A program made the translations under genes and the position numbers. The notes beneath the pieces were generated by a model. That model was given only the letters and a program-made list of their open reading frames with translations, ran no database searches and was not told where the DNA came from. Positions 1 through 64,000 of a stretch of DNA of 64,000 bases are shown in pieces. Origin of the DNA: Leifsonia sp. C5G2 (lineage in GTDB: Bacteria; Actinomycetota; Actinomycetes; Actinomycetales; Microbacteriaceae); the NCBI RefSeq assembly GCF_013359685.1, contig NZ_JABFMV010000002.1:1-64000 (forward strand), in the 5' to 3' direction. Numbering within the stretch: the stretch's first letter is position 1; every line of letters starts with the position of its first letter.

Positions 1-197
1 GAGGGTGCCGCGGGGGCGGGGAGCTGGGGCGGCTCGGCCGCCGCCCAGCGCTGGATGGCGGCGCGCCAGCGGTCGTCGCGCGTGAGCGGCGCCGGCTGCT
101 CGATGCCGGAGTCGCGCTGCGCCCGCAGCACGGCCGCCTCGTGCTCGCGCTCGGCGAGCTCGGACGTGGACAGGGACCAGAAGAACAGCGGATGCAT
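1..197 (-). CDS. unidentified protein, N-terminal part only
   Basis: The reading frame starts at an ATG (195-197 on the plus strand) and stays open to the window edge, giving about 65 residues of an unfinished protein. It begins MHPLFFWSLSTSELAERE and continues as a charged, probably helical stretch, then becomes proline and alanine rich. No signal peptide or membrane segment is convincing; the initial LFFW run is too short. A ribosome binding site AGGTGG lies five bases before the ATG, so this gene probably has a leader, unlike its divergent neighbour, the CGNR regulator. The two genes share a 67-base promoter region containing repeated GTTAC/GTAAC sequences. I do not recognise the family and assign no function. 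The divergent arrangement hints that the CGNR protein may regulate it. Confidence 0.6.
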   Translation of the reverse strand, partial: MHPLFFWSLSTSELAEREHEAAVLRAQRDSGIEQPAPLTRDDRWRAAIQRWAAAEPPQLPAPAAP

Positions 198-221
198 GAT
201 AACCACCTATCTGCGTTGACA

Positions 222-255
222 GGTTACAGGATAGTGTAACCCGCTAACGAGTTAC
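222..255. promoter_or_regulatory. divergent promoter with GTTAC/GTAAC repeats
   Basis: Between the two divergent starts there is an inverted repeat GGTTAC (222-227) and GTAACC (236-241) with an 8-base spacer. A third half-site, GTTAC, lies at 251-255, overlapping the -10 of the CGNR gene. A TTGACA hexamer sits at 216-221. The arrangement resembles a set of operator half-sites over both promoters. The cognate factor is unknown; autoregulation by the CGNR protein is a guess. Confidence 0.45.
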
Positions 256-258
256 AAT
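253..258 (+). promoter_or_regulatory. -10 element of CGNR gene
   Basis: TACAAT ends 6 nt before the ATG at 265, so the transcript probably starts at or very near the start codon. Confidence 0.5.
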
Positions 259-264
259 GGTTAT

Positions 265-741
265 ATGCGTACGAATGCGCCCGAGTTCGGCCCCGATCTG
301 CTGGTCGACTTCCTGAACACGCTCGATGTCGAGGATGACACCGACCAGCTCGCCGACGACGCCGGCCTCGGCCGCTGGGCCGGCGACCACGGCGTCGCTC
401 CGGGGGACCGGGCACGCACGCGCGAGCTCCGGGATGCTCTGCGCGAGATCGTCGACGGAGCGGAGGCGCCGTTGCCCGACCTTGCCCTTCCGGTCGCCTC
501 CGCGCCCGGAACGGTCGGTCTCACCGCCCGGACCGCGGCGGAGGCGGCGCTGGCGAGCGCCGTGGTGCTGCAGATCCAGGGGAAGCTCGGTCGCGTCCGT
601 CTGTGCGGGGGAGAGGACTGCCGCTGGGCCTTCTACGACGAGTCCCGCAACGGCTCCCGCCAGTGGTGCAGCATGGGCGTCTGCGGCAACCGTCAGAAGG
701 CGCGTACCTATCGCGCCAAGTCGCAGGCTCCCGAGGCCTGA
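265..741 (+). CDS. CGNR zinc finger domain protein
   Basis: A 158-residue protein of the ABATE/CGNR family, putative transcription regulators found mainly in actinobacteria and proteobacteria. The N-terminal part (about 1-105) matches the ABATE layout, including the opening DLLVDFLNTL. The C-terminal zinc finger has cysteines at 114, 119, 135 and 140, a YDESRN motif and the name-giving CGNR at 140-143, followed by a basic tail. The start is supported by the TACAAT -10 six bases upstream; there is no ribosome binding site, which fits leaderless translation. It is divergent from the unidentified partial gene and convergent with the acyltransferase, from which it is separated by three palindromic repeats. 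A role in DNA binding is known only by family annotation; the target is not visible. Confidence 0.85.
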   Translation: MRTNAPEFGPDLLVDFLNTLDVEDDTDQLADDAGLGRWAGDHGVAPGDRARTRELRDALREIVDGAEAPLPDLALPVASAPGTVGLTARTAAEAALASAVVLQIQGKLGRVRLCGGEDCRWAFYDESRNGSRQWCSMGVCGNRQKARTYRAKSQAPEA

Positions 742-757
742 CCTGCGCCCGCGGCGT

Positions 758-816
758 TTCGTGGCGAATCGCCGCGATTCGTCACGAACGGCACGCGTTC
801 GTCACGAACCGTGACG
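758..816. repeat. three palindromic units at 20-bp spacing
   Basis: Three copies of an 11-bp near-palindrome TTCGTSRCGAA begin at 758 (with GG in the centre), 778 and 798, exactly 20 bp apart. They fold as overlapping hairpins: the best pairs 758-771 with 775-788 around a 3-base loop. CGTCAC/GTGACG follows at 800-816. The site lies between the convergent ends of the CGNR gene and the acyltransferase, so a bidirectional terminator is the simplest reading. The regular spacing would also suit a binding site. Confidence 0.55.
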
Positions 817-825
817 TGCGGCGCG

Positions 826-1584
826 TCAGAGACGCTCGGGCCGCAGGGCGCGCTTGACGCGCTCGACCGCGCTCGCGGGCGGCGCCTCGTTGTACACGCC
901 CGCCAGTTCCTGCCCGGTGAGGCCGTGGATGGCCGACATGATCGCGTCCGTCGCCTGACGGCGTGCACGCCCCGACTCCGCCGATCCGTAGTGCGAGAGG
1001 TCGAGCGGCTCGCCGAACACGACGGTGATCCTGTGGGGCCTCGGGAACTTCGCGCCGACGGGCTGCATCTGATCGGTCCCGATCAGTCCGACCGGCACCA
1101 CGACCGCGCCGGTCGTCAGCGCGAGCCAGCCGATCCCGGTCCGGCCCTTGTACAGGCGGCCGTCGAGCGAGCGCGTGCCCTCCGGGTACAGCGCGAACGC
1201 GGCTCCCGTGTCGATGATCCGGCGCGACTGGTCGAGTGCCTCCTGCGCCGCGGCACCCGCGCCACGCTTGACCCCGACGGCACCGATCGAGGTGAAGATG
1301 GCGCGGGAGACGCGTCCCGCGAACCCGGTCCCCTCGAAGTAGCTCGACTTCGCCAGGAACTGCACGCGCCGAGGCGCGGTCATCGGGATGACGACGGAGT
1401 CGATGAACGACAGATGGTTGCTGGCCAGGATGACCTTGCCGTGCTTCGGCACGTTCTTGCGGCCGATCACACGCGGCCGGTAGACGAGCTTCAGCAGCGG
1501 TGCCATGAGGATGCGGCCTGCGTAGTACAGCGCGCCGGGGCGCTGCAGCGCGGCGACGTCATCGTCGGGCTGGTCGATGCTCAC
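826..1584 (-). CDS. plsC: 1-acyl-sn-glycerol-3-phosphate acyltransferase family protein
   Basis: A 252-residue member of the PlsC acyltransferase family, which transfers an acyl chain to lysophosphatidate to make phosphatidate at the cytoplasmic membrane. The catalytic NHX4D motif is NHLSFID at 56-62 (H57, D62). The glycerol-phosphate binding motif is YPEGTRS at 133-139. Length is usual for the family. The start is a GTG with TACTGT ending seven bases upstream. It runs in the same direction as the secreted protein behind it but is separated by about 50 bases. Actinobacteria encode several PlsC paralogues with differing acceptors, so the exact substrate is uncertain, and the symbol is used for the family rather than a proven ortholog. 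Confidence 0.85.
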   Translation of the reverse strand: MSIDQPDDDVAALQRPGALYYAGRILMAPLLKLVYRPRVIGRKNVPKHGKVILASNHLSFIDSVVIPMTAPRRVQFLAKSSYFEGTGFAGRVSRAIFTSIGAVGVKRGAGAAAQEALDQSRRIIDTGAAFALYPEGTRSLDGRLYKGRTGIGWLALTTGAVVVPVGLIGTDQMQPVGAKFPRPHRITVVFGEPLDLSHYGSAESGRARRQATDAIMSAIHGLTGQELAGVYNEAPPASAVERVKRALRPERL

Positions 1585-1591
1585 GCTTCCG

Positions 1592-1597
1592 ACAGTA
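1592..1597 (-). promoter_or_regulatory. -10 element of plsC-like gene
   Basis: TACTGT on the minus strand, 7 nt before the GTG start. Confidence 0.4.
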
Positions 1598-1633
1598 GGC
1601 GAGATCGTATTCCGGTCGCGGCATGCGCCGTCA

Positions 1634-2488
1634 TCACGACCGCAGCGGGCTGCCCTGATCGCAGCCGAAGCCGTCGCGGTACACGAGGCAGCCGTCGACC
1701 AGACCGGTGTAGCGGACCGACAGCGGCGACCCGAACCAGTCCGTGTAGAGCCGCGAGAAGTTCAGGTTGCCGTACGCCGAGCAGTCGCCGGCCGGCCCTT
1801 TCGGCGCCTTCAGGGTCGCGTCGTTCGGCTGGTACGGCGTGTAGTTGTAGAGGTTCGCCGTCGCCTGGTTGAGGATCGTGACCTCGCTCGATCCGCAGGT
1901 CGCATCCGGGTGGTACTGGATGCGGTTGAGCCCCACCTTGTAGCGCCAGTCGCCGGGGTGGACGGTGTACTCCCGGAACTGCCACGCGGCCCGATACACC
2001 TGGTTGAAGAACCCGAAGTAGCGCTTGTCGCACTCGGCCGTGTCGGGGCACGCGTACCCGGTCGCGCGTTCGTAGCCCTTCGCGCTCGGCGCGGTCAGCA
2101 GCGACTGCTCCTTCTGCAGCAGCACGAGCAGCACGCGCGGGCTGACCGTGCACGCCTCGGCGACCCGCGCGATGATGCTGCTCGCCGCCTCCTTCTTCCG
2201 TGCGGGCATCGCCGCGCAGCGGTCCGCCGACGCGGGCTGCGCAGGCGAGTTCATGCGGAAGTCGGCCAGGCACGGCACGCCGTCCTTCGGGTGGCAGGAC
2301 CTGTCCTCCAGGAAGTGCTGGATCTGCCCGGCGGTCATCGCGTCCGGATTGAAGAAGCTGTCGTCGCTGATGATGTACCCGGGGTAGAACGGCGTCGCAG
2401 GCTCCGCCACGGCGGCCGCGGGAAGCAGGGCGAGCGCGCCCGCGGCGGCGGTGGCCGCGGCGATCAAGCGCAGGCGGGGGAGCCGCAT
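1634..2488 (-). CDS. secreted protein, possible lysozyme-like fold
   Basis: A 284-residue exported protein. It has a signal peptide with an RLPRLR n-region, a hydrophobic core and an AVA cleavage site near residue 28. The mature part contains an ISDDSFFN opening, about ten cysteines and the segment LLVLLQKEQSLLT (about 120-132), followed by YGF/QVYRAAWQFREY-like aromatic stretches and a repeated LYNYTPYQPN-type motif. Actinobacterial proteins of this layout are often annotated as hemagglutinin or hypothetical. The KEQ-containing helix recalls the catalytic helix of lytic transglycosylases, but I cannot confirm activity. An AGGAAGG ribosome binding site precedes the ATG. It lies between the acyltransferase and gabT, all on the minus strand; no functional link is obvious. 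Confidence 0.7.
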   Translation of the reverse strand: MRLPRLRLIAAATAAAGALALLPAAAVAEPATPFYPGYIISDDSFFNPDAMTAGQIQHFLEDRSCHPKDGVPCLADFRMNSPAQPASADRCAAMPARKKEAASSIIARVAEACTVSPRVLLVLLQKEQSLLTAPSAKGYERATGYACPDTAECDKRYFGFFNQVYRAAWQFREYTVHPGDWRYKVGLNRIQYHPDATCGSSEVTILNQATANLYNYTPYQPNDATLKAPKGPAGDCSAYGNLNFSRLYTDWFGSPLSVRYTGLVDGCLVYRDGFGCDQGSPLRS

Positions 2489-2587
2489 CGGTGTGCCTTC
2501 CTCATGTGGCCGGGACGGTCGGGAGGGACGCTAGCGCGCCGATCTGGAAGACCGGCTGTGCGGTGGCCGGAATAGCCTGACAGTCCG

Positions 2588-3925
2588 TCAGCCCAGCCGC
2601 CCCAGCGCCTCCTCGAGCACGGTCGCCGCGTCGTCGATGAGCTCCTCGCTGATGACGACGGACGGCAGCAGGCGCAGGACGCTGTCCCAGCTGCCGGCGT
2701 CGAGCGGGATGACGCCGTTGCGCGTGGCGTGGCCGAGCACGGCCTGCAGCGCCTCCGGGTTGGGCGTCTTCGTGCCGGGCTGGACCAGCTCGATCCCGAA
2801 CATCGCCCCCTTGCCGCGCACTTCGCCGACGACGGGGAAGCGCTCGGCCCAGTCGCCGATCCGCGCCCAGAGCGCCTTCTCGACGCGGCGGGCCTCCGCC
2901 AGCAGGTCCTCGTCCTCGAACGCCTGGAACACGGCGAGGGCGGCAGCGGTGGACACCGGGTTGCCGCCGAACGTGCCGCCGATGCCGCCGGGCTGCACCG
3001 CATCCATGATCTCGGCGCGACCGGTGACCGCGGCGAGCGGGAAGCCGCCCGCGATGCCCTTGGCGCTGGTGACGAGGTCGGGCACGACGCCGTGGTGCTC
3101 GATCGAGTACCACGTGCCGGTGCGGCCGATGCCGGCCTGGATCTCGTCGGCGACGAACACGATCCCGTTCTCGGCGCAGAACTCGGCGAGCCGCGCGAAG
3201 TAGCCGGGCGCCGGGATGATGATGCCGCCGTCGCCCTGGATGGGCTCCACGAACAGCGCCGCCAGCTCGGTGGCCCCGATGTGGGTGCGGATGTAGTCGA
3301 TCGTGCGCTCCGCGGCCTCCTCGCCGGTCATCTCTTCGGGGTCGCGGAACGGGTAGCTGATCGGGAGGCTGTAGATCTCGCCGGGGAACGGCCCCATCCC
3401 GGCGCGCTCGGGCCAGGGGCGGTAGGTCATCGCCATGGTCAGGTTGGTGCGACCGTGGAAGGCGTGGTCGAGCGTCGCGATCGCGCGGCGACCGGTGTAC
3501 TTGCGGGCGATCTTGACCGCGTTCTCGACCGCTTCGGCGCCGGAGTTGACCAGGATGCTGTGCTTCTCGAAGTCGCCGGGGGTGATCTCCGCCAGCTTCT
3601 CCGCGACGGCGACATAGTTTTCGTACGGCGTGACGGTGAACAGCGTGTGGGTGAGCTTGGCGGCCTGCTCGGCGGCGGCCGCGGCGACGGCCGGGTGTGC
3701 GTGGCCGATGGTGGTGACGCCGATCCCGCAGCCCAGGTCGATCAGGCGGTTGCCGTCGACGTCGACCAGGATGGCGCCCGACCCGGACTCCATGTAGATG
3801 TTCGCGAGCGTGCCCGCGCCGCGGCTGACCGACGCGACGCGGCGCTGCTGCAGCTCCACCGACCGCGGGCCGGGCAGCTCGGTGACGAGGTGACGGGACT
3901 GGGGCACGGAGAATTCGCGGGTCAT
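2588..3925 (-). CDS. gabT: 4-aminobutyrate aminotransferase
   Basis: A 445-residue class III aminotransferase that converts 4-aminobutyrate and 2-oxoglutarate to succinate semialdehyde and glutamate using PLP. The PLP-binding lysine is K289 in TSAKGIAGG. The cofactor-contacting aspartate is in VADEIQAGIGRTG (D260), and SGAEAVENAVK is the conserved phosphate-binding segment. The start at MTREFSVPQ is preferred over an in-frame ATG three codons upstream and a further one twelve codons upstream, because TACGAT ends seven bases before it and GGAAG is also there. No succinate semialdehyde dehydrogenase or permease gene is adjacent, so the pathway partner is elsewhere. Homologs with this context are called GabT; a broader omega-amino acid specificity cannot be excluded. 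Confidence 0.9.
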   Translation of the reverse strand: MTREFSVPQSRHLVTELPGPRSVELQQRRVASVSRGAGTLANIYMESGSGAILVDVDGNRLIDLGCGIGVTTIGHAHPAVAAAAAEQAAKLTHTLFTVTPYENYVAVAEKLAEITPGDFEKHSILVNSGAEAVENAVKIARKYTGRRAIATLDHAFHGRTNLTMAMTYRPWPERAGMGPFPGEIYSLPISYPFRDPEEMTGEEAAERTIDYIRTHIGATELAALFVEPIQGDGGIIIPAPGYFARLAEFCAENGIVFVADEIQAGIGRTGTWYSIEHHGVVPDLVTSAKGIAGGFPLAAVTGRAEIMDAVQPGGIGGTFGGNPVSTAAALAVFQAFEDEDLLAEARRVEKALWARIGDWAERFPVVGEVRGKGAMFGIELVQPGTKTPNPEALQAVLGHATRNGVIPLDAGSWDSVLRLLPSVVISEELIDDAATVLEEALGRLG

Positions 3926-3932
3926 GTCTTCC

Positions 3933-3938
3933 ATCGTA
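3933..3938 (-). promoter_or_regulatory. -10 element of gabT
   Basis: TACGAT on the minus strand, 7 nt before the chosen ATG; it decides the start over the upstream in-frame ATGs. Confidence 0.45.
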
Positions 3939-4009
3939 GGCGGCGGATTCAGCCGACCCATTCCCCGCTGTCAGGTTGGGCGGAGACGGATAGGGCAGGA
4001 TGGTCGACC

Positions 4010-4993
4010 GTGCGTACCTCTCTCAAGGCCCTGACCGCGACCGCGAGCGCGGCCCTCCTCGTCTCCGGGCTCGCCGCGTGCAGCTCCGGCGAGCCGACCG
4101 CGTCCTCGACGCCCACCGCCGCGGCCGCGACGTGCCAGAACGTGAAGTCCGGGGCGACGTCCGACTCCGTGAAGGTGGCGGGCGATTTCGGCAAGACGCC
4201 GACCGTGACCTTCGGCAGTCCGCTGAAGGCGAAGGACCTGGAACGCACCGTGGTCGTCAAAGGCAAGGGCGCGGTGGTGAAGGCCGGGTCGAATGTGGAC
4301 ATCGCACTCGCTGCGTACAACGGGACCACCGGCAAGGAGCTGTCGGCGCAAGGGTTCGACGGGTCCGCCACCGCCATGCTCAAGGTCGACGACAAGGCCT
4401 TCGTCCCGGGCCTCGTGCGCGCCGTGGAGTGTCTGCCCCTCGGCTCGCGGGTGGTTCTCACCGGTCCTGCGGGCAGTGCCGTCGGCGAGCAGAACCTCTC
4501 GCAGCTGAACCTGACCGACAAGGACAGCATCGTTTTCGTCGCCGACCTCGTCGATCTGCCCCAGACGCGGGCGAACGGCAAGTCCGTGACGCCGCCGGCC
4601 GGCTTCCCGAAGGTCACGCTCGACGCGAAGACCGGCGAGCCGAACATCACGATCCCGAAGGCCGACCCGCCGAAGGAGACCAAGATCGCCGTTCTGAAGC
4701 AGGGCGACGGCGAGACGGTGCAGTCCGGTGACACGGTGACCGTGCAGTACAAGGGCGTCCTCTGGCGCAACGGTCAGATGTTCGACTCCAGCTGGAGCCG
4801 GGGCACACCGGCCTCCTTCCAGACCACGGGCGTCGTGAAGGGCTTCCAGCAGGCGCTGGAGGGTCAGAAGGTCGGCTCCCAGGTCATCGCCATCGTTCCG
4901 CCGGCGGACGGCTACGGCGACAAGGGCTCCGGCGACATCAAGGCCACCGACACCATGGTGTTCGTCATCGACATCCTGAAGACGACCAGATAG
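4010..4993 (+). CDS. FKBP-type peptidyl-prolyl isomerase lipoprotein
   Basis: A 327-residue lipoprotein with a GTG start preceded by AGGA. The signal peptide ends in an LAAC lipobox with the lipidated cysteine at residue 24, followed by a Ser/Thr/Ala-rich linker. The C-terminal third (about 235-325) is a clear FKBP domain: [13 protein letters not shown], then [22 protein letters not shown] and [10 protein letters not shown]. The middle of the protein (about 40-190) looks like a second, degenerate FKBP-like domain with [18 protein letters not shown]. It probably assists folding of exported proteins on the outer face of the membrane. It is divergent from gabT and directly upstream of dxr with a 31-base gap, but dxr has its own -10, so they need not be co-transcribed. 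Confidence 0.9.
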
Positions 4994-5012
4994 TTCCTGC
5001 CCCGGCCCTGCG

Positions 5013-5018
5013 TACGAT
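5013..5018 (+). promoter_or_regulatory. -10 element of dxr
   Basis: TACGAT, 6 nt before the GTG at 5025; I see no good -35 match. Confidence 0.4.
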
Positions 5019-5024
5019 GGCCTC

Positions 5025-6107
5025 GTGCGCAGAGTCATCATCCTCGGGTCCACCGGTTCGATCGGGACGCAGGCGCTCGACGTCGTTGCGGCGAACCCCG
5101 ACCGGTTCCGCGTCGTCGGGCTGAGCGCCGGGCGCAACGCGACGGAGCTGGCGGCGCAGGCGGAGCGGCTCGGCGTCGTCGACACGGCGCTCGGGGCCGA
5201 CGACTCCGAACTGCTGGTGCGGTCGGTGGAGGCGGACGTCGTCCTCAACGGCATCACCGGTTCCGTGGGACTGGGCCCGACCCTCGCCGCGCTCGAGACC
5301 GGCGCCCTGCTCGCGCTCGCGAACAAGGAGTCGCTCATCGTCGGCGGCGGCCTGGTCAAGAAGGCGGCGGCGCCCGGCCAGATCGTGCCCGTCGACTCCG
5401 AGCACTCGGCGATCGCCCAGGCCCTCCGCGCGGGTGCGCCGGAGGAGGTCCGCCGACTCGTGCTCACCGCGTCGGGCGGTCCGTTCCGCGGCCGGTCGCG
5501 CGACTCGCTGCGCGACGTCACCCCGCAGCAGGCGCTCGCCCACCCCACGTGGGACATGGGCCTCGTCGTCACCACCAACTCCTCGACGCTGGTGAACAAG
5601 GGGCTCGAGGTGATCGAGGCGCACCTCCTCTTCGACGTGCCCTACGACCGGATCGACGTCACCGTGCACCCGCAGTCCGTCATCCACTCGATGGTGGAGT
5701 TCGTGGACGGCTCGACCATCGCCCAGGCGTCGCCACCGGACATGCGGCTGCCGATCTCGCTCGGCCTCGGCTGGCCCGACCGCGTCGCCGGCGTCGGCGT
5801 GCCGCTGGACTGGTCCATGGCGCACACCTGGACGTTCGAGCCGCTCGACGACGAGGCGTTCCCGGCCGTGCGCCTGGCCAAGAAGGTGGGCATGGCGTCC
5901 GGCACCTATCCGGCCGTGTTCAACGCTGCGAACGAACAGGCCGTCGCGGCCTTCCACGCCGGAGCGATCGGGTACCTCGACATCCTGGAGACGGTGGAGC
6001 GCGTCGTGGACGCGCACGTGCCGTCGGGGGAGCTGACACGCGACTCTCTCGTACACGCCGAGGAGTGGGCACGCCGCAAGGCAGACGCCCTCATCGCGGC
6101 GCGCTGA
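5025..6107 (+). CDS. dxr: 1-deoxy-D-xylulose 5-phosphate reductoisomerase
   Basis: A 360-residue cytoplasmic enzyme that rearranges and reduces 1-deoxy-D-xylulose 5-phosphate to 2-C-methyl-D-erythritol 4-phosphate with NADPH, the committed step of the MEP isoprenoid pathway. The NADPH-binding GSTGSIGTQ is at 8-16. [10 protein letters not shown], the metal-binding DSEHSA segment and [13 protein letters not shown] follow in the expected order, and the C-terminal NAANE is present. The GTG start gives the usual compact N-terminus. It stands 83 bases upstream of rseP and in the same direction as ispG; the dxr-rseP-ispG order is widespread in actinobacteria. The MEP pathway is the usual isoprenoid route in this group. 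Confidence 0.97.
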
Positions 6108-6178
6108 TCCCGGAGCCTGACAGCGCTCGCATAGCGGCCACCCATGCGCTTCGCGGCCTGCTCCAAGGCAGCCGCCGC

Positions 6179-6184
6179 TAGCCT
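6179..6184 (+). promoter_or_regulatory. -10 element of rseP
   Basis: TAGCCT, 6 nt before the GTG at 6191. Confidence 0.4.
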
Positions 6185-6190
6185 GAGACC

Positions 6191-7522
6191 GTGGATTCCG
6201 TGCTCCTGTTCGTCCTCGGCGTCGTCATCATCCTGATCGGCGTCGCTCTGTCGATCGCGCTGCACGAGATCGGGCACCTCGTGCCCGCAAAGCTGTTCGG
6301 GGTCAAGGTCACCCAGTACATGATCGGCTTCGGCAAGACGCTGTTCTCGTTCCGCCGCGGCGAGACCGAGTACGGGGTCAAGGCGATCCCGCTCGGCGGC
6401 TACATCTCCATGATCGGGATGTTCCCGCCCGGCAAAGAGGGCGGCCGTGGCCGCAACGCCACGACCGGTTTCATGCAGCAGATGGCGCAGGACGCCAGGA
6501 CCGCCAGCGCCGAGACGGTCGCGGTGGGCGAGGAGAACCGCACCTTCTACAGGCTGCCGGTGTGGAAGCGCATCGTCATCATGTTCGGCGGCCCGTTCAT
6601 GAACCTGGTCATCGGCGTCGTGCTGTTCGGCGTGCTCCTGATGGGCTTCGGGGCGCCGCAGAGCTCCACCACGATCGCGTCCGTCAGCCAGTGCGTTCTG
6701 CCGGCCGGGAGCACCAGCCAGACCTGCCCGAGCGACGCGAAGCAGGGACCGGCGGCGGCGGCCGGCCTCAAGCCCGGCGACACCATCGTCAGCATCGACG
6801 GGCAGAAGATCAGCAGCTGGGCCCAGTCCACCGCGATCATCCGCCAGTCGGCCGGCACGACGCTCACGGTCGTGCTCAGCCGCGACGGTGCGGAGCGCAC
6901 CGTCCAGCTCACCCCGGTCGTCAACAAGGTGGCCAAGACGAACGCCAGCGGCACCGTCGTGAAGAACGCCGCGGGCGGGATCGAGACCCTGACGGTCGGG
7001 TTCGTCGGCATCGGTCCGCTCACGGAGCTGGTGCCGCAGCCCGTCACCGCAGTGCTCCCGGCGGTCGGCGCGCAGACGGGCGCCGTCTTCAACGTCTTCC
7101 TGCACCTGCCGCAGCGCATGGTCGATGTCTGGAACGCCGCTTTCGGCTCCGCGGAGCGCGACCCGAACGGGCCGATCAGCGTGGTCGGGATCGGCCGGGC
7201 GGCGGGGGAACTGACCGCGCTCGACGGCGTCCCGGTGGTCGACAAGGTCTACACCATGATCGGCATGCTGGCGTCGCTCAACATCGCGCTGTTCGTCTTC
7301 AACCTCATCCCGCTGCTGCCGCTCGATGGCGGCCACATCGCGGGCGCGCTGTGGGAGGGGCTGCGGCGCACGTTCGCGAAGATCTTCCGCCGCCGCGACC
7401 CGGGCCCTGTCGACATGGCGAAGCTCATGCCGCTCACCTTCGCGGTCGTGATCATCTTCGGCGGGATGAGCGTGCTGCTCATGTACGCGGACATCGTGAA
7501 GCCGGTCAACCTGTTCGGCTGA
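6191..7522 (+). CDS. rseP: site-2 intramembrane zinc metalloprotease (M50)
   Basis: A 443-residue polytopic membrane protease that cuts substrates within the membrane, typically anti-sigma factors already trimmed by a site-1 protease. The zinc-binding HEIGH motif is at 25-29 in the first membrane segment. The second metal ligand region LLPLDGGH lies near 376-382 in a late membrane segment. A PDZ domain occupies roughly 170-260 ([19 protein letters not shown]). The mycobacterial relative is Rip1. The location between dxr and ispG is conserved and need not mean a shared pathway. The GTG start is six bases from a TAGCCT -10. Its substrates cannot be read from this window, since no anti-sigma factor gene is adjacent. 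Confidence 0.93.
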
Positions 7523-7549
7523 CGTCCAGCCCGCTCCCACCCTGCCGCG

Positions 7550-7555
7550 TAGGAT
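7550..7555 (+). promoter_or_regulatory. -10 element of ispG
   Basis: TAGGAT, 7 nt before the GTG at 7563. Confidence 0.4.
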
Positions 7556-7562
7556 TGAGCCC

Positions 7563-8717
7563 GTGGCAGCAATCAACCTGGGGATGCCAAAGGTCCCCGA
7601 AACACTCGCACCCCGTCGCAAGTCCCGCCAGATCAAGGTGGGCAAAGTCCTCGTCGGCGGCGACGCCCCCGTCAGCGTCCAGTCGATGACCACGACGCCG
7701 ACCACCAACATCAACGCCACCCTCCAGCAGATCGCCGAGCTGACGGCCTCCGGCTGCGACATCGTCCGCGTCGCCGTACCCAGCCGCGACGACGCCGAGG
7801 CGCTGCCGATCATCGCCAAGAAGAGCCAGATCCCGGTGATCGCCGACATCCACTTCCAGCCCAACTACGTCTACGCGGCGATCGACGCGGGCTGCGCGGC
7901 GGTCCGCGTGAACCCGGGCAACATCCGCAAGTTCGACGACCAGGTCGGCAAGATCGCCGCCTACGCCAAAGCGGCGGGCGTGTCCCTGCGCATCGGCGTC
8001 AACGCGGGCTCGCTCGAGCCGAGCCTGCTCCAGAAGTACGGCAAGCCGACCGCGGAGGCGCTCGTCGAGTCGGCCGTCTGGGAGGCGAGCCTGTTCGAGG
8101 AGCACGACTTCCACGACTTCAAGATCTCGGTCAAGCACAACGACCCGATCGTCATGGTCAAGGCCTACCGCCAGCTGGCGGAGCGCGGTGACTGGCCCCT
8201 CCACCTCGGCGTCACCGAGGCCGGGCCGGCGTTCCAGGGCACCATCAAGTCGGCGACCGCGTTCGGCATCCTGCTGGGCGAGGGCATCGGCGACACCATC
8301 CGCGTCTCGCTGTCCGCGCCGCCCGCGGAGGAGGTCAAGGTCGGCCTGCAGATCCTGCAGTCGCTGAACCTGCGCGAGCGCAAGCTCGAGATCGTCTCCT
8401 GCCCCAGCTGCGGCCGCGCCCAGGTCGACGTCTACTCGCTGGCTGACAGCGTCACCGAGGGACTGCAGGGCATGAGCGTGCCCCTGCGCGTCGCAGTCAT
8501 GGGCTGCGTCGTCAACGGCCCGGGCGAGGCGCGCGAAGCCGACCTCGGCGTCGCGAGCGGCAACGGCAAGGGCCAGATCTTCGTCAAGGGCGAGGTCATC
8601 AAGACCGTCCCCGAGTCGGAGATCGTCGCGACCCTGATCGCCGAGGCGAACCGCATCGCCGACGAGATGGGCGACCGCCCCTCGGGCGAGCCCACGGTCA
8701 GCGTGGGCGCGCACTGA
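7563..8717 (+). CDS. ispG: 4-hydroxy-3-methylbut-2-enyl diphosphate synthase
   Basis: A 384-residue enzyme (GcpE) that reductively opens 2-C-methyl-D-erythritol 2,4-cyclodiphosphate to HMBPP, the next-to-last MEP step. The N-terminal TIM-barrel carries [15 protein letters not shown] and VRVNPGNI. The C-terminal [4Fe-4S] cluster ligands are the two cysteines of [11 protein letters not shown] (near 279-282) and the one in [11 protein letters not shown]. The length matches the bacterial two-domain form. It is 40 bases after rseP with its own -10, so transcription may be both coupled and independent. Its stop codon falls inside the first unit of a 16-bp tandem repeat. Confidence 0.97.
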
Positions 8718-8753
8718 GGTCCACGCGCACTGAGGTCAATGCGCGCTGAGGCG
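8709..8753. repeat. 16-bp tandem repeat over the ispG stop
   Basis: Units begin at 8709, 8725 and 8741 (the last incomplete and diverged). Each has the core GCGCRCTGAGG, and the first two read GCGCACTGAGGTC. The ispG TGA is in the first unit. More CTGAG or TGAG motifs follow to about 8766. Confidence 0.6.
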
Positions 8754-8792
8754 AGCGTGAGCTGAGCCGGAGGACCGCTGCCGCGGGCGCAG

Positions 8793-10226
8793 TCAGCCCG
8801 CGACGGGGTGGAACGCGACGCGTCCGGTCGCGATATCCGCCGCCGTCACGGTGAGGCGGATGCGGTCCCCGGGCTGCACGCCGTCGGGGCGCGGCGCCGA
8901 GGCGCTGACCGCCGGGTCGTCCAGTTGCACGAGCACGCCGCCGTTGCGCACCGCGAGCACGGTCGCGTCGACCACCGACCCGATCCGGGAGCTCAGCAGC
9001 GCGGCCTCGACGCGGTCGAGCGCGCCTGTGACGACCTGCGACGCCAGCCGGGACGAATTCCCCATGATCGCCGGAAGCTCACCGAGCGACGCGCGTGCCC
9101 AGTCCGGGACCGGCGTCCCGGAGCACAGGGCCTCGCAGATCACCAGGCCCCAGCGATCCACGAGGCGGCGCAGGGGAGCGGTGACGTGCGCGTACGGCGC
9201 GGCGATCGCCGACTGCTGCGGGTCGGCCGGCGCCTCGCCGTCCATGGCCACGTAGCCCGCGCCGCGGAACAGCGCCGTCGCCGCCTGGAGCACCGCTGCG
9301 GCCCGCGGATGGTCGGCGTCCAGCGTCCGCAGGTACTCCCCGTACGGCACGCCCTCGAGCCACGGGAGACCGAGGGCGACGGTCTGGATGCGGAAGGCGC
9401 GGAACGCCTCCTCATCCGGCGCCGGCATGGTGCGCAGGATGCCGATGCGCGCGTCGAGCATCATCTGTGCCGCCACCATGCCGGTGAGGAGCGAGAGCTG
9501 GGCGTTCCAGGACTCCACCGGGAGGACGGTGCGACGCTCCAGCGTGTAGACGCCGTCGCGCACCACGACCTCCTCCTCCGGGGCGTTGAGGCTGGCGCCG
9601 CCGCGCTCCCGCTCGTACGCGATGCGCGCCTCGCCGACCTCGCGCAGCAGACGCAGCTCCTCGGGCGCGCTGCCGTCGTCGATCGCGGCCTGCGCCTCGG
9701 CGTAGTCCCACTGCCGGCGGGAGCGGATGCGCGCCCGCGACACGGTGGCGCCGGTCGTATGGCCGTCGGCGCCGAGGCGGATGTCCCAGACGAAGGCGGA
9801 GCGCTCGACGTCCGGGAGGAGGGAGGCGGCGTCCTCGCCGATCACGTCGGGGTGGAGGGGGACGCGGCCGTCGGGCGCGTAGACGGTCTGACCGCGGCGG
9901 CGGGCCTCCGTGTCCACGGCGCCGGTGGGCGTCACGAAGGCGGGGACGTCGGCGATCGCGTACCGCACGCGGTGACCGTCGGCCGTGCGCTCCAGGTGCA
10001 GCGCCTGGTCGAGGTCGGTCGATCCGGCCGGGTCGACGGTCAGGAACGGCACGCCGGTGAGGTCGGTCTCCGGCAGCGGGCGCCGTGCCGCGGCCGCAGC
10101 GGCTTCGGCCTCGACCTCGGGCGGGAAGGCGTCCGGGAGCCGCAGCTCGCGGCGGAGCGCGGCGAGGGAGGCGGCGAGGGGCGCCGAGGCGGGGGAGGGG
10201 GCGACGCGGGTGCGGCGGTCGGGCAT
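8793..10226 (-). CDS. RNB-domain ribonuclease (RNase II/R family)
   Basis: A 477-residue RNase II-family exoribonuclease, expected to degrade RNA 3' to 5' to mononucleotides. The catalytic RNB domain starts with VDPAGSTDLDQAL, whose acidic residues D65, D71 and D73 fit the magnesium-binding DxxxxxDxDDA pattern of the family. It continues through YAIADVPAFV and the late GNSSRLASQV region. The last 75 residues look like a small S1-like beta domain (GDRIRLTVTAADIATGR). There are no N-terminal cold-shock domains of the kind seen in RNase II or RNase R, so this is the short actinobacterial form. The ATG has TAGGGT six bases upstream. It is divergent from proS with a 120-base gap. Confidence 0.9.
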   Translation of the reverse strand: MPDRRTRVAPSPASAPLAASLAALRRELRLPDAFPPEVEAEAAAAAARRPLPETDLTGVPFLTVDPAGSTDLDQALHLERTADGHRVRYAIADVPAFVTPTGAVDTEARRRGQTVYAPDGRVPLHPDVIGEDAASLLPDVERSAFVWDIRLGADGHTTGATVSRARIRSRRQWDYAEAQAAIDDGSAPEELRLLREVGEARIAYERERGGASLNAPEEEVVVRDGVYTLERRTVLPVESWNAQLSLLTGMVAAQMMLDARIGILRTMPAPDEEAFRAFRIQTVALGLPWLEGVPYGEYLRTLDADHPRAAAVLQAATALFRGAGYVAMDGEAPADPQQSAIAAPYAHVTAPLRRLVDRWGLVICEALCSGTPVPDWARASLGELPAIMGNSSRLASQVVTGALDRVEAALLSSRIGSVVDATVLAVRNGGVLVQLDDPAVSASAPRPDGVQPGDRIRLTVTAADIATGRVAFHPVAG

Positions 10227-10232
10227 GCCGCC

Positions 10233-10238
10233 ACCCTA
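10233..10238 (-). promoter_or_regulatory. -10 element of the RNB nuclease gene
   Basis: TAGGGT on the minus strand, 6 nt before the ATG. Confidence 0.4.
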
Positions 10239-10334
10239 GCCCGGTGCTCCGACCGCCCTTTCCGTCCACAGCCGGGTCCGCCGCCGACGTATCCACCGAT
10301 CCGGCCCGCGCGTGGACGCGGCTCCTCCGCCCCA

Positions 10335-10340
10335 TAAACT
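10335..10340 (+). promoter_or_regulatory. promoter of proS
   Basis: TAAACT, 6 nt before the GTG at 10347. GTGGAC at 10312-10317 is a possible -35 with a 17-bp spacer. Confidence 0.45.
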
Positions 10341-10346
10341 GGGACG

Positions 10347-12113
10347 GTGCCTACACGCTTGACCAACTACTTCCTCCGCACCCTCCGTGAAGACCCCTCC
10401 GACGCCGAGGTGACCAGCCACCGGCTGCTCGTCCGCGCCGGCTACATCCGGCGCCAGGCGCCGGGCGTCTTCGCCTGGCTGCCGCTCGGGTTGCGGGTGA
10501 AGGAGAAGATCGAGCGCATCATCCGCGAGGAGATGACGGCCGCCGGTGCGCACGAGGTGCACTTCCCCGCCCTGCTGCCGCGGGAGCCCTACGAGGCCAC
10601 CGGCCGGTGGGACGAGTACGGCGACGCGCTGTTCCGCCTGCAGGACCGCAAGGGCGCCGACTACCTCCTGGCGCCGACGCACGAGGAGGTCTTCACGCTC
10701 CTCGTCAAAGACCTCTACTCGTCCTATAAAGACCTGCCCCTGACGATCTTCCAGATCCAGGACAAGTACCGCGACGAGGCGCGTCCGCGCGCCGGCCTGC
10801 TGCGCGGCCGCGAGTTCACGATGAAGGACGCCTACTCGTTCGACTACACGGACGAGGGGCTCGATACGAGCTATCTGGCGCAGCGCGACGCGTACGAGCG
10901 CATCTTCACGCGGCTCGGGCTGTCGTACGTGATCGTGCAGGCCGACGCGGGCGCCATGGGCGGATCGCGCTCGGAGGAGTTCCTGCACCCGACCCCGGTC
11001 GGCGAAGACACGTTCGTGCGCTCGCCCGGCGGGTACGCAGCCAACGTCGAGGCCTTCACGACCCTCGCGCCTCCCGCGCGCTCCTACGAGAAGCTCACCC
11101 CGCAGGAGGTGCTCGACACGCCGGGAACGCCGACCATCGCCACGCTTGTCGAGCTGGCGAACGAGAAGCACCCGCGTCCCGACGGCCGCTCCTGGACGGC
11201 GGCGGACACGCTCAAGAACGTGGTGCTCGCCCTGACCAACCTCGACGGCACGCGCGAGCTCGTCGTCGTGGGCCTGCCCGGCGATCGCGAGGTCGACCTC
11301 AAGCGTGCCGAGGTCGCCTTCGCCCCTGCGGAGGTCGACGCGGCCACGGACGAGGACTTCGCGAAGCACCCCGGCCTGGTGAAGGGCTACATCGGTCCCT
11401 GGTCGGCCGAGGGCGCCGTGCTCGGCGAGAAGTCGGCGACGGGCATCCGCTACGTCGTCGACCCGCGCGTGGTCGACGGCTCCGGTTGGATCACGGGCGC
11501 GAACATCGAGGGCAAGCATGTCTTCGGCCTCGTCGCCGGCCGCGACTTCGGCTGGGACGGCGTCGTCGAGGTCGCCGAGGTGAAGCCCGGCGACCCCGCG
11601 CCCGACGGGTCCGGTCCGGTGGAGCTGGCGCGCGGCATGGAGATCGGGCACGTCTTCCAGCTCGGCCGCAAGTACGCAGACGCCCTGGGGCTCAAGGTGC
11701 TGGACGAGAACGGCAAGCTCGTCACGGTGACCATGGGGTCCTACGGCATCGGCGTGACCCGCATCCTCGCGATCCTCGCCGAGGAGAACAACGACGACCG
11801 CGGCCTGGTCTGGCCGGAGTCCGTCGCGCCGTTCGACGTGCACGTGGTGGCGACCGGACGCGACGAGGCCGCCTACGAGCTGGCCGAGGAGGTCATCGCC
11901 CAGCTGGAGGACGCCCGTCTCGACGTCCTCTACGACGACCGCCCCAAGGTGTCTCCGGGCGTCAAGTTCGGCGATGCGGAGCTCATCGGGGTCCCGCGCG
12001 TGCTCGTGGTGGGCCGCGGCGCGGCGCAGGGCGAGGTCGAGCTCTGGAACCGCCGCACCGGCGACCGGCGCACGCTGCCGGTCGCGGAGGCGGTCGCCGA
12101 GCTCACCGCATAG
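10347..12113 (+). CDS. proS: prolyl-tRNA synthetase, bacterial type
   Basis: A 588-residue class II synthetase that charges tRNA-Pro. The core starts at residue 1 with [15 protein letters not shown]. Motif 1 lies around [11 protein letters not shown] and motif 2 around [21 protein letters not shown]. Motif 3 is [20 protein letters not shown], followed by the anticodon-binding domain with [16 protein letters not shown]. The roughly 180-residue insertion between motifs 2 and 3 is the editing (INS) domain that removes mischarged alanine, typical of the bacterial-type enzyme. The GTG start is six bases from the -10. A strong stem-loop directly after the stop separates it from the convergent FUSC gene. 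Confidence 0.97.
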
Positions 12114-12121
12114 CGCATCGC

Positions 12122-12152
12122 GTCGAGTGGCGACGAGATGTCACCACTCGAC
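12122..12152. terminator. bidirectional stem-loop after proS
   Basis: 13-base arms at 12122-12134 and 12140-12152 pair with one G-U and a 5-base loop (GAGAT), between the convergent proS and FUSC genes. No T run follows, as is usual at high GC. Confidence 0.65.
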
Positions 12153-12159
12153 GGCCGGG

Positions 12160-13254
12160 TCATGCTGTGGAGGCGTCGTCGCCGGCGATCTCGACGTGGA
12201 TGCGACGGAGGTCCTCCACCAGGGAACCGATCAGCACCCAGTGGCGCGGGTCCGGGGTGGCGATGGTGAGCGGGGCGGTGAGCACCGGCACGCCTGCCGT
12301 CTCCGTTCCGGGCTCGACGACAGGCTCGTCGGGGTCGCGCGCCAGCAGCCGCAGGTCGTGCGCCGCCCGATGGAGCTCGTCGGCGATCGCATGGATGGTC
12401 GGCTCCGCCGCCAGGCTGTCATCGTAATGGTCGTGATACGCGCGAGTCATCCCGAGCGTGCGGTTGATCAGCGGACGCAGCCGGTCGAACAGCTGCTGGT
12501 CGTGGTCGAGGTACACCCGGTGCTTGCGCTGCCGCGGATTCAGCGACAGGCTCTCGTCCGCCGCGGTGATCGCACTCTGCGCCTTGGTCTCCATCGGCCG
12601 CAGCAGGCGCGCCTCGATGAGCAGCGCATCCAGGTCGGCCCGGGTGTGCTCGGTCGTGAGAGCCGACCCGAGACGGTCGAGGGTGGACGCGATCTCCGTC
12701 CCCAGCGCCAGCACGGCCTGCCGGGCCGGCGCGGTCAGCACCGGGGGGACGATCGCGACGTTCACGACCACCCCGATCGCAGCGCCGATCACCGTCTCCA
12801 CAATGCGTGCGAGCGCGTACTGCGGGTCGGAAGCGCCGATCGCGAGCACCAGCATCGCCGTGATCGGCACCTGATTCGCGGTGCCGGGCGTCAGCTTCAG
12901 CGCCCAGGCGAGCAGCACCGACACCACGACCGCCAGCAGCACGATCCAGCTGTTCGTCCCGAACGCCAGCCCGATCAGGTACGCGACCACCACACCGACG
13001 ATCACCCCGATCGAACGCTCGATGGCGCGCCCGACGGACTGGTTCACACTCGGCTGCACCACGAGCAGCGCCGCGATCGTCGCGAACACCGGCAGCTCGC
13101 CGTGCACGAACAGGCTGGCCGCCGCCCAGGCGAGGATCATCGCGACCGCCGTCTTCACGACCTGCAGGAACGGCGCGCGCGACGTCGCCCGGATGGTCGT
13201 CGGGAGGGCTATCGCCGCGGGGAGCCGGCGGGCCGTCGAGCTGTTGCGTGCCAC
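12160..13254 (-). CDS. FUSC family (aromatic acid exporter-like) membrane protein
   Basis: A 364-residue membrane protein. About six hydrophobic segments fall in residues 25-170, with recognisable ArAE/FUSC features: FATIAALLVVQPSVNQSVGRAIERSIGV and the later ALARIVETVIGAAIGVVVN. The C-terminal half (about 175-364) is cytoplasmic and helical, with a conserved-looking TKAQSAITAADESLSLNPRQRKH segment. Family relatives export aromatic carboxylates, but the substrate of this one is unknown. The GTG start is six bases from TAGCGT. It stands alone between convergent proS and the co-directional AlkZ-like gene, with no membrane fusion protein beside it. Confidence 0.85.
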   Translation of the reverse strand: MARNSSTARRLPAAIALPTTIRATSRAPFLQVVKTAVAMILAWAAASLFVHGELPVFATIAALLVVQPSVNQSVGRAIERSIGVIVGVVVAYLIGLAFGTNSWIVLLAVVVSVLLAWALKLTPGTANQVPITAMLVLAIGASDPQYALARIVETVIGAAIGVVVNVAIVPPVLTAPARQAVLALGTEIASTLDRLGSALTTEHTRADLDALLIEARLLRPMETKAQSAITAADESLSLNPRQRKHRVYLDHDQQLFDRLRPLINRTLGMTRAYHDHYDDSLAAEPTIHAIADELHRAAHDLRLLARDPDEPVVEPGTETAGVPVLTAPLTIATPDPRHWVLIGSLVEDLRRIHVEIAGDDASTA

Positions 13255-13260
13255 CCCCCA

Positions 13261-13266
13261 ACGCTA
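13261..13266 (-). promoter_or_regulatory. -10 element of the FUSC gene
   Basis: TAGCGT on the minus strand, 6 nt before the GTG. Confidence 0.4.
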
Positions 13267-13301
13267 CCCGGCGACGTCAGGCCGGAGGTGTGTCGCCACC
13301 A

Positions 13302-14393
13302 TCAGCTGGCCGCGAAGTGGGCGTACTCGGCCGCCGCGCGGTCGAGCCGTGCCCGGCGCACGCCACTGAGGTCGCCGAACGGCTGTGGCACAGCACGGCC
13401 GTTCTCGCGGCGCCACGTGCCGACCACGCGGCCTCCGGCGACGATGATCGGCTGGAAGACGCCGTTGCCGCCGGGCACGATGAGCTCGACGTGGTCCTCG
13501 TCGAGGATAAGGGAGCGGTCCCGGTAGCCGAGCAGATACTCGTCGAACGCCGGCAGCAGGTGCACCGCCTCGCGTTCCGCGCGCTTGGCAGGCCTGGCCG
13601 CCGCACGATCCGCGAGCTCGGCGGTCACCAGATACTCGACGCCGTCGACATCGAGCGTGGTGAGCGCGTCGCCGAGGAGGGCACGGGCCGTCTTCGCGCC
13701 GCCGACGGTCCCCTTGATCCACCAGACGAAGTCGCGCACTGTGGCCGGTCCGTGGCCGGCGAGGTAGCGCAGGAGGTACCGGGCGATCGCCTCGTCCGGC
13801 TCCAGCGGAGGCGGAGCGGGAGCCCACTCGTCGAGCAGCACCAGCGCCTGCGACGGGTTGCCGTTGCCCGCGCGCACGACCGGACCCCAGCACAGCAGTC
13901 CCGTCTGTGCGAGGTAGTAGATCAGGTGGTAGCCGCGCTGGCCGGTCGTCGCGATGCCCGCGCGCTCCCACACCCCCATCAGGTCGGCGCGGCCGATGCT
14001 GCGGCCGCCGGAGAGCACGCCCGTCACCACCTCGGCGGCGTGAGCGAAGTCGGCCGACGTCAGCCCCAGCTGCTCCTGGCGGCGCCCCAGACCGGCCACC
14101 ATCCGGTCCATGGTGACCGAGAGCATCCAGCGCAGGTCCTCCGGCGGCACGAAGTGCAGGGTGCCGCGCATGGGCCAGGAACGGATGACGCTGCCGGCAT
14201 CGAGGGCGGCGAGAACGTCGGACCGACCCGACGCCTCGGAGCGCAGGGCCAGCGCCCAGCAGCCGGCGGCGAAGTCCTGCCCCTGGACGGCCAGCATGCG
14301 GCGCGTCACAGCCGCAGGGGCCGGCTCGCGCGGGCTGTCGATCGCCTGCGCGACACGGCGCATCCGGAGCAGGTCGGCGCGGCTGGCTCGCAT
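13302..14393 (-). CDS. AlkZ-like DNA glycosylase, winged-helix protein
   Basis: A 363-residue protein of the winged helix DNA-binding (HTH_42) family, which includes the crosslink glycosylases AlkZ and YcaQ. Near the N-terminus is AVQGQDFAAGCWAL with a Q-G-Q triad at 37-39, corresponding to the catalytic QxQ/QxD motif of the family. RSWPMRGTLHFV (71-82) is another family signature, and LLPAFDEYLLGYRDRS lies in the C-terminal part. The ATG chosen has CAGGAT ending six bases upstream; the frame is open further upstream but that part overlaps the App1 gene on the same strand. It would hydrolyse the N-glycosidic bond of alkylated purines, in the AlkZ-like subgroup whose lesion preferences vary. 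No self-resistance cluster is adjacent. Confidence 0.85.
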   Translation of the reverse strand: MRASRADLLRMRRVAQAIDSPREPAPAAVTRRMLAVQGQDFAAGCWALALRSEASGRSDVLAALDAGSVIRSWPMRGTLHFVPPEDLRWMLSVTMDRMVAGLGRRQEQLGLTSADFAHAAEVVTGVLSGGRSIGRADLMGVWERAGIATTGQRGYHLIYYLAQTGLLCWGPVVRAGNGNPSQALVLLDEWAPAPPPLEPDEAIARYLLRYLAGHGPATVRDFVWWIKGTVGGAKTARALLGDALTTLDVDGVEYLVTAELADRAAARPAKRAEREAVHLLPAFDEYLLGYRDRSLILDEDHVELIVPGGNGVFQPIIVAGGRVVGTWRRENGRAVPQPFGDLSGVRRARLDRAAAEYAHFAAS

Positions 14394-14399
14394 GACGCC

Positions 14400-14405
14400 A
14401 TCCTG
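14400..14405 (-). promoter_or_regulatory. -10 element of the AlkZ-like gene
   Basis: CAGGAT on the minus strand, 6 nt before the ATG; weaker than the TANNNT versions. Confidence 0.3.
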
Positions 14406-14440
14406 GCAGGCCCCACCGACACCGCGGTGCGGCGCCGGCG

Positions 14441-15541
14441 CTACGGGAGCAGGCCCAGCTCCCCGAGCTGCTCGCTCAGCCCGGCGCCGTCGGGCGCATA
14501 GACCCACGGCGCTCCCGACAGCTCGCTGTGCTTCTCCGCCTTCGAGCGCCCGCCCGCGAGCACGGCCTCGCCGCTGGAGAGCTGGCGGATGGCCACGGCC
14601 GACACGTTCTCCGGGTGCGCGACGGTGAACTCGCCGTAGAGGTCCTCGTCGTGCTGCCCGTCGTCCCCGATCAGCAGCCACTTGAGGCCGGGGAACTCCT
14701 GGGAGAGCCGCTCGAGGCTGGTGCGCTTGTGCTCGCGTCCGCTGCGGAACCAGCGGTCGTGCGTGGGCCCCCAGTCCGTCAGAAGCAGCGGGCCGGCGGG
14801 GAACAGGTTGCGCGAGAGGAACCGGCTGAGCGTCGGTGCGACGTTCCAGGCTCCGGTCGACAGGTAGATCACCGGGGTGCCCGGATGCGCGGAGGCCAGC
14901 CGCTCGAGCAGCACGGCCATGCCCGGCGTCGGAACGCGGGCATGCTCGTCGAGAACGAACGTGTTCCAGGCTGCGAGCAGGGGACGCGGCAGGGCCGTCA
15001 CCATGACGGTGTCGTCCACATCGGAGATCACTCCGAAGGTCGCTTTCGGGTCGACCACGAAGACGGGCGCCTCGAAGACGCGGGTCGACTCGGCGGTCGA
15101 CAGCCGCGCGGTGTGCCACCCCGGCGTGAGCTGGACCGGGATGACCGTGTCGATGACACCGCCGCGGTCGGTCACCACCTCGTGCCGCTCGCCCTCCACC
15201 TCCACGGTCACCGTCGTCTGGGCCAGCGGGACGCTGACGAACGAGCGCCAGCCGCGGATCGACTCCTCGCGCTTGCGGTGCAGCCGCTCCGCCCGCGAAC
15301 CGGGCCGCGGGTCCTTCGCCAGCACGACGCGCCCGAGGATGCGCACCCAGCTGGGCGACCCGTAGCCGGTGTAGGGCACGACCGTCGCCAGGAAGCCACG
15401 TTTCCGAGCCCGCCTCGCACGGAATTCGTGGAAGGCGTCCTCGATGCGCGCGGCCCGATGCATGATCGGCTCGACCGCTGCGCCGCGGCGGGAGGGGGAG
15501 TCGCCGGAGACGGGCTCGTGGCGCGATTCGGGGGAGGGCAT
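14441..15541 (-). CDS. App1-type phosphatase domain protein
   Basis: A protein of about 366 residues with the App1 phosphatidate phosphatase catalytic domain. The haloacid dehalogenase-like motif I is ISDVDDTVM (about 172-180) with the nucleophile and acid aspartates in DVDDT. A serine/threonine motif IYLSTGAWN, a lysine-containing EHKRTSLERL and the acidic GDDGQHDEDLY complete the site. The N-terminal part (about 30-165) is a beta-rich domain common to bacterial relatives. Family members dephosphorylate phosphatidate or related lipids, but bacterial substrates are unproven. The start is uncertain: MPSPES (15541) is used, MHRAARIED (15463) is equally reasonable, and none has a clear ribosome site. 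It is divergent from tetR across a palindrome. Confidence 0.8.
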   Translation of the reverse strand: MPSPESRHEPVSGDSPSRRGAAVEPIMHRAARIEDAFHEFRARRARKRGFLATVVPYTGYGSPSWVRILGRVVLAKDPRPGSRAERLHRKREESIRGWRSFVSVPLAQTTVTVEVEGERHEVVTDRGGVIDTVIPVQLTPGWHTARLSTAESTRVFEAPVFVVDPKATFGVISDVDDTVMVTALPRPLLAAWNTFVLDEHARVPTPGMAVLLERLASAHPGTPVIYLSTGAWNVAPTLSRFLSRNLFPAGPLLLTDWGPTHDRWFRSGREHKRTSLERLSQEFPGLKWLLIGDDGQHDEDLYGEFTVAHPENVSAVAIRQLSSGEAVLAGGRSKAEKHSELSGAPWVYAPDGAGLSEQLGELGLLP

Positions 15542-15583
15542 CTGATGTATTTTCTCATGGAGTGGAGGCGGGCACGAATGCAT

Positions 15584-15599
15584 CCCCCAGATCTGGGGG
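15584..15599. promoter_or_regulatory. perfect 16-bp palindrome between App1 and tetR
   Basis: CCCCCAGATCTGGGGG is identical on both strands and sits in the 201-base divergent gap, about 43 bases from the App1 start and 144 from tetR. It is a candidate TetR operator. I see no second copy nearby. Confidence 0.45.
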
Positions 15600-15742
15600 A
15601 CTTTTCTGCGGCGCGTCGAAGGCTAATGCCCAGCGGAAGTGAGGTTTCCCCGAATATGATTCACGGGAAGCGCGACGCTCACGACGTCGCCGGGCTGGGG
15701 ACCCGCACCACCACTTGTACGACTAGAGAAGGAGTCGCCCTC

Positions 15743-16399
15743 GTGCCCATCAATGATCTGGTCGCCGGGCAGAGCACCGTCGGAGCTCCGCTCGTCCGCA
15801 CGGAACCCATCCAGGAGCGCAGCGCCGCCCGGATCGACGCCCTGCTCGACGCGGCCGCGGCCGTCGTCGACGAGATCGGGTTCGACCGCCTCACGACCGC
15901 GATGGTCGCCGAGCGCGCCGGAGCGTCCATCGGAACGGTCTACCGCTACTTCCCCGACCGCATCGTCCTGCTCCAGGCCCTGCGCGACCGCGCACTGCTG
16001 CGCTACCGCCGCTCGGTCGTCGCGGCGATCGACGCCGAGTCGCCTGCGCACTGGTGGAACGCCGTCGAGTGCGCCATCGACGCCTTCGTCGGCATGTTCC
16101 GCACCGAGCCGGGCTTCCGTATCATCCGCTTCTCCGACGTCGAGCGCGCCGGGGTGCCGGAGGACGAGGTGGTCCGCCCGGTCGGCTTCGCGCAGCAGTT
16201 CGCCGAGATCCTGTCCGACGAGTACGGCCTTCCCTCGGGCGAGGAGCTGTCCTTCCGCCTCGAGGTCGTCGTCGAGATCATGGACTCCCTGATCAATCGA
16301 GCCTTCGTGGAGGACCCGGAGGGCGACGAGCGTTTCATCTCCGAGGCCCGCACCGTGGCCCGCGAGTACTTGGAGCGGCGCTTCGGCGACAACGCCTGA
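15743..16399 (+). CDS. TetR family transcriptional regulator
   Basis: A 218-residue regulator. The N-terminal helix-turn-helix is about residues 30-75: ARIDALLDAAAAVVDEIG, then TTAMVAERAGASIGTVYRYFPDR, the most conserved part of the family. The remainder is a helical ligand-binding and dimerisation domain. The GTG start is preceded by GAAGGAG eight bases away, so this transcript has a normal leader. It is divergent from the App1 phosphatase and 292 bases upstream of the osmoprotectant importer. Terminator-like hairpins lie between it and the importer. The ligand is unknown; control of the divergent App1 gene or of itself is more likely from layout than control of the importer. Confidence 0.88.
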   Translation: MPINDLVAGQSTVGAPLVRTEPIQERSAARIDALLDAAAAVVDEIGFDRLTTAMVAERAGASIGTVYRYFPDRIVLLQALRDRALLRYRRSVVAAIDAESPAHWWNAVECAIDAFVGMFRTEPGFRIIRFSDVERAGVPEDEVVRPVGFAQQFAEILSDEYGLPSGEELSFRLEVVVEIMDSLINRAFVEDPEGDERFISEARTVAREYLERRFGDNA

Positions 16400-16407
16400 C
16401 CGGTGTG

Positions 16408-16432
16408 CCCGCGTCCTCTCGTGGGACGCGGG
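16408..16432 (+). terminator. stem-loop after tetR
   Basis: Nine-base arms (16408-16416, 16424-16432) with a 7-base loop follow the tetR stop. The rest of 16400-16691 has a smaller repeat GGGCCT/AGGCCC at 16498-16511 and no coding potential I believe. The promoter of the importer must be here, but I could not fix it. Confidence 0.6.
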
Positions 16433-16691
16433 AATGTCGGTGGTCGGTGGCAGGTTGGCATCCACACGGGCGAGCGCTCCGAACAGAGGGCGTAGGCGGG
16501 CCTCAAGGCCCTCCGCACCGAACGCCACGACACCGAAGGGGGGCCGGCATGCGACCGACCCTGAGTGCCACAATTCGACGCATTCCGTTGCGTAATCGGC
16601 TCGACCCTGTTTGGCTGAAGACGATGGCCGACTCAGTCCCCGCACACCCGAGCGACTCCGAGCGCGCAGCACTCCCCAGTGGAGGGCTGTC

Positions 16692-17591
16692 GTGATCGAG
16701 TTCCGCGACGTGACGAAGCGCTTCCCCGACGGGACGCTGGCGGTCGACGACTTCTCGCTGGTGATCCCTTCGCGCAAGATCACCGTGCTGGTGGGCTCCT
16801 CCGGCAGCGGCAAGACGACCATCCTCCGGATGATCAACCGCATGGTCGACCCGACCTCCGGCGCGATCGAGATCGACGGAGAGGATGTGCTCTCCCTCGA
16901 GCCCGTCGCGCTCCGTCGCTCGATCGGGTACGTGATGCAGAACTCCGGCCTCCTCCCGCACCGAAAGGTCGTCGACAACATCGCGACGGTGCCGCTGCTC
17001 AAGGGCGTCAAGAAGAAGGAGGCGCGGCAGCGGGCGCTCGAACTGATGGACACGGTCGGCCTCGAGCGGTCGCTGGCCGACCGCTATCCGAGCCAGCTGT
17101 CCGGCGGCCAGCAGCAGCGCGTCGGCGTCGCACGCGGCCTCGCGGTCGACCCCAACATCCTGCTGATGGACGAGCCGTTCGGCGCGGTCGACCCCATCGT
17201 GCGCGACGACCTGCAGAACGAGCTGCTCCGGCTGCAGCGCGATCTCGGCAAGACCGTCGTCTTCGTGACGCACGACATCGACGAGGCGTTCAAGCTCGGC
17301 GACCAGGTCGTGATCTTCCGCAAGGGCGGGATCGTCGCGCAGAAGGGCACTCCGTCCGAAATCCTCGCCGACCCGGCCGACGACTTCGTCGCGTCGTTCA
17401 TCGGCGCGGAGCGCGGCCGGCGCGTCCTCCACGTGGAGCAGACGCCGACGGGCTCCGTGCTCGTCGACGACGACGGGCGCCCCGCGGGCGTCCTGTCCGG
17501 CGCGCCGACCGGCGGCGCCGTCCCCTTCGAGGCAAAGGCCGCGACCGTTCCGGTCGCGGGTGCTCCGGCGCAGGGTGAGGACGCGTCGTGA
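16692..17591 (+). CDS. osmoprotectant ABC transporter ATP-binding subunit
   Basis: A 299-residue ATPase energising uptake of glycine betaine, choline or related compatible solutes. Walker A is GSSGSGKTT (35-43), the signature LSGGQ is at 136-140, Walker B ILLMDEP is at 156-162 and the switch histidine is H194. The sequence is closest in style to the OpuCA/ProV group (RMINRMVDPTSG, HDIDEAFKLGD). The C-terminal 50 residues are a low-complexity tail. The two CBS domains that sense ionic strength in OpuCA are absent. The GTG start has GGAGGG upstream. It begins a four-gene unit with the next permease overlapping by four bases. Confidence 0.9.
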   Translation: MIEFRDVTKRFPDGTLAVDDFSLVIPSRKITVLVGSSGSGKTTILRMINRMVDPTSGAIEIDGEDVLSLEPVALRRSIGYVMQNSGLLPHRKVVDNIATVPLLKGVKKKEARQRALELMDTVGLERSLADRYPSQLSGGQQQRVGVARGLAVDPNILLMDEPFGAVDPIVRDDLQNELLRLQRDLGKTVVFVTHDIDEAFKLGDQVVIFRKGGIVAQKGTPSEILADPADDFVASFIGAERGRRVLHVEQTPTGSVLVDDDGRPAGVLSGAPTGGAVPFEAKAATVPVAGAPAQGEDAS

Positions 17592-18277
17592 GCTTCTTGT
17601 GGTCGAATCTCGGCCAGGTCTGGAATCTCACGGTCTCCCACGTGTGGCTGGCGGCGCTGCCGATCGTCATCGGGTTCGTGGTCGCGGTGCCCATCGGGTG
17701 GGTGGCGAACCGCTACCGCTGGAGCCGCGGCGTGCTGCTCACGGTGTGCGGCATCCTCTACGCCATCCCGTCGCTGCCGTTCTTCTTCGCGATGCCCGCA
17801 CTGATCGGCACGCAGATCCTGTCGCCGGTGAACGTGGTGGTCGCGCTGAGCGTGTACGCGCTTGCGCTGATGGTGCGCACCGCGGCGGACGCCCTCGCTG
17901 CGGTCCCCGGAGAGGTGAAGCAGTCGGCGACCGCTGTGGGCTTCTCCGGTTGGCGGCGGTTCTGGTCCGTGGAGCTCCCGCTCGCCGGACCCGTGCTGCT
18001 CGCCGGAGTGCGGGTCGTCTCGGTGAGCACGGTGAGTCTGGTGAGCGTCGGGGCACTGCTCGGCGTCCCCAACCTCGGCGTCCTGTTCACGGACAGCATC
18101 AACCGGAACTACCCTGAGGAGGCCCTGACGGGCATCGTCCTCATCATGATCCTGGCCCTCGTCTTCGACCTGATCCTGGTCGGCCTGGGCAGGCTGTTCA
18201 TGCCGTGGACGCGGGCCGACCGGCGCGCCCGTAAGCGGGAGCGCGGCGCTGCCATGAAGGCGGTGACCGGAGCATGA
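17588..18277 (+). CDS. osmoprotectant ABC transporter permease 1
   Basis: A 229-residue inner membrane permease with about six hydrophobic segments. The binding-protein-dependent permease EAA-type loop is around AAVPGEVKQSATAVGFSGWRRFW. It has features of the OpuCB/OpuCD group such as LPFFFAMPALIG and GALLGVPNLGVLFTDSINRNYPE. Its GTG start overlaps the ATPase stop (GTGA) and its own end overlaps the next permease by four bases (ATGA), so translation is coupled. It is one of two different permeases that would form a heterodimer. Confidence 0.9.
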   Translation: MSFLWSNLGQVWNLTVSHVWLAALPIVIGFVVAVPIGWVANRYRWSRGVLLTVCGILYAIPSLPFFFAMPALIGTQILSPVNVVVALSVYALALMVRTAADALAAVPGEVKQSATAVGFSGWRRFWSVELPLAGPVLLAGVRVVSVSTVSLVSVGALLGVPNLGVLFTDSINRNYPEEALTGIVLIMILALVFDLILVGLGRLFMPWTRADRRARKRERGAAMKAVTGA

Positions 18278-19014
18278 CCGACATCGTCGCCGCCTTCGGG
18301 TGGATCTTCGACCCGGCCAACTGGGTCGGCGCCGGCGGCATCCCGGCGCGGACGCTCGAGCACATCCTGTACTCGCTGATGACGCTCCTGCTCGCGGCCG
18401 CCATCGCGCTCCCGATCGGGTTCGCGATCGGACACACCGGCAGGCTGCGCGGCCTCGCGGTCGGCGTCTCAGGCGCGCTCCGGGCGCTCCCCACCCTGGG
18501 ACTCGTGATCTACCTCGCATTGATCACCGCGAACGTCTCGATCGTGCCGCCCTTGATCGCCCTAACCATCCTGGCGATCCCGCCCCTGCTCGCGGGCGCG
18601 TACTCGGGCCTCGAATCGGTCGACCGGGCGCCCATCGACGCGGCCAGGGCGATCGGCATGACCGGCTGGCAGGTCTTCGCCAAGGTGGAGCTGCCGCTGG
18701 CCCTCCCGCTCGTCATCGGCGGCATCCGCTCGGGGGCGCTGCAGGTCATCGCGACGTGGACGGTCGCGGCCATCCTGCCCGTCGGCGGGCTCGGCCGGTT
18801 CCTCTTCGACGGCATTGCCGTGCAGAACTACCCCGAGATGCTTGGCGGCTCCATCATCGTCATCGCGCTCGCGCTCGTCTCCGACGGCCTCTTCGCGATC
18901 GTCCAGCGGCTCGTCGTCCCGCGCGGCGTCCTCGCCGGCCGCGTCCGCGACACCGCGGAGGGCGGGCGCGGGCGGACCCGGACCGCCACGCCCGAGGGCG
19001 CCACGTCCTCCTGA
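18274..19014 (+). CDS. osmoprotectant ABC transporter permease 2
   Basis: A 246-residue permease, paralogous to the preceding one. The EAA-type loop is IDAARAIGMTGWQVFAKVELPLALP, after LRALPTLGLVIYLAL. About six membrane segments are followed by a basic, Thr/Arg/Gly-rich cytoplasmic tail (about 215-246). It begins at ATG 18274 inside the stop of permease 1. In OpuC-type systems one permease precedes and one follows the binding protein; here both precede it. Confidence 0.9.
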   Translation: MTDIVAAFGWIFDPANWVGAGGIPARTLEHILYSLMTLLLAAAIALPIGFAIGHTGRLRGLAVGVSGALRALPTLGLVIYLALITANVSIVPPLIALTILAIPPLLAGAYSGLESVDRAPIDAARAIGMTGWQVFAKVELPLALPLVIGGIRSGALQVIATWTVAAILPVGGLGRFLFDGIAVQNYPEMLGGSIIVIALALVSDGLFAIVQRLVVPRGVLAGRVRDTAEGGRGRTRTATPEGATSS

Positions 19015-19066
19015 CCTTCCTGCCCGCACACAGAGAACACCGAAACACACCGAGAGAAGAGAGATC

Positions 19067-19993
19067 ATGTTCGCATCGAAGAAGAGCCGCCTGGCAGCAG
19101 GCGTGCTCGCTGCCGGGGCGCTGCTCGCCCTGAGCGCCTGCTCGTCCGGCGGCGGAGCGTTCAACACCGGTTCCAGCTCCTCGTCCGGCGACACCGTGAC
19201 GGTCGGTTCGGCCGCCTTCGGCGAGTCCGAGATCCTGATGCAGATCTACGGCCAGGCCCTCGCGGCCAACGGCATCAAGGTCTCCTACAAGCCGAGCATC
19301 GGCCAGCGCGACGTCTACCTGAAGGCGCTGCAGGACGGCTCGATCGACCTCATCCCGGAGTACAGCGGCAACCTGCTCCAGTTCTACGACAAGAACAGCA
19401 CCGCGACCTCCAGCGACGACGTCTACAGCGCGCTCGGCAAGGCGCTGCCGAAGGGCTACGAGGTGCTCGACCAGTCGGAGGCGCAGGACGCCGACTCGTA
19501 CAACGTCACCAAGGAGTTCTCCGACAAGTACGGCGTGACGAGCCTCGACGACCTGAAGAAGGTCACCGTGCCGCTCACGGTCGGCGCCAACCCGGAGTTC
19601 GAGACCCGACCCTACGGCATCCCGGGCCTCAAGTCGGCCTACGGCGTCACCGCGACGCTCAAGCCGATCAGTGACTCGGGCGGTCCGCTGACCGTCGCGG
19701 CGCTGAAGAACGGCGACGTGCAGCTGGCCGACATCTACACGACGACCCCGGCCATCAAGGACAACGGCTTCGTGACCCTCAAGGACCCGAAGAGCCTGAT
19801 CGCGGCGCAGAACATCGTTCCGCTGATCAACTCGAAGAAGGCGTCGGACAAGGTGAAGGAGGTCCTGAACAAGGTCTCCAAGGAGCTCACCACATCGGAC
19901 CTCATCGACATGAACGCCGAGAACCAGGGCTCGAGCAAGACCCAGCCCGACGCGGTCGCCAAGAAGTGGCTTCAGGACCACCCGATCAAGTAG
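19067..19993 (+). CDS. osmoprotectant ABC transporter substrate-binding lipoprotein
   Basis: A 308-residue lipoprotein, the solute receptor of the importer. The signal peptide ends in LSAC with lipid cysteine C25, then a Gly/Ser linker. The mature domain has the OpuAC/ProX layout: VTVGSAAFGESEILMQIYGQAL, YLKALQDGSIDLIPEYSGNLLQFY, and DVQLADIYTTTPAIKDNGFV near the end. The PEYSGN segment is typical of betaine/choline-binding members. The ATG follows GAGAAGAGAG. It ends four bases before the convergent dedA, so no separate terminator can fit outside the coding sequences. Confidence 0.92.
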   Translation: MFASKKSRLAAGVLAAGALLALSACSSGGGAFNTGSSSSSGDTVTVGSAAFGESEILMQIYGQALAANGIKVSYKPSIGQRDVYLKALQDGSIDLIPEYSGNLLQFYDKNSTATSSDDVYSALGKALPKGYEVLDQSEAQDADSYNVTKEFSDKYGVTSLDDLKKVTVPLTVGANPEFETRPYGIPGLKSAYGVTATLKPISDSGGPLTVAALKNGDVQLADIYTTTPAIKDNGFVTLKDPKSLIAAQNIVPLINSKKASDKVKEVLNKVSKELTTSDLIDMNAENQGSSKTQPDAVAKKWLQDHPIK

Positions 19994-19997
19994 CCGG

Positions 19998-20675
19998 TCA
20001 CTCGGCTTCGTGAAGCGGCGGCTCGGACTCCCGGGCCGCCGCTTCCATGTGCCGGGCCTCCCGCTTGCCGAGCACCTTCTTGACCACGAACACGGCGAGC
20101 ACGAACAGGGCGATCACCGCGACGAACACGTAGCCGGCCCAGTGCAGCTCGCGAGAGAGCTCGCGGTACCCGCCCGCGGCGGCCGAGCCGACACTGACAT
20201 AGGCGAGCGTCCAGAGCACGCAGGCGGGCGCCGTCCAGGCCATGAAGGTGCGGTACCGCATCGGGCTCATGCCGACGGTGAGCGGGATGAGGGAGTGCAG
20301 CACCGGCAGGAAGCGCGACAGGAAGACCGCGATGCCGCCGCGCCGCGCCAGATAGGCCTCCGCGCGGTCGAAGTTGCGCGTGCCGATGCGGGCGCCGAGC
20401 CGGCTGGCGCGGATGCGCGGGCCGAACCAGCGGCCGAGCGCGAACCCGATCGACTCGCCGCACAGCGCCCCCACGATCACGGCGACGACGAGCGCGAGGT
20501 ACTCGACCGGTCCCTCCACCGCGGTGCTGGCGACGAGGACGATCGTGTCGCCCGGCACGATGAGGCCGACCAGGATCGAGGTCTCCAGCATGATGCCAAC
20601 CCCTGCGAGCAGCGTCCGGAGCGCCGGATCGACGCTCTGCACCAGGTCGAGCACCCAGGTCAGTGCGTCGTTCAT
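19998..20675 (-). CDS. DedA family membrane protein
   Basis: A 225-residue integral membrane protein of the DedA (SNARE-associated/VTT) superfamily. Members are linked to polyprenyl-phosphate or phospholipid flipping and to membrane homeostasis. Visible family features are IVPGDTIVLVASTAVEG, GESIGFALGRWFGPRI, and the long reentrant-type segment FLSRFLPVLHSLIPLTVGMSPMRYRTF with its conserved arginine and proline. Four or five hydrophobic segments and a charged C-terminal tail are present. A GGGAG site lies before the ATG. The specific substrate cannot be told from the sequence. Confidence 0.88.
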   Translation of the reverse strand: MNDALTWVLDLVQSVDPALRTLLAGVGIMLETSILVGLIVPGDTIVLVASTAVEGPVEYLALVVAVIVGALCGESIGFALGRWFGPRIRASRLGARIGTRNFDRAEAYLARRGGIAVFLSRFLPVLHSLIPLTVGMSPMRYRTFMAWTAPACVLWTLAYVSVGSAAAGGYRELSRELHWAGYVFVAVIALFVLAVFVVKKVLGKREARHMEAAARESEPPLHEAE

Positions 20676-20738
20676 GTCGTCGGCTCCCGTCGCGGCATAC
20701 CCGAACCCTAGCGTCGTCCCCTGAGCCCTCGCCCCAAG

Positions 20739-20803
20739 CCATCAGCTCCTGAGTTTCTCGAGCGAGCACCGCGTGTCGGGGCGAAGAACTCAGGAGGCGA
20801 TGG
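20739..20803. repeat. 22-bp imperfect inverted repeat
   Basis: Arms at 20739-20760 and 20782-20803 match at 18 of 22 positions around a core CTCCTGAGTT, with a 21-base centre. It lies in the 143-base gap between the dedA start and the M56 gene end, so it can form a hairpin 3' of the M56 gene. It may be a terminator or a dispersed REP-like element. Confidence 0.55.
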
Positions 20804-20818
20804 CGTGGGAGTGGCCTG

Positions 20819-21775
20819 TCAGGAGAGGAGGACGACGACGGGCGGCACGACGACGAGGAGGACGGTCGCGACGACGACAGAGGCGCGGAGCAGCGGCCCG
20901 ACCGTGCGGCGGCCGTCGGTCAGCCGATCCTCGCGCGCGGCCAGCGCCGCGCGCCGCTGCTCGGGGGTGCGCCGGTCCTTCGGCGCGCCGAGCACGGCGC
21001 CCGCCTGGCCGGTCTCGTCGACCAGCCGGATCGCTTCCGCGAGCACCGCATCCCCCGAGGTGCGCCGCGCGGTGTCGTCGGCGAGCATCTCCAGCAGCAG
21101 CGCCACGGCGTCCTGCGCCCGGGTCGCGATCGGGAACCACGGCAGCGAGCGCTTCCAGGAGCGGAACGCGTCGAGCAGCAGGTGGTGCTTCTGCCGCAGG
21201 TGGGCGCGCTCGTGGGCGACGACGGCGTCGAGCTCGGCGGGGGAGAGCAGCTCGATCATCCCCTCCGACAGCACGGTGACGCTGCGGGCCCCGGGCAGGC
21301 AGTAGGCGGCCGGCGCGGGATGGTCGATCACCCGCGTGCTCGGGGTGTCGGGCAGCGGCGACGACAGCAGCCGTAGCAGCTCCATGTGCCGGTGCCGCTG
21401 GTTGCGGCTGCGCACGGAGGTGAGCGCAAGGTTGAGCAGCAGGTGCGCCGTGAGCAGGACCGCGGCGCTCAGAAGGAAGGCGTTCAGCAGCGTGACGTCC
21501 GGCGGCAGGGGTCCGTGGAAGACCGAGGACGCGGCCCCCGCGATCCGGCTCCACAGGTCGTCGCCGAACGGCTGCAGCCCCGCGACGAGCAGCGACCCGA
21601 TCATCGAGATGCCTCCCGCGAGCGCGATCGACTGCCACAGGGCGACGGCGAGCACGGGGGCAGCGGACGGCCACTTCGCCCGGGCGAGCAGGAGCGGCAC
21701 CGGCCAGGCGAGGGCCACCGCGAGGGCGCCCAGGAAGACCGCGGCCCAGAGCCCCGTCACGGGGGAGGCGCTCAC
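20819..21775 (-). CDS. M56 (BlaR1-like) membrane metallopeptidase
   Basis: A 318-residue membrane protease. Hydrophobic segments are at about 8-32, 38-65 and 95-118, then a cytosolic-type protease domain with the zinc motif HERAH at 188-192 (AELDAVVAHERAHLRQKHH), and a final C-terminal membrane segment (about 297-317). There is no extracellular penicillin-binding sensor domain as in BlaR1/MecR1, so it is the short actinobacterial form. Its GTG overlaps the end of blaI (GTGTGA), so the two are translationally coupled. By analogy it inactivates the adjacent repressor by cleavage; the signal is unknown. An alternative is a repressor-independent protease. Confidence 0.88.
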   Translation of the reverse strand: MSASPVTGLWAAVFLGALAVALAWPVPLLLARAKWPSAAPVLAVALWQSIALAGGISMIGSLLVAGLQPFGDDLWSRIAGAASSVFHGPLPPDVTLLNAFLLSAAVLLTAHLLLNLALTSVRSRNQRHRHMELLRLLSSPLPDTPSTRVIDHPAPAAYCLPGARSVTVLSEGMIELLSPAELDAVVAHERAHLRQKHHLLLDAFRSWKRSLPWFPIATRAQDAVALLLEMLADDTARRTSGDAVLAEAIRLVDETGQAGAVLGAPKDRRTPEQRRAALAAREDRLTDGRRTVGPLLRASVVVATVLLVVVPPVVVLLS

Positions 21776-22140
21776 ACGCTGCGGGCGTCGAGGAGGCGCC
21801 GGAGCACCTCGGCCTCCGACTCGTCGACAGACCCGACGAAGTAGGCGAGTGCCTGGGTGCGGTCGGACGACGACTCGAGCACTTCGCGCATCAGGTCGGC
21901 GACGTGGCCGGCCCGGGTGAGCGCGGCGGTGTAGAGGTGGGGCCGGGCGTCGCGGTCGCGGGCGACGAATCCCTTCGACTCCAGGCGGGAGAGGACGGTG
22001 AGGATGGTGGTGAGCGCCGGTGCCTTGCCGCCCTGGCGCGCCGCCGCTAGCTTGTCGCGTAGCTCCCCGGCGGTGACGGGGGCTTCGCCGTCCCACAGGG
22101 CGTCCATGACGGCCCGTTCGAGTTCTCCGAGATTGGCCAC
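21772..22140 (-). CDS. BlaI/MecI/CopY family transcriptional repressor
   Basis: A 122-residue winged-helix repressor. It begins VANLGELERAVMDALWDGEAPVTAGELRD and continues LTTILTVLSRLESKGFVARDRDARPHLY, the recognition helix and wing of the family; the C-terminal helix mediates dimerisation. The GTG start is chosen because TACCCT ends six bases upstream; the longer open frame has no family similarity. It is divergent from cydA. Two perfect TTCTAC-N5-GTAGAA repeats lie in the 91-base gap, and the first overlaps its own -35 region. Control of cydABDC together with autoregulation is therefore a strong inference. Confidence 0.9.
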   Translation of the reverse strand: MANLGELERAVMDALWDGEAPVTAGELRDKLAAARQGGKAPALTTILTVLSRLESKGFVARDRDARPHLYTAALTRAGHVADLMREVLESSSDRTQALAYFVGSVDESEAEVLRRLLDARSV

Positions 22141-22146
22141 ATCCCC

Positions 22147-22152
22147 AGGGTA
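22147..22152 (-). promoter_or_regulatory. -10 element of blaI-like gene
   Basis: TACCCT on the minus strand, 6 nt before the GTG. The -35 position (about 22170-22175) overlaps operator 1. Confidence 0.5.
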
Positions 22153-22172
22153 GCGCGATCCGCCTGAGAATG

Positions 22173-22189
22173 TTCTACACTTTGTAGAA
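22173..22189. promoter_or_regulatory. BlaI-type operator 1
   Basis: TTCTAC-N5-GTAGAA; with the flanking bases the arms are TTCTACA/TGTAGAA around CTT. The TAC...GTA core is typical of the BlaI/MecI family. It overlaps the blaI -35. Confidence 0.75.
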
Positions 22190-22194
22190 GTTGG

Positions 22195-22215
22195 ACTTCT
22201 ACAGAACGTAGAAGT
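22195..22215. promoter_or_regulatory. BlaI-type operator 2
   Basis: ACTTCTAC-N5-GTAGAAGT, an 8-base perfect inverted repeat centred 24 bp from operator 1. It ends four bases before the cydA ribosome site GGAGGG (22219-22224), so a bound repressor would block the cydA transcription start region. Confidence 0.75.
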
Positions 22216-22231
22216 AACGGAGGGATGGCAT

Positions 22232-23644
22232 GTGAACGAGCTGCTGGATCCGCTCCTGCTGGCACGCTGGCAGTTCGGACTCACGACGATCTACCACTTC
22301 TTGTTCGTACCGCTCACCATCGGCCTGGTCACCTGCACCGCGATCTTCCAGACCGCCTGGTACCGCACCGGTAAGCCGCACTACCTGCAGCTGACGCACT
22401 TCTTCGGGAAGATCTTCCTCATCAACTTCGCGATGGGCGTCGTCACCGGCATCGTGCAGGAGTTCCAGTTCGGCATGAACTGGTCCGACTACTCGCGCTT
22501 CGTGGGCGACATCTTCGGCGCCCCGCTGGCACTTGAGGGCCTGCTCGCCTTCTTCTTGGAGGCCACCTTCATCGGCCTCTGGATCTTCGGCTGGGACAAG
22601 CTCCCCAAGGGCCTGCACCTCGCGACCATCTGGATCACGTCCATCGGCACCATCCTGTCGGCCTACTTCATCCTCGCCGCCAACGCGTTCATGCAGAACC
22701 CGGTCGGCTACCACATCAACGCTGCGAAGGGCCGCGCCGAGCTGACCGACCTCTGGGCCGTGCTCACCAACAAGGTCGCCCTCGCAGCCTTCCCGCACAC
22801 GATCTTCGGCTGCTTCATGGTCTCGGCGGGGCTCATCATCGCCGTCGCCGCCTGGCACCTGTCACGCAACCGGAACCTGGAGACCATGCGGCCGGCGCTC
22901 AAGTTCGGCCTGTGGCTGATGGTCGGTGCCGGGGTCGGGACGGTGCTCAGCGGCGACCAGCTGGGACTCGCCATGGTCTCGACCCAGCCGATGAAGATGG
23001 CCGCGGCCGAAGCCCTGTACAAGACCTCGACCGGAGCGGATGCGTCGTTCTCGATCTTCACCCTCGGAACGCCGGACGGCGTCCACGAGCTGTTCTCAAT
23101 CCGCATCCCGTACCTGCTGTCGTTCCTCTCCACGCACACCCTGAACGGCACGGTCGAGGGCATCAACGACCTGCAGGCGCAGTACACGCAGCTGTACGGC
23201 CCCGGCGACTACACGCCGATCATCTGGGTCACCTACTGGGCGTTCCGCTGGATGATCGGGCTCGGCATGCTGCACGTCCTGATCGCGGTCGTCGGCCTGT
23301 GGCTGACCCGCAAGGGCCGCAGCCCGGCCCGGCCCTGGATGTGGAAGATCGCCATCTGGGCCATGCCGCTCTCGCTGCTGGCCATGATCGTCGGCTGGAT
23401 CTTCACCGAGATGGGCCGGCAGCCGTGGATCGTGTTCAGCCTCATGAAGACGGCCGACGGCGTCTCGCCCGGCACGACCGGCCTCGAGGTGCTGATCTCG
23501 CTGATCGCCTTCACCGCCATCTACGGCACCCTCGCCGTCGTCGAGTTCAAGCTGATCAAACGCGCCGCCCAGAAGGGCCCGGAGCCGGTCGAGAAGCACC
23601 TCGACGAGGCCGGCGAGCCCGTCCCGGTCACGACGGTCTACTAG
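22232..23644 (+). CDS. cydA: cytochrome bd quinol oxidase subunit I
   Basis: A 470-residue polytopic subunit carrying haems b558, b595 and d. The enzyme reduces oxygen to water with menaquinol at high affinity. The haem ligand histidine H22 is in RWQFGLTTIYHF. LALEGLLAFFLEATFIGLWIFGWDK is the charged-residue proton path segment, GDQLGLAMVSTQPMKMAAAEA contains the quinol-site residues, and GRQPW is the family signature. At 470 residues it lacks the long insertion in the quinol loop of the E. coli enzyme, so it is the short Q-loop type. A GTG start with GGAGGG seven bases upstream. First gene of cydABDC, under probable BlaI control. Confidence 0.97.
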   Translation: MNELLDPLLLARWQFGLTTIYHFLFVPLTIGLVTCTAIFQTAWYRTGKPHYLQLTHFFGKIFLINFAMGVVTGIVQEFQFGMNWSDYSRFVGDIFGAPLALEGLLAFFLEATFIGLWIFGWDKLPKGLHLATIWITSIGTILSAYFILAANAFMQNPVGYHINAAKGRAELTDLWAVLTNKVALAAFPHTIFGCFMVSAGLIIAVAAWHLSRNRNLETMRPALKFGLWLMVGAGVGTVLSGDQLGLAMVSTQPMKMAAAEALYKTSTGADASFSIFTLGTPDGVHELFSIRIPYLLSFLSTHTLNGTVEGINDLQAQYTQLYGPGDYTPIIWVTYWAFRWMIGLGMLHVLIAVVGLWLTRKGRSPARPWMWKIAIWAMPLSLLAMIVGWIFTEMGRQPWIVFSLMKTADGVSPGTTGLEVLISLIAFTAIYGTLAVVEFKLIKRAAQKGPEPVEKHLDEAGEPVPVTTVY

Positions 23645-23657
23645 AAGGAGCACGAAA

Positions 23658-24698
23658 ATGGATCTGGCAGTTCTCTGGTTCGGCATCGTCGCCTTCTTCT
23701 TCGTCGGCTACTTCGTGCTCGACGGGTTCGACTTCGGGGTCGGTATGGCGCTGCCGTTCCTCGGCCGCGACGACACCGACCGGCGCGTGATGATCAACAC
23801 GATCGGTCCGGTCTGGGACCTCAACGAGACGTGGGTGATCGTCGGAGGCGCCGCGCTGTTCGCGGCCTTCCCGGAGTGGTACGCGACCCTGTTCAGCGGC
23901 TTCTACCTGGCGCTGCTGCTCATCCTGCTCGCGCTCATCGCGCGCGGCGTGTCGTTCGAGTACCGGCACCAGCGTCCCGACGCGCGGTGGAAGCGCTGGT
24001 TCGACGGGATGATCGTAGTCGGCTCCGCGCTGCCCGCGTTCCTCTGGGGCGTGGCGTTCGCCAACATCGTGCAGGGCGTCGCGCTGAACGCGCACCACGA
24101 CTACACCGGCACCCTGTTCGACCTGCTGAACGGCTACGCGCTGCTCGGCGGACTGACCACCCTGCTGCTGTTCTTCACCCACGGCGTGGTGTTCGTCTCG
24201 CTGAAGACGGACGGCGATCTCCGGGTGCGGGCGCGGAAGCTGGCCACCCGCTCGGGCGCCGCGGCGATCGTGGTGGCCGCCGTCTTCCTCGGCTGGACGG
24301 CGCTGAACCACTTCTCGCCGGTGTTCCTGGCCCTCGCGATCTTCGCCGCCGTGGCCCTGATCGCCTCCTGGATCGCGAACCTGCGCGGGGCCGAGGGCTG
24401 GTCGTTCGGCTTCATGGCCGCGACGATCGCGCTGGCCGTGGTCTCGCTGTTCGCGGCGCTGTTCCCGAACGTCATGCCGTCGTCGCCGAACCCGGAGAAC
24501 AGCCTGACGATCGCGAACGCGTCGAGCTCCGACACGACGCTGTCGATCATGACCTGGGTCGCGGCGATCTTCCTGCCGCTCATTTTGGTCTACCAGGGCT
24601 GGACGTACTGGATCTTCCGCAAGCGCGTGACCCGCGACCACATCCCGCAGGAGCGTGCCGACGACGCGGGGGAGCCGCAGCAGCCGGTGACCGCCTGA
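23658..24698 (+). CDS. cydB: cytochrome bd quinol oxidase subunit II
   Basis: A 346-residue membrane subunit without haem ligands that packs against CydA. It starts MDLAVLWFGIVAFFFVGYFVLDGFDFGVGM, the hallmark of the family, followed by GPVWDLNETWVIVGGAALFAAFPEWYA and GVAFANIVQGVALN. About eight or nine membrane segments are present. It begins 13 bases after cydA with AGAAGGAG in between. One base separates its stop from cydD. Confidence 0.97.
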   Translation: MDLAVLWFGIVAFFFVGYFVLDGFDFGVGMALPFLGRDDTDRRVMINTIGPVWDLNETWVIVGGAALFAAFPEWYATLFSGFYLALLLILLALIARGVSFEYRHQRPDARWKRWFDGMIVVGSALPAFLWGVAFANIVQGVALNAHHDYTGTLFDLLNGYALLGGLTTLLLFFTHGVVFVSLKTDGDLRVRARKLATRSGAAAIVVAAVFLGWTALNHFSPVFLALAIFAAVALIASWIANLRGAEGWSFGFMAATIALAVVSLFAALFPNVMPSSPNPENSLTIANASSSDTTLSIMTWVAAIFLPLILVYQGWTYWIFRKRVTRDHIPQERADDAGEPQQPVTA

Positions 24699-24699
24699 C

Positions 24700-26334
24700 A
24701 TGCGCCCGCTCGACCCGCGCCTCCTGAAGTACGCCTCCGCGACCCGCGGCACGCTCGCGGCCGGCGCCCTGCTCGCCGTACTGCGGACGGCGTGCGTCGT
24801 CGCCTTCTCGTGGCTGGTCACCGACGTGATCGTCCGCGCGATCGCGGGGGAGGAGCTGGGCTCGCTGGGCGGGACGCTGCTGCTGCTCGCCGGGGTCGTC
24901 GCCGCGCGCGGTCTGCTGCTGTGGGCGACGGACGCGGTGGCGGCCCGAGGAGGCGCCCGGGCCGTCGGCCAGCTTCGTGAGCGGCTGACCGCGGCGATCG
25001 GGAGGCTGGGCCCCGGGTGGGTCGCCCGGCGCAGCTCCGGCGACGTGACCCTGGTCGCCGGACACGGCATGGAGGCGCTGGAGGGCTACTTCGCCGGCTA
25101 CCTGCCGCAGCTGGTCGCCACCGCGGTGGCCACGCCGCTCCTCGTGCTGACCATCGGCTGGGCGGACCTGACCAGCGGGATCGTGCTGCTCGTCACGCTC
25201 CCGCTCATCCCCGTCTTCATGGTGCTCGTCGGCTGGGCGACCCAGGCGGCGCAGAAGCGGCAGTGGCGCGCGCTGTCGACGCTGTCGAGCGGCTTCCTGG
25301 ATGTCGTCGCCGGGCTCTCCACGCTGAAGCTGTTCGGCAGGCAACACCGGCAGGAGGCGCGCATCCGCGAGGTCAGCGACCAGTACCGGATGCACACGAT
25401 GAAGGTGCTGCGGATGTCGTTCCTCTCCGGCTTCGTGCTCGAGCTGGTGGCGAGCCTGTCGGTCGCAGTGATCGCGGTCACGATCGGGCTCCGGCTGCTG
25501 GGCGGCTCGCTGGATCTGTCGGTCGGCCTGTTCGTGCTGCTGCTCGCGCCGGAGGCGTTCCTGCCGCTCCGGAACGTCGGCGCGAGCTACCACGCGGCGG
25601 CCGAGGGCATGGAGGCGGCGGATCGGGCGTTCGCGGTCATCGAAGCGGCGGACGGCGTCGGAGAACCGGCCGTCGCGCCCGGTGCGACGCCCGGCGACGG
25701 GCTGGTGTTCGACGAGGTGACCGTCGGGTACGACGGGCGGACGGTGGTCGACGGCTTCACCGCCGAGGTGCCGCCGGGCGAGCTGGCGGTGCTGCGGGCG
25801 CCGAGCGGAGCGGGCAAGTCGTCCCTTGTCGGCGCGGCGCTCGGGTTCGTGCCCGCGGAGGGTCGCATCCTCGCCGGCGGCCGGGCGGACGCCGAGGGCC
25901 GCCGGGGCGCGATCGCGTGGGCCGGACAGCGCCCGGGGCTCGTCGCGGGCACCATCGCCGACAACGTGGCGCTCGGCAACCCGGCGCCGGACGAAGCCGC
26001 CGTCACCGAGGCGCTGCGCGATGCGGCGGCCGGCGAACTCGATCCGGGGACGGAGCTCGGCGCCGGCGGCACCGGGCTCTCCGGAGGCCAAGCGCAGCGC
26101 GTCGCCGTCGCGCGGGCGCTCTACCGGCTGCGGACCCGCGGGTGCCGGGTGCTCATCCTCGACGAGCCGACCTCGGCGCTGGACGCCGCGACCGAGCGCC
26201 GGCTGCTGGCGTCGCTGCGGCGCGTGGCGGAACAGGGCGCGGCGGTGCTCGTGGTCAGCCACCGGAATGCGGCCGCGGAGGCCGCCGACCGGGTGATCGC
26301 CGTCGAGTCGGAGGAGGCGTCCCGTGTCCGCTGA
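24700..26334 (+). CDS. cydD: thiol reductant ABC exporter subunit CydD
   Basis: A 544-residue half-transporter with an N-terminal six-helix membrane domain (about 15-300) and a C-terminal ATPase. With CydC it exports glutathione or cysteine-type reductants needed for cytochrome bd assembly. The Walker A region is APSGAGKS at 367-374, with alanine where the first glycine of GxxGxGKS normally stands. The signature LSGGQ is near 460 and Walker B LILDEPTSALD follows. RGARAVGQLRERL and GHGMEALEGYF are typical of CydD. It overlaps cydC by 11 bases. If the Walker A change weakens ATP binding, CydC would supply the main site. Confidence 0.95.
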   Translation: MRPLDPRLLKYASATRGTLAAGALLAVLRTACVVAFSWLVTDVIVRAIAGEELGSLGGTLLLLAGVVAARGLLLWATDAVAARGGARAVGQLRERLTAAIGRLGPGWVARRSSGDVTLVAGHGMEALEGYFAGYLPQLVATAVATPLLVLTIGWADLTSGIVLLVTLPLIPVFMVLVGWATQAAQKRQWRALSTLSSGFLDVVAGLSTLKLFGRQHRQEARIREVSDQYRMHTMKVLRMSFLSGFVLELVASLSVAVIAVTIGLRLLGGSLDLSVGLFVLLLAPEAFLPLRNVGASYHAAAEGMEAADRAFAVIEAADGVGEPAVAPGATPGDGLVFDEVTVGYDGRTVVDGFTAEVPPGELAVLRAPSGAGKSSLVGAALGFVPAEGRILAGGRADAEGRRGAIAWAGQRPGLVAGTIADNVALGNPAPDEAAVTEALRDAAAGELDPGTELGAGGTGLSGGQAQRVAVARALYRLRTRGCRVLILDEPTSALDAATERRLLASLRRVAEQGAAVLVVSHRNAAAEAADRVIAVESEEASRVR

Positions 26335-28018
26335 GACGCTCACCGCGCCAACTCCCGAGGTGCGTCGCATCCTGCGGCTCGCCGTGCCGCCCGCGGGCCG
26401 GCTGGGCACCGCGATCGCCTTCGGCGTGCTGAGCGGGGCGAGCGCGGTGGCGCTGCTCGGGGTGTCCGCGTGGCTGATCACGCGGGCGTCGGAGCAGCCG
26501 GCGATGCTGTACCTGTCGATGGCGGTCGTGGGTGTTCGCGCGTTCGCTCTCGGCCGGGCGTTCTTCCGCTATCTGGAGCGCCTCGCCGGGCACGACGCCG
26601 CGTTCCGTCAGCTCGGCACCGTCCGCTCGCGGCTGTACCGGCGGCTCGAGCCGCTGGCCCCCGACGGCCTCCGCGGCGTCCGCTCGGGAGACCTGCTGAC
26701 GCGGGTGGCCGACGACGTCGACGAGCTGCAGAATCTCGCCCTGCGGGTCGTGCAGCCCCTGGTCACCGCGGCCGTCGTCGTGACGGGGAGCGCCGTCGTC
26801 GCCTTCCTCATCCTCCCGGCCGCGGGGGTCGCGCTGCTGGCGACCCTGCTGGTGGCCCTCGTCGCCGGCGTGCTCGTGAACCGGTGGGCGACCGCCTCGT
26901 CGGAGCGGCGGATCGCCCCGCTGCGCGCCGCCCTGAACGACGCACTGCACGACCTGGTCGCGAACCTCGACGTCCTCACCGCGTACGACGCGCTGCCCGC
27001 CGCGCAGGGGCGGGTGCGGCTGGCGAGCGACCGGCTGACGGCGGCCGCGCGGTCGCGTGCCGCGGGGCTGGGCGTGACGGCCGGCGTCGTGTCCGTGCTC
27101 GCGGGCGCCGCGACCGTGTGGGCGCTGGCCGCCGGGGTCCCCGCTCTCCGCGACGGCGCGCTCAGCGCGCCGGGACTCGCGGTGCTCGCCCTCCTCCCGT
27201 TGGCGGTGTTCGAGGTGTTCGGGATGGTCCCGCTCGCGTTCGGCGCCTGGCGTCGGGTGCGCGCGAGCGCCGAGCGGATCGCGGACGTCGCTCCCGCGAC
27301 CGTGCCCGACGGCATCCCGGTGGACACCCCGGACGCGTCACCGCTCGCGCTCGGCGGCGTGCCGGAGGTGCGGCTCGACGGTGTGACGGCGCATTGGCCG
27401 GATGCGGAAGGCGACGTACTCAGCGACGTGTCGCTGCGGCTGCGGCCGGGGGAGCGCGTCGTGCTCACCGGGCCGACCGGGGCCGGCAAGACCGCCCTCG
27501 CGCACGTCCTCACCCGCCTGCTCGACCACACCGGCTGCTACGCGCTCGACGGGGTCGAGACACGCGGGCTCCGGCAGGACGACGTGCGGCGCGCGGTCGG
27601 GCTCGTGGAGCAGCGACCGTACCTGTTCGACGCCGACCTGCGGCAGAACCTCCTCTTCGCCCGCGACACGGCCACCGACGACGAACTGCTCGCGGCGCTC
27701 GACCGGGTCGGGCTCGCCGAGTGGACGGCCGAGCGCGGCGGGCTCGACGCTCGCGTGGGCGAGCGTGGCGCGCTGGTCTCCGGCGGTCAGGCGCAGCGGA
27801 TCGCCCTGGCTCGGGCGCTGCTCGCCGACTTCCCGGTGCTGGTCGTCGACGAGCCCACGGCGAACGTGGATGCGGCGGCCGCCGGCGCGATCGTCCGCGA
27901 CGTCCTCACCACGGCCGCGGAGGACGGCCGCACGGTGCTGCTGATCTCGCACACCGATGTCCCGGCAGACCTCGTCGACCGCACCCTCCGACTGGAGGGC
28001 GGCCGGCTCATCGCCTAG
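26324..28018 (+). CDS. cydC: thiol reductant ABC exporter subunit CydC
   Basis: A 564-residue partner of CydD. The membrane domain (about 20-310) contains FGVLSGASAVALLGVSAWLITRA and RAFALGRAFFRYLERLAGHDAAFR, characteristic of CydC. The ATPase domain has an intact Walker A GPTGAGKT at 383-390, a signature written VSGGQAQR and Walker B VLVVDEPTANVD. The start GTG lies 11 bases inside cydD. It is the last gene of the unit; a long imperfect stem-loop separates it from the convergent pabC-like gene. Confidence 0.95.
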   Translation: MSAETLTAPTPEVRRILRLAVPPAGRLGTAIAFGVLSGASAVALLGVSAWLITRASEQPAMLYLSMAVVGVRAFALGRAFFRYLERLAGHDAAFRQLGTVRSRLYRRLEPLAPDGLRGVRSGDLLTRVADDVDELQNLALRVVQPLVTAAVVVTGSAVVAFLILPAAGVALLATLLVALVAGVLVNRWATASSERRIAPLRAALNDALHDLVANLDVLTAYDALPAAQGRVRLASDRLTAAARSRAAGLGVTAGVVSVLAGAATVWALAAGVPALRDGALSAPGLAVLALLPLAVFEVFGMVPLAFGAWRRVRASAERIADVAPATVPDGIPVDTPDASPLALGGVPEVRLDGVTAHWPDAEGDVLSDVSLRLRPGERVVLTGPTGAGKTALAHVLTRLLDHTGCYALDGVETRGLRQDDVRRAVGLVEQRPYLFDADLRQNLLFARDTATDDELLAALDRVGLAEWTAERGGLDARVGERGALVSGGQAQRIALARALLADFPVLVVDEPTANVDAAAAGAIVRDVLTTAAEDGRTVLLISHTDVPADLVDRTLRLEGGRLIA

Positions 28019-28030
28019 CCTCTTGCCTGA

Positions 28031-28080
28031 TTGACGCAACACGCCGCTTAGCCCGCCGGCCGGACGGCGTGTCGTGTCAA
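28031..28080. terminator. bidirectional stem-loop after cydC
   Basis: ACACGCCG (28039-28046) pairs with CGGCGTGT (28065-28072). Outer TTGAC/GTCAA extend the stem after a 3-base mismatch. It lies between convergent cydC and the pabC-like gene. Confidence 0.65.
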
Positions 28081-28862
28081 CTAGGCGAGGGGAGTGGCCG
28101 GGCGAGGGCCGCGAACCGGGCGCGCCAGGCGTCCGTGCGCGCCGGGTCCGCGGCGAGGGCGGGCCCGTCGACCCAGGAGGTGACCGCCCGGATGCCGTGC
28201 AGCGCGTTGACCGCCCACAGCACCGCGCCGTCGAGCTCCGACGGGCGCACCGCCTCCTCCTCGACCGGGACGCCGAGCGCCGCCGCGACGCCGCGCACCG
28301 TCCGCGCGGCGACACTGTCGACGCGAGGCAGCTCGAACGGGGGAGCGAACAGCGTCCCGCCGCGCCACCACAGCAGAGCGGTCGTCGCGCCGTCCGAGAC
28401 GCGGCCGGCATCCAGGATCACGGCCTCCTGCGCGCCGCGCCGCTGCGCCTTCTGCCGGAGTGCGCTCAGCCTGTCGATGTCCGGACCCTTGAGGTGCGGG
28501 ACCCGGCGCGGGTCGGCGTCGGCGGTCGCGACGACGAGCGACGACGTCCGCTCCGGCGCCGCGCGCTGCCGGAACCGCAGCCGCAGCGCGTCCCGGGCAC
28601 GCACCAGCTCGAACCGCGGGAACCACGCGCCGTCGCGCGGCAGGGCGGCGATCCCGGCGTCCCAGAACGTCTCCAGCTCGCCGCGGTCGCCGAAGCCCTG
28701 CTCACGCGCGGTCTCGGCGAACCGGGACCGGTGCAGGCCGAGGGCGAGGACGCGTCCCTCCTCGACCAGGAAGGAGTCGGCGGCGAGCAGTTCGGTCTCC
28801 ACCACGTCGCAGTCGTCGCGGAACCGCAGTTCGCCGCCCGCCCAGTCGGCGAGCGCGGTCAT
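28077..28862 (-). CDS. pabC: aminotransferase class IV, probable aminodeoxychorismate lyase
   Basis: A 261-residue fold type IV PLP enzyme. The segment VPHLKGPDIDRLSALRQKAQRRGAQEAVILD carries the PLP lysine in HLKG. GRVSDGATTALLWWRGGTLFAPP matches the late family block, although the usual EGxxxN is changed to SDGATTA. Divergence from pabB 41 bases away supports the lyase role: release of pyruvate from 4-amino-4-deoxychorismate to give 4-aminobenzoate for folate. A start at GTG 28886 is possible, but the ATG at 28862 leaves more promoter room. Branched-chain or D-amino acid aminotransferase functions are alternatives. Confidence 0.75.
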   Translation of the reverse strand: MTALADWAGGELRFRDDCDVVETELLAADSFLVEEGRVLALGLHRSRFAETAREQGFGDRGELETFWDAGIAALPRDGAWFPRFELVRARDALRLRFRQRAAPERTSSLVVATADADPRRVPHLKGPDIDRLSALRQKAQRRGAQEAVILDAGRVSDGATTALLWWRGGTLFAPPFELPRVDSVAARTVRGVAAALGVPVEEEAVRPSELDGAVLWAVNALHGIRAVTSWVDGPALAADPARTDAWRARFAALARPLPSPS

Positions 28863-28891
28863 CGGTCCGGTGCGCTGTGGATCCACTCGCC

Positions 28892-28897
28892 TAGGCT
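28892..28897 (+). promoter_or_regulatory. -10 element of pabB
   Basis: TAGGCT, 6 nt before the GTG at 28904. Confidence 0.4.
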
Positions 28898-28903
28898 AGT
28901 CCG

Positions 28904-30334
28904 GTGGCCTTCCCGCTCCGCGTGCACCGGCTCGACACCCGGGTCGACCCGGCGGACGCGTTCGTGACCCTGTTCGGCGCCGACGGCGACGCCGTGTGGC
29001 TGGACAGCGGACCGGACGCGTCGGAGGGGCTGTCCCTGCTCGGGACGGGGTCGGTGACTGCGGCCGCGTCCGTCGCCGACGGCACGGTGACGATCGACGG
29101 TGTCACGACCCCGGGCGGGATCCTCGACGCGCTCCGGGACGACCTGGCGGCTCGTCCGGATCCCGAGCCCGGCGGCTATCCGGTCGGCTGGTGGGGCCGG
29201 CTGGGCTACGAGGCGGGTGCGGCCGCGACGGGCGTCCCCGTCTCCGACACCGGTTCCGGGACGCCGGATGCCGCCCTGCTGCTCGTCGACCGCCTCCTCT
29301 GCGTCGACCATGCCGCCGGAACCGCCGATCTCGTGGCACCGGACACCCCGGACGGTCGCGCGTGGCTCGCCTCGACGGCTGCGGCCCTCTCGACCTCCGA
29401 GGGCGCCGCAGCCGCCTACCGCGCCGCGCACCCCATCCCCGCGGCCACCGCGCGCTGGCGGCACGACGACGACGCGTACCTCGCCGCGATCGCCGCCTGC
29501 CAGGACGCCATCCGCGCCGGCGACGCCTACCAGCTGTGCCTCACCAACCGCGCGGAGGCGCGGACGGAGGCCGACCCGCTGGCCGTGCACCTGCGGCTGC
29601 GCGAGCTCAGCCCCGCGCCGCACGCCGGGTTCGTCCGGGTCGGGGGCGACGTCCTGGTCAGCTCGTCGCCGGAGCAGTTCCTGCGCGTCGAGGCCGACGG
29701 CCGCGTCCGCACCCGCCCGATCAAGGGGACGCGTCCCCGCGGCGCCACTGTCGCCGCCGACCTCGAGTTGCGCGCCGACCTCGAGGCGAGCGAGAAGGAA
29801 CGCGCAGAGAACGTGATGATCGTCGACCTCATGCGCAACGACCTGGGCCGGATGAGCGAGGTCGGCTCCGTCGAGGTGCGGAATCTGCTCGCCGTGGAGA
29901 GTTACGCCCAGGTGCACCAGCTGGTCTCCACCGTCGAGGGCCGCCTGCGGACCGGGCTCGGCGCGGTGGACGCGGTGGCCGCGTGCTTCCCGGCCGGCTC
30001 GATGACCGGCGCGCCCAAGCTGAGCGCGATGCGCATCCTGCACCGGCTCGAGCAGGGGCCGCGCGGGGCGTTCGCCGGATGCTTCGGCTACCTCGCGTTC
30101 GACGGCACGGCGGAGCTCGCGATGGTGATCCGCAGCATCCACTTCGCCGGCGGCATGGCGACGATCGGCGCAGGCGGCGGCATCACCGCGCTCTCGGTGC
30201 CGCGCGAGGAGCTGGAGGAGGTGCGGGTGAAGGCCGCCGCTCTGCTCGGCGCGGCGGGTCTCGCCGTCCCCGTCACGCCCTCGGCGAACCGGGAGCCCGC
30301 TGGGAACGGACTGGACGACTCCGACGTTCAGTAA
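28904..30334 (+). CDS. pabB: aminodeoxychorismate synthase component I
   Basis: A 476-residue chorismate-utilising enzyme that aminates chorismate to 4-amino-4-deoxychorismate. The N-terminal 170 residues form the variable domain ([14 protein letters not shown]). The chorismate-binding domain includes [25 protein letters not shown] and [10 protein letters not shown] with K274, the lysine that distinguishes aminodeoxychorismate synthases (PIKGT) from anthranilate synthases. The region ends with [28 protein letters not shown] and [19 protein letters not shown]. No glutamine amidotransferase (pabA) is adjacent. The open frame of leuS also spans this gene but does not encode a fusion. Confidence 0.93.
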
Positions 30335-30343
30335 GCTGGAGAC

Positions 30344-30397
30344 CCGGACGCGCGCCGTCCGGACCTCTTCCGTGCCGCCGAACCCACCCGCGGCACG
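30344..30397 (+). other. two hairpins between pabB and leuS
   Basis: Hairpin 1 pairs CCGGACG (30344-30350) with CGTCCGG (30356-30362) around CGCGC. Hairpin 2 pairs CGTGCCGC (30371-30378) with GCGGCACG (30390-30397). They fill most of the 86-base gap. They may terminate pabB or act in the leuS leader. I see no T-box or leader peptide. Confidence 0.45.
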
Positions 30398-30420
30398 ACG
30401 GATCCGAGATTGAGAGTCAC

Positions 30421-33036
30421 GTGGCACACGAGCACGACGCAGCCGGCACCACGGCCGCGAGCACCCCGCAGGACGCGCAGACCGAGCGCGCGCAGTACGA
30501 CTTCGCCGCGATCCAGGACAAGTGGCTCCCGGTCTGGGAGGAGCTGCGTCCGTTCGCGACCGACGACCCCGCCGACTCGCGGCCGCGCAAGTACATCCTC
30601 GACATGTTCCCGTACCCGTCCGGCGACCTGCACATGGGTCACGCCGAGGCGTACGCGCTGGGCGACGTCATCGCGCGCTACTGGCGGCAGCAGGGCTTCA
30701 ACGTGCTGCACCCGATCGGCTGGGACTCCTTCGGCCTGCCCGCCGAGAACGCGGCCATCAAGCGCGGCCTCGACCCGGCCGGCTGGACCAACGACAACAT
30801 CGCGCAGCAGAAGGCGTCGATGCGCCGCTACGCGCCCAGCTTCGACTGGGACCGCGTGCTGCAGACGAGCGACCCCTCCTACTACCGCTGGAACCAGTGG
30901 CTGTTCCTGAAGCTGTACGAGAAGGGCCTGGCGTACCGCAAGGCCAGCCAGGTCAACTGGTGCCCCTTCGACCAGACGGTGCTGGCGAACGAGCAGGTCG
31001 TGAACGGCCGCTGCGAGCGCTGCGACAACCTGGTCACCAAGAAGAAGCTGACCCAGTGGTACTTCCGCATCACCGACTACGCCGACCGCCTGCTGGACGA
31101 CCTGAACCAGCTGGAGGGCGCGTGGCCGTCCAAGGTCATCTCGATGCAGCGCAACTGGATCGGGCGCTCGACGGGTGCGGACGTGACGTTCCAGATCGAG
31201 GGCCGCGAGGAGCCGGTCACCGTCTACACGACCCGTCCTGACACGCTGTACGGCGTCACCTTCATGGTCGTCGCCCCGGACTCCGACCTGGCCGCCGAGC
31301 TGGTCGAGGGCGCGCGTCCCGAGGTCAAGCAGCGCTTCGACGAGTACCTGGAGGCCGTGCGCGGCACGACCGAGATGGACCGGCTGAGCACCGAGCGCGA
31401 GAAGACCGGCGTGTTCCTGGAGCGCCACGCGATCAACCCGCTGACGGGGGAGAAGCTGCCGATCTGGGCGGCCGACTACGTGCTGAGCGACTACGGCCAC
31501 GGCGCGATCATGGCCGTGCCGGCGCACGACCAGCGCGACCTGGACTTCGCGCGGGCGTTCGACCTGCCGGTGCGCGTCGTCGTCGACACCACGCAGCCGG
31601 TGACCGGCGCCATCCCGGTCATCCACACCGACCCGGAGACCGGCGAGCCGATCCTGCCGGAGGAGGCCGCGCTGGAGAGCCCGGCCGAGACCGGGGTCGC
31701 GCTGACCGGAGAGGGCCGCCTGATCAATTCGGGGCCCTTCGACGGGCTGAGCAAGTCGAACGCGATCCGCCGCGTCACCGAGGCGCTGCAGGCGTCGCAC
31801 CTGGGCGCTCCGGCGAAGAACTTCCGGCTGCGCGACTGGCTGATCTCGCGCCAGCGGTACTGGGGCACGCCCATCCCGATCATCCACTGCGAGCAGTGCG
31901 GCGAGGTGCCGGTGCCCGAGTCCGAGCTGCCGGTGCTGCTCCCGCCGGCCGAGGGACTCGACCTGCAGCCCAAGGGCACCAGCCCGCTGGGGGGAGCGAC
32001 CGAGTGGCTGAACGTCGCGTGCCCGTCGTGCGGAGGCCCTGCCACCCGCGACACGGACACGATGGACACGTTCGTGGACAGCTCGTGGTATTTCCTGCGC
32101 TTCCTGAACCCGAAGGACGACACGCAGGCCTTCGACCCGCGCGAGGCGGAGAAGTGGGCGCCGGTCGACCAGTACGTGGGCGGCGTGACGCACGCCATCC
32201 TGCACCTCCTGTACGCCCGGTTCGTCACCAAGGTGCTGTTCGACCTCGGCTACATCAGCTTCACGGAGCCGTTCACCGCGCTGCTGAACCAGGGCCTGGT
32301 GCTGATGGACGGCTCGGCCATGTCCAAGTCGCGCGGCAACCTGGTGAAGCTGTCGGAGCAGCTCGACGAGCACGGCGTCGATGCGGTGCGCCTGACCATG
32401 GCGTTCGCAGGGCCGCCGGAGGACGACATCGACTGGGCCGACGTGTCGCCGTCCGGTTCCGCGAAGTTCCTGGCGCGCGCCTGGCGGATCGCGGACGACG
32501 TGACCAGCGCTCCGGACGTGGTCTGGAAGACGGGGGATGCGGCGCTGCGCCGCGTCACGCACCGCTTCCTGGCCGACGCGCCGGGGCTGGTGGAGTCGTT
32601 CAAGTTTAACGTCGTCGTCGCACGTCTGATGGAGCTGGTGAACGCCACCCGAAAGACCATCGACACCGGCGCGGGCCCGGCCGATGCGGCCGTGCGTGAG
32701 GCGGCGGAGGTCGTCGCGATGGCGCTGAACCTGTTCTCGCCGTACACCGCCGAGGACATGTGGCAGAAGCTCGGCTACGGGCCGTCGGTCGCACTGGCGC
32801 AGTGGCGCAAGCCCGACCCCACGCTGCTGATCGAGGAGTCGGTCACGGCCGTCGTGCAGGTGGACGGCAAGGTGCGCGACCGGCTCGAGGTCTCCCCGAA
32901 GATCTCGGCCGACGAGCTGGAGGCCCTGGCCCGCGGCTCGGAGGCCGTCACGCGGTCGGTGGGCGACCGGGAGATCGTCAACGTGATCGTGCGGGCGCCG
33001 CGCCTCGTGAACATCGCCACCAAGCCGCGCGGCTGA
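30421..33036 (+). CDS. leuS: leucyl-tRNA synthetase
   Basis: An 871-residue class I synthetase that charges tRNA-Leu. The HIGH motif is HMGH at 71-74 in [11 protein letters not shown]. The editing domain (about 250-450) includes [16 protein letters not shown] and the downstream [13 protein letters not shown], which contains the aspartate used in editing. The second catalytic motif is AMSKS at 633-637, with alanine for the first lysine of KMSKS. The C-terminal anticodon and tRNA-binding parts follow. GTG 30421 was chosen because the family N-terminus ([16 protein letters not shown]) begins soon after it, although the frame is open far upstream through pabB. A very strong stem-loop follows the stop. 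Confidence 0.97.
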
Positions 33037-33061
33037 GGTCCGAGCGGCTCGTTCGTGAGCT

Positions 33062-33095
33062 GAGGGCGCCGGGTTCTCCACAACCCGGCGCCCTC
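33062..33095 (+). terminator. strong stem-loop after leuS
   Basis: Perfect 14-base arms (33062-33075 and 33082-33095) with a 6-base loop CTCCAC, 26 bases after the leuS stop; no T tract. Confidence 0.75.
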
Positions 33096-33149
33096 GCTGC
33101 GTTCTCCACCGATCCGGCGGGCGGGCCCGAGTGCGGCTCGCGGTGTTCC

Positions 33150-33155
33150 TAGCGT
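33150..33155 (+). promoter_or_regulatory. -10 element of comEA
   Basis: TAGCGT, 6 nt before the ATG at 33162. Confidence 0.4.
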
Positions 33156-33161
33156 TGGGGC

Positions 33162-33845
33162 ATGCGACACCGCGCTGAGACTGCACCGGCTGAGCCGGAG
33201 TTGCCGGGAGTGCCCGGGCTGGAGCCTGCGCGCCGGTCACGACGGGTGCGCGCGGGCATCGGCGGCGCGGTGGTGCTGCTGATCGTCGCGGCGGTCATCG
33301 CGGTCCTGGCGTCGGCGTCGGCGCAGGGCGGTGGCTCGGTGGTGACGCCGTCTGCGGCGCCGAGCCTCTCCCCGCGTCCCGTCGACGCGTCGCCGGCCGG
33401 CGGCGTGCTCGTGCACGTGACCGGTGCCGTACGCACTCCCGGACTCGTGTCGCTGCCGGCCGGGTCGCGGGTGGTCGATGCCGTCGCCGCGGCGGGCGGT
33501 GCGGCCGACGATGCGGACGTCGCCGCGGTGAACCTCGCTCGGCCGGTGGCCGATGGTGAGCAGCTCGCGGTTCCGCGGGTCGGGGACCCTCCGCAGGGCG
33601 GTGCGGCGGTCGGCGCGGGTCCCGGTGCCGCGTCCGGCGCGGCGGCCGGTGGTGCTCCCGTCAACCTCAACACGGCGACCCAGGCGGAGCTGGAGACCCT
33701 GCCCCGCATCGGCCCGGCTCTTGCCCAGCGCATCCTCGACTGGCGGCAGGCCAATGGCCGGTTCGCTCAGCCGTCCGACCTGCTGAAGGTGTCGGGCATC
33801 GGTCAGAAGCTGTTCGACGGGCTCAAGGACGGCGTGGTGGTCTGA
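33162..33845 (+). CDS. comEA: ComEA-like DNA-binding competence protein
   Basis: A 227-residue membrane-anchored protein. A single membrane segment at about 33-51 follows a basic N-terminus. An SLBB domain (about 78-140) contains VLVHVTGAVRTPGLVSLPAGSRVVDAVAAAGG. A Gly/Ala linker leads to paired helix-hairpin-helix motifs (about 163-227): PVNLNTATQAELETLPRIGPALAQRIL. In transforming bacteria ComEA binds incoming DNA outside the membrane and hands it to ComEC. It overlaps the comEC start by one base (TGATG). Whether this lineage is transformable is unknown. Confidence 0.92.
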   Translation: MRHRAETAPAEPELPGVPGLEPARRSRRVRAGIGGAVVLLIVAAVIAVLASASAQGGGSVVTPSAAPSLSPRPVDASPAGGVLVHVTGAVRTPGLVSLPAGSRVVDAVAAAGGAADDADVAAVNLARPVADGEQLAVPRVGDPPQGGAAVGAGPGAASGAAAGGAPVNLNTATQAELETLPRIGPALAQRILDWRQANGRFAQPSDLLKVSGIGQKLFDGLKDGVVV

Positions 33846-36571
33846 TGCCGGACCTCCGCCTCGCCGTGCCCGCCGTTGCGCTGTGGGCGACCTGCGCACT
33901 GCTGATCGGGCTCCCGGAGGCGTCATGGCCCGTCGTCATCGTGAGCGCCTGTGCAGCGGTGGCGTGCGTGGGGTTCGCCGCGGTGCGTCGCTCACGGACC
34001 AGGGCGCTTCCGGTGTCGGCCGTCGCGCTCGGGGCGATCGCGATCGGTGCGGCGATCGTCGCGGTCCAGGCGCCCTCGCGTGAGTCGGAGGAGCTCGCTG
34101 CGGCCGCTGGGAGCAGCGCGTCGGTCGACCTCGTGGTCGCGGTCGACCGGCCCCCGCATCGGCTCTCCGGAGGGTTCGGGGACGATCCGCGCTGGACTCT
34201 GCGCGGGAGAACGGCGGGTGAGCGGCCAGGCGTGCCGGTGTCGGTGCAGTTCGATGCGACGGAGGCGGAGGCGCGCACCATCGCGCTCGGAGCGGTCGTA
34301 CGCGTCAGCGGCGCGGTGGTCCGGGAGGACCCCGGAGACGCGACCACGTTCCTCATCCGGGCGGCGCGCGACCGGCTGATGGTCGAGGAGCGTCCTCCGC
34401 CCTGGCTCGCCTGGGCCGCCGAGCCGCGTGCGGGGTTCGCGCAGGCGGCCACCGTATTGCCGGGCGACGGCGGCACCCTGCTGCCCGGGCTCGCGATCGG
34501 CGACGAGACCGCGGTGACCCCGAGCCTCGACGCGGCGATGAAGGCCTCGTCCCTCAGCCACCTCACCGCGGTGTCCGGCGCGAACTGCGCTCTGGTGATC
34601 GGCCTCGTCTTCCTGGCCGCCCGCCTGGTCGGTCTGCCGCGTCGCGCGCGGGTCGTCGTCGCGGGCGCCGCGCTGCTCGGTTTCGTGGTGCTGGTCGGGC
34701 CGGGGGCCAGCGTCATCCGGGCAGCGGCCATGGCGACCGTGATGCTTGTGGGACTGGCGCGAGGCCGTCCGGCGGACGGCGTCCCCGCGCTCGCCCTCGC
34801 GGTGATCGCGTTGCTCGTGCACGACCCCTGGCTCGCCCGCGACTACGGGTTCGCCCTCTCGGTCCTCGCGACTGCCGGGCTGCTCATCCTCGCCGCACCA
34901 CTGGCCCGTGCGCTCAGCAGGTGGATGCCGGCATCGCTCGCGCTCGCTCTCGCAGTTCCGACAGCCGCACAACTGGCGTGCCAGCCCGTCCTCATCCTCT
35001 TGGCGCCGAGCCTGCCGCTCTACGGCGTCCCGGCCAACCTGCTGGCCGAGCCCGCCGCTCCCGTCGCCACCGTGCTCGGCTGCGTCGCCTGCGCCGTGCT
35101 CCCGTGGGCGCCCTGGCTGGGCGAGGTGCTGGTGCGGCTCGCCTGGGTGCCCTCCGCGTGGATCGCGCAGGTCGCGACGTTCGCGAGCGGCCTGCCCGCG
35201 GCCGCCCTCCCGTGGGCGCCCGGCGCCGTGGGCGTCGTGCTGTGCGCCCTGACCCTCGTCGCGGTCGCCGTCCTCGTGTCGGCGCGGCGCTCCCCGCCTG
35301 CGGCGGCGGCGGTTGCCGCGGGCGTGCTCGTGATCGGAGCCGTCGTCTACGGCGGTGTGCTCGCGGGAGGCTATATCGCTCGCGTCGCCGCCATCCCGCA
35401 CGACTGGATGGTGGCCGCCTGCGATGTCGGTCAGGGAGATGCGCTTCTGGTTCGCGACGGAGACGCGGTCGCGATGATCGATGCCGGTCGCCGTCCGGAG
35501 CCGGCCTCGGCCTGTCTGGAGCGTCTCGGGATCGGCCGGCTGCGGCTCCTGGTGCTCACCCATTTCGACGCCGACCATGTGGGCGGCCTGTCCGGTGTCG
35601 TGTCCCGGGCGGAGACGGCGCTGGTGCAGCGGGCGGTCCGCGACGCCGACCACCGGACGCTCGGCCTCCTCCGGGACGCGGGCGTCCCCGCCGAGCAGGC
35701 TCATGCAGGGCTGGAGGGGCAGCTGGGACGACTGCGCTGGCGTCTTCTCTGGCCTCCGGAGCCCACGCCTGCAGGCATGCCGGACGACGACGTGGGCAAC
35801 TGCGGCAGTCTGACACTGGAGGTCGAAGGCCGCGGGGTCCGCGCCCTCTTCCTGGGCGACCTCGACGAGACGGCACAGGATGCGCTGCTCGCGACGCGGA
35901 CAGTCCACCGGGTCGATGTGGTGAAGGTCGGGCACCATGGCTCGGCCGATCAGAGTCCCGCGCTCTACGCCGCTCTGTCCGCCCAGGTAGGGCTGGTGTC
36001 GGTGGGGGAGAGGAACGGTTACGGCCACCCGACCCGCTCGGCGCTCCGGATGCTGTCGCAGGCGGGCACTGCCGTTGCACGGACGGACCAGCAGGGCCTC
36101 CTCCTCGTCTCCCCGGGGGAACACGGCGTCTCGGTGTGGAGCGAACGACCCGCGGCGACCAGTGTCGGTGGTCGCCCGTATCCTGGATACGGACGAGGAG
36201 GAACGTGGCGACCCGAGGCAACAGCAGAGGCGGAGCGAGCAAGGCGCGCACCGCCGCCAGCGCGATCCCGCAGGTTCCGTGGAACCAGGTGCGGTCCGCT
36301 CCCGTGGTCCTCGTCACCGGGTCGGAGGGGTTCCTCGCCGACCGCGCGGTCCGCACCCTGCGCGACGCGCTCAAGGCCGACGATCCGAGCCTCGAGATCA
36401 GCGACCTGCACGCGGGAGACTACGCGCCGGGCGAGCTGCTCACCCTCGCGAGCCCCTCCCTGTTCGGCGAGCCGCGGCTCATCCGGGTCGAGGCGGTGGA
36501 GAAGTGCAACGAGGCGTTCCTCGCCGACATGCTCGACTACCTCGAAGCCCCCGCCGACGGGACGGTGGTGA
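33845..36571 (+). CDS. comEC: ComEC/Rec2 DNA uptake channel
   Basis: A membrane protein expected to form the channel for single-stranded DNA uptake. N-terminal membrane helices (about 5-75), an OB-like domain (about 100-180), the Competence membrane domain (about 205-480, with LSHLTAVSGANCALV) and a C-terminal metallo-beta-lactamase-like domain (about 520-760) are all visible. The metal motif is THFDADHVGG at 572-581 and the later region reads KVGHHGSADQS. Family similarity ends near residue 765 (GVSVWSERP, about 36142). The frame then stays open for some 140 more residues, over 360 bases into holA in another frame. That tail is arginine and serine rich and looks non-native. A frameshift or sequencing error near 36140-36200 could explain it. 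Confidence 0.85.
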   Translation: MPDLRLAVPAVALWATCALLIGLPEASWPVVIVSACAAVACVGFAAVRRSRTRALPVSAVALGAIAIGAAIVAVQAPSRESEELAAAAGSSASVDLVVAVDRPPHRLSGGFGDDPRWTLRGRTAGERPGVPVSVQFDATEAEARTIALGAVVRVSGAVVREDPGDATTFLIRAARDRLMVEERPPPWLAWAAEPRAGFAQAATVLPGDGGTLLPGLAIGDETAVTPSLDAAMKASSLSHLTAVSGANCALVIGLVFLAARLVGLPRRARVVVAGAALLGFVVLVGPGASVIRAAAMATVMLVGLARGRPADGVPALALAVIALLVHDPWLARDYGFALSVLATAGLLILAAPLARALSRWMPASLALALAVPTAAQLACQPVLILLAPSLPLYGVPANLLAEPAAPVATVLGCVACAVLPWAPWLGEVLVRLAWVPSAWIAQVATFASGLPAAALPWAPGAVGVVLCALTLVAVAVLVSARRSPPAAAAVAAGVLVIGAVVYGGVLAGGYIARVAAIPHDWMVAACDVGQGDALLVRDGDAVAMIDAGRRPEPASACLERLGIGRLRLLVLTHFDADHVGGLSGVVSRAETALVQRAVRDADHRTLGLLRDAGVPAEQAHAGLEGQLGRLRWRLLWPPEPTPAGMPDDDVGNCGSLTLEVEGRGVRALFLGDLDETAQDALLATRTVHRVDVVKVGHHGSADQSPALYAALSAQVGLVSVGERNGYGHPTRSALRMLSQAGTAVARTDQQGLLLVSPGEHGVSVWSERPAATSVGGRPYPGYGRGGTWRPEATAEAERARRAPPPARSRRFRGTRCGPLPWSSSPGRRGSSPTARSAPCATRSRPTIRASRSATCTRETTRRASCSPSRAPPCSASRGSSGSRRWRSATRRSSPTCSTTSKPPPTGRW
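36176..36192. other. perfect 8-bp inverted repeat upstream of holA
   Basis: CCGTATCC-T-GGATACGG sits just before the holA ribosome site GAGGAGG and inside the open comEC tail. It could be a short hairpin between the two genes or a regulator site. Confidence 0.4.
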
Positions 36572-37245
36572 CCCTCCGCCATGCGGGAGGTGTGCGCGGC
36601 AAGAAGCTGCTCGACGCCATCCGCTCCGGCAAGGGCGGCGCCATCGAGGTGGTCTGCGCCGAGCTGAAGAAGGACGCCGAGAAGTACGACTTCGCACAGG
36701 CGGAGTTCGCCGCGGCCGGCCGGAAGGTGACCCCCGGCGCGCTCCGGGCGATCACCTCGGCCTTCTCCGACGATCTCGCGGAGCTCGCGGCGGCGTGCCA
36801 GCAACTGCTCTCCGATTCGGCCGAGCAGATCACCGAGGCGACGGTCGACAAGTACTACGGCGGCCGGGTCGAGACGAACGCGTTCCAGGTGGCCGACGCC
36901 GCCATCGCCGGGCGGCACGGCGAGGCCCTCGTCACCATGCGTCACGCTCTGGCGTCCGGTGCGGACCCCGTGCCGATGGTCGCCGCCTTCGCCAGCAAGA
37001 TTCGCACCATGGCGAAGATCTCCGGCGCACGCGGCGGCTCCGGCCAGCTGGCGCAGCAGTTCGGCCTCGCCCCCTGGCAGGTCGACCGTGCGCGCCGCGA
37101 CCTCCAGGGCTGGACGGAGGACGGCCTCGGCCGCTGCATCGAGCTCCTCGCGGAGACCGACGCCAACGTGAAGGGCGGCGGCCGCGACCCGGTGTTCGCC
37201 CTCGAGCGCATGATCCGCATCGTCAGCGCCCGCGGCCGCGACTGA
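36205..37245 (+). CDS. holA: DNA polymerase III subunit delta
   Basis: A 346-residue clamp-loader subunit that opens the beta sliding clamp. After a basic low-complexity N-terminus (about 1-30) the domain begins VPWNQVRSAPVVLVTGSEGFLADRAV, followed by YAPGELLTLASPSLFGEPRLIRVE and LADMLDYLEAPADGTVVTLRHAGG. The C-terminal collar includes AFQVADAAIAGRHGEALVTMRHAL. The GTG start has GAGGAGG three bases upstream. The gene order comEA-comEC-holA-rpsT is conserved in many actinobacteria. It overlaps the open comEC tail by 367 bases in a different frame; the holA frame is clearly the coding one there. Confidence 0.93.
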   Translation: MATRGNSRGGASKARTAASAIPQVPWNQVRSAPVVLVTGSEGFLADRAVRTLRDALKADDPSLEISDLHAGDYAPGELLTLASPSLFGEPRLIRVEAVEKCNEAFLADMLDYLEAPADGTVVTLRHAGGVRGKKLLDAIRSGKGGAIEVVCAELKKDAEKYDFAQAEFAAAGRKVTPGALRAITSAFSDDLAELAAACQQLLSDSAEQITEATVDKYYGGRVETNAFQVADAAIAGRHGEALVTMRHALASGADPVPMVAAFASKIRTMAKISGARGGSGQLAQQFGLAPWQVDRARRDLQGWTEDGLGRCIELLAETDANVKGGGRDPVFALERMIRIVSARGRD

Positions 37246-37282
37246 GCCGCCCCGCGCCTCCGTCGGCGCGACTGGTGCCGTT

Positions 37283-37420
37283 CGGAACGTCCGCCCCTGC
37301 TCGCCCCGCCGCATTCGTTCCGCGCTGCCGCAGTCGCGTCTTGATCCGGAACGTCTGCGGTGCAACGGAACGTCTGCGTCTGCTCGCCCCGCCGCATTCG
37401 TTCCGCCGCACCGCAGTCAC
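37283..37420. repeat. two 55-bp direct repeats, 83 bp apart
   Basis: Copy A (37283-37337) and copy B (37366-37420) match at about 48 of 55 positions, with 27 identical bases in a row (37297-37323 and 37380-37406). Each has CGGAACG near its start and the inverse CGTTCCG 26 bases later. A third partial CGGAACGTCTGCGG is at 37347. They fill most of the 286-base gap between convergent holA and rpsT. There is no coding signal. Confidence 0.8.
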
Positions 37421-37456
37421 GCACGCCGCGCCCACGCCGAACCCACCGCAGACGCA

Positions 37457-37495
37457 GCGAGCCCCCACCCGGACTCGGTCCGGACGGGGGCTCGC
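37457..37495. terminator. long stem-loop after rpsT
   Basis: 18-base arms at 37457-37474 and 37478-37495, with two central mismatches and a TCG loop, between convergent holA and rpsT. By position it serves rpsT. Confidence 0.75.
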
Positions 37496-37531
37496 TCGCG
37501 GCGCGGGACAGGGCCCGCGGACGGTCGTCGC

Positions 37532-37792
37532 TCAGAGCGCGGCGACCTGCTTGGCGATAGCCGACTTGCGGTTCGCCGCCTGGTTCTTGTGGATGACGCC
37601 CTTGCTGGCCGCCTTGTCGATCTTCTTCGCGGCGAGACGCAGCGCCGCGGTCGCCTTCTCCTTGTCGCCGGCGACGACGGCCTCACGGGTGGCGCGGATG
37701 GCGGTCTTGAGCTCGCTCTTGACGGCCTTGTTGCGCTCCTGCGCCTTCTTGTTGGTGCGGTTGCGCTTGATCTGCGACTTGATGTTTGCCAC
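37532..37792 (-). CDS. rpsT: 30S ribosomal protein S20
   Basis: An 86-residue basic, all-helical primary 16S rRNA-binding protein of the small subunit. It starts [21 protein letters not shown], has [14 protein letters not shown] in the middle and ends [19 protein letters not shown], matching the family throughout. The start is GTG. The 166-base gap to the next gene (37793-37958) holds its promoter, which I could not fix precisely, and a possible TAAAGT -10 on the minus strand near 37900. It is convergent with holA, in the usual actinobacterial order. Confidence 0.97.
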
Positions 37793-37958
37793 GAGTGGTC
37801 ACTTTCGTTTCGTGATGAGTTAGGGATGTGCCGCTCAGCGGAGAGGGCGCCTTGCGGCGTTTCGTGCGGACACATCCACACGCAAGCCAACAAACCACTT
37901 TACCAGCGGTGGCCGTGTCCCAGCAAAACCGGCATCCGACCGGGTCCGCCGGCGCAGG

Positions 37959-38840
37959 TCAGACCCGCGCGGGAGCGTAGGAACCGACGAGCAGCTCCTC
38001 CGTCAGAGCCGGGCCGTTCGGCTCCCAGCCGAGGTCGATCCGCGCCTTGGCCCCACCGGCCTGCTGGTCGAGCCGCAGCGCCTCGGTGAGACCCTCCCCG
38101 ATCCGCGCGGCCGTCTCCTCGGCCGACTCCGCGACCACGCCGCCGGCGAGACCCGCCGCCTCCGCGGCGACCTCGCCGAGCTCCCGCACGGTCGGGTTGT
38201 GCCCGCTGGCGCCGATGTAGACCGAGCCGGCGGCTCCGTGCTCGAGGGCCAGAACGTAGAGGGCGGCGAGGTCGTCGACGTGGACTGTCGCCCAGTGCTG
38301 CGAGCCGTCGCCGATGAGGCGGAGCGCGGGGGCGGCGCCCTCGGTGCGCGGCGCCTCCACGATCAGGTTCGGCAGACCCTTGCCGTGTCCGTAGACGATC
38401 GACGGCACGACGACGGTCCCGCGCACGCCGTCCGCGCCCAGCACGAGCGCCTCGCCCGTCCCGCGCCAGGCGGTGAGCGCCGGCGGGGCGACGGGCGACT
38501 CCTCGGTGAGGTCGTCGCCGCTGCCGTAGGTCCAGATGCCGCCGGTGTGGACGAACGGCGCGCCCGACCCGGCGAGCCCCGCCAGCACGGCGGGCACGAG
38601 CACTGCGTCGACGTCCTTCGACGAGGCGAGGTGGATGACGCCGTCGCTCTCGCGCGCCGCCCGCTCCACCAGGGCGGCGTCGGCCGCGTCGCCCACGAGG
38701 GCCGTGGCGCCGGCCGACCGCACGGCGGCGGCCTTCTCGTCGTCGCGCACCAGCGCGGTCACGGTGTGTCCCTCGGCGAGGAGGCGGGGGAGGACGGAGG
38801 ATCCGATGAAGCCGGTCGCGCCGGTCAGGAGGATGTTCAT
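37959..38840 (-). CDS. NAD-dependent epimerase/dehydratase family protein
   Basis: A 293-residue extended short-chain dehydrogenase-type protein. The Rossmann motif GATGFIG is at residues 7-13 after MNILLT. HLASSKD and HTGGIWTYG follow, and WATVHVDDLAALYVLALE is the conserved substrate-domain stretch of the NmrA/epimerase group. The catalytic tyrosine-lysine pair of classical members is not clear: the expected YxxxK position is occupied by the TAWRGTGEALVLG region, so this may be an atypical or non-catalytic member. The ATG has AGAAG before it. It is divergent from the amidohydrolase with an 88-base gap. Confidence 0.8.
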   Translation of the reverse strand: MNILLTGATGFIGSSVLPRLLAEGHTVTALVRDDEKAAAVRSAGATALVGDAADAALVERAARESDGVIHLASSKDVDAVLVPAVLAGLAGSGAPFVHTGGIWTYGSGDDLTEESPVAPPALTAWRGTGEALVLGADGVRGTVVVPSIVYGHGKGLPNLIVEAPRTEGAAPALRLIGDGSQHWATVHVDDLAALYVLALEHGAAGSVYIGASGHNPTVRELGEVAAEAAGLAGGVVAESAEETAARIGEGLTEALRLDQQAGGAKARIDLGWEPNGPALTEELLVGSYAPARV

Positions 38841-38916
38841 ACTTCTCCACAACGCGCCGGCCCGCCGAGCATTCCACAGATCTGTTCCGCTCCGTTGCCG
38901 GCCGAACAGCCGCGCG

Positions 38917-38922
38917 TAGGCT
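38917..38922 (+). promoter_or_regulatory. promoter of the amidohydrolase
   Basis: TAGGCT, 6 nt before the ATG at 38929. TTGCCG at 38895-38900 gives a -35 with a 16-bp spacer. Confidence 0.5.
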
Positions 38923-38928
38923 CGAGCC

Positions 38929-40149
38929 ATGACTTCCACCAGCTTCGCCATCGTCAACGGTTATGTCGTCCCGGTCTCCCAGGAGCCCATCGAGAACGGC
39001 GTCGTCCTCGTCCGGGACGGCGTCATCGAGGCGGTGGGCGGCATCGACGACGTGCAGGTGCCCGGCGATGTCACGGTCGTCGACGCCGCCGGCAAGTGGG
39101 TGCTGCCCGGCTTCATCGAGTCGCACGGCCACGTCGGCATCCACGAGGAGGCGAACGGCCCCGCGGGCGACGACACCAACGAGATGACGACGCCGAACAC
39201 GGCGGCAGTCCGCGCGATCGACGCCATCAACATCGACGACGAGGGCTTCCGCGACGCGCTCTCCGGGGGCGTGACCTCCGTCGTCGTCAAGCCGGGGTCG
39301 GGCAACCCGATCGGCGGGCAGACCGTCGCCATCAAGACCTGGGGCGGCCGCACCATCGACGAGCAGGTCATCCGCGAGGCCGTCAGCGTGAAGTCGGCTC
39401 TCGGCGAGAACCCGAAGCGGGTCTACGGCGGCAAGAACCAGACGCCCAGCACGCGTCTCGGCGTCGCGATGATCATCCGGGAGGCCTTCGTCGCCGCCCA
39501 GAACTACCGCACCCAGCGGCATCACGCCCAGGTGGAGGGCAAGCCGTTCGACCGAGACCTGGCGAAGGAGACGCTGGTCCGGGTGCTCGAGGGCGAGCTC
39601 GCCTGGGACCAGCACACCCACCGCCACGACGACATCGCCACCGCGCTCCGGCTGGCCGACGAGTTCGGCTACCGCCTGGTCGTCAACCACGGCACCGAGG
39701 CGCACAAGATCGCCGACGTGCTCGCCGAGCGCGACATCCCGGTGATCTTCGGCCCGATGTTCACCTCCCGGTCGAAGGTCGAGCTCCGCGACCGCGCGAT
39801 CGCCAACCTCGCCACCCTCGCGGCAGCGGGAGTCCGGGTCGCCATCACGACGGACCACCCCGTCGTGCCGATCAACTTTCTCGTCTACCAGGCCGCCCTC
39901 GCCGTGAAAGACGGCCTGCCCCGGCAGACCGCGTTGGAGGCGCTCACCGTGAACCCGGCGGCCTTCCTCCGCCTCGACGACCGCGTGGGCTCGCTGACCG
40001 CCGGGCTCGACGGCGACGTCGTCGTCTGGTCCGGAGACCCGCTCGATGTGAACTCGCGCGCCGAGCGCGTGTTCATCGGGGGTTCGGAGGTCTACCGCTG
40101 GGAGGACGGGGCCGCGCGCATCGTCGAGCGGTCCGAGCGCTTCGCCTGA
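38929..40149 (+). CDS. amidohydrolase family protein
   Basis: A 406-residue metal-dependent hydrolase of the imidazolonepropionase/dihydroorotase superfamily. The metal-binding HxH is in GFIESHGHVG (H66, H68). The barrel continues with GVTSVVVKPGSGNPIGG, a later HTHRHDD and NHGTEAHK, and the final aspartate is in ITTDHPVVPI. The beta-sandwich domain returns at the C-terminus (DRVGSLTAGLDGDVVVWSGDPLDVNSRAERVFIGG). The reaction cannot be assigned; relatives hydrolyse cyclic amides. Its last codons are part of an 18-bp tandem repeat that continues past the stop. It is not in an operon with lepA, which has its own start signals. Confidence 0.85.
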   Translation: MTSTSFAIVNGYVVPVSQEPIENGVVLVRDGVIEAVGGIDDVQVPGDVTVVDAAGKWVLPGFIESHGHVGIHEEANGPAGDDTNEMTTPNTAAVRAIDAINIDDEGFRDALSGGVTSVVVKPGSGNPIGGQTVAIKTWGGRTIDEQVIREAVSVKSALGENPKRVYGGKNQTPSTRLGVAMIIREAFVAAQNYRTQRHHAQVEGKPFDRDLAKETLVRVLEGELAWDQHTHRHDDIATALRLADEFGYRLVVNHGTEAHKIADVLAERDIPVIFGPMFTSRSKVELRDRAIANLATLAAAGVRVAITTDHPVVPINFLVYQAALAVKDGLPRQTALEALTVNPAAFLRLDDRVGSLTAGLDGDVVVWSGDPLDVNSRAERVFIGGSEVYRWEDGAARIVERSERFA

Positions 40150-40194
40150 GCCGAGCGCTTCGACTGAGCCGAGGGCTTCGACTGAGCCGAGGGC
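40135..40194. repeat. 18-bp tandem repeat across the amidohydrolase stop
   Basis: Three full units (40135, 40153, 40171) and a partial fourth at 40189, consensus GAGSGCTTCGMCTGAGCC. The stop TGA is in the first unit and, because 18 is divisible by three, each later unit repeats an in-frame TGA. Confidence 0.75.
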
Positions 40195-40248
40195 GGCCGG
40201 GGCAGGGTGCGCCCGGGCGACGAGCGTTCATGGGAGAATGGCCGGACG

Positions 40249-42099
<1,851 letters not shown>

Positions 42100-42103
42100 T
42101 CCC

Positions 42104-42126
42104 ACGCCGGCATCCGGAACCGGCGT
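42104..42126 (+). terminator. weak stem-loop after lepA
   Basis: ACGCCGG/CCGGCGT, 7-base arms and a 9-base loop followed by TT, four bases after the lepA stop. Confidence 0.45.
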
Positions 42127-42162
42127 TTCGCGAACCCGTCGCCCATGACGGAAGATGAATAC

Positions 42163-42810
42163 ATGCGTCGCTCGACCTTCACCGACCAACCCGTCACCTA
42201 CGGGGCGGTCGGCGGCACCCAGGCGGCCGACCTGCTGTACTACCCGCCGAAGGGCTACAAGCCGCTCGAGCGCAAGGTCCGGCTCGGCAGCGGCGACGAG
42301 CGCTTCGAAGCCGCGGCGACCGCGCTCATGGCCTGGGGCGTGCAGAAGGGGAGCGGCATCCTGGTCACCGACGTGCGGGAGGGCACCGGCGTCCAGTACG
42401 AGGGCGTCGAGTTCGGGCCCGACGGCACGCCGGTGCGGATGCGCGCCAACCGTCCGGAGGAGGACGTCTTCGCCGACGACGGCACGCCGTTCGTTCGCAA
42501 CGGGATGACCGCCGTGCTGAAGATCCCGTTCGGGCCGTTCAAGGTGTCCGCGCCGATCCGCGTGGTCTACGTGGTCGACGAGCCGCACCGCCGCGGGTTC
42601 GCGTACGGGACGCTGCACGGGCACCCGGAGAGCGGCGAGGAGCTGTTCCTGGTCGAGCAGCGCGACGACGGGACGGTCTGGTTCGTCCTGCGCGCCCTCT
42701 CGCGACCGTCGAACGCGTTCTACCGGATCGTCTCCCCGGTCCTGTCGATGGTGCAGCGCCGCTACACGGCCCGCTACCTGCGCGCGCTCCACCCCGCGAG
42801 CTCCGCCTGA
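42163..42810 (+). CDS. DUF1990 family protein
   Basis: A 215-residue soluble protein matching the DUF1990 family: VTYGAVGGTQ near the N-terminus, then RFEAAATALMAWGVQKGSGI and GFAYGTLHGHPESGEELFLVEQRDDGTVWF, ending in FYRIVSPVLSMVQRRYTARYL. The function of the family is unknown. GGAAGA eight bases before ATG 42163 makes it the better start; ATG 42145 has none. It overlaps hemW by one base (TGATG) and is therefore translationally coupled to it. Nothing in the sequence suggests an enzyme motif. Confidence 0.85.
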   Translation: MRRSTFTDQPVTYGAVGGTQAADLLYYPPKGYKPLERKVRLGSGDERFEAAATALMAWGVQKGSGILVTDVREGTGVQYEGVEFGPDGTPVRMRANRPEEDVFADDGTPFVRNGMTAVLKIPFGPFKVSAPIRVVYVVDEPHRRGFAYGTLHGHPESGEELFLVEQRDDGTVWFVLRALSRPSNAFYRIVSPVLSMVQRRYTARYLRALHPASSA

Positions 42811-44087
42811 TGCCGAGCATCCTGCCTGTCGGCGACCCGGCCCCGGCCGACGGGCTGCTGCCCGCGACCGCGGCCGAGGGCGCCGCCGAGCGCGACTTCG
42901 GCGTCTACCTGCACGTGCCGTTCTGCCGGGTGCGGTGCGGCTACTGCGACTTCAACACGTACACGGCCACCGAGCTGCGGGGCGTCTCCCAGTCCGACTA
43001 CGCCGGGCATGCGGTCCGCGAGGTCGGGGTCGCGGCGGCGGCGCTCGACCGCAGCGGACTGCCGGCGCGTCCCGTGTCGACCGTGTTCTTCGGGGGAGGC
43101 ACTCCGACGCTGCTCCCGCCCGGCGACCTGGCGGCGATGCTCGGGGCGGTCCGCGACGCCTGGGGGCTGGCCGACGGCGCCGAGGTGACGACCGAGGCGA
43201 ACCCCGACTCGGTCGATGCCGACGACCTGCGGCGGCTCGCGGACGCGGGCTTCACCCGGGTCTCCTTCGGGATGCAGTCGGCCGTCCCGCACGTGCTCGA
43301 GACGCTGGAACGCACGCACGACCCCGCGCGCATCCCCCTGGTCGTCGGATGGGCGCGCGACGCGGGGCTGCAGGTGAGCCTCGACCTGATCTACGGGACG
43401 CCGGGGGAGTCGCTCGACGACTGGTCCCGCAGCCTCGACACGGCCCTTGCGTGCCGACCGGACCACCTGTCGGCGTACGCGCTCATCGTCGAGCCCGGTA
43501 CCAAGCTCGCCCGGCAGATCCGGTCCGGTCAGGTGCCCGAGCCCGACGACGACCTTGAGGCCGACATGTACGAGCTGGCGGACGCCCGGCTCGCCGAGGC
43601 CGGCTACGACTGGTACGAGGTGAGCAACTGGGCGACCGACACCGCCCACCGCTCGCGCCACAACCTCGCGTACTGGCTCGGCCACGACTGGTGGGGCGTC
43701 GGCCCCGGCGCGCACAGCCACGTCGGCGGCGTGCGCTGGTGGAACGTGAAGCATCCCGCCGCCTACGCGCAGCGCGTGCTGGCGGGGGAGTCGCCCGCTG
43801 CCGGGCGGGAGACGCTCGACGCCGAGACGCGCCGTGTGGAGCGCGTGCTGCTGCTCAGCCGCATCCGCGACGGACTCCGGGTCGACGAGCTCGGGGACGC
43901 CGGCCGCCGCGAGGTTCCCGGCCTGATCGCCGACGGGCTGGTGGACGGGCGCGCCGCCCTGCGCGGCTCGATCGTGCTGACACAGCGCGGCCGGCTGCTC
44001 GCCGATGCGGTGGTGCGGCGGCTGCTGGCCGAGGACATCGCCCAGCCCGCAGGCTCGGCGCCGGTCGAGATCGCCCGGCGGACGTAA
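42810..44087 (+). CDS. hemW: HemW-like radical SAM protein (haem chaperone)
   Basis: A 425-residue radical SAM protein. The [4Fe-4S] cluster motif is CRVRCGYC with cysteines 39, 43 and 46, in VPFCRVRCGYCDFNTYT. FFGGGTPTLL, TTEANPDS and FTRVSFGMQSA follow in order. The family was long called oxygen-independent coproporphyrinogen III oxidase-like (HemN-type), but HemN itself has CxxxCxxC followed by CxC; here the motif is followed by DFNTY, the HemW form, a proposed haem chaperone. The bd oxidase of this window would be one haem client. The order lepA-hemW-hrcA-dnaJ is conserved. Confidence 0.93.
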   Translation: MPSILPVGDPAPADGLLPATAAEGAAERDFGVYLHVPFCRVRCGYCDFNTYTATELRGVSQSDYAGHAVREVGVAAAALDRSGLPARPVSTVFFGGGTPTLLPPGDLAAMLGAVRDAWGLADGAEVTTEANPDSVDADDLRRLADAGFTRVSFGMQSAVPHVLETLERTHDPARIPLVVGWARDAGLQVSLDLIYGTPGESLDDWSRSLDTALACRPDHLSAYALIVEPGTKLARQIRSGQVPEPDDDLEADMYELADARLAEAGYDWYEVSNWATDTAHRSRHNLAYWLGHDWWGVGPGAHSHVGGVRWWNVKHPAAYAQRVLAGESPAAGRETLDAETRRVERVLLLSRIRDGLRVDELGDAGRREVPGLIADGLVDGRAALRGSIVLTQRGRLLADAVVRRLLAEDIAQPAGSAPVEIARRT

Positions 44088-44089
44088 GA

Positions 44090-44128
44090 AACCGCCCCCG
44101 CGGATCTCGTCGATCCCCGGGGGCGGTT
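44090..44128. terminator. bidirectional stem-loop after hemW
   Basis: 17-base arms (44090-44106, 44112-44128) with a single C-C mismatch and a 5-base loop, starting with AA and ending with TT, between convergent hemW and the DUF4870 gene. Confidence 0.8.
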
Positions 44129-44146
44129 CAGGCCGAACGCGTCGGA

Positions 44147-44530
44147 TCAGCTGACGAACTTGATCGCGATCGGGTAGGTGTAGAACTCGCCCTGGTTGGC
44201 CTTCACGGCGGCGATGATGCTGAACACGATGTTCAGCACCCAGGCGGCCAGGATGATGAAGATGCCGACGACGACGATCGACAGGATGCCGCCGACGACG
44301 TAGGCGATGAAGATCGTGATCTGGAAGTTCAGCGCGGTCGCCGAGTGGGCGCGCACGAACGGACCGCGGTCCTTCAGCACCAGGTACCCGATGAGGGCGG
44401 GGATCCAGTTGAACAGGATGCCCCCGATCTGGATCAGGGTGGCCCAGAGCTTCTCGTCGGCGGGGCTCAGCTGCTGCGCTCCGCCACCGTAGGGCTGCTG
44501 CGGCGGCGGGGGCGGGGGTGTCGCGGACAT
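44147..44530 (-). CDS. DUF4870 membrane protein A
   Basis: A 127-residue protein with a proline-rich cytoplasmic N-terminus (six prolines in a row, then QQPYGGG), followed by four hydrophobic stretches: WATLIQIGGILFNWIPALIGYLVL, FQITIFIAYVVGGILSIVVVGIF and FIILAAWVLNIVFSIIAA. The order and the LKDRGPFVRAHSATALNFQIT loop match DUF4870, a family of unknown function that is common in actinobacteria. It is co-directional with the paralogous gene upstream of it, separated by 95 bases. AGGAGA precedes the start. Confidence 0.82.
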   Translation of the reverse strand: MSATPPPPPPQQPYGGGAQQLSPADEKLWATLIQIGGILFNWIPALIGYLVLKDRGPFVRAHSATALNFQITIFIAYVVGGILSIVVVGIFIILAAWVLNIVFSIIAAVKANQGEFYTYPIAIKFVS

Positions 44531-44625
44531 CGTTCTGTTCTCCTCTGTGCAATGGCAGGGGTGGACGTGGTCGACCCCAGCCTAGGGCTCCGGCCCCGAA
44601 ACTGAAAAGAGCCTGAGTGCGGCGG

Positions 44626-45117
44626 CTACTTGATGAACCGGAAGTTCACCGGGTAGCGGTAGGTGCCTCCGCCGTTCACCCGCACGAAGCCGAGGATCGA
44701 GAACACGAGGTTGACGATGTACAGCGCCCATGGGATGAGCAGGCCGAACAGCAGGTAGCCGACACCGTAGGTGAAGCTCCCGATGATGATCCCGATCACC
44801 TGCGACGCAACCCACGCGAGGATCCAGGTGATCTGCCAGTTGAGGGCCTCCTTGGCCTCCTGGTCGGTCAGCCGGCCGCGGTCCTTGAACACGAGCCAGA
44901 TGATGAGGGAGGGGAGGAACCACAGGATGCCGCCGAGGTGGGCGAAGGCCGCCCACTGCTTGTCCTGCGCGGCGTCGAGCGGGGCGCCGGCGGCGGAGGG
45001 GGCGTAGGGCTGCTGGGGGCCGCCGGCGGGCTGGGCGTAGGGCTGCTGCGGGGGCACGGCTCCCGGCTGCGGCGGGACCCCGGCGTCGGGGTCGTTCGGC
45101 TGGTTCGGGTCTGACAT
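44626..45117 (-). CDS. DUF4870 membrane protein B
   Basis: A 163-residue paralog of the neighbouring protein. A disordered N-terminus rich in Pro, Gln, Gly and Tyr (about 1-55, with PQQPYAQP and PQQPYAPS repeats) leads into WAAFAHLGGILWFLPSLIIWLVFKDRG and a second hydrophobic block IIIGSFTYGVGYLLFGLLIPWALYIVNLVFSILGF. The loop LTDQEAKEALNWQITW corresponds to the family consensus. The ATG at 45117 fits the family and follows AAAGGGTT; the open frame upstream lacks similarity. Divergent from hrcA. Function unknown; the two copies may act together. Confidence 0.82.
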   Translation of the reverse strand: MSDPNQPNDPDAGVPPQPGAVPPQQPYAQPAGGPQQPYAPSAAGAPLDAAQDKQWAAFAHLGGILWFLPSLIIWLVFKDRGRLTDQEAKEALNWQITWILAWVASQVIGIIIGSFTYGVGYLLFGLLIPWALYIVNLVFSILGFVRVNGGGTYRYPVNFRFIK

Positions 45118-45227
45118 CTGCGGAACCCTTTCATGATCGGCTGCGGCGCTGCCGAGCCGGTGCACATACGGTACTGCGGCCGTGTCACAGCCAGCAATCA
45201 TCCGGCGCGCGTTTCTGCGCGGTAGGA

Positions 45228-45254
45228 TTGGCACTCAGGAACCACGAGTGCTAA
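45228..45254. promoter_or_regulatory. CIRCE operator (HrcA binding site)
   Basis: TTGGCACTC-N9-GAGTGCTAA matches the CIRCE consensus TTAGCACTC-N9-GAGTGCTAA with one change. A TAGGAT -10 (45223-45228) overlaps its edge, so bound HrcA would block transcription of hrcA-dnaJ and the downstream genes. Confidence 0.95.
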
Positions 45255-45275
45255 ATCGGTCGACGGGAGGCGGAG

Positions 45276-46298
45276 ATGGTCTCGGAACGCAGCCTGGAGG
45301 TGCTGCGCGTCATCGTGCAGGACTACGTCGCGTCGCGGGAGCCGGTCGGCTCCAAGAGCATCGTCGAGCGGCACTCCTTCGGGGTGTCGGCGGCGACCAT
45401 CCGCAACGACATGGCGCTGCTGGAGGAGGAGGAGCTGATCGCGGCTCCGCACACCTCGTCCGGCCGCGTTCCCACCGACAAGGGCTACCGGCTCTTCGTC
45501 GACCACCTGGCCGAGGTGCGGCCGCTCAGCTCCGCGCAGCGGACGGCGATCGAGACCTTCCTCGGAGCGTCCGCCGACTTCGACGACGTGCTGTCGCGCA
45601 CGGTCCGGCTGCTGTCGCAGCTGACCAACCAGGTCGCGCTGGTGCAGTACCCGTCGGTGGCGCGCTCGCGCATCCGGCACATCGAGCTCGTGTCCTTGGC
45701 CCCGCGGCGGCTGCTCAGCGTCATGATCACCGACTCGGGCGCCGTCGAGCAGCGCGTGATCGAGCCGGCGACCGAGCTGACCGATGAGGATGTGGCCGAG
45801 ATCCGCGGAGCGATCAACGGCGCCGCGGCGGGCCTGACGCTCGGCGAGGCGACCGCGCGGCTCAAGGAGCTGCCGGATGCCCTGACCGAGCGCACGCGCG
45901 CGCTCGTGGAGCCGGTCGCCAGCGCCCTCCTCGACCAGATCGCCGCCAACCGGCAGGAGAAGCTGGTGATGGCGGGCGCGGCCAACCTGGTGCGAACCGA
46001 GCTCGACTTCCCCGGCACCATCACCCCGGTGCTGGAGGCGATCGAGGAGCAGGTGGTGCTCCTGCGCCTGTTCGACGAGATGGCGACCGACCAGCACGGC
46101 GTCGCCGTCAGCATCGGGCGCGAGAACGCCGGCTTCGGGCTGACGGAAGCATCCGTCCTCTCCAGCGGTTACAGTGCCGCGGGGTCGGATGTCGCCCGCG
46201 TGGGCCTGCTCGGCCCGCTCCGCATGGACTACTCGGGCAACATGGCGGCCGTCCGGGCCGTCGCCCGCTACCTCTCCCGGCTGCTCGGCGACCAGTAG
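45276..46298 (+). CDS. hrcA: heat-inducible transcription repressor HrcA
   Basis: A 340-residue repressor that binds CIRCE and releases it on heat shock when GroEL is occupied. The N-terminal winged helix is SERSLEVLRVIVQDYVASREPVGSKSIVERHSFGVSAATIRNDMALLEEEELIAAPHTSSGRVPT, a full match to the family. A GAF-like domain and a dimerisation region follow to YSGNMAAVRAVARYLSRLL. It is autoregulated, as shown by the CIRCE 22 bases before its start. It is the first gene of the hrcA-dnaJ-rsmE group; groES/groEL are not in the window. Confidence 0.97.
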   Translation: MVSERSLEVLRVIVQDYVASREPVGSKSIVERHSFGVSAATIRNDMALLEEEELIAAPHTSSGRVPTDKGYRLFVDHLAEVRPLSSAQRTAIETFLGASADFDDVLSRTVRLLSQLTNQVALVQYPSVARSRIRHIELVSLAPRRLLSVMITDSGAVEQRVIEPATELTDEDVAEIRGAINGAAAGLTLGEATARLKELPDALTERTRALVEPVASALLDQIAANRQEKLVMAGAANLVRTELDFPGTITPVLEAIEEQVVLLRLFDEMATDQHGVAVSIGRENAGFGLTEASVLSSGYSAAGSDVARVGLLGPLRMDYSGNMAAVRAVARYLSRLLGDQ

Positions 46299-46347
46299 GC
46301 CGCCGGAAGCCCAGAACAGCGAACGATCAAGGTAAGGAACAGCCCAC

Positions 46348-47460
46348 GTGGCCGACCACTATGAAGTCCTCGGCGTCGAGCGCGACGCCAGCCCCGACGA
46401 GATCAAGAAGGCGTACCGCCGGCTCGCGCGCGAGCTGCACCCGGACGTGAACCCGAGCGCCGAGGCGCAGGAGCGGTTCAAGCTGGTGACGCACGCCTAC
46501 GACGTGCTCAGCGACCCGCAGCAGCGCCAGCAGTACGACCTCGGGGGCTCCGGCGGGTTCGGCGGGGGCGGGAGCGCCGACTTCGCCGGCTTCAGCGACA
46601 TCTTCGAGACGTTCTTCGGCGGGGGTGGCGGCCAGGGCCGCGGCCCGCGCTCCCGGCGCGAGCGGGGCCAGGACGCCCTGCTTCGGGTGGAGGTCGACCT
46701 CGACGAGGTCGTCTTCGGCACCCACCGCGACCTGGAGGTCGACACGGCGGTCGTCTGCGAGACCTGCAACGGCTCCTGCTGCCAGCCGGGCACCCACCCG
46801 GTGACGTGCGACATCTGCCACGGCACCGGCAGCATCCAGCGCTCGGTGCGTTCGCTGCTCGGCAACGTGATGACCTCGAGCCCCTGCGGCACCTGCCGCG
46901 GCTACGGCACCGTCATCGCGACTCCGTGCGTCACGTGCCAGGGCCAGGGCCGCGTGCGGGCGCGCCGCACCGTGCCGGTCGACATCCCCGCCGGTGTCGA
47001 CACGGGCCTCCGCCTCCAGATGCCGGGCAGCGGCGAGGCCGGCCCCGCGGGCGGTCCGAACGGCGACCTGTACCTCGAGATCAAGGTCAAGCACCACGAG
47101 GTGTTCAGCCGCGACGGCGACGACCTGCTCTGCACGCTGGAGCTGTCGATGACGGATGCGATCCTGGGCACCACCGCGACGGTGAAGGCGCTCGACGGCG
47201 ACATCCGTCTGGAGCTGAAGCCCGGGACGCAGTCCGCCGACATCGTCACGGTGAAGGACCGCGGCATCACGCACCTGCGCGGCTCCGGCCGGGGCGACCT
47301 GCGGGTCGGCATCCAGGTGGTCACCCCCACGAAGCTCGACCACAAGGAGAAGGAGCTGATCAAGAAGTTCGCGGCGACCCACAAGCCGCAGGAGCCGTCG
47401 CTCGCGCGGTTCCAGCAGGGTCTGTTCGCGAAGCTGCGCGACCGCTTCCTCCACCTGTAG
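46348..47460 (+). CDS. dnaJ: chaperone DnaJ
   Basis: A 370-residue Hsp40 co-chaperone that stimulates DnaK. J domain: HPD at 31-33. A Gly/Phe-rich region (about 65-100) follows. Zinc-finger cysteines are at 137/140, 154/157, 180/183 and 194/197. Three repeats keep CxxCxGxG ([24 protein letters not shown]), but the first reads CETCNGSCC, with a cysteine where the last glycine should be. The C-terminal substrate-binding domains follow. The GTG start follows GGAA. It is the hrcA-linked paralog (DnaJ2 of actinobacteria) and lies under the CIRCE promoter; a dnaK-linked DnaJ1 would be elsewhere. Confidence 0.95.
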
Positions 47461-47466
47461 CCGGCG

Positions 47467-48195
47467 ATGGCGTCCCTCTACCTGCGCGAGGACCTCGAGG
47501 ATGTCGAGGTCGGCGCCCGCCTGTCGCTCACCGGAGCCGAGGCCAAGCACGCGGCGACGGTGAACCGCACGCGGCCGGGGGAGTCGGTGCTGATCGGCAA
47601 CGGCCGCGGCCTCGTCGCCTCCGGCGAGGTCATCGAGGCGACGAACGCCGAGCTGACGATCGACGTGGAGGCCGTCTCGCGCGTCGAGCGCCCTGCCCCG
47701 ACGATCACGCTCGTGCAGGCGCTGGCGAAGGGCGACCGCGACGAGCTCGCGGTGCAGGCGGCCACGGAGCTCGGCGTGGACGCGGTGGTGCCGTGGGCGG
47801 CCTCCCGCTCGGTCTCCCGCTGGGAGGGCGCGAAGGTGGCGAAGGGCCGCGAGCGCTGGGCGGCGATCGTGCGCGAGGCCGCCAAGCAGTCCATCCGCGC
47901 GTGGACGCCGGAGGTGCGCGAGCTCGCGACGACCAAGCAGGTCGCCGCGCTGACCGCGGGCGCCCGGGTGCTCGTGCTCGAGCCGGACGCAGAGCGCCCG
48001 CTGACCGCGATCGCGCCGGACGGCCGCGACCTGGTGCTCGTCGTCGGCCCGGAGGGCGGCATCGCGCCGCAGGAGCTGGACGCGTTCCGCGCGGCCGGCG
48101 CGGAGCTGGTGCGCCTCGGCGCGACGGTGCTCCGCACCTCCACCGCCGGCCCTGCCGCCCTCGCCGTGCTGAACGCCGCCCTCGGCCTCTGGTAG
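47467..48195 (+). CDS. rsmE: 16S rRNA (uracil-1498-N3)-methyltransferase
   Basis: A 242-residue SPOUT-class methyltransferase that modifies U1498 of 16S rRNA in the decoding region. The N-terminal PUA-like domain includes EAKHAATVNRTRPGESVLIGNGRG. The knotted catalytic domain shows ALAKGDRDELAVQAATELGVDAVVPWAASRSVSRW, VLVVGPEGGIAPQELDAF and the terminal LGATVLRTSTAGPAALAVLNAALGLW, all family signatures. It starts six bases after the dnaJ stop in the heat-shock cluster, so co-transcription is likely. Confidence 0.95.
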   Translation: MASLYLREDLEDVEVGARLSLTGAEAKHAATVNRTRPGESVLIGNGRGLVASGEVIEATNAELTIDVEAVSRVERPAPTITLVQALAKGDRDELAVQAATELGVDAVVPWAASRSVSRWEGAKVAKGRERWAAIVREAAKQSIRAWTPEVRELATTKQVAALTAGARVLVLEPDAERPLTAIAPDGRDLVLVVGPEGGIAPQELDAFRAAGAELVRLGATVLRTSTAGPAALAVLNAALGLW

Positions 48196-48254
48196 GGCCG
48201 GGGCGAGCTTCACGCCGAGAGCGGACAGCCCGGGCCGTTGTCAGCCCGCGCGAA

Positions 48255-48260
48255 TAGGAT
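48255..48260 (+). promoter_or_regulatory. -10 element of the HIT gene
   Basis: TAGGAT, 7 nt before the ATG at 48268. It supports this start over the ATG at 48259, which lies inside the hexamer. Confidence 0.45.
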
Positions 48261-48267
48261 GGAGGAC

Positions 48268-48639
48268 ATGGCAGAGACGGAACCTTCGATCTTCTCGCGG
48301 ATCATCGCGGGCGAGATCCCGGCCGACGTGGTGTACGACTCGGAGCGCATCATCGCGTTCCGCGACATCGCGCCGCAGGCGCCGGTGCACCTGCTCGTCG
48401 TGCCCAAGACGGAGCTGTACCGCGACGTCACCGAGCTCGCGGCGGGCGACCCCGCGCTGCTCGCCGAGCTCGTCGCCACCGCGAAGCGGCTGGCCGACGA
48501 GCACTCCGACGGCGACTTCCGTCTCGTCTTCAACACCGGCGCGGGCGCGGGACAGACCGTGTTCCACGTCCACGCGCATGTCCTCAGCGCCAACGACAGA
48601 GGACACAGCCTCCAGGAAGGATCACTTGGCCAACTCTGA
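48268..48639 (+). CDS. HIT family nucleotide hydrolase
   Basis: A 123-residue histidine triad protein. The triad is HVHAHV with histidines 100, 102 and 104, preceded by FNTGAGAGQTVF. The N-terminus SIFSRIIAGEIPADVVYDSERIIAFRDIAPQAPVHLLVVPK is the hallmark of the Hint subgroup, which hydrolyses adenosine phosphoramidates such as AMP-lysine. ATG 48268 is used because of the -10 upstream. It overlaps phoH by 14 bases, coupling the two. The C-terminal tail after the triad is shifted (HVLSANDRGHS), but the length is normal. Confidence 0.93.
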   Translation: MAETEPSIFSRIIAGEIPADVVYDSERIIAFRDIAPQAPVHLLVVPKTELYRDVTELAAGDPALLAELVATAKRLADEHSDGDFRLVFNTGAGAGQTVFHVHAHVLSANDRGHSLQEGSLGQL

Positions 48640-49717
48640 AGCCACCCAGGGCCCGTCGAACGCGGGGGAGCACGGCGCCGAGGCGCGCCTGAGCGTCGAC
48701 GGCGTGCAGATGGTCCGCCTGCTCGGCCCGCAGGACCGCCTGCTCACCACGCTCGAGCGGCAGTACCCGCTCGTGAACGTGCACGTGCGCGGCAACGAGA
48801 TCACGCTCACCGGCGACGCGACCCAGGTGGGCGCGGCGCAGCGCCTCGTCGAGGAGCTGCTGCAGATGGTGCGGAACGGCCAGGAGCTCTCGCCCGCCGA
48901 GGTCACGAGCTCCGCCCGCATGCTCGGCACCGACCTCAACCTGAGCCCGTCCGACGTGCTCGGGCAGGCCATCCTGACCGCGCGCGGCAAGAGCATCCGC
49001 CCGAAGACGCTCGGCCAGAGCCAGTACGTCGACGCGATCGACCACAACACCATCGTGTTCGGGATCGGTCCGGCCGGAACAGGCAAGACCTACCTCGCCA
49101 TGGCCAAGGCCGTGCAGGCGCTGCAGCGCAAGGAGGTCACCCGCATCATCCTGACGCGCCCGGCCGTCGAGGCGGGGGAGCGGCTGGGCTACCTGCCCGG
49201 CACGCTGACCGACAAGATCGACCCCTACCTGCGGCCGCTCTACGACGCGCTCAACGAGATGTTGGACCCGGACCTCGTGCCGAAGCTGCTCGCGGCCGGG
49301 ACGATCGAGGTGGCGCCGCTGGCGTACATGCGCGGCCGCACGCTCAACGACTCGTTCATCATCCTCGACGAGGCGCAGAACACGACGCCGGAGCAGATGA
49401 AGATGTTCCTGACGCGTCTCGGCTTCAACTCCAAGATGGTCGTCACCGGCGACATCACCCAGGTCGACCTGCCCAATGCGGCCAGCGGCCTGCGGCTGGT
49501 GACGCGCGTGCTGAACGGCATCGACGACATCCACTTCGCCCGGCTGACCAGCGAAGACGTCGTGCGGCACAGCCTCGTCGGCCGGATCGTCGACGCCTAT
49601 ACCGAGTACGACGCACGCCAGCAGGCGCGGCACTACGAGCGCGAGCAGGCGGCCGAGTTCGCCAACCGCGCCGAGCGCCGCAGCGGCATGCGAGACCACC
49701 TCCCGAAGCGACGATAA
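48626..49717 (+). CDS. phoH: PhoH family ATPase
   Basis: A 363-residue PhoH-like P-loop protein, related to superfamily I helicases and implicated in RNA metabolism. An N-terminal KH-like domain (about 25-90) contains LERQYPLVNVHVRGNEITLTGDATQVGAAQRLVEELL. Walker A is GPAGTGKT at 148-155, Walker B is FIILDEAQNTTPEQMKMFLTRLG, and VTGDITQVDLP follows. The likely start is TTG 48626, preceded by AGGAAGGA; an upstream ATG in the same frame lies fully inside the HIT gene. It is followed 8 bases later by ybeY, a very common pairing that links it to ribosome and rRNA maturation. Confidence 0.93.
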   Translation: MANSEATQGPSNAGEHGAEARLSVDGVQMVRLLGPQDRLLTTLERQYPLVNVHVRGNEITLTGDATQVGAAQRLVEELLQMVRNGQELSPAEVTSSARMLGTDLNLSPSDVLGQAILTARGKSIRPKTLGQSQYVDAIDHNTIVFGIGPAGTGKTYLAMAKAVQALQRKEVTRIILTRPAVEAGERLGYLPGTLTDKIDPYLRPLYDALNEMLDPDLVPKLLAAGTIEVAPLAYMRGRTLNDSFIILDEAQNTTPEQMKMFLTRLGFNSKMVVTGDITQVDLPNAASGLRLVTRVLNGIDDIHFARLTSEDVVRHSLVGRIVDAYTEYDARQQARHYEREQAAEFANRAERRSGMRDHLPKRR

Positions 49718-49725
49718 GGGCCGCC

Positions 49726-50187
49726 GTGAGCATCGAGATCAACAACGAGTCGACCATCGAGGTGGACGAGTCCGCCCTGCAGCGGCTCGCCGCGTACGCG
49801 TTCGACATCCTCCACGTGCACCCGGACGCCGAGCTCGCCATCGTGCTCGTCGACGAGGCCGCCATGGAGCAGCTGCACGTGCAGTGGATGGACGAGCCCG
49901 GCCCGACCGACGTGCTCAGCTTCCCGATGGACGAGCTCCGCCCCGGCACCGAGGAGGAGCCGTCGCCCGCGGGCCTGCTCGGCGACGTGGTGCTGTGCCC
50001 GCAGGTCGCCCAGGTGCAGGCCGAGACCGCCGGCCACACCCTGCAGGACGAGCTGCTGCTGCTGACCACGCACGGCATCCTGCACCTGCTCGGGTTCGAC
50101 CACGCCGAGCCGGCCGAGGAGCGCGAGATGTTCGCCATCCAGCGCGACATCCTCGTCGGCTTCGGGCGCTACGACCGACAGCGCTAG
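49726..50187 (+). CDS. ybeY: endoribonuclease YbeY
   Basis: A 153-residue metal-dependent endoribonuclease used in 16S rRNA 3'-end maturation and ribosome quality control. The zinc site is THGILHLLGFDH with H116, H120 and H126. The preceding WMDEPGPTDVLSFPMDE and LLGDVVLCPQVA blocks are diagnostic. Length is typical. It starts with GTG 8 bases after phoH and ends 8 bases before the CNNM gene. Its neighbours rsmE, phoH and era suggest a ribosome-biogenesis cluster. Confidence 0.96.
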   Translation: MSIEINNESTIEVDESALQRLAAYAFDILHVHPDAELAIVLVDEAAMEQLHVQWMDEPGPTDVLSFPMDELRPGTEEEPSPAGLLGDVVLCPQVAQVQAETAGHTLQDELLLLTTHGILHLLGFDHAEPAEEREMFAIQRDILVGFGRYDRQR

Positions 50188-50195
50188 GGCCTGAG

Positions 50196-51584
50196 ATGCT
50201 GCAGGCGCTGTTCTTCATCGTCGCGTTCCTGCTGGTGGCCTTCGGCGGCCTCATGGCCGCGGTGGACGCGGCCCTCGGCGTGCAGTCGCGCGGCGACCTC
50301 TCCGACCTGGCCGAGACCTCCCGGGCGAAGAAGTCGCTGCTGGCGATCTCGCAGGACCCGGGCGCGTACCAGAACGCCGTCGGATTCACTCGCCTCCTCG
50401 CCGAGACCACCGCGGCCGTGCTGGTGACGCTCGCGTTCGAGCAGATCTTCGAGCAGTGGTGGGTGTCCCTCATCCTCGCCGCCCTGATCATGACGGCCGT
50501 GTCGTTCGTGCTGGTCGGGGTGAGCCCGCGCAGCGTCGGCCGGGCCAACTCGACCGTGCTGCTGCGGCTCGCCGCGCCGATCGTCCGGTTCGTCCGGGTG
50601 GTGCTCGGGCCGATCCCCGGCGGACTCGTGGCCCTCGGCAACCGGGTGACGCCGTCGCGGGCCCGGTCGGCGCCGGTGACGAGCGAGGAGCAGCTGCTCT
50701 CCATCGTCGACGAGGCCACCGAGTTCGACGTGCTGGAGGAGGACGACCGCGAGCTCATCCACTCGATCTTCGAGTTCAACGCGACGGTCGTGCGCGAGGT
50801 GATGATCCCGCGCACCGACATGAAGACGGTGGACTCGACGGCGGGGCTCGGCACGGCGATGGGTCTGTTCTTCTCCACCGGCGTCTCGCGCATGCCGGTG
50901 ATCGACGGGGGAGACCCGGACGAGGTGGTCGGCATCCTGTACCTGCGCGACGCCGCGAAGCTCAGCTACGAGCGACCTCTCGGCGCCGACGAGCTCACCG
51001 TGCGCGAGCTCGCGCGGCCCGCCCTGTTCGTGCCGGAGTCGCAGAAGGCCGACGCGCTGCTCGCGCAGATGCAGCGCGAGTCCAACCACCTGGCCATGGT
51101 CGTCGACGAGTACGGCGGCATCGCCGGGCTGGTCACGCTCGAGGACCTCATCGAGGAGCTGGTCGGCGACATCTCGGACGAGTACGACCACGAGGTCGCG
51201 CTCATCCAGCCGCTCGCCGAGGGCGTGTACCGCATCGCCACCAGGCTTCCCATCGACGATCTGGGCGAGCTGTTCGACCTGGAGATCGAGGACGAGGACG
51301 TCGACAGCGTCGGCGGGCTCGTCACCAAGGCGCTCGGCCGGCTGCCCGAGGTCGGCTCGACCGTCACCGTGCACGGGCTGCGCTTCACCGTCGACCGGAT
51401 CGAGGGCCGGCACAAGCACGTCGCCACGGTGCTCGTCGAACGGGATGTCGCCCTGCTGCCCGAGGGCGACGCCGCGACCGGGCCGGTGCCGCATGCCGGC
51501 GACCGCCAGCCCGACCGCCACGGCGACCGCCGTGCCGACCGCCACGCCGACCACCGCCACACCACCCAGGAGACCAGATCGTGA
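50196..51584 (+). CDS. CNNM/CBS-domain membrane protein (CorC/HlyC type)
   Basis: A 462-residue hemolysin-like protein. An N-terminal DUF21 (CNNM) transmembrane domain occupies about 1-150 with FIVAFLLVAFGGLMAAVDAALG. A CBS pair follows (about 195-320): REVMIPRTDMKTVD, SRMPVIDGGDPDEVVGILYLRD and NHLAMVVDEYGGIAGLVTLEDLIEELVGDI. The CorC/HlyC transport-associated domain is about 335-420. CNNM proteins are linked to magnesium transport. The last 35 residues are an Arg/Asp/His-rich tail with repeated DRHGD/DRHAD units that could bind metal or nucleic acid. It overlaps era by four bases (GTGA) and stays in the conserved ybeY-CNNM-era order. Confidence 0.88.
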   Translation: MLQALFFIVAFLLVAFGGLMAAVDAALGVQSRGDLSDLAETSRAKKSLLAISQDPGAYQNAVGFTRLLAETTAAVLVTLAFEQIFEQWWVSLILAALIMTAVSFVLVGVSPRSVGRANSTVLLRLAAPIVRFVRVVLGPIPGGLVALGNRVTPSRARSAPVTSEEQLLSIVDEATEFDVLEEDDRELIHSIFEFNATVVREVMIPRTDMKTVDSTAGLGTAMGLFFSTGVSRMPVIDGGDPDEVVGILYLRDAAKLSYERPLGADELTVRELARPALFVPESQKADALLAQMQRESNHLAMVVDEYGGIAGLVTLEDLIEELVGDISDEYDHEVALIQPLAEGVYRIATRLPIDDLGELFDLEIEDEDVDSVGGLVTKALGRLPEVGSTVTVHGLRFTVDRIEGRHKHVATVLVERDVALLPEGDAATGPVPHAGDRQPDRHGDRRADRHADHRHTTQETRS

Positions 51585-52474
51585 CCGACTACCACGCCGG
51601 ATTCGTCTCATTCGTCGGCCGACCGAATGTCGGCAAGTCGACCCTCACCAACGCGCTCGTGGGCGAGAAGGTCGCCATCACCAGCTCGAAGCCGCAGACG
51701 ACCCGCAGGGCCATCCGCGGCATCGTGCACCAGAAGGACGGCCAGCTGATCCTCGTGGACACGCCGGGCATCCACCGCCCGCGCACCCTGCTCGGCGAGC
51801 GGCTCAACACGCTGGTGCAGTCGACGCTCGGCGACGTGGACGTGATCGGCTTCTGCGTGCCGGCCGACGAGAAGATCGGGCCGGGCGACCGCTTCATCAA
51901 CGAGCAGCTGGACGCGTACCCGCGGGCGAAGAAGGTCGCGATCGTGACCAAGGTCGACGCCGCGGGCAAGGCTCAGGTGGCCGAACAGCTGCTCGCCGTC
52001 TCCGCGCTGCGCGAGTGGGAGGCGATCGTGCCCGTCTCGGCGGCGAGCCACATCCAGCTGGAGACGCTCAGCTCCGAACTGATGAAGCTGCTGCCGCTCT
52101 CGGAGGCGCCGCTCTACCCCGACGAGGCGATCACCGACGAGGGTCTGGAGGACCGCATCGCCGAGTACATCCGCGAGGCCGTGCTCGAAGGGGTGGAGGA
52201 CGAGCTGCCGCACTCGCTCGCCGTCACCATCGACGACATCGTGGAGCGCGACGACAAAGACCTGGTCGAGGTCTACGCCAACCTCTTCGTCGAGCGGGAC
52301 AGCCAGAAGGCGATCGTCATCGGAAAGGGCGGTAGCCGCATCCGCGACGTCGGGGCGGCGGCCCGCGGGCCGATCGAGAAACTGCTCGGCCGGCACGTGT
52401 TCCTGTCGATCCGCGTGAAGGTCGCGAAGGACTGGCAGCGCGACCCGAAGCAGCTCGGCCGCCTGGGCTTCTGA
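51581..52474 (+). CDS. era: GTPase Era
   Basis: A 297-residue GTPase that binds the 3' end of 16S rRNA and checks 30S assembly. G1 is GRPNVGKS at 13-20. G2 is in TTRRAIRGI, G3 is DTPGIHRP and G4 is TKVD, a threonine in place of the usual asparagine of NKxD. The C-terminal KH domain has AIVIGKGGSRIRDVGAAARGPIEKLLGRHVFLSIRVKVAKDWQRD. The GTG start overlaps the CNNM stop (GTGA) and AGGAG lies ten bases upstream. It is the last gene of the ribosome-maturation unit; a recO gene, often next in actinobacteria, is not there. Confidence 0.96.
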   Translation: MTDYHAGFVSFVGRPNVGKSTLTNALVGEKVAITSSKPQTTRRAIRGIVHQKDGQLILVDTPGIHRPRTLLGERLNTLVQSTLGDVDVIGFCVPADEKIGPGDRFINEQLDAYPRAKKVAIVTKVDAAGKAQVAEQLLAVSALREWEAIVPVSAASHIQLETLSSELMKLLPLSEAPLYPDEAITDEGLEDRIAEYIREAVLEGVEDELPHSLAVTIDDIVERDDKDLVEVYANLFVERDSQKAIVIGKGGSRIRDVGAAARGPIEKLLGRHVFLSIRVKVAKDWQRDPKQLGRLGF

Positions 52475-52507
52475 GCGGCCGGGCCGGCGCGTCCGGCGGT
52501 GCGTACA

Positions 52508-52520
52508 TCCCGAGGATGAT
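52508..52520. promoter_or_regulatory. candidate response-regulator site 1
   Basis: TCCCGAGGATGAT, which includes the short inverted repeat CATCC-CGA-GGATG (52506-52518), is centred about 58 bases upstream of the histidine kinase start. On the opposite strand it reads ATCATCCTCGGGA, close to the sequence before the ABC exporter. Confidence 0.4.
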
Positions 52521-52558
52521 TCCGCCCTCCGGATGCCGGCCGCTGTGCGCCCGCACCG

Positions 52559-52564
52559 TACCGT
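52559..52564 (+). promoter_or_regulatory. -10 element of the histidine kinase gene
   Basis: TACCGT, 6 nt before the ATG at 52571; the -35 position is poor, which suits an activator. Confidence 0.4.
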
Positions 52565-52570
52565 AGAGGC

Positions 52571-54436
52571 ATGCCCGACCTCCGCCGACCGCTCGCCGCG
52601 CTCGCGCCCTACCGCTGGGTGCTCGAGCCGGCGCTGGCGCTCGCGCTGTTCGCGGCGTGGTTCCTGACCGGGCTGCCGTACGACATGGCGGCCACGCTCG
52701 CCCTCGTCTTCTACACCGCCGCGATCGCGCTGTCGCGCATCCTTCCCGGGGTCGCGCTCGGGCTGCTCTGGGTGGGCGTGCTGCTGGAGCTGACCGAGCA
52801 GGAATCGCTGGAGGCCCCGTACCGGGTGATCGCCGCCGTGGCGGTGGTCGCCGTGCTCGTGGGGGTCGCAGCCCACGGCGGGCGGGTGCTGCGCTGGCTC
52901 GACTTCGCCTCCGCCATCCTGCTCGGACCGGCCGTGGCCTACCTGTTCACCGTGCGCGGCGACCTGAAGTTCCCGCAGTTCGGTCCGGTGATCGCCGGGT
53001 ACTACACCAGCCAGGGCATCGGCGTGCTGCTGATGAGCCTCCTGCTCGCCGTCATCTTCGTCGCTGCCTGGCTGCTCGGCTTCCTGGTCGCCCGGCAGCG
53101 TGCGGCGCAGACGGCGCAGCACGGCACGGCGACCTCCGTGCTGGTCTGGCTGGCGTCGAGCGGCGGGGCCGAGCAGACGGAGGACGACCCGTCCCGCCCC
53201 GAGCTCGTGCGCAGACTGACGCGCGCCCAGCTCACGTTCGACATCGCGGGCGCCGTCGCCTTCACCGCGTTCTGCCTTCTCGTCGGCGGCGTCTGGGATC
53301 GGGCGGGCTTCCTCGTCACGACGGCGTTCGCCGTGGCGATCGCGCTGCGGCGGATGTCGCCCGCGGTATCCCTGTCGCTCGCCTGGCTCGGGGCCGTGCT
53401 GCAGATGACGACCGGGCACAGCATCCTGGTCAGCGACATCGCGGTGCTGATCGTGCTCTACGCGACGGCCGCGTACGGCGACCGAATCGTCCGCGGCGCC
53501 GGTCTCATCTCGGCGGGTGTCGGCGCGCTCGTCGCCGCGCTGTACCTGACGGTCACCGCGGCCGTCGCCCAGGGGTACTACGACCTGCTGTCCAGTCAAA
53601 TCGCCGGCGTGGCGCTGCAGTTCGCCTTCCTCTTCGTGGTCAGCGTGACCGTCCTCGGGCTGTCGTGGGTGCTCGGCCTGCTCGTGCGCACGTGGCGCAA
53701 CGCCCGGGTCGCGCGCCGCGCCAGGGTGGAGGCGGAGCTCGACCGCAACCGCGCCGTCCAGGATGTGGTGGTCGAGCAGGAGCGCACCCGCATCGCCCGC
53801 GACATGCACGACGTCGTGGCCCACTCGCTCGCCGTCGTGATCGCGCAGGCGGACGGCGCCAGGTACGCCCGCCAGACCGACCCGGAGGCGGTGGACGAGG
53901 CGCTCGCGACCATCGCGTCCACCGCGCGATCCGCCCTCGGCGACGTGCGGGTGCTGCTGGCGGAACTGCGCCAGTCGCAGCCCGAGCCGGGGCGCCCGGC
54001 CGGTGCGCACGACGGCCCGCAGCCGTCGCTGGCCGACCTGGACCAGACGGTCGAGCACATCCGCTCGGCCGGCCTCCCCGTCACGCTGGAGCGCGAGGGG
54101 GACATCGCGGGGCTCGGCTCCGCGCAGCAGCTCGCCGCCTTCCGCATCGTGCAGGAGGCGCTCACCAATGCACTGCGCCACGGCGACACCAGCCGCCCGG
54201 CCGGCGTCGTGCTCGCCGAGGCGCCCGCCGACCGCGGCCCCGGCCTCGTCATCACCGTGAGGAACACCATGAGGAACACCACCCCCGAACCGACGACCTC
54301 CGGCTCGCTGCTGCGGATCGGCCACGGCCTGCCGGGGATGCGCGAGCGCGCGTCCCTCGCCGGCGGCTGGCTGACCGCCGAGGGGCGCGACGGCGAGTTC
54401 GTCGTCACCGCGTTCCTGCCGGGGGCGGCGGCGTGA
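52571..54436 (+). CDS. NarL-type sensor histidine kinase
   Basis: A 621-residue membrane sensor kinase. It has two consecutive membrane modules (about 15-175 and 225-375), each with several hydrophobic helices, which suggests a duplicated sensor part. The DHp domain of the HisKA_3 type follows with the phosphoryl-accepting H413 in ERTRIARDMHDVVAHSLAVV. The ATP-binding domain has the N box in FRIVQEALTNALRHG and the G box in LPGMRERASLAGG. A loop repeat RNTMRNTT lies near 565. The response regulator overlaps it by four bases (GTGA). It is not obviously a nutrient sensor; coupling to an FtsX-type exporter suggests an envelope or antimicrobial signal. Confidence 0.9.
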   Translation: MPDLRRPLAALAPYRWVLEPALALALFAAWFLTGLPYDMAATLALVFYTAAIALSRILPGVALGLLWVGVLLELTEQESLEAPYRVIAAVAVVAVLVGVAAHGGRVLRWLDFASAILLGPAVAYLFTVRGDLKFPQFGPVIAGYYTSQGIGVLLMSLLLAVIFVAAWLLGFLVARQRAAQTAQHGTATSVLVWLASSGGAEQTEDDPSRPELVRRLTRAQLTFDIAGAVAFTAFCLLVGGVWDRAGFLVTTAFAVAIALRRMSPAVSLSLAWLGAVLQMTTGHSILVSDIAVLIVLYATAAYGDRIVRGAGLISAGVGALVAALYLTVTAAVAQGYYDLLSSQIAGVALQFAFLFVVSVTVLGLSWVLGLLVRTWRNARVARRARVEAELDRNRAVQDVVVEQERTRIARDMHDVVAHSLAVVIAQADGARYARQTDPEAVDEALATIASTARSALGDVRVLLAELRQSQPEPGRPAGAHDGPQPSLADLDQTVEHIRSAGLPVTLEREGDIAGLGSAQQLAAFRIVQEALTNALRHGDTSRPAGVVLAEAPADRGPGLVITVRNTMRNTTPEPTTSGSLLRIGHGLPGMRERASLAGGWLTAEGRDGEFVVTAFLPGAAA

Positions 54437-55125
54437 GCGGCGCCGCGGTCGTGGCGCCGCCCATCCGCGTGCTTCTGGTGGACGACCAGCCGCTGTTCCG
54501 CGCCGGCGTCCGGATGCTGCTGGGCTCGCAACCGGACCTCGAGTTCGCCGGCGAGGCCGGCAACGGCGAGGAGGGGGTGCGGGTGGCCGCGGAGACCCGC
54601 CCGGACGTGGTGCTGATGGACATCCGGATGCCCGTGATGGACGGCATCGCGGCGACGAGCACGATCATCGCGGACGCCGAGCGCGCCGGGCGCACGCCGC
54701 CGCGGATCGTGGTGCTGACCACCTTCGACCTCGACGAGGCGGCCGCGCGAGCGATCCGCGGGGGCGCCTCCGGGTTCGTGCTGAAGGACGCGGAGCCCGA
54801 GTTCCTGCTCGCCGCCATCCGCACGGTGCACGCGGGCAGCGCGGTGATCGCGGCAGGGGCGACGCGCGAGCTGTTCGAGTACTTCTCGGCGGCGCAGCCG
54901 AGCCGGCAGGAGCCGCCGGAGTTCGCGTCGCTGACCTCGCGCGAGCGGGAGATCTTCGTGCTCGCCGCCCGCGGGCTGAGCAACGCGGAGATCGCCGGAG
55001 GGGAGTTCCTCTCGGAGGCGACGGTGAAGACGCACATCTCGCGCATCCTCGCCAAGCTCGGGCTCCGCGACCGCGTGCAGATGGTCGTCTACGCGTTCGA
55101 GCACGGTCTGACCGGCGGCGAGTAG
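54433..55125 (+). CDS. NarL/FixJ family response regulator
   Basis: A 230-residue regulator. The receiver domain begins IRVLLVDDQPLFRAGVRML with acidic residues D17/D18 and the phosphorylatable D63 in VVLMDIRMP. The output LuxR-type helix-turn-helix is SLTSREREIFVLAARGLSNAEIAGGEFLSEATVKTHISRILAKLGLRDRVQMVVYAFE. It starts GTGAGC inside the kinase stop. Its likely target is the ABC exporter downstream and possibly its own operon, since similar sequences lie upstream of both. Confidence 0.93.
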   Translation: MSGAAVVAPPIRVLLVDDQPLFRAGVRMLLGSQPDLEFAGEAGNGEEGVRVAAETRPDVVLMDIRMPVMDGIAATSTIIADAERAGRTPPRIVVLTTFDLDEAAARAIRGGASGFVLKDAEPEFLLAAIRTVHAGSAVIAAGATRELFEYFSAAQPSRQEPPEFASLTSREREIFVLAARGLSNAEIAGGEFLSEATVKTHISRILAKLGLRDRVQMVVYAFEHGLTGGE

Positions 55126-55143
55126 CCCGGCGTCCGCCTCGGC

Positions 55144-55160
55144 ATCATCCTCAGGGAGGA
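55144..55160. promoter_or_regulatory. candidate response-regulator site 2
   Basis: ATCATCCTCAGGGA (55144-55157), then GGA. It is centred about 67 bases before the ABC ATPase start and matches the complement of the site upstream of the histidine kinase, apart from one inserted A. Confidence 0.4.
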
Positions 55161-55205
55161 CACAGGATCGCCCCGCGGCCCGATCCGCCGCGCGACGCCG
55201 CTCCG

Positions 55206-55211
55206 TAGCGT
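55206..55211 (+). promoter_or_regulatory. -10 element of the ABC exporter
   Basis: TAGCGT, 7 nt before the ATG at 55219, with no recognisable -35; fits activation by the response regulator. Confidence 0.45.
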
Positions 55212-55218
55212 TGGATGC

Positions 55219-55974
55219 ATGGAGCTGACTCTCACCGAAACGGTGGCGCGCGTCGACGCGGCCACGAAGACCTACGGCACCGGGGCCGGACGCGTGAACG
55301 CGCTCGACGGGGTCACCCTCGGCATCCCGGCCGGCCGGTTCACGGCCGTCATGGGCCCGAGCGGGTCCGGCAAGTCGACGCTGATGCACGTGATGGCCGG
55401 CCTCGACTCCGTCACCGACGGACGCGTGTTCCTCGGCGACACCGAGATCACCCACCTCGGCGACGCGGAGCTGACCCTGCTGCGCCGCCGCCGGATCGGC
55501 TTCGTCTTCCAGTCCTTCAACCTGGTGCCGACGCTGGATGTGCGCGGCAACATCCTGCTCCCGTTCGAGCTCGACGGCCGCCGGCCCACCCGCGAGCAGT
55601 CCGAGTGGATCGACCACCTCGTCGAGACGCTCGGCCTCACCGGGCGTCTGACCCACCGGCCGCACGAGCTCTCCGGAGGCCAGCAGCAGCGCGCCGCGAT
55701 CGTGCGGGCGCTGGCGACGCGTCCCGATCTCGTCTTCGCCGATGAGCCCACCGGCAACCTGGACTCGCGCACCGGCCGGGAGGTGCTGGGGGTGCTGCAG
55801 GAGGCGGCCCGCACCTTCGGCCAGAGCATCGCCATGGTGACGCATGACCCGGTCGCCGCGAGCTTCGCCGACCACATCGTGTTCCTCGCCGATGGGCGCG
55901 TCGCAGCGGAGCGCAGCCCGTCCTCGGCCGAGGAGATCTCCACGTTCATGCTCGGGATGGAGGCGCGCGCGTGA
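55219..55974 (+). CDS. MacB/LolD-type ABC transporter ATP-binding protein
   Basis: A 251-residue ATPase. Walker A is GPSGSGKST (46-54), with LMHVMAGLDSVTDGRV after it. VFQSFNLVPTLDVRGNILLPFEL is the Q loop, ELSGGQQQR the signature, and VFADEPTGNLDSRTG the Walker B, all characteristic of the MacB/LolD/FtsE group. The switch histidine is in TMVTHDPVAA-type context. The permease overlaps by four bases (GTGA). It is placed directly after a NarL-type two-component system, a common Gram-positive arrangement for antibiotic-peptide or cell-envelope-stress exporters. Confidence 0.93.
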   Translation: MELTLTETVARVDAATKTYGTGAGRVNALDGVTLGIPAGRFTAVMGPSGSGKSTLMHVMAGLDSVTDGRVFLGDTEITHLGDAELTLLRRRRIGFVFQSFNLVPTLDVRGNILLPFELDGRRPTREQSEWIDHLVETLGLTGRLTHRPHELSGGQQQRAAIVRALATRPDLVFADEPTGNLDSRTGREVLGVLQEAARTFGQSIAMVTHDPVAASFADHIVFLADGRVAAERSPSSAEEISTFMLGMEARA

Positions 55975-57416
55975 GCCGCCCGCTCTCCGCCTTCCGGGCC
56001 AATGCGCGTGACCACCGCGCCGGCATCCTGGTCGCCGCGCTCAGTTCGGCCTTCGGCGTCGCGCTGGTCGGCGGTGTCAACGTGCTGGGCGCCTACATCG
56101 GCGCCTCGCAGATGGGGGAGCACGGCTCGGTGCGGATCGCCCTCGCGGTCGTGGCCGGGATCTTCTTCGCGGTGGCCGTCTACGTCGGCGCGATCGTCAC
56201 CACCAACACGTTCGCCACGGTGATCGCCGGCCGGACGCGCACGATCGCGCTGCTGCGACTGATCGGCTCCAGCTCCCGCGCCCAGCGCCGCTCCGTCGCC
56301 GGGGAGGGCCTGGCCGTCGGGCTGCTCGGCGGAGTCGCCGGCGGTGCCGCCGCCGCCGTGCTGTCGCTGCTCGCCGTGCGGGTGCTCGTCGCCGTCGGCG
56401 CGCTTCCCGAGGCGGCCTACCCGGTGCTCAGCGCCTCGATGGTCCCGCCCGTGATCGTCGTGGTGCTCACCACCTGGCTGGCGTCCTGGGTGGGCAGCCG
56501 GCGCGTGCTGACGGTGACCCCGATCGAGGCGCTCGGTGCTGCACAGGAGCGGCCCGCCCAGGCGCTTCGCACCCGTGGCCGCCTGGCGGGCTCGCTCGTC
56601 CTGCTCGTCCCGGGCGTCGCCCTGCTCGTGCTCGGACTGCTGCTCGGCCTCGGCATGTTCGTCCGCCTCGGCGGCCCGCTGGCCGACCTGTCCTCCTACG
56701 GGGTCCTCGTCGCGATGGCGGGAGGCATCCTGTCGTTCACGGGCATCGTGCTGGCCGCGCCGTTCTTCCTGCCCGGCGTCCTCCGTCTGGTCGGGCTCGC
56801 GTTCGGCCGCGGCGCCGCCGGACGACTGGCCGCGGCGAACGCCGTGCGGAACCCGGAGCGCAGCTCGCGCACCGCGATCGGTCTCGTGATCGGCGTGACC
56901 CTGATCACCATGTTCGTCGTCGCGGCGTCGTCATGGCTGCAGCAGATCCGGGAGGCCGCGGCGAAGGAGCCCGGGATGTACGAGGGCGCCGACGGCGTCA
57001 TCGGCGGCACCCTCGCGGTGTTCACCGTGCTGGTCGGCTTCTCGGCCGTGATCGCCGCGTGCGGTGTGGTCAACACCCTCTCGGTCAGCGTGCTGCAGCG
57101 CAGGCGCGAGCTCGGGTTGCTGCGCGCGCTCGGCTTCAGCGCCGCGCAGATCCGGCGGATGATCCTCGCCGAGAGCGCGCAGCTGGTCGTCGCCTCGGTG
57201 GTCACCGGGCTGGTGCTCGGCACCGCCTACGGCTGGATCGGCGCGCAGTCGCTGCTGGGGATGATCCCGGGCGGAGGCCTGCTCGCTCCCGCGCTCCCGT
57301 GGCCGTTCCTCGCGGCGATCGCCTTCGCGGCGGCCGTCCTGGCCGTCGTCGCGGCCCTCGCGCCGACGCGCCGGGCGACGCGCGTCTCGCCGGTGGAGGC
57401 CCTGGCGGTCGAGTGA
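55971..57416 (+). CDS. FtsX-like ABC transporter permease, compact form
   Basis: A 481-residue permease with two FtsX-type halves. Each half has an FtsX core: GRTRTIALLRLIGSSSRAQRRSV in the first and LQRRRELGLLRALGFSAAQIRRMILAESAQL in the second, the coupling-helix regions that contact the ATPase. The large extracellular domains of MacB-type proteins are missing, so it is near the minimum size of a tandem-FtsX permease. It ends with APTRRATRVSPVEALAVE, the usual terminus of this family. Substrate unknown; it could be a mechanotransmission-type partner rather than a pump. Confidence 0.88.
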   Translation: MSRPLSAFRANARDHRAGILVAALSSAFGVALVGGVNVLGAYIGASQMGEHGSVRIALAVVAGIFFAVAVYVGAIVTTNTFATVIAGRTRTIALLRLIGSSSRAQRRSVAGEGLAVGLLGGVAGGAAAAVLSLLAVRVLVAVGALPEAAYPVLSASMVPPVIVVVLTTWLASWVGSRRVLTVTPIEALGAAQERPAQALRTRGRLAGSLVLLVPGVALLVLGLLLGLGMFVRLGGPLADLSSYGVLVAMAGGILSFTGIVLAAPFFLPGVLRLVGLAFGRGAAGRLAAANAVRNPERSSRTAIGLVIGVTLITMFVVAASSWLQQIREAAAKEPGMYEGADGVIGGTLAVFTVLVGFSAVIAACGVVNTLSVSVLQRRRELGLLRALGFSAAQIRRMILAESAQLVVASVVTGLVLGTAYGWIGAQSLLGMIPGGGLLAPALPWPFLAAIAFAAAVLAVVAALAPTRRATRVSPVEALAVE

Positions 57417-57430
57417 GCGCGCTGACAGTT

Positions 57431-57454
57431 GGCTGAACTCTCACAGAGCCTCAG
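57431..57454 (+). terminator. small stem-loop after the FtsX-like gene
   Basis: GCTGA/TCAGC outer pairs with CTCT/AGAG inner pairs around CAC, 15 bases after the permease stop. Confidence 0.4.
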
Positions 57455-57501
57455 CTACTCGTGATCTGAGCGCTGAATAATGAGTCGTTCGCCCGTTCCG
57501 C

Positions 57502-58812
57502 GTGAGAGGACCCGCCCTGGACCCGCTGATGACGCTGAGGATCGACAGACTGTCGTTCCTCATCCCGCTCTACCTCGTCGCCGCGGCACTCGCGCTCTAC
57601 CTGCTCATCCGCCCCACCTGGCGGCGGACGCTCGCCGGGCTCATCGCCGCGGTCGCCGGCGGATTCGTCGGCTGGTTCGTGGTGTGGCTGGTCGACGACG
57701 TGATGGACGTGTTCGGTGTCGCCCTCACACCCGTGACGACGCTGTGGACGGCCCTCGGTTTCGGCGGGGTGAGCCTCGCGATCGCGAACCTCTTCCGGTC
57801 GCGGTGGTGGCGCAAGCTGATCGCCGCCGTCAGCATCCCGGTGTTCCTCGCGTCCGCGTTCTGCGGCATCAACGTGGACTTCGGCGCCTACCGCAACCTG
57901 AACGACGCGCTCGGCGTCGTGCCGTACCGCGGCCTTCAGCTGCACAGCGAGCACGGTGAGGTCGTGAGCGGGACGAACTGGCGCGCGACCACGTCGGGGA
58001 GCGCGACCGTGCCGGCGAAGGGGGAGGTCGGGACCGTCCGCATCGCGGCGACGCAGTCGCGCTTCCCGGCGCGCGAGGCGGTCGTCTACCTCCCGCCGGT
58101 GGCGCTGACCGCCGATCCGCCCGCGCTTCCCGTGCTGTACGCGCTCTCCGGCCAGCCGGGCGCCCCGGCCGACATGTTCACCGCGGGCGGCATCGCGGCG
58201 TCGATGGACGCGTTCGCCGCCAAGCACGGCGGCTACGCGCCGATCGTGGTCGCCGCCGACCAGCTGGGCGGCCCCGGGCGGAACCCGATGTGCGTCGACT
58301 CCCGCACCTTCGGGAACTCGGCCACCTACCTGCTGACGGATGTGCGCGACTGGGTGCGTTCGCACCTGCGGGTGAGCAGCGATCCGGCAGGATGGGGGGT
58401 GTTCGGCTACTCGCAGGGCGCGACGTGCGCCGTGCAGTTCGCGACAGGGCGGCCCGACCTCTTCGGTTCGGCGCTGGCCTCGTCGAGCGAGCTCGGGCCG
58501 ACACTGGGGAACGAGGAGCTGACCATCCAGACCGGATTCGACGGGTCGAAGGCCGCGTACGAGAAGGCGCAGCCTGCCGCGGCGCTGGCCGCCCACGCGC
58601 CGTACCGCGACTCGACGATGGTGTTCGGCGCCGGTCAGAACGACGCCAAGTACACCGCCTTCGCCCACAAGCTCTACGACGATGCGACGGCCGCGGGTGT
58701 GAAGGCTCAGCTGCTGATCTCGCCCGGAACCGCCCACGACTGGAAGACGGTGCGCTACGTGCTGGCGCACGGCTTCCCGGCGATCGCGCGGCAGATGGGG
58801 CTGGGTTCGTGA
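57502..58812 (+). CDS. membrane-anchored esterase (alpha/beta hydrolase)
   Basis: A 436-residue protein. Four membrane helices lie in about residues 15-125, followed by an extracellular-side hydrolase domain of the esterase D/antigen 85 type. VYLPPVALTADPPALPVLYALSGQPG is the start of the fold. The nucleophile elbow is GYSQGA with S304, and the acid/histidine partners are likely in GAGQNDAKYTAF and TAHDW. GTG 57502 is used; ATG 57529 (MTLRIDRLSF) is an equally good start. It overlaps the aminoacyl-lipid synthase by four bases, a pairing known in other bacteria (PA0919/PA0920 in Pseudomonas aeruginosa), where the hydrolase removes the amino acid from aminoacyl-phosphatidylglycerol. Here that role is inferred. 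Confidence 0.75.
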   Translation: MRGPALDPLMTLRIDRLSFLIPLYLVAAALALYLLIRPTWRRTLAGLIAAVAGGFVGWFVVWLVDDVMDVFGVALTPVTTLWTALGFGGVSLAIANLFRSRWWRKLIAAVSIPVFLASAFCGINVDFGAYRNLNDALGVVPYRGLQLHSEHGEVVSGTNWRATTSGSATVPAKGEVGTVRIAATQSRFPAREAVVYLPPVALTADPPALPVLYALSGQPGAPADMFTAGGIAASMDAFAAKHGGYAPIVVAADQLGGPGRNPMCVDSRTFGNSATYLLTDVRDWVRSHLRVSSDPAGWGVFGYSQGATCAVQFATGRPDLFGSALASSSELGPTLGNEELTIQTGFDGSKAAYEKAQPAAALAAHAPYRDSTMVFGAGQNDAKYTAFAHKLYDDATAAGVKAQLLISPGTAHDWKTVRYVLAHGFPAIARQMGLGS

Positions 58813-61295
58813 AACCTCGCGCTGTGCTCGCCCGCACGGGCAGGCTCATCGTCCAGCATCCCTTCACCACCGGGGTGACGCTCCTGATCCTCGTGCTCGC
58901 GCTGGCCACCGGTCCGCTGCGCGGGCCGCATCGGCCGCTCCGCGGCTGGGTCGGCGCCGGCGCCATCCAACTGATCGACGGGCACTGGTGGTCGCCGTTC
59001 ACGGCCGTGCTGTTCACGGACGACCTCTTCGAGCTGATCGTCGTGCTCATCCTGACTGTCGCGCTCGTCGGAGTGTCCGAGCGACTGATGGGCACCTGGC
59101 GCACGGCGCTGGCGTTCTTCGGCACCGCGGCGGTCGGGATCGTGGTCGGCGCTGTCGTGCAGGTGGTGGCGAACAACGTCGGCGAGCTGTGGGCGCGCAA
59201 CGTGCACGGACTCCTCGTGCTCGACGTCTTCACGGCGATCGGCGGCACGATCATGACCGCGAGCGCGTTCGCCGGGACGCTGTGGCGGCGCCGCATCCGC
59301 GTGATCACCCTCCTCGTCGCGATCATGTACCTGCTGTACTCGGGACTGCCGTCCGACCTCTACCGGCTGCTCGCCGTCCTGACGGGACTGGGGCTCGGAC
59401 CGCTGCTGCGGCAGACGCGGGTGACCGGAGGCTGGCTGCGCAGCTCCCACCACGAGGTCCGGGTGCTGCTCGCCTCCGCGCTGACCATCACGGCTCTCGG
59501 TCCCGTCATCGGCCTGCTCGGCTCCACCCGCTACGGGATGCTGTCGCCGATCGGCCTGCTGTTCAGCAACGAGGCGCCGAGTGCCACCACTGTCGTGGAA
59601 CGCTGCCAGGCGTTCGCGGTGACGCGCGCCTGCTTCCGCGACCTCACCCTGGAGCGCATCAACGGCCTCGGGCCGGTCCTGCTGTCGGTGCTGCCGCTCC
59701 TCCTGCTCCTCGTCGCCGCCTACGGCCTGCTGCGCGGCCGCCGCTTCGCGGTCTGGCTCGCGGTCGCCGTGAACGGGCTCCTGGCCCTGCTGTCGGCGCT
59801 GTACTTCGGCATCCTCCCTATCGCCTCGACCCGCCCCGCCGTCTCGCCGCGGTACTGGGAGGTCACGATCATCCTGGGCCTCTCCACCCTGGTGCCGCTC
59901 GCGATGGCGGTGCTGCTGGTGGTCTACCGGCGGCACTTCACCGTGATGCCGTCGATGCGCGCCGTCCGCCGGTACGTGCTGCTGCTGATCGGCACCGGCG
60001 TCGGGCTCGTCGGGTTGTACGTGCTCGTCGGCTGGCTGCAGAAGGACACCGGGTTCACCCGGCCGGTGGATGTCGGCGACCTGCTCGCCGACGTGCTGGA
60101 GCGCTTCGTGCCGGTCAGCTTCCTGCGCCGCGAGCCGGTCGAGTACCTACCGACCACCCCGCTCGCCACGATCGTCTACCACAACATCGGTACGGTGTTC
60201 TGGATCGTCGCGATCCTCGGCGCCATCCCCGCCGTGCTCGGCCGCGGCCTGCGGCGCAAGCCGAGCGGCGACGCCGCGCACGTGCGCGACCTGCTGCACC
60301 GCGGCGGCGGCGACGCGATCTCGTACATGGCCACCTGGCCGGGCAACTCCTACTGGTTCGACCCCGTCTCGGGCGGCGCGATCGCGTACCGCGTCGAGGG
60401 GCGCGTCGCGCTCACCACGGGCGGCCCGTTCGGTGTGCCGGGACCGCACGACGGCGCCATCCAGGGCTTCGCGCGCTTCTGCGACGACAACGGCTGGATC
60501 CCGGTCTTCTACAGCGTGGACGCGCACTACACCCCGCTGTTCGAGCGGCTCGGCTGGTCGACGATGACGGTCGCGGAGGAGACGGTCATCCGCCCCCAGC
60601 TCTGGGCCACGACGGGCAAGAAGTGGCAGGACGTGCGCTCGTCCATCAACCGCGCCCAGCGCGCCGGCATCCGCTCGGAGTGGACCAGCTTCGCCGCGCT
60701 GCCGCTCACCACGACCGTCCAGCTCTCCGACATCTCCGAGCAGTGGGTGGCCGAGAAGGACCTGCCCGAGATGGGCTTCACCCTCGGCGGCCTCGACGAG
60801 CTGCGCGACCCGGAGGTGCGGCTCATGCTCGCGGTCGACGAGAACGGCCGGGTCGAGGCCGTGACCAGCTGGCTGCCGACGTTCCGCGACGGCATCGTGA
60901 TCGGCTGGACGCTCGACTTCATGCGCCGCCGCCCCGACAGTATCAACGGCGTCATGGAGTTCCTCATCGCCGAGGCGGCGACCCGGATGAAGGAGGACGG
61001 CATCGAGTTCATGTCCCTCTCGGCCGCGCCCCTGGCACACACCGCGGCCACGCCCGAGGGCGACAAGGACACCATGGACCGCCTCCTCGGCTTCCTCAGC
61101 TCCTCGCTGGAGCCGGTGTACGGATTCCGCTCCCTGCTCAAGTTCAAGCAGAAGTTCCAGCCCGAGTTGCACCCGCTGATCATGGCCTACCCCGACCCGG
61201 TGGCGCTGCCGGCGATCGGCATCGCGCTCGTCCGCGCGTACCTGCCGGAGCTGTCCGTCGCGCAGGCGGCGACGTTCGTCCGGGGACGGGGCTAA
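58809..61295 (+). CDS. MprF-like aminoacyl-phospholipid synthase
   Basis: An 828-residue protein. About 10-12 membrane helices precede a C-terminal soluble domain (about 500-828) of the DUF2156/LPG synthase type: WPGNSYWFDPVSGGAIAYRVEGRVALTTGGPFG, GWSTMTVAEETVI, VTSWLPTFRDGIVIGWTLDFMRRRP, and the terminal QPELHPLIMAYPD. It would transfer lysine or alanine from aminoacyl-tRNA to phosphatidylglycerol. The first 200 residues resemble a rhomboid-like fold rather than the usual MprF flippase (HWWSPFTAVLFTDDLFELIVV, LVGVSERLMGTWRTALAFFG) but lack an obvious serine-histidine active site. The GTG start overlaps the esterase stop. Such lipids lower sensitivity to cationic peptides, of interest beside the bacteriocin genes that follow. 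Confidence 0.82.
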   Translation: MKPRAVLARTGRLIVQHPFTTGVTLLILVLALATGPLRGPHRPLRGWVGAGAIQLIDGHWWSPFTAVLFTDDLFELIVVLILTVALVGVSERLMGTWRTALAFFGTAAVGIVVGAVVQVVANNVGELWARNVHGLLVLDVFTAIGGTIMTASAFAGTLWRRRIRVITLLVAIMYLLYSGLPSDLYRLLAVLTGLGLGPLLRQTRVTGGWLRSSHHEVRVLLASALTITALGPVIGLLGSTRYGMLSPIGLLFSNEAPSATTVVERCQAFAVTRACFRDLTLERINGLGPVLLSVLPLLLLLVAAYGLLRGRRFAVWLAVAVNGLLALLSALYFGILPIASTRPAVSPRYWEVTIILGLSTLVPLAMAVLLVVYRRHFTVMPSMRAVRRYVLLLIGTGVGLVGLYVLVGWLQKDTGFTRPVDVGDLLADVLERFVPVSFLRREPVEYLPTTPLATIVYHNIGTVFWIVAILGAIPAVLGRGLRRKPSGDAAHVRDLLHRGGGDAISYMATWPGNSYWFDPVSGGAIAYRVEGRVALTTGGPFGVPGPHDGAIQGFARFCDDNGWIPVFYSVDAHYTPLFERLGWSTMTVAEETVIRPQLWATTGKKWQDVRSSINRAQRAGIRSEWTSFAALPLTTTVQLSDISEQWVAEKDLPEMGFTLGGLDELRDPEVRLMLAVDENGRVEAVTSWLPTFRDGIVIGWTLDFMRRRPDSINGVMEFLIAEAATRMKEDGIEFMSLSAAPLAHTAATPEGDKDTMDRLLGFLSSSLEPVYGFRSLLKFKQKFQPELHPLIMAYPDPVALPAIGIALVRAYLPELSVAQAATFVRGRG

Positions 61296-61310
61296 TGCAC
61301 GTACTAATTG

Positions 61311-61326
61311 CGGACAGATCTGTCTG
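61311..61326. promoter_or_regulatory. palindrome upstream of the bacteriocin gene
   Basis: CGGACAGATCTGTCTG, with the perfect 12-bp core GACAGATCTGTC at 61313-61324, sits in the 119-base gap after the MprF-like gene. It may be an operator or a terminator; there is no T run. Confidence 0.45.
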
Positions 61327-61414
61327 CCCCCGTCGCGAAACTCAATAGTCTTCCAAGACACTCTCTCGAGAACCTGGCCCACAGTGCGGGCGAGAGGGCG
61401 AAACGGAGGATCGC

Positions 61415-61705
61415 GTGAAGAAGATCACCATCGGTTCGGGCATCGCCCTGGTCGCTGCGGTGGCGGCGACGGTGTTGCTGGCCGCCCCGGCCCAGGCGTA
61501 CAGCTACTCCGCACTCGGGGGGACTGTGACACATAGTGGCGGGCCCTCGGCGAGCTATTACCACGGCTCCAAGTCGCACCTGATCGGTGTCGGCACGTCT
61601 CGTGGCACCTTCAAGAGCGGGTGGGTCACCCCGGGGATCACCGTGGCCGTCAACGTCACCGGCACTGTGTACGGACCGTTCACTTATCAGCCGGCCGTCC
61701 GCTGA
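61415..61705 (+). CDS. lactococcin 972 family bacteriocin precursor
   Basis: A 96-residue exported peptide. The signal peptide (MKKITIGSGIALVAAVAATV, cut after APAQA near 28) is followed by a mature peptide of about 68 residues. It matches the lactococcin 972 family layout: GGTVTHSGG in place of GGTWxYG, SYYHGSKSHLIGV as the central YxHxSKxH block, and FKSGWVTPGITVAVNVTGTVYGPFTY at the end. Lactococcin 972 itself binds lipid II and blocks septum formation; for this protein that is an analogy. No cysteines are present. GGAGG lies five bases before the GTG. A stem-loop follows directly and probably limits read-through into the lipoprotein gene. Confidence 0.8.
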   Translation: MKKITIGSGIALVAAVAATVLLAAPAQAYSYSALGGTVTHSGGPSASYYHGSKSHLIGVGTSRGTFKSGWVTPGITVAVNVTGTVYGPFTYQPAVR

Positions 61706-61714
61706 GGTGACAGG

Positions 61715-61743
61715 CGATGGGTCGAGGTCTTCTCGACCCATCG
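61715..61743 (+). terminator. stem-loop after the bacteriocin gene
   Basis: Perfect 12-base arms (61715-61726, 61732-61743) with loop GTCTT, 10 bases after the stop. Typical of bacteriocin operons where the peptide gene is expressed above the downstream genes. Confidence 0.7.
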
Positions 61744-61778
61744 TCGCCTCATCGATGCCTCGTTAGGAACACAGCATT

Positions 61779-62390
61779 GTGCGAGCACTGAGAGAATCCG
61801 TCACGCTGTCGGCAATCGTCCTGGCGCTCCTCACCGGGTGCGCCGCCACTGAAGCCCCCGGCACCACGATCGCTGTCGGGGACGTCGACTTCACCGGGCC
61901 GTGGGCGAAGGAGTTCTCCGACGCCTATCGCAAAGCGACCTCCCCATTTGTGAAGGCCGCGCTGAGAGACGGCAAGATCAGCGATCAGGAGTTCGCAGAG
62001 ATGGAACAGAAGTTCCGTTCCTGTCTCGCGGATGCCTCCGTCGGATTCGACGGCTTCGGGCCGGGCGGAAGCTATTCGACCGAGAACCTCAATGGGATCA
62101 GCACCAGCGAAAACCAGGCCGCGACCGACCGGTGCACGGACGAATCGGGACAGTATCCCATCGGCACCTTCTACTACTGGGTGAAGAGCAACCCGCGAAA
62201 CCTGGATGGGCCGACGATCATCGCCGCCTGCTTCGTCAAGAAGAAGGTGGTTCCCCCGGGGTACAGCGCGAAGGACTACACCAGGGACTCCCAGAACGAC
62301 TCCTTTCCGTTCTCGACGCACGACGGAGAGGGAGCGAAGGTGATGCAGGAGTGCAGCTACGATCCGCTGGGGCTCATGAATGCCGACTGA
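61779..62390 (+). CDS. lipoprotein of unknown function in the bacteriocin locus
   Basis: A 203-residue lipoprotein, GTG start. The lipobox is LTGC with the lipidated cysteine at 21. The mature part contains the region ALRDGKISDQEFAEMEQKFRSC and further cysteines (SCLAD, DRCTDE, AACFVKK, ECSYD), so disulfides are plausible outside the cell. I do not recognise a family. Being downstream of the bacteriocin precursor, an immunity or sensing role is possible but unsupported. Its codon use looks somewhat less GC-biased than that of neighbouring housekeeping genes, which would fit an acquired locus. Confidence 0.7.
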   Translation: MRALRESVTLSAIVLALLTGCAATEAPGTTIAVGDVDFTGPWAKEFSDAYRKATSPFVKAALRDGKISDQEFAEMEQKFRSCLADASVGFDGFGPGGSYSTENLNGISTSENQAATDRCTDESGQYPIGTFYYWVKSNPRNLDGPTIIAACFVKKKVVPPGYSAKDYTRDSQNDSFPFSTHDGEGAKVMQECSYDPLGLMNAD

Positions 62391-62414
62391 AGCACCTGCT
62401 CCGAAAGACGCCCG

Positions 62415-63461
62415 GTGAGCGCAGCACGGAGGATCTCGGTTCCCCGCATCGGCCTGTACGCGATCGGGGCGATCACCGCCGCCGCGCTCGGCGCGAGTGG
62501 GGCGGTGCTCTTCCTGGCGCCCGCGACCCCGACGACCCTCAGCACTGCCGGACCGGCCACGAGTGTTCCGGTCACGTCGTCGGAGTTCCGGGACGAGCGC
62601 CGCGTCGAGCTCACGGTCGCGCAAGGTCCGGAGATACCGATCACCAGCCCGATCGCCGGCCGCATCACCCGGTCGCGGTGCGGCGTGCAGCCCTTCGAGT
62701 CGGGGGCCTCTTCCCTGGCGGTGAACAGCGTGGCGGTCGTCAGCCTCGCAACGGCGGTTCCGCTCTGGCGTGACCTCGCCCTCGGCGACACGGGCGAGGA
62801 CGTCACCGCACTGCAGAGCGAGCTGGCGCGGTTAGGGTACCCCGTTGCCGCCGACGGCACCATCGGAGGCGGCACGCTCGCGGCGATGACGAAACTCATG
62901 CGGAGTATCGGGGACACCGCCTACCGATCGCAGACGGTGCCCGCCTCGCGGATCCTGTGGATCCCCGCGCCGACGACGGCGCCGGAATCGTGCGATCAGA
63001 GCGTCGGCAGCACGGTAGAGGCCGGAGGCACCCTGGCGACCGTCCCCGGAGCGATCACCGCTCTGAGGATCACCCGGCTGCCGGAGGCACCGCTTCCCGG
63101 CGAGCGCCTGCTCGCTCTCGACGGGCAGACCGTTCCGGTGGGGGAGGACGGCGCCGTCACCGATCCGGCCGCCCTGGAAAGCCTCACGAAGACGGCAACC
63201 GTCCAGCTGGCAAGGAAGAGCACGGAGTCCTCGACCATCACCGCGCAGTATCGGCTCGCGACGCCGATCAGGGTGACAGCGGTGCCGCCGACGGCGGTGT
63301 TCGCGGTCGGCGACCAGAAAGGGTGCATCCGAAGCGGAAAGGTCAGCATCCCGGTCACGGTCGTCGGCTCGCAGCTCGGTGAGACCTTCGTTCTCGTCGA
63401 CCGCTCGACTCCACCGTCCACCGTCGAGATCGCGCCGAAGAGGCAGCCGCCATGCCGGTGA
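62415..63461 (+). CDS. peptidoglycan-binding, adaptor-like protein
   Basis: A 348-residue protein with an N-terminal signal anchor (GLYAIGAITAAALGASGAVLFLA), then a beta-rich region (about 45-110) like a membrane fusion/HlyD-type adaptor, and a PG_binding_1 domain (about 120-160): LWRDLALGDTGEDVTALQSELARLGYPVAADGTIGGGTLAAM. The rest is a second beta domain with a repeated VPxGExG-like pattern. Proteins like this usually stand beside a MacB-type ATPase and permease. It overlaps the ATPase by 10 bases. The GTG follows the lipoprotein stop by 24 bases. It probably links the exporter to the cell wall. Confidence 0.75.
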   Translation: MSAARRISVPRIGLYAIGAITAAALGASGAVLFLAPATPTTLSTAGPATSVPVTSSEFRDERRVELTVAQGPEIPITSPIAGRITRSRCGVQPFESGASSLAVNSVAVVSLATAVPLWRDLALGDTGEDVTALQSELARLGYPVAADGTIGGGTLAAMTKLMRSIGDTAYRSQTVPASRILWIPAPTTAPESCDQSVGSTVEAGGTLATVPGAITALRITRLPEAPLPGERLLALDGQTVPVGEDGAVTDPAALESLTKTATVQLARKSTESSTITAQYRLATPIRVTAVPPTAVFAVGDQKGCIRSGKVSIPVTVVGSQLGETFVLVDRSTPPSTVEIAPKRQPPCR

Positions 63462-64000
63462 TCGCCGACAGCCTGGGGCATCGTTTCGCCGGAAGTCCGT
63501 GGCTCTTTCGCGGGCTGAGCCTACGCCTCGTCCCCGGCAGGGTCTACGCGGTGACCGGGCCCTCCGGATCGGGAAAGAGCACGCTGCTCGCGATCCTCTC
63601 GGGTTGGACGAGGCCCGTGGAGGGCACCATCGATCGCCAGGATGTCGAAAGGGTCGGCTGGGTCTTCCAGAATCCACACGGGAGTCCCCGCCGCTCGGCC
63701 GTGGACCACGTGAGCTTCGCTTTCCTCGCACAGGGGCTCTCTCCACGAGACGCCGACGAGAAGGCGCGGACGCTCCTCGATCGCTTCCGGTTGAGCGACG
63801 TGGCGGAGCGTGACTTCCGCCGACTGTCCGGCGGAGAGGCGCAGCGGCTGATGCTGGCCCGAGGCCTCGCCGCAGCCCCGCACCTTCTGCTGGTGGACGA
63901 GCCGACCGCGCAGCTCGACCCACTCACGGCCGACAGGGTCAACGAGGCGCTGGCAGTGACCGCATCCGCCCAGACCATCGTCGTCGTGGCCACCCACGAC
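63452..64000 (+). CDS. ABC transporter ATP-binding protein, 3' end missing
   Basis: An ATPase cut by the window edge after 183 residues. Walker A is GPSGSGKST (36-44), the Q loop is VFQNPHGSPRR, the signature is LSGGEAQR (125-132), Walker B is LLVDEPTAQLD (from 146) and the switch histidine is H182, all present before the edge. It starts with an ATG 10 bases inside the adaptor gene. It is the expected exporter ATPase of a lactococcin 972-type locus; the membrane permease should follow past position 64000. At least the last 30 residues are missing. Confidence 0.85.
   Translation, partial: MPVIADSLGHRFAGSPWLFRGLSLRLVPGRVYAVTGPSGSGKSTLLAILSGWTRPVEGTIDRQDVERVGWVFQNPHGSPRRSAVDHVSFAFLAQGLSPRDADEKARTLLDRFRLSDVAERDFRRLSGGEAQRLMLARGLAAAPHLLLVDEPTAQLDPLTADRVNEALAVTASAQTIVVVATHD

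What the first reader, a model, noticed from the sequence alone, without database searches (positions are those of the whole stretch)
21772..24698. BlaI-type repressor and M56 protease tied to cytochrome bd
Seen: two matching inverted repeats TTCTAC-N5-GTAGAA, 24 bp apart, in the 91-base gap between divergent blaI and cydA, one over the blaI -35 and one close to the cydA ribosome site. Known: BlaI-type repressors bind TAC/GTA-based inverted repeats and M56 proteases can inactivate them, classically for beta-lactamase. In Mycobacterium tuberculosis a BlaI homolog has been linked to respiratory genes. Inference: a membrane signal, perhaps respiratory or redox, releases cydABDC by proteolysis of the repressor. 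There is no sensor domain, so the signal is an open question.
Basis: partly seen in the sequence, partly recalled or inferred. Interest (0 to 1): 0.7.

Follow-up and report, generated by a model that had tools for sequence, protein, structure and literature searches.

The report
BlaI–protease switch for cytochrome bd
A repressor and membrane protease related to the pair that controls penicillin resistance sit beside an alternative oxygen-using enzyme (cytochrome bd) with paired DNA switch sites between them, and the arrangement recurs in many actinobacteria, which makes it a probable switch for respiration.

Summary
In detail: two exact TTCTAC-N5-GTAGAA palindromes, 24 bp apart, lie in the 91-base gap between divergent blaI and cydABDC; the genome has one more. 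An M56/M48-type membrane protease gene overlaps the end of blaI.

The link is conserved. Protease–blaI–site–cydA recurs in 80 of 80 named relatives (the best 80 of at least 541). In 150 family genomes, 58 of 60 with a close BlaI have cydA divergent beside it. Exact sites occur in 56 of those 60, 9 of 28 with a remote BlaI, and 2 of 62 without. In 75 loci the arm spacing is 5 in 190 of 190 cases (n 0–12). Three diverged CydA lineages carry the module. In other families the operator drifts to TACTAC-N5-GTAGTA; five of five mycobacteria-like cydA genes, unlinked to blaI, have it too.

Best reading: BlaI represses itself, the protease and cyd; the protease removes BlaI on a respiratory signal. Repression is well supported, proteolysis inferred by homology, the signal unknown. 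A mycobacterial BlaI–cyd link is already in print; the dedicated module in other actinobacteria was not found in the library searched.

The parts
20819..21775 (-). M56/M48-type membrane metalloprotease (318 aa, GTG start overlapping the blaI stop); four hydropathy-predicted membrane helices, HERAH at residue 188, Glu229; no sensor domain after the last helix
21772..22140 (-). blaI, 122-aa Penicillinase_R-family repressor (GTG start), no cysteines
   Evidence: PF03965 1.2e-20; only full-length member in the genome; PDB 2g9w 1e-27 with alignment A1
22173..22189 (.). operator 1, TTCTAC-N5-GTAGAA
22197..22213 (.). operator 2, TTCTAC-N5-GTAGAA, ending 5 bases before the likely cydA ribosome-binding site
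22232..23644 (+). cydA, cytochrome bd subunit I, 470 aa (only CydA match of the genome)
23658..24698 (+). cydB, cytochrome bd subunit II
24700..26334 (+). cydD, thiol reductant ABC exporter subunit
   Evidence: TIGR02857 over cut-off
26324..28018 (+). cydC, thiol reductant ABC exporter subunit
   Evidence: TIGR02868 over cut-off

Best explanation
A BlaI-family repressor, co-encoded with an M56-type membrane protease that lacks a beta-lactam sensor domain, binds two tandem TTCTAC-N5-GTAGAA operators in the shared blaI/cydA control region and represses both its own operon and cydABDC. When respiration or energy supply is disturbed (signal unknown), the protease inactivates BlaI, so the copper-free cytochrome bd branch, and in relatives further energy genes, is switched on. 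Shown by sequence: anatomy, operator, spacing, conservation, co-occurrence. Inferred: DNA binding by this BlaI, cleavage by the protease, the nature of the signal.
For: Sites exact and rare. The 80 best named relatives all keep protease, blaI, at least one dyad and divergent cydA. 58 of 60 family genomes with close BlaI have cydA divergent within 700 bp; exact sites in 56/60 with close BlaI, 9/28 with remote BlaI, 2/62 without, Fisher p 4e-27 for close against none. All 14 cydA loci laid from BlaI-less genomes lack a site with 0-1 mismatch. Spacer: 190 hits at n=5, none at n=0-4 or 6-12 in 75 loci. In five f33 genomes all 9 exact TACTAC-N5-GTAGTA lie in the blaI-cydA gap. Mycobacteria-like genomes: 5/5 cydA upstream regions and 2/2 blaI upstream regions fetched carry it with 0-1 mismatch although the genes are unlinked. 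The module stands before three CydA lineages. Where cydDC is split off in two Microbacterium loci it has its own exact site.
Against: No binding or expression data for this organism. No recognisable promoter in the gap, so what the sites block is not defined. Four of 60 close-BlaI genomes lack an exact site; G097 has cydA far from blaI, and G069 has BlaI but no CydA match. Of 8 cydA loci from genomes with remote BlaI, 4 lack a site with 0-1 mismatch. Three of 17 Frankia-like loci have neither CydA nor site in the fetched stretch. In three mycobacteria-like genomes the exact dyads stand before other genes, the cydA ones having one mismatch. By Pfam the protease scores better as M48 than M56 and the window member is under the M56 cut-off. 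Its structure could not be predicted. No evidence for any particular signal.
Confidence: 0.77

Rival explanations
1. BlaI represses cyd, but is released directly by a small ligand or metal (CopY-like) or by redox chemistry, and the M56 protein is incidental.
For: The only NCBIfam match of BlaI is CopY/TcrY at 27.1 bits (cut-off 121.95). Two streamlined relatives have a remote BlaI with its sites beside a PCuAC copper-chaperone gene (L050, L055).
Against: This BlaI has no cysteine (sequence), so it lacks the metal site that CopY is known for (recalled). A protease homologue accompanies blaI in 80 of 80 named loci, 10 of 10 fetched f26/f33 loci and both fetched mycobacteria-like blaI loci, where blaI is not next to cydA. 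HEXXH is present in 121 of 123 extracted proteins; the other two are short extracted ORFs of 173 and 166 aa.
Confidence: 0.12
2. It is an ordinary beta-lactam or cell-wall stress BlaR1/BlaI system, and cyd is induced as part of that stress response.
For: Family names; PMC5473688 (passages read) reports blaI-blaR and cydAB among genes induced by a beta-lactam plus clavulanate in M. tuberculosis.
Against: The protease ends after its last membrane helix, without a penicillin-binding sensor domain, and recurring exact sites in relatives precede respiratory and energy genes. Presence of beta-lactamase genes was not surveyed.
Confidence: 0.08
3. Another transcription factor, not this BlaI, binds the palindromes; the neighbourhood is inherited linkage.
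For: Binding has not been tested here; 9 of 28 genomes with only a remote BlaI have sites.
Against: Sites track BlaI across 150 genomes; sites stay with cyd when blaI is elsewhere (L053, L054); the arrangement survives exchange of the CydA lineage.
Confidence: 0.03

Closest known systems
BlaR1/BlaI and MecR1/MecI of staphylococci
   Same: Repressor of the same Pfam family (PF03965; MecI and BlaI structures matched), dyad operators built on TAC/GTA (recalled), gene for a zinc membrane protease with HEXXH coupled to the repressor gene; the phenylalanine at the reported BlaI/MecI cut (recalled) aligns with Phe101 here, invariant in 20 aligned.
   Different: No extracellular penicillin-binding sensor; target is cytochrome bd, not beta-lactamase or PBP2a; operator spacer is N5.
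Mycobacterial BlaI/BlaR (Rv1846c/Rv1845c)
   Same: Closest solved structure 2g9w (that it is the M. tuberculosis BlaI is recalled); BlaR without sensor domain and BlaI binding at cytochrome bd and ATP synthase promoters (PMC5473688, passages read); repression of the atp operon (PMC12565901, passages read).
   Different: There blaI and cydA are unlinked and a TACTAC-N5-GTAGTA-type dyad stands before cydA; here the module is dedicated, divergent and has paired TTCTAC-N5-GTAGAA sites.
Rex, CRP, RegX3 control of cyd genes in other actinobacteria
   Same: Control of the same operon (Rex and CRP recalled; RegX3 control of cydB stated in PMC7924339, passages read).
   Different: Unrelated regulators; the one Streptomyces-like cydA upstream region examined had no TACTAC-type site and only a 2-mismatch TTCTAC-type match 215 bases upstream.

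Membership tests
BlaI/MecI repressor family (Penicillinase_R, PF03965) | Family profile over full length above the curated cut-off | tested here: met
   74.4 bits against cut-off 22.6, residues 4-118
BlaI/MecI repressor family (Penicillinase_R, PF03965) | Dyad operator of TAC...GTA type at own promoter and target promoter | tested here: met
   two exact dyads in the shared gap, conserved; binding itself not tested
BlaI/MecI repressor family (Penicillinase_R, PF03965) | Inactivation by proteolysis by a partner protease | not testable with these tools
   only the partner gene and the conserved Phe101 were seen
M56 peptidase (BlaR1 family, PF05569) | Profile score above the curated cut-off | tested here: not met
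   window member 19.6 bits, cut-off 31; 18 of 20 homologues match M56 at E up to 0.01 (best 2.5e-10) and 20 of 20 match M48
M56 peptidase (BlaR1 family, PF05569) | HEXXH plus downstream Glu in a domain between membrane helices 3 and 4 | tested here: met
   HERAH188, Glu229 invariant in 20; helices 12-30, 38-56, 90-108, 299-317 by hydropathy in the window member; the helix-4 segment is missing in 3 of the 20; which side of the membrane is not tested
BlaR1 beta-lactam receptor | C-terminal extracellular penicillin-binding sensor domain | tested here: not met
   protein ends about 130 residues after HEXXH, directly after helix 4
CopY copper repressor | NCBIfam equivalog cut-off and cysteine metal site | tested here: not met
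   27.1 bits against 121.95; no cysteine in the sequence printed

The most novel reading that the evidence does not exclude
In actinobacteria the BlaI–M56 pair is primarily a respiratory stress switch that predates or stands apart from beta-lactam sensing: a membrane protease without external sensor reads the state of the electron transport chain (quinol pool, proton-motive force, blocked haem-copper oxidase or NO) inside the membrane and, by destroying BlaI, turns on cytochrome bd and, in some lineages, NO detoxification, ATP synthase and overflow metabolism.
Probability: 0.4. Interest if true: 0.85.

Novelty: new variant of a known kind. Interest (0 to 1): 0.62.

Why it matters
Cytochrome bd lets actinobacteria cope with low oxygen, NO and respiration-blocking drugs. 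If a BlaI–protease pair is its dedicated switch in many of them, then what sensor-less BlaR proteins sense becomes testable in harmless soil bacteria, through a short, well-defined operator and a clear reporter gene. It would also recast the BlaI/M56 pair in these bacteria as a regulator of respiration rather than of antibiotic resistance.

Tried and rejected
A first whole-genome pattern was badly written and found nothing; it was replaced. The reversed-pattern control of the search tool (63 sites in 150 genomes) is not a fair background: in the 62 BlaI-less genomes the true pattern gave 2 sites and the reversed one 24, so I used BlaI-less genomes as background. Against the reversed control alone, the sites away from cyd would not stand out as a set. 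The invariant Cys159 (YCLP motif) of the protease was considered as a redox sensor specific to cyd control and dropped, because mycobacteria-like proteins whose genes are not next to cydA have it too. In that call I also counted the Frankia-like pairs as unlinked to cyd; some searches showed that 14 of 17 do stand by a third CydA lineage. The idea that f26 uses an 8-base spacer was set aside: the same gaps also read as TACTAC-N5-GTAGTA with 1-2 mismatches; the 8-base reading is not excluded. Chance and hitchhiking were rejected. My first count of sites per locus included a distant site of L146; one search recounts strictly inside the gap.

Not assigned or possibly chance among sites away from cyd: inside ORFs or without a clear gene (L069, L161, L175, L189, L190), SRAP (L191), HTH regulators (L183, L184), a membrane protein without Pfam hit (L178; L173 looks alike but was not scanned), pyrophosphatase (L185), PPK2 (L192), ferric reductase-like (L056), pyridine nucleotide-disulphide oxidoreductase (L057). 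The sites at G052:C12 and G040:C13 were not inspected. In three mycobacteria-like genomes two exact sites precede a similar small membrane protein and two precede other genes.

Papers that led nowhere (passages looked for): PMC8265638 (only a reference), PMC10581053 (blaIII, not BlaI), PMC8765290 (none), PMC4301838 and PMC4757040 (BlaI mentioned without cyd).
Full report
WHAT IS THERE. The window is part of a 4.09-Mb genome (contig C22). The nearest named relative by BlaI is Leifsonia virtsii (98 % in the listing), so this is very probably a Leifsonia. On the minus strand a 318-residue membrane protease gene (20819-21775) overlaps by four bases the end of blaI (21772-22140). On the plus strand cydA, cydB, cydD and cydC follow closely (22232-28018). 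Between the two start codons lie 91 bases with two exact copies of TTCTAC-N5-GTAGAA at 22173 and 22197. The window has no other exact copy and the genome one more. The genome has one full-length BlaI-family protein (two other PF03965 matches cover only the N-terminal half, one of them below the cut-off) and one CydA.

CONSERVATION IN NAMED GENOMES. In all 80 the protease homologue follows blaI, cydA is divergent on the other side, and at least one CTAC-N5-GTAG dyad lies within 400 bases upstream of blaI. They are Microbacteriaceae and Micrococcaceae (Leifsonia, Cryobacterium, Agromyces, Humibacter, Microbacterium, Arthrobacter, Pseudarthrobacter, Sinomonas and others). These are the closest BlaI relatives, so 80 of 80 is not an unbiased rate. 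Together with the 30 best family loci (110 in all, 107 of them different around the gap), 97 have two or more exact sites inside the gap, 12 have one and 1 (L044) has none; 71 of 153 neighbouring pairs are 24 or 25 bp apart. In 75 full-length named loci TCTAC-Nn-GTAGA occurs 190 times with n = 5 and never with n = 0-4 or 6-12 in the 420 bases upstream of blaI.

FAMILY SAMPLE. Of 150 genomes of the family, 88 have a BlaI match. I split these after seeing the scores into 60 close (E of 2.5e-23 or better) and 28 remote. Exact sites occur in 56 of 60, 9 of 28, and 2 of the 62 genomes without BlaI (Fisher p 4e-27, close against none). The tool's reversed-pattern control hits 30, 8 and 19 genomes, so it also varies with group, less strongly. 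Of the 60, 58 have cydA within 700 bases, each time divergent; G097 has its cydA elsewhere and G069 has no CydA match. Two genomes with remote BlaI (G006, G089) have the same adjacency. CydA itself is present in 114 of 150. laid 30 loci; the 14 from BlaI-less genomes have no site with 0 or 1 mismatch within about 1.5 kb (four have one 2-mismatch match, each more than 1 kb from the cydA start). Of the 8 from genomes with remote BlaI, 2 have exact sites, 2 a one-mismatch site and 4 neither. In G135 and G072 the exact sites precede cydA although blaI lies elsewhere.

THREE CYDA LINEAGES. In the 110 loci the neighbouring CydA is either like that of the window (38 loci, 75-100 % identity) or a second form (72 loci, 42-49 %). 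On a quick tree of BlaI plus protease of 108 loci the type changes once (support of that branch only 41, several long branches). The other 3 loci have neither within the stretch held. In two Microbacterium loci cydDC lies apart and has an exact site of its own: in L116 8 bases before a fused cydDC, in L146 before a cydD homologue. So the sites follow the cytochrome bd function, not one gene lineage.

BEYOND THE ORDER. In a class sample of 296 genomes BlaI was found in 181 and CydA in 219. From the cut lists I compared 91 BlaI and 35 CydA places picked by eye; 26 pairs are adjacent, all divergent, 21 of them outside the family. This is a lower bound and no rate. Ten such loci from two other families (f26, f33; probably Micromonosporaceae and Nocardioidaceae, inferred) all have the protease too. 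Their gap holds TACTAC-N5-GTAGTA (f33) or one- or two-mismatch forms of it (f26). In the five f33 genomes searched, all 9 exact copies of that sequence in the genome lie in this gap; the four f26 genomes searched have no exact copy. In five genomes of f10, blaI and cydA are apart, yet each cydA upstream region has the TACTAC form with 0-1 mismatch, and so do both blaI upstream regions fetched. f10 is mycobacterial or close to it: the BlaI of L268 matches PDB 2g9w at 200 bits; that 2g9w is the M. tuberculosis BlaI is recalled. In the three f10 genomes of genus g97 the exact copies stand before other genes. One Streptomyces-like cydA region had no TACTAC-type site; one f23 region had sites with 1-2 mismatches.

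OTHER SITES. I counted 31 listed exact sites away from the cyd locus in 18 genomes with close BlaI (lists cut, so more may exist), against 2 sites in 62 BlaI-less genomes. Those that recur stand before flavohemoglobin genes (5 genomes, 3 genera: L060, L061, L174, L186, L187), the ATP synthase a-subunit gene (3 genomes, 2 genera: L155, where the ORF as called starts 277 bases away, L180, L181), phosphate acetyltransferase (3 genomes of one genus: L177, L179, L182) and a DUF1254/DUF1214 gene in all 3 sampled genomes of the window's genus (L001, L157, L188); all of these were confirmed by Pfam. One pair of sites lies between an MFS transporter and a molybdopterin-binding-domain gene (L176). In four small genomes with remote or no close BlaI, sites lie before a PCuAC copper-chaperone gene (L050, L055, L051, L052), in L050 and L055 followed by a Dyp peroxidase and beside a remote blaI. 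ATP synthase is also a reported BlaI target in mycobacteria (PMC12565901, passages; PMC5874750, passages). This regulon is a prediction from sequence; single cases may be chance.

HOW IT PROBABLY WORKS. Shown: the layout, and that the dyads go with BlaI-bearing genomes and cyd genes. Inferred from the family: BlaI dimers bind the two dyads and block both divergent units, so the repressor-protease operon is autoregulated; the membrane protease cleaves BlaI on a signal; cytochrome bd and its CydDC exporter are released. The protease has four hydropathy-predicted helices, HEXXH and Glu229 invariant in 20 aligned, and ends after helix 4. The loop between helices 2 and 3, external if the BlaR1 topology (recalled) applies, is poorly conserved and shortened in some members, while the first two helices, their connecting loop and the zinc domain are conserved. 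This speaks against an external sensor domain and for sensing in the membrane or cytoplasm. Phe101 of BlaI, invariant in the 20 aligned, aligns with a Phe of MecI at the reported cleavage site (recalled). No promoter was recognised.

WHAT IS KNOWN. PMC5473688 (passages read) states that BlaR of mycobacteria lacks the sensor domain and that BlaI binds promoters of blaC, cytochrome bd and ATP synthase, citing Sala 2009, which is not held. So BlaI acting on cyd is in print for M. tuberculosis. Searches for BlaI with cytochrome bd (65 papers, 20 listed), cydA (59, 20 listed) or cydAB (21, 20 listed), Rv1846c/Rv1845c (27, 20 listed), BlaI with Corynebacterium glutamicum (269, 12 listed), BlaR with cytochrome bd and BlaI (2), cydABDC/Arthrobacter/BlaI (337, 15 listed), and M56 family or penicillinase repressor with cytochrome bd or BlaI family with respiratory and Actinobacteria (0 each) showed, in the titles and abstract starts listed, no paper on a dedicated protease-BlaI-cyd locus in other actinobacteria. 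The lists were cut, the word-start match brings in unrelated words, and the library is open-access only, so this is not proof of novelty.

VERDICT. A real, conserved regulatory module: a new variant of the BlaI/BlaR kind, dedicated to respiration. The repressor-operator link is about as firm as sequence alone can make it; the protease step is likely; the signal is the open and interesting question.

Noticed in passing
G000:C11:203570-203586 (L001:1501-1517): Third exact operator of the genome, 32 bp before a DUF1254/DUF1214 gene; the same kind of gene has an exact site at its 5' end in the two other genomes of the genus sampled (L157, L188; Pfam).
   Followed up: partly
L050, L055, L051, L052 (small Microbacteriaceae genomes): Exact sites before a PCuAC copper-chaperone gene, in L050 and L055 followed by a Dyp-type peroxidase and next to a remote blaI; suggests a link of a related regulon to copper or oxidase assembly.
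   Followed up: partly
L060, L061, L174, L186, L187: Exact sites before flavohemoglobin (NO dioxygenase-type) genes in five genomes of three genera.
   Followed up: partly
G049:C1:3042870-3044390: The CydA profile beside blaI is matched in two pieces (1-208 and 205-417) within one open frame, and the locus (L044) lacks an operator dyad; possibly an insertion in the protein or a diverging copy.
   Followed up: no
L116:9010 and L146:7875 (Microbacterium): cydDC split from cydAB and carrying its own exact operator.
   Followed up: yes
L173, L178: A membrane protein of about 380-405 aa with an exact site about 20 bp upstream in two genomes of one genus; L178 has no Pfam match, L173 was not scanned.
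   Followed up: partly
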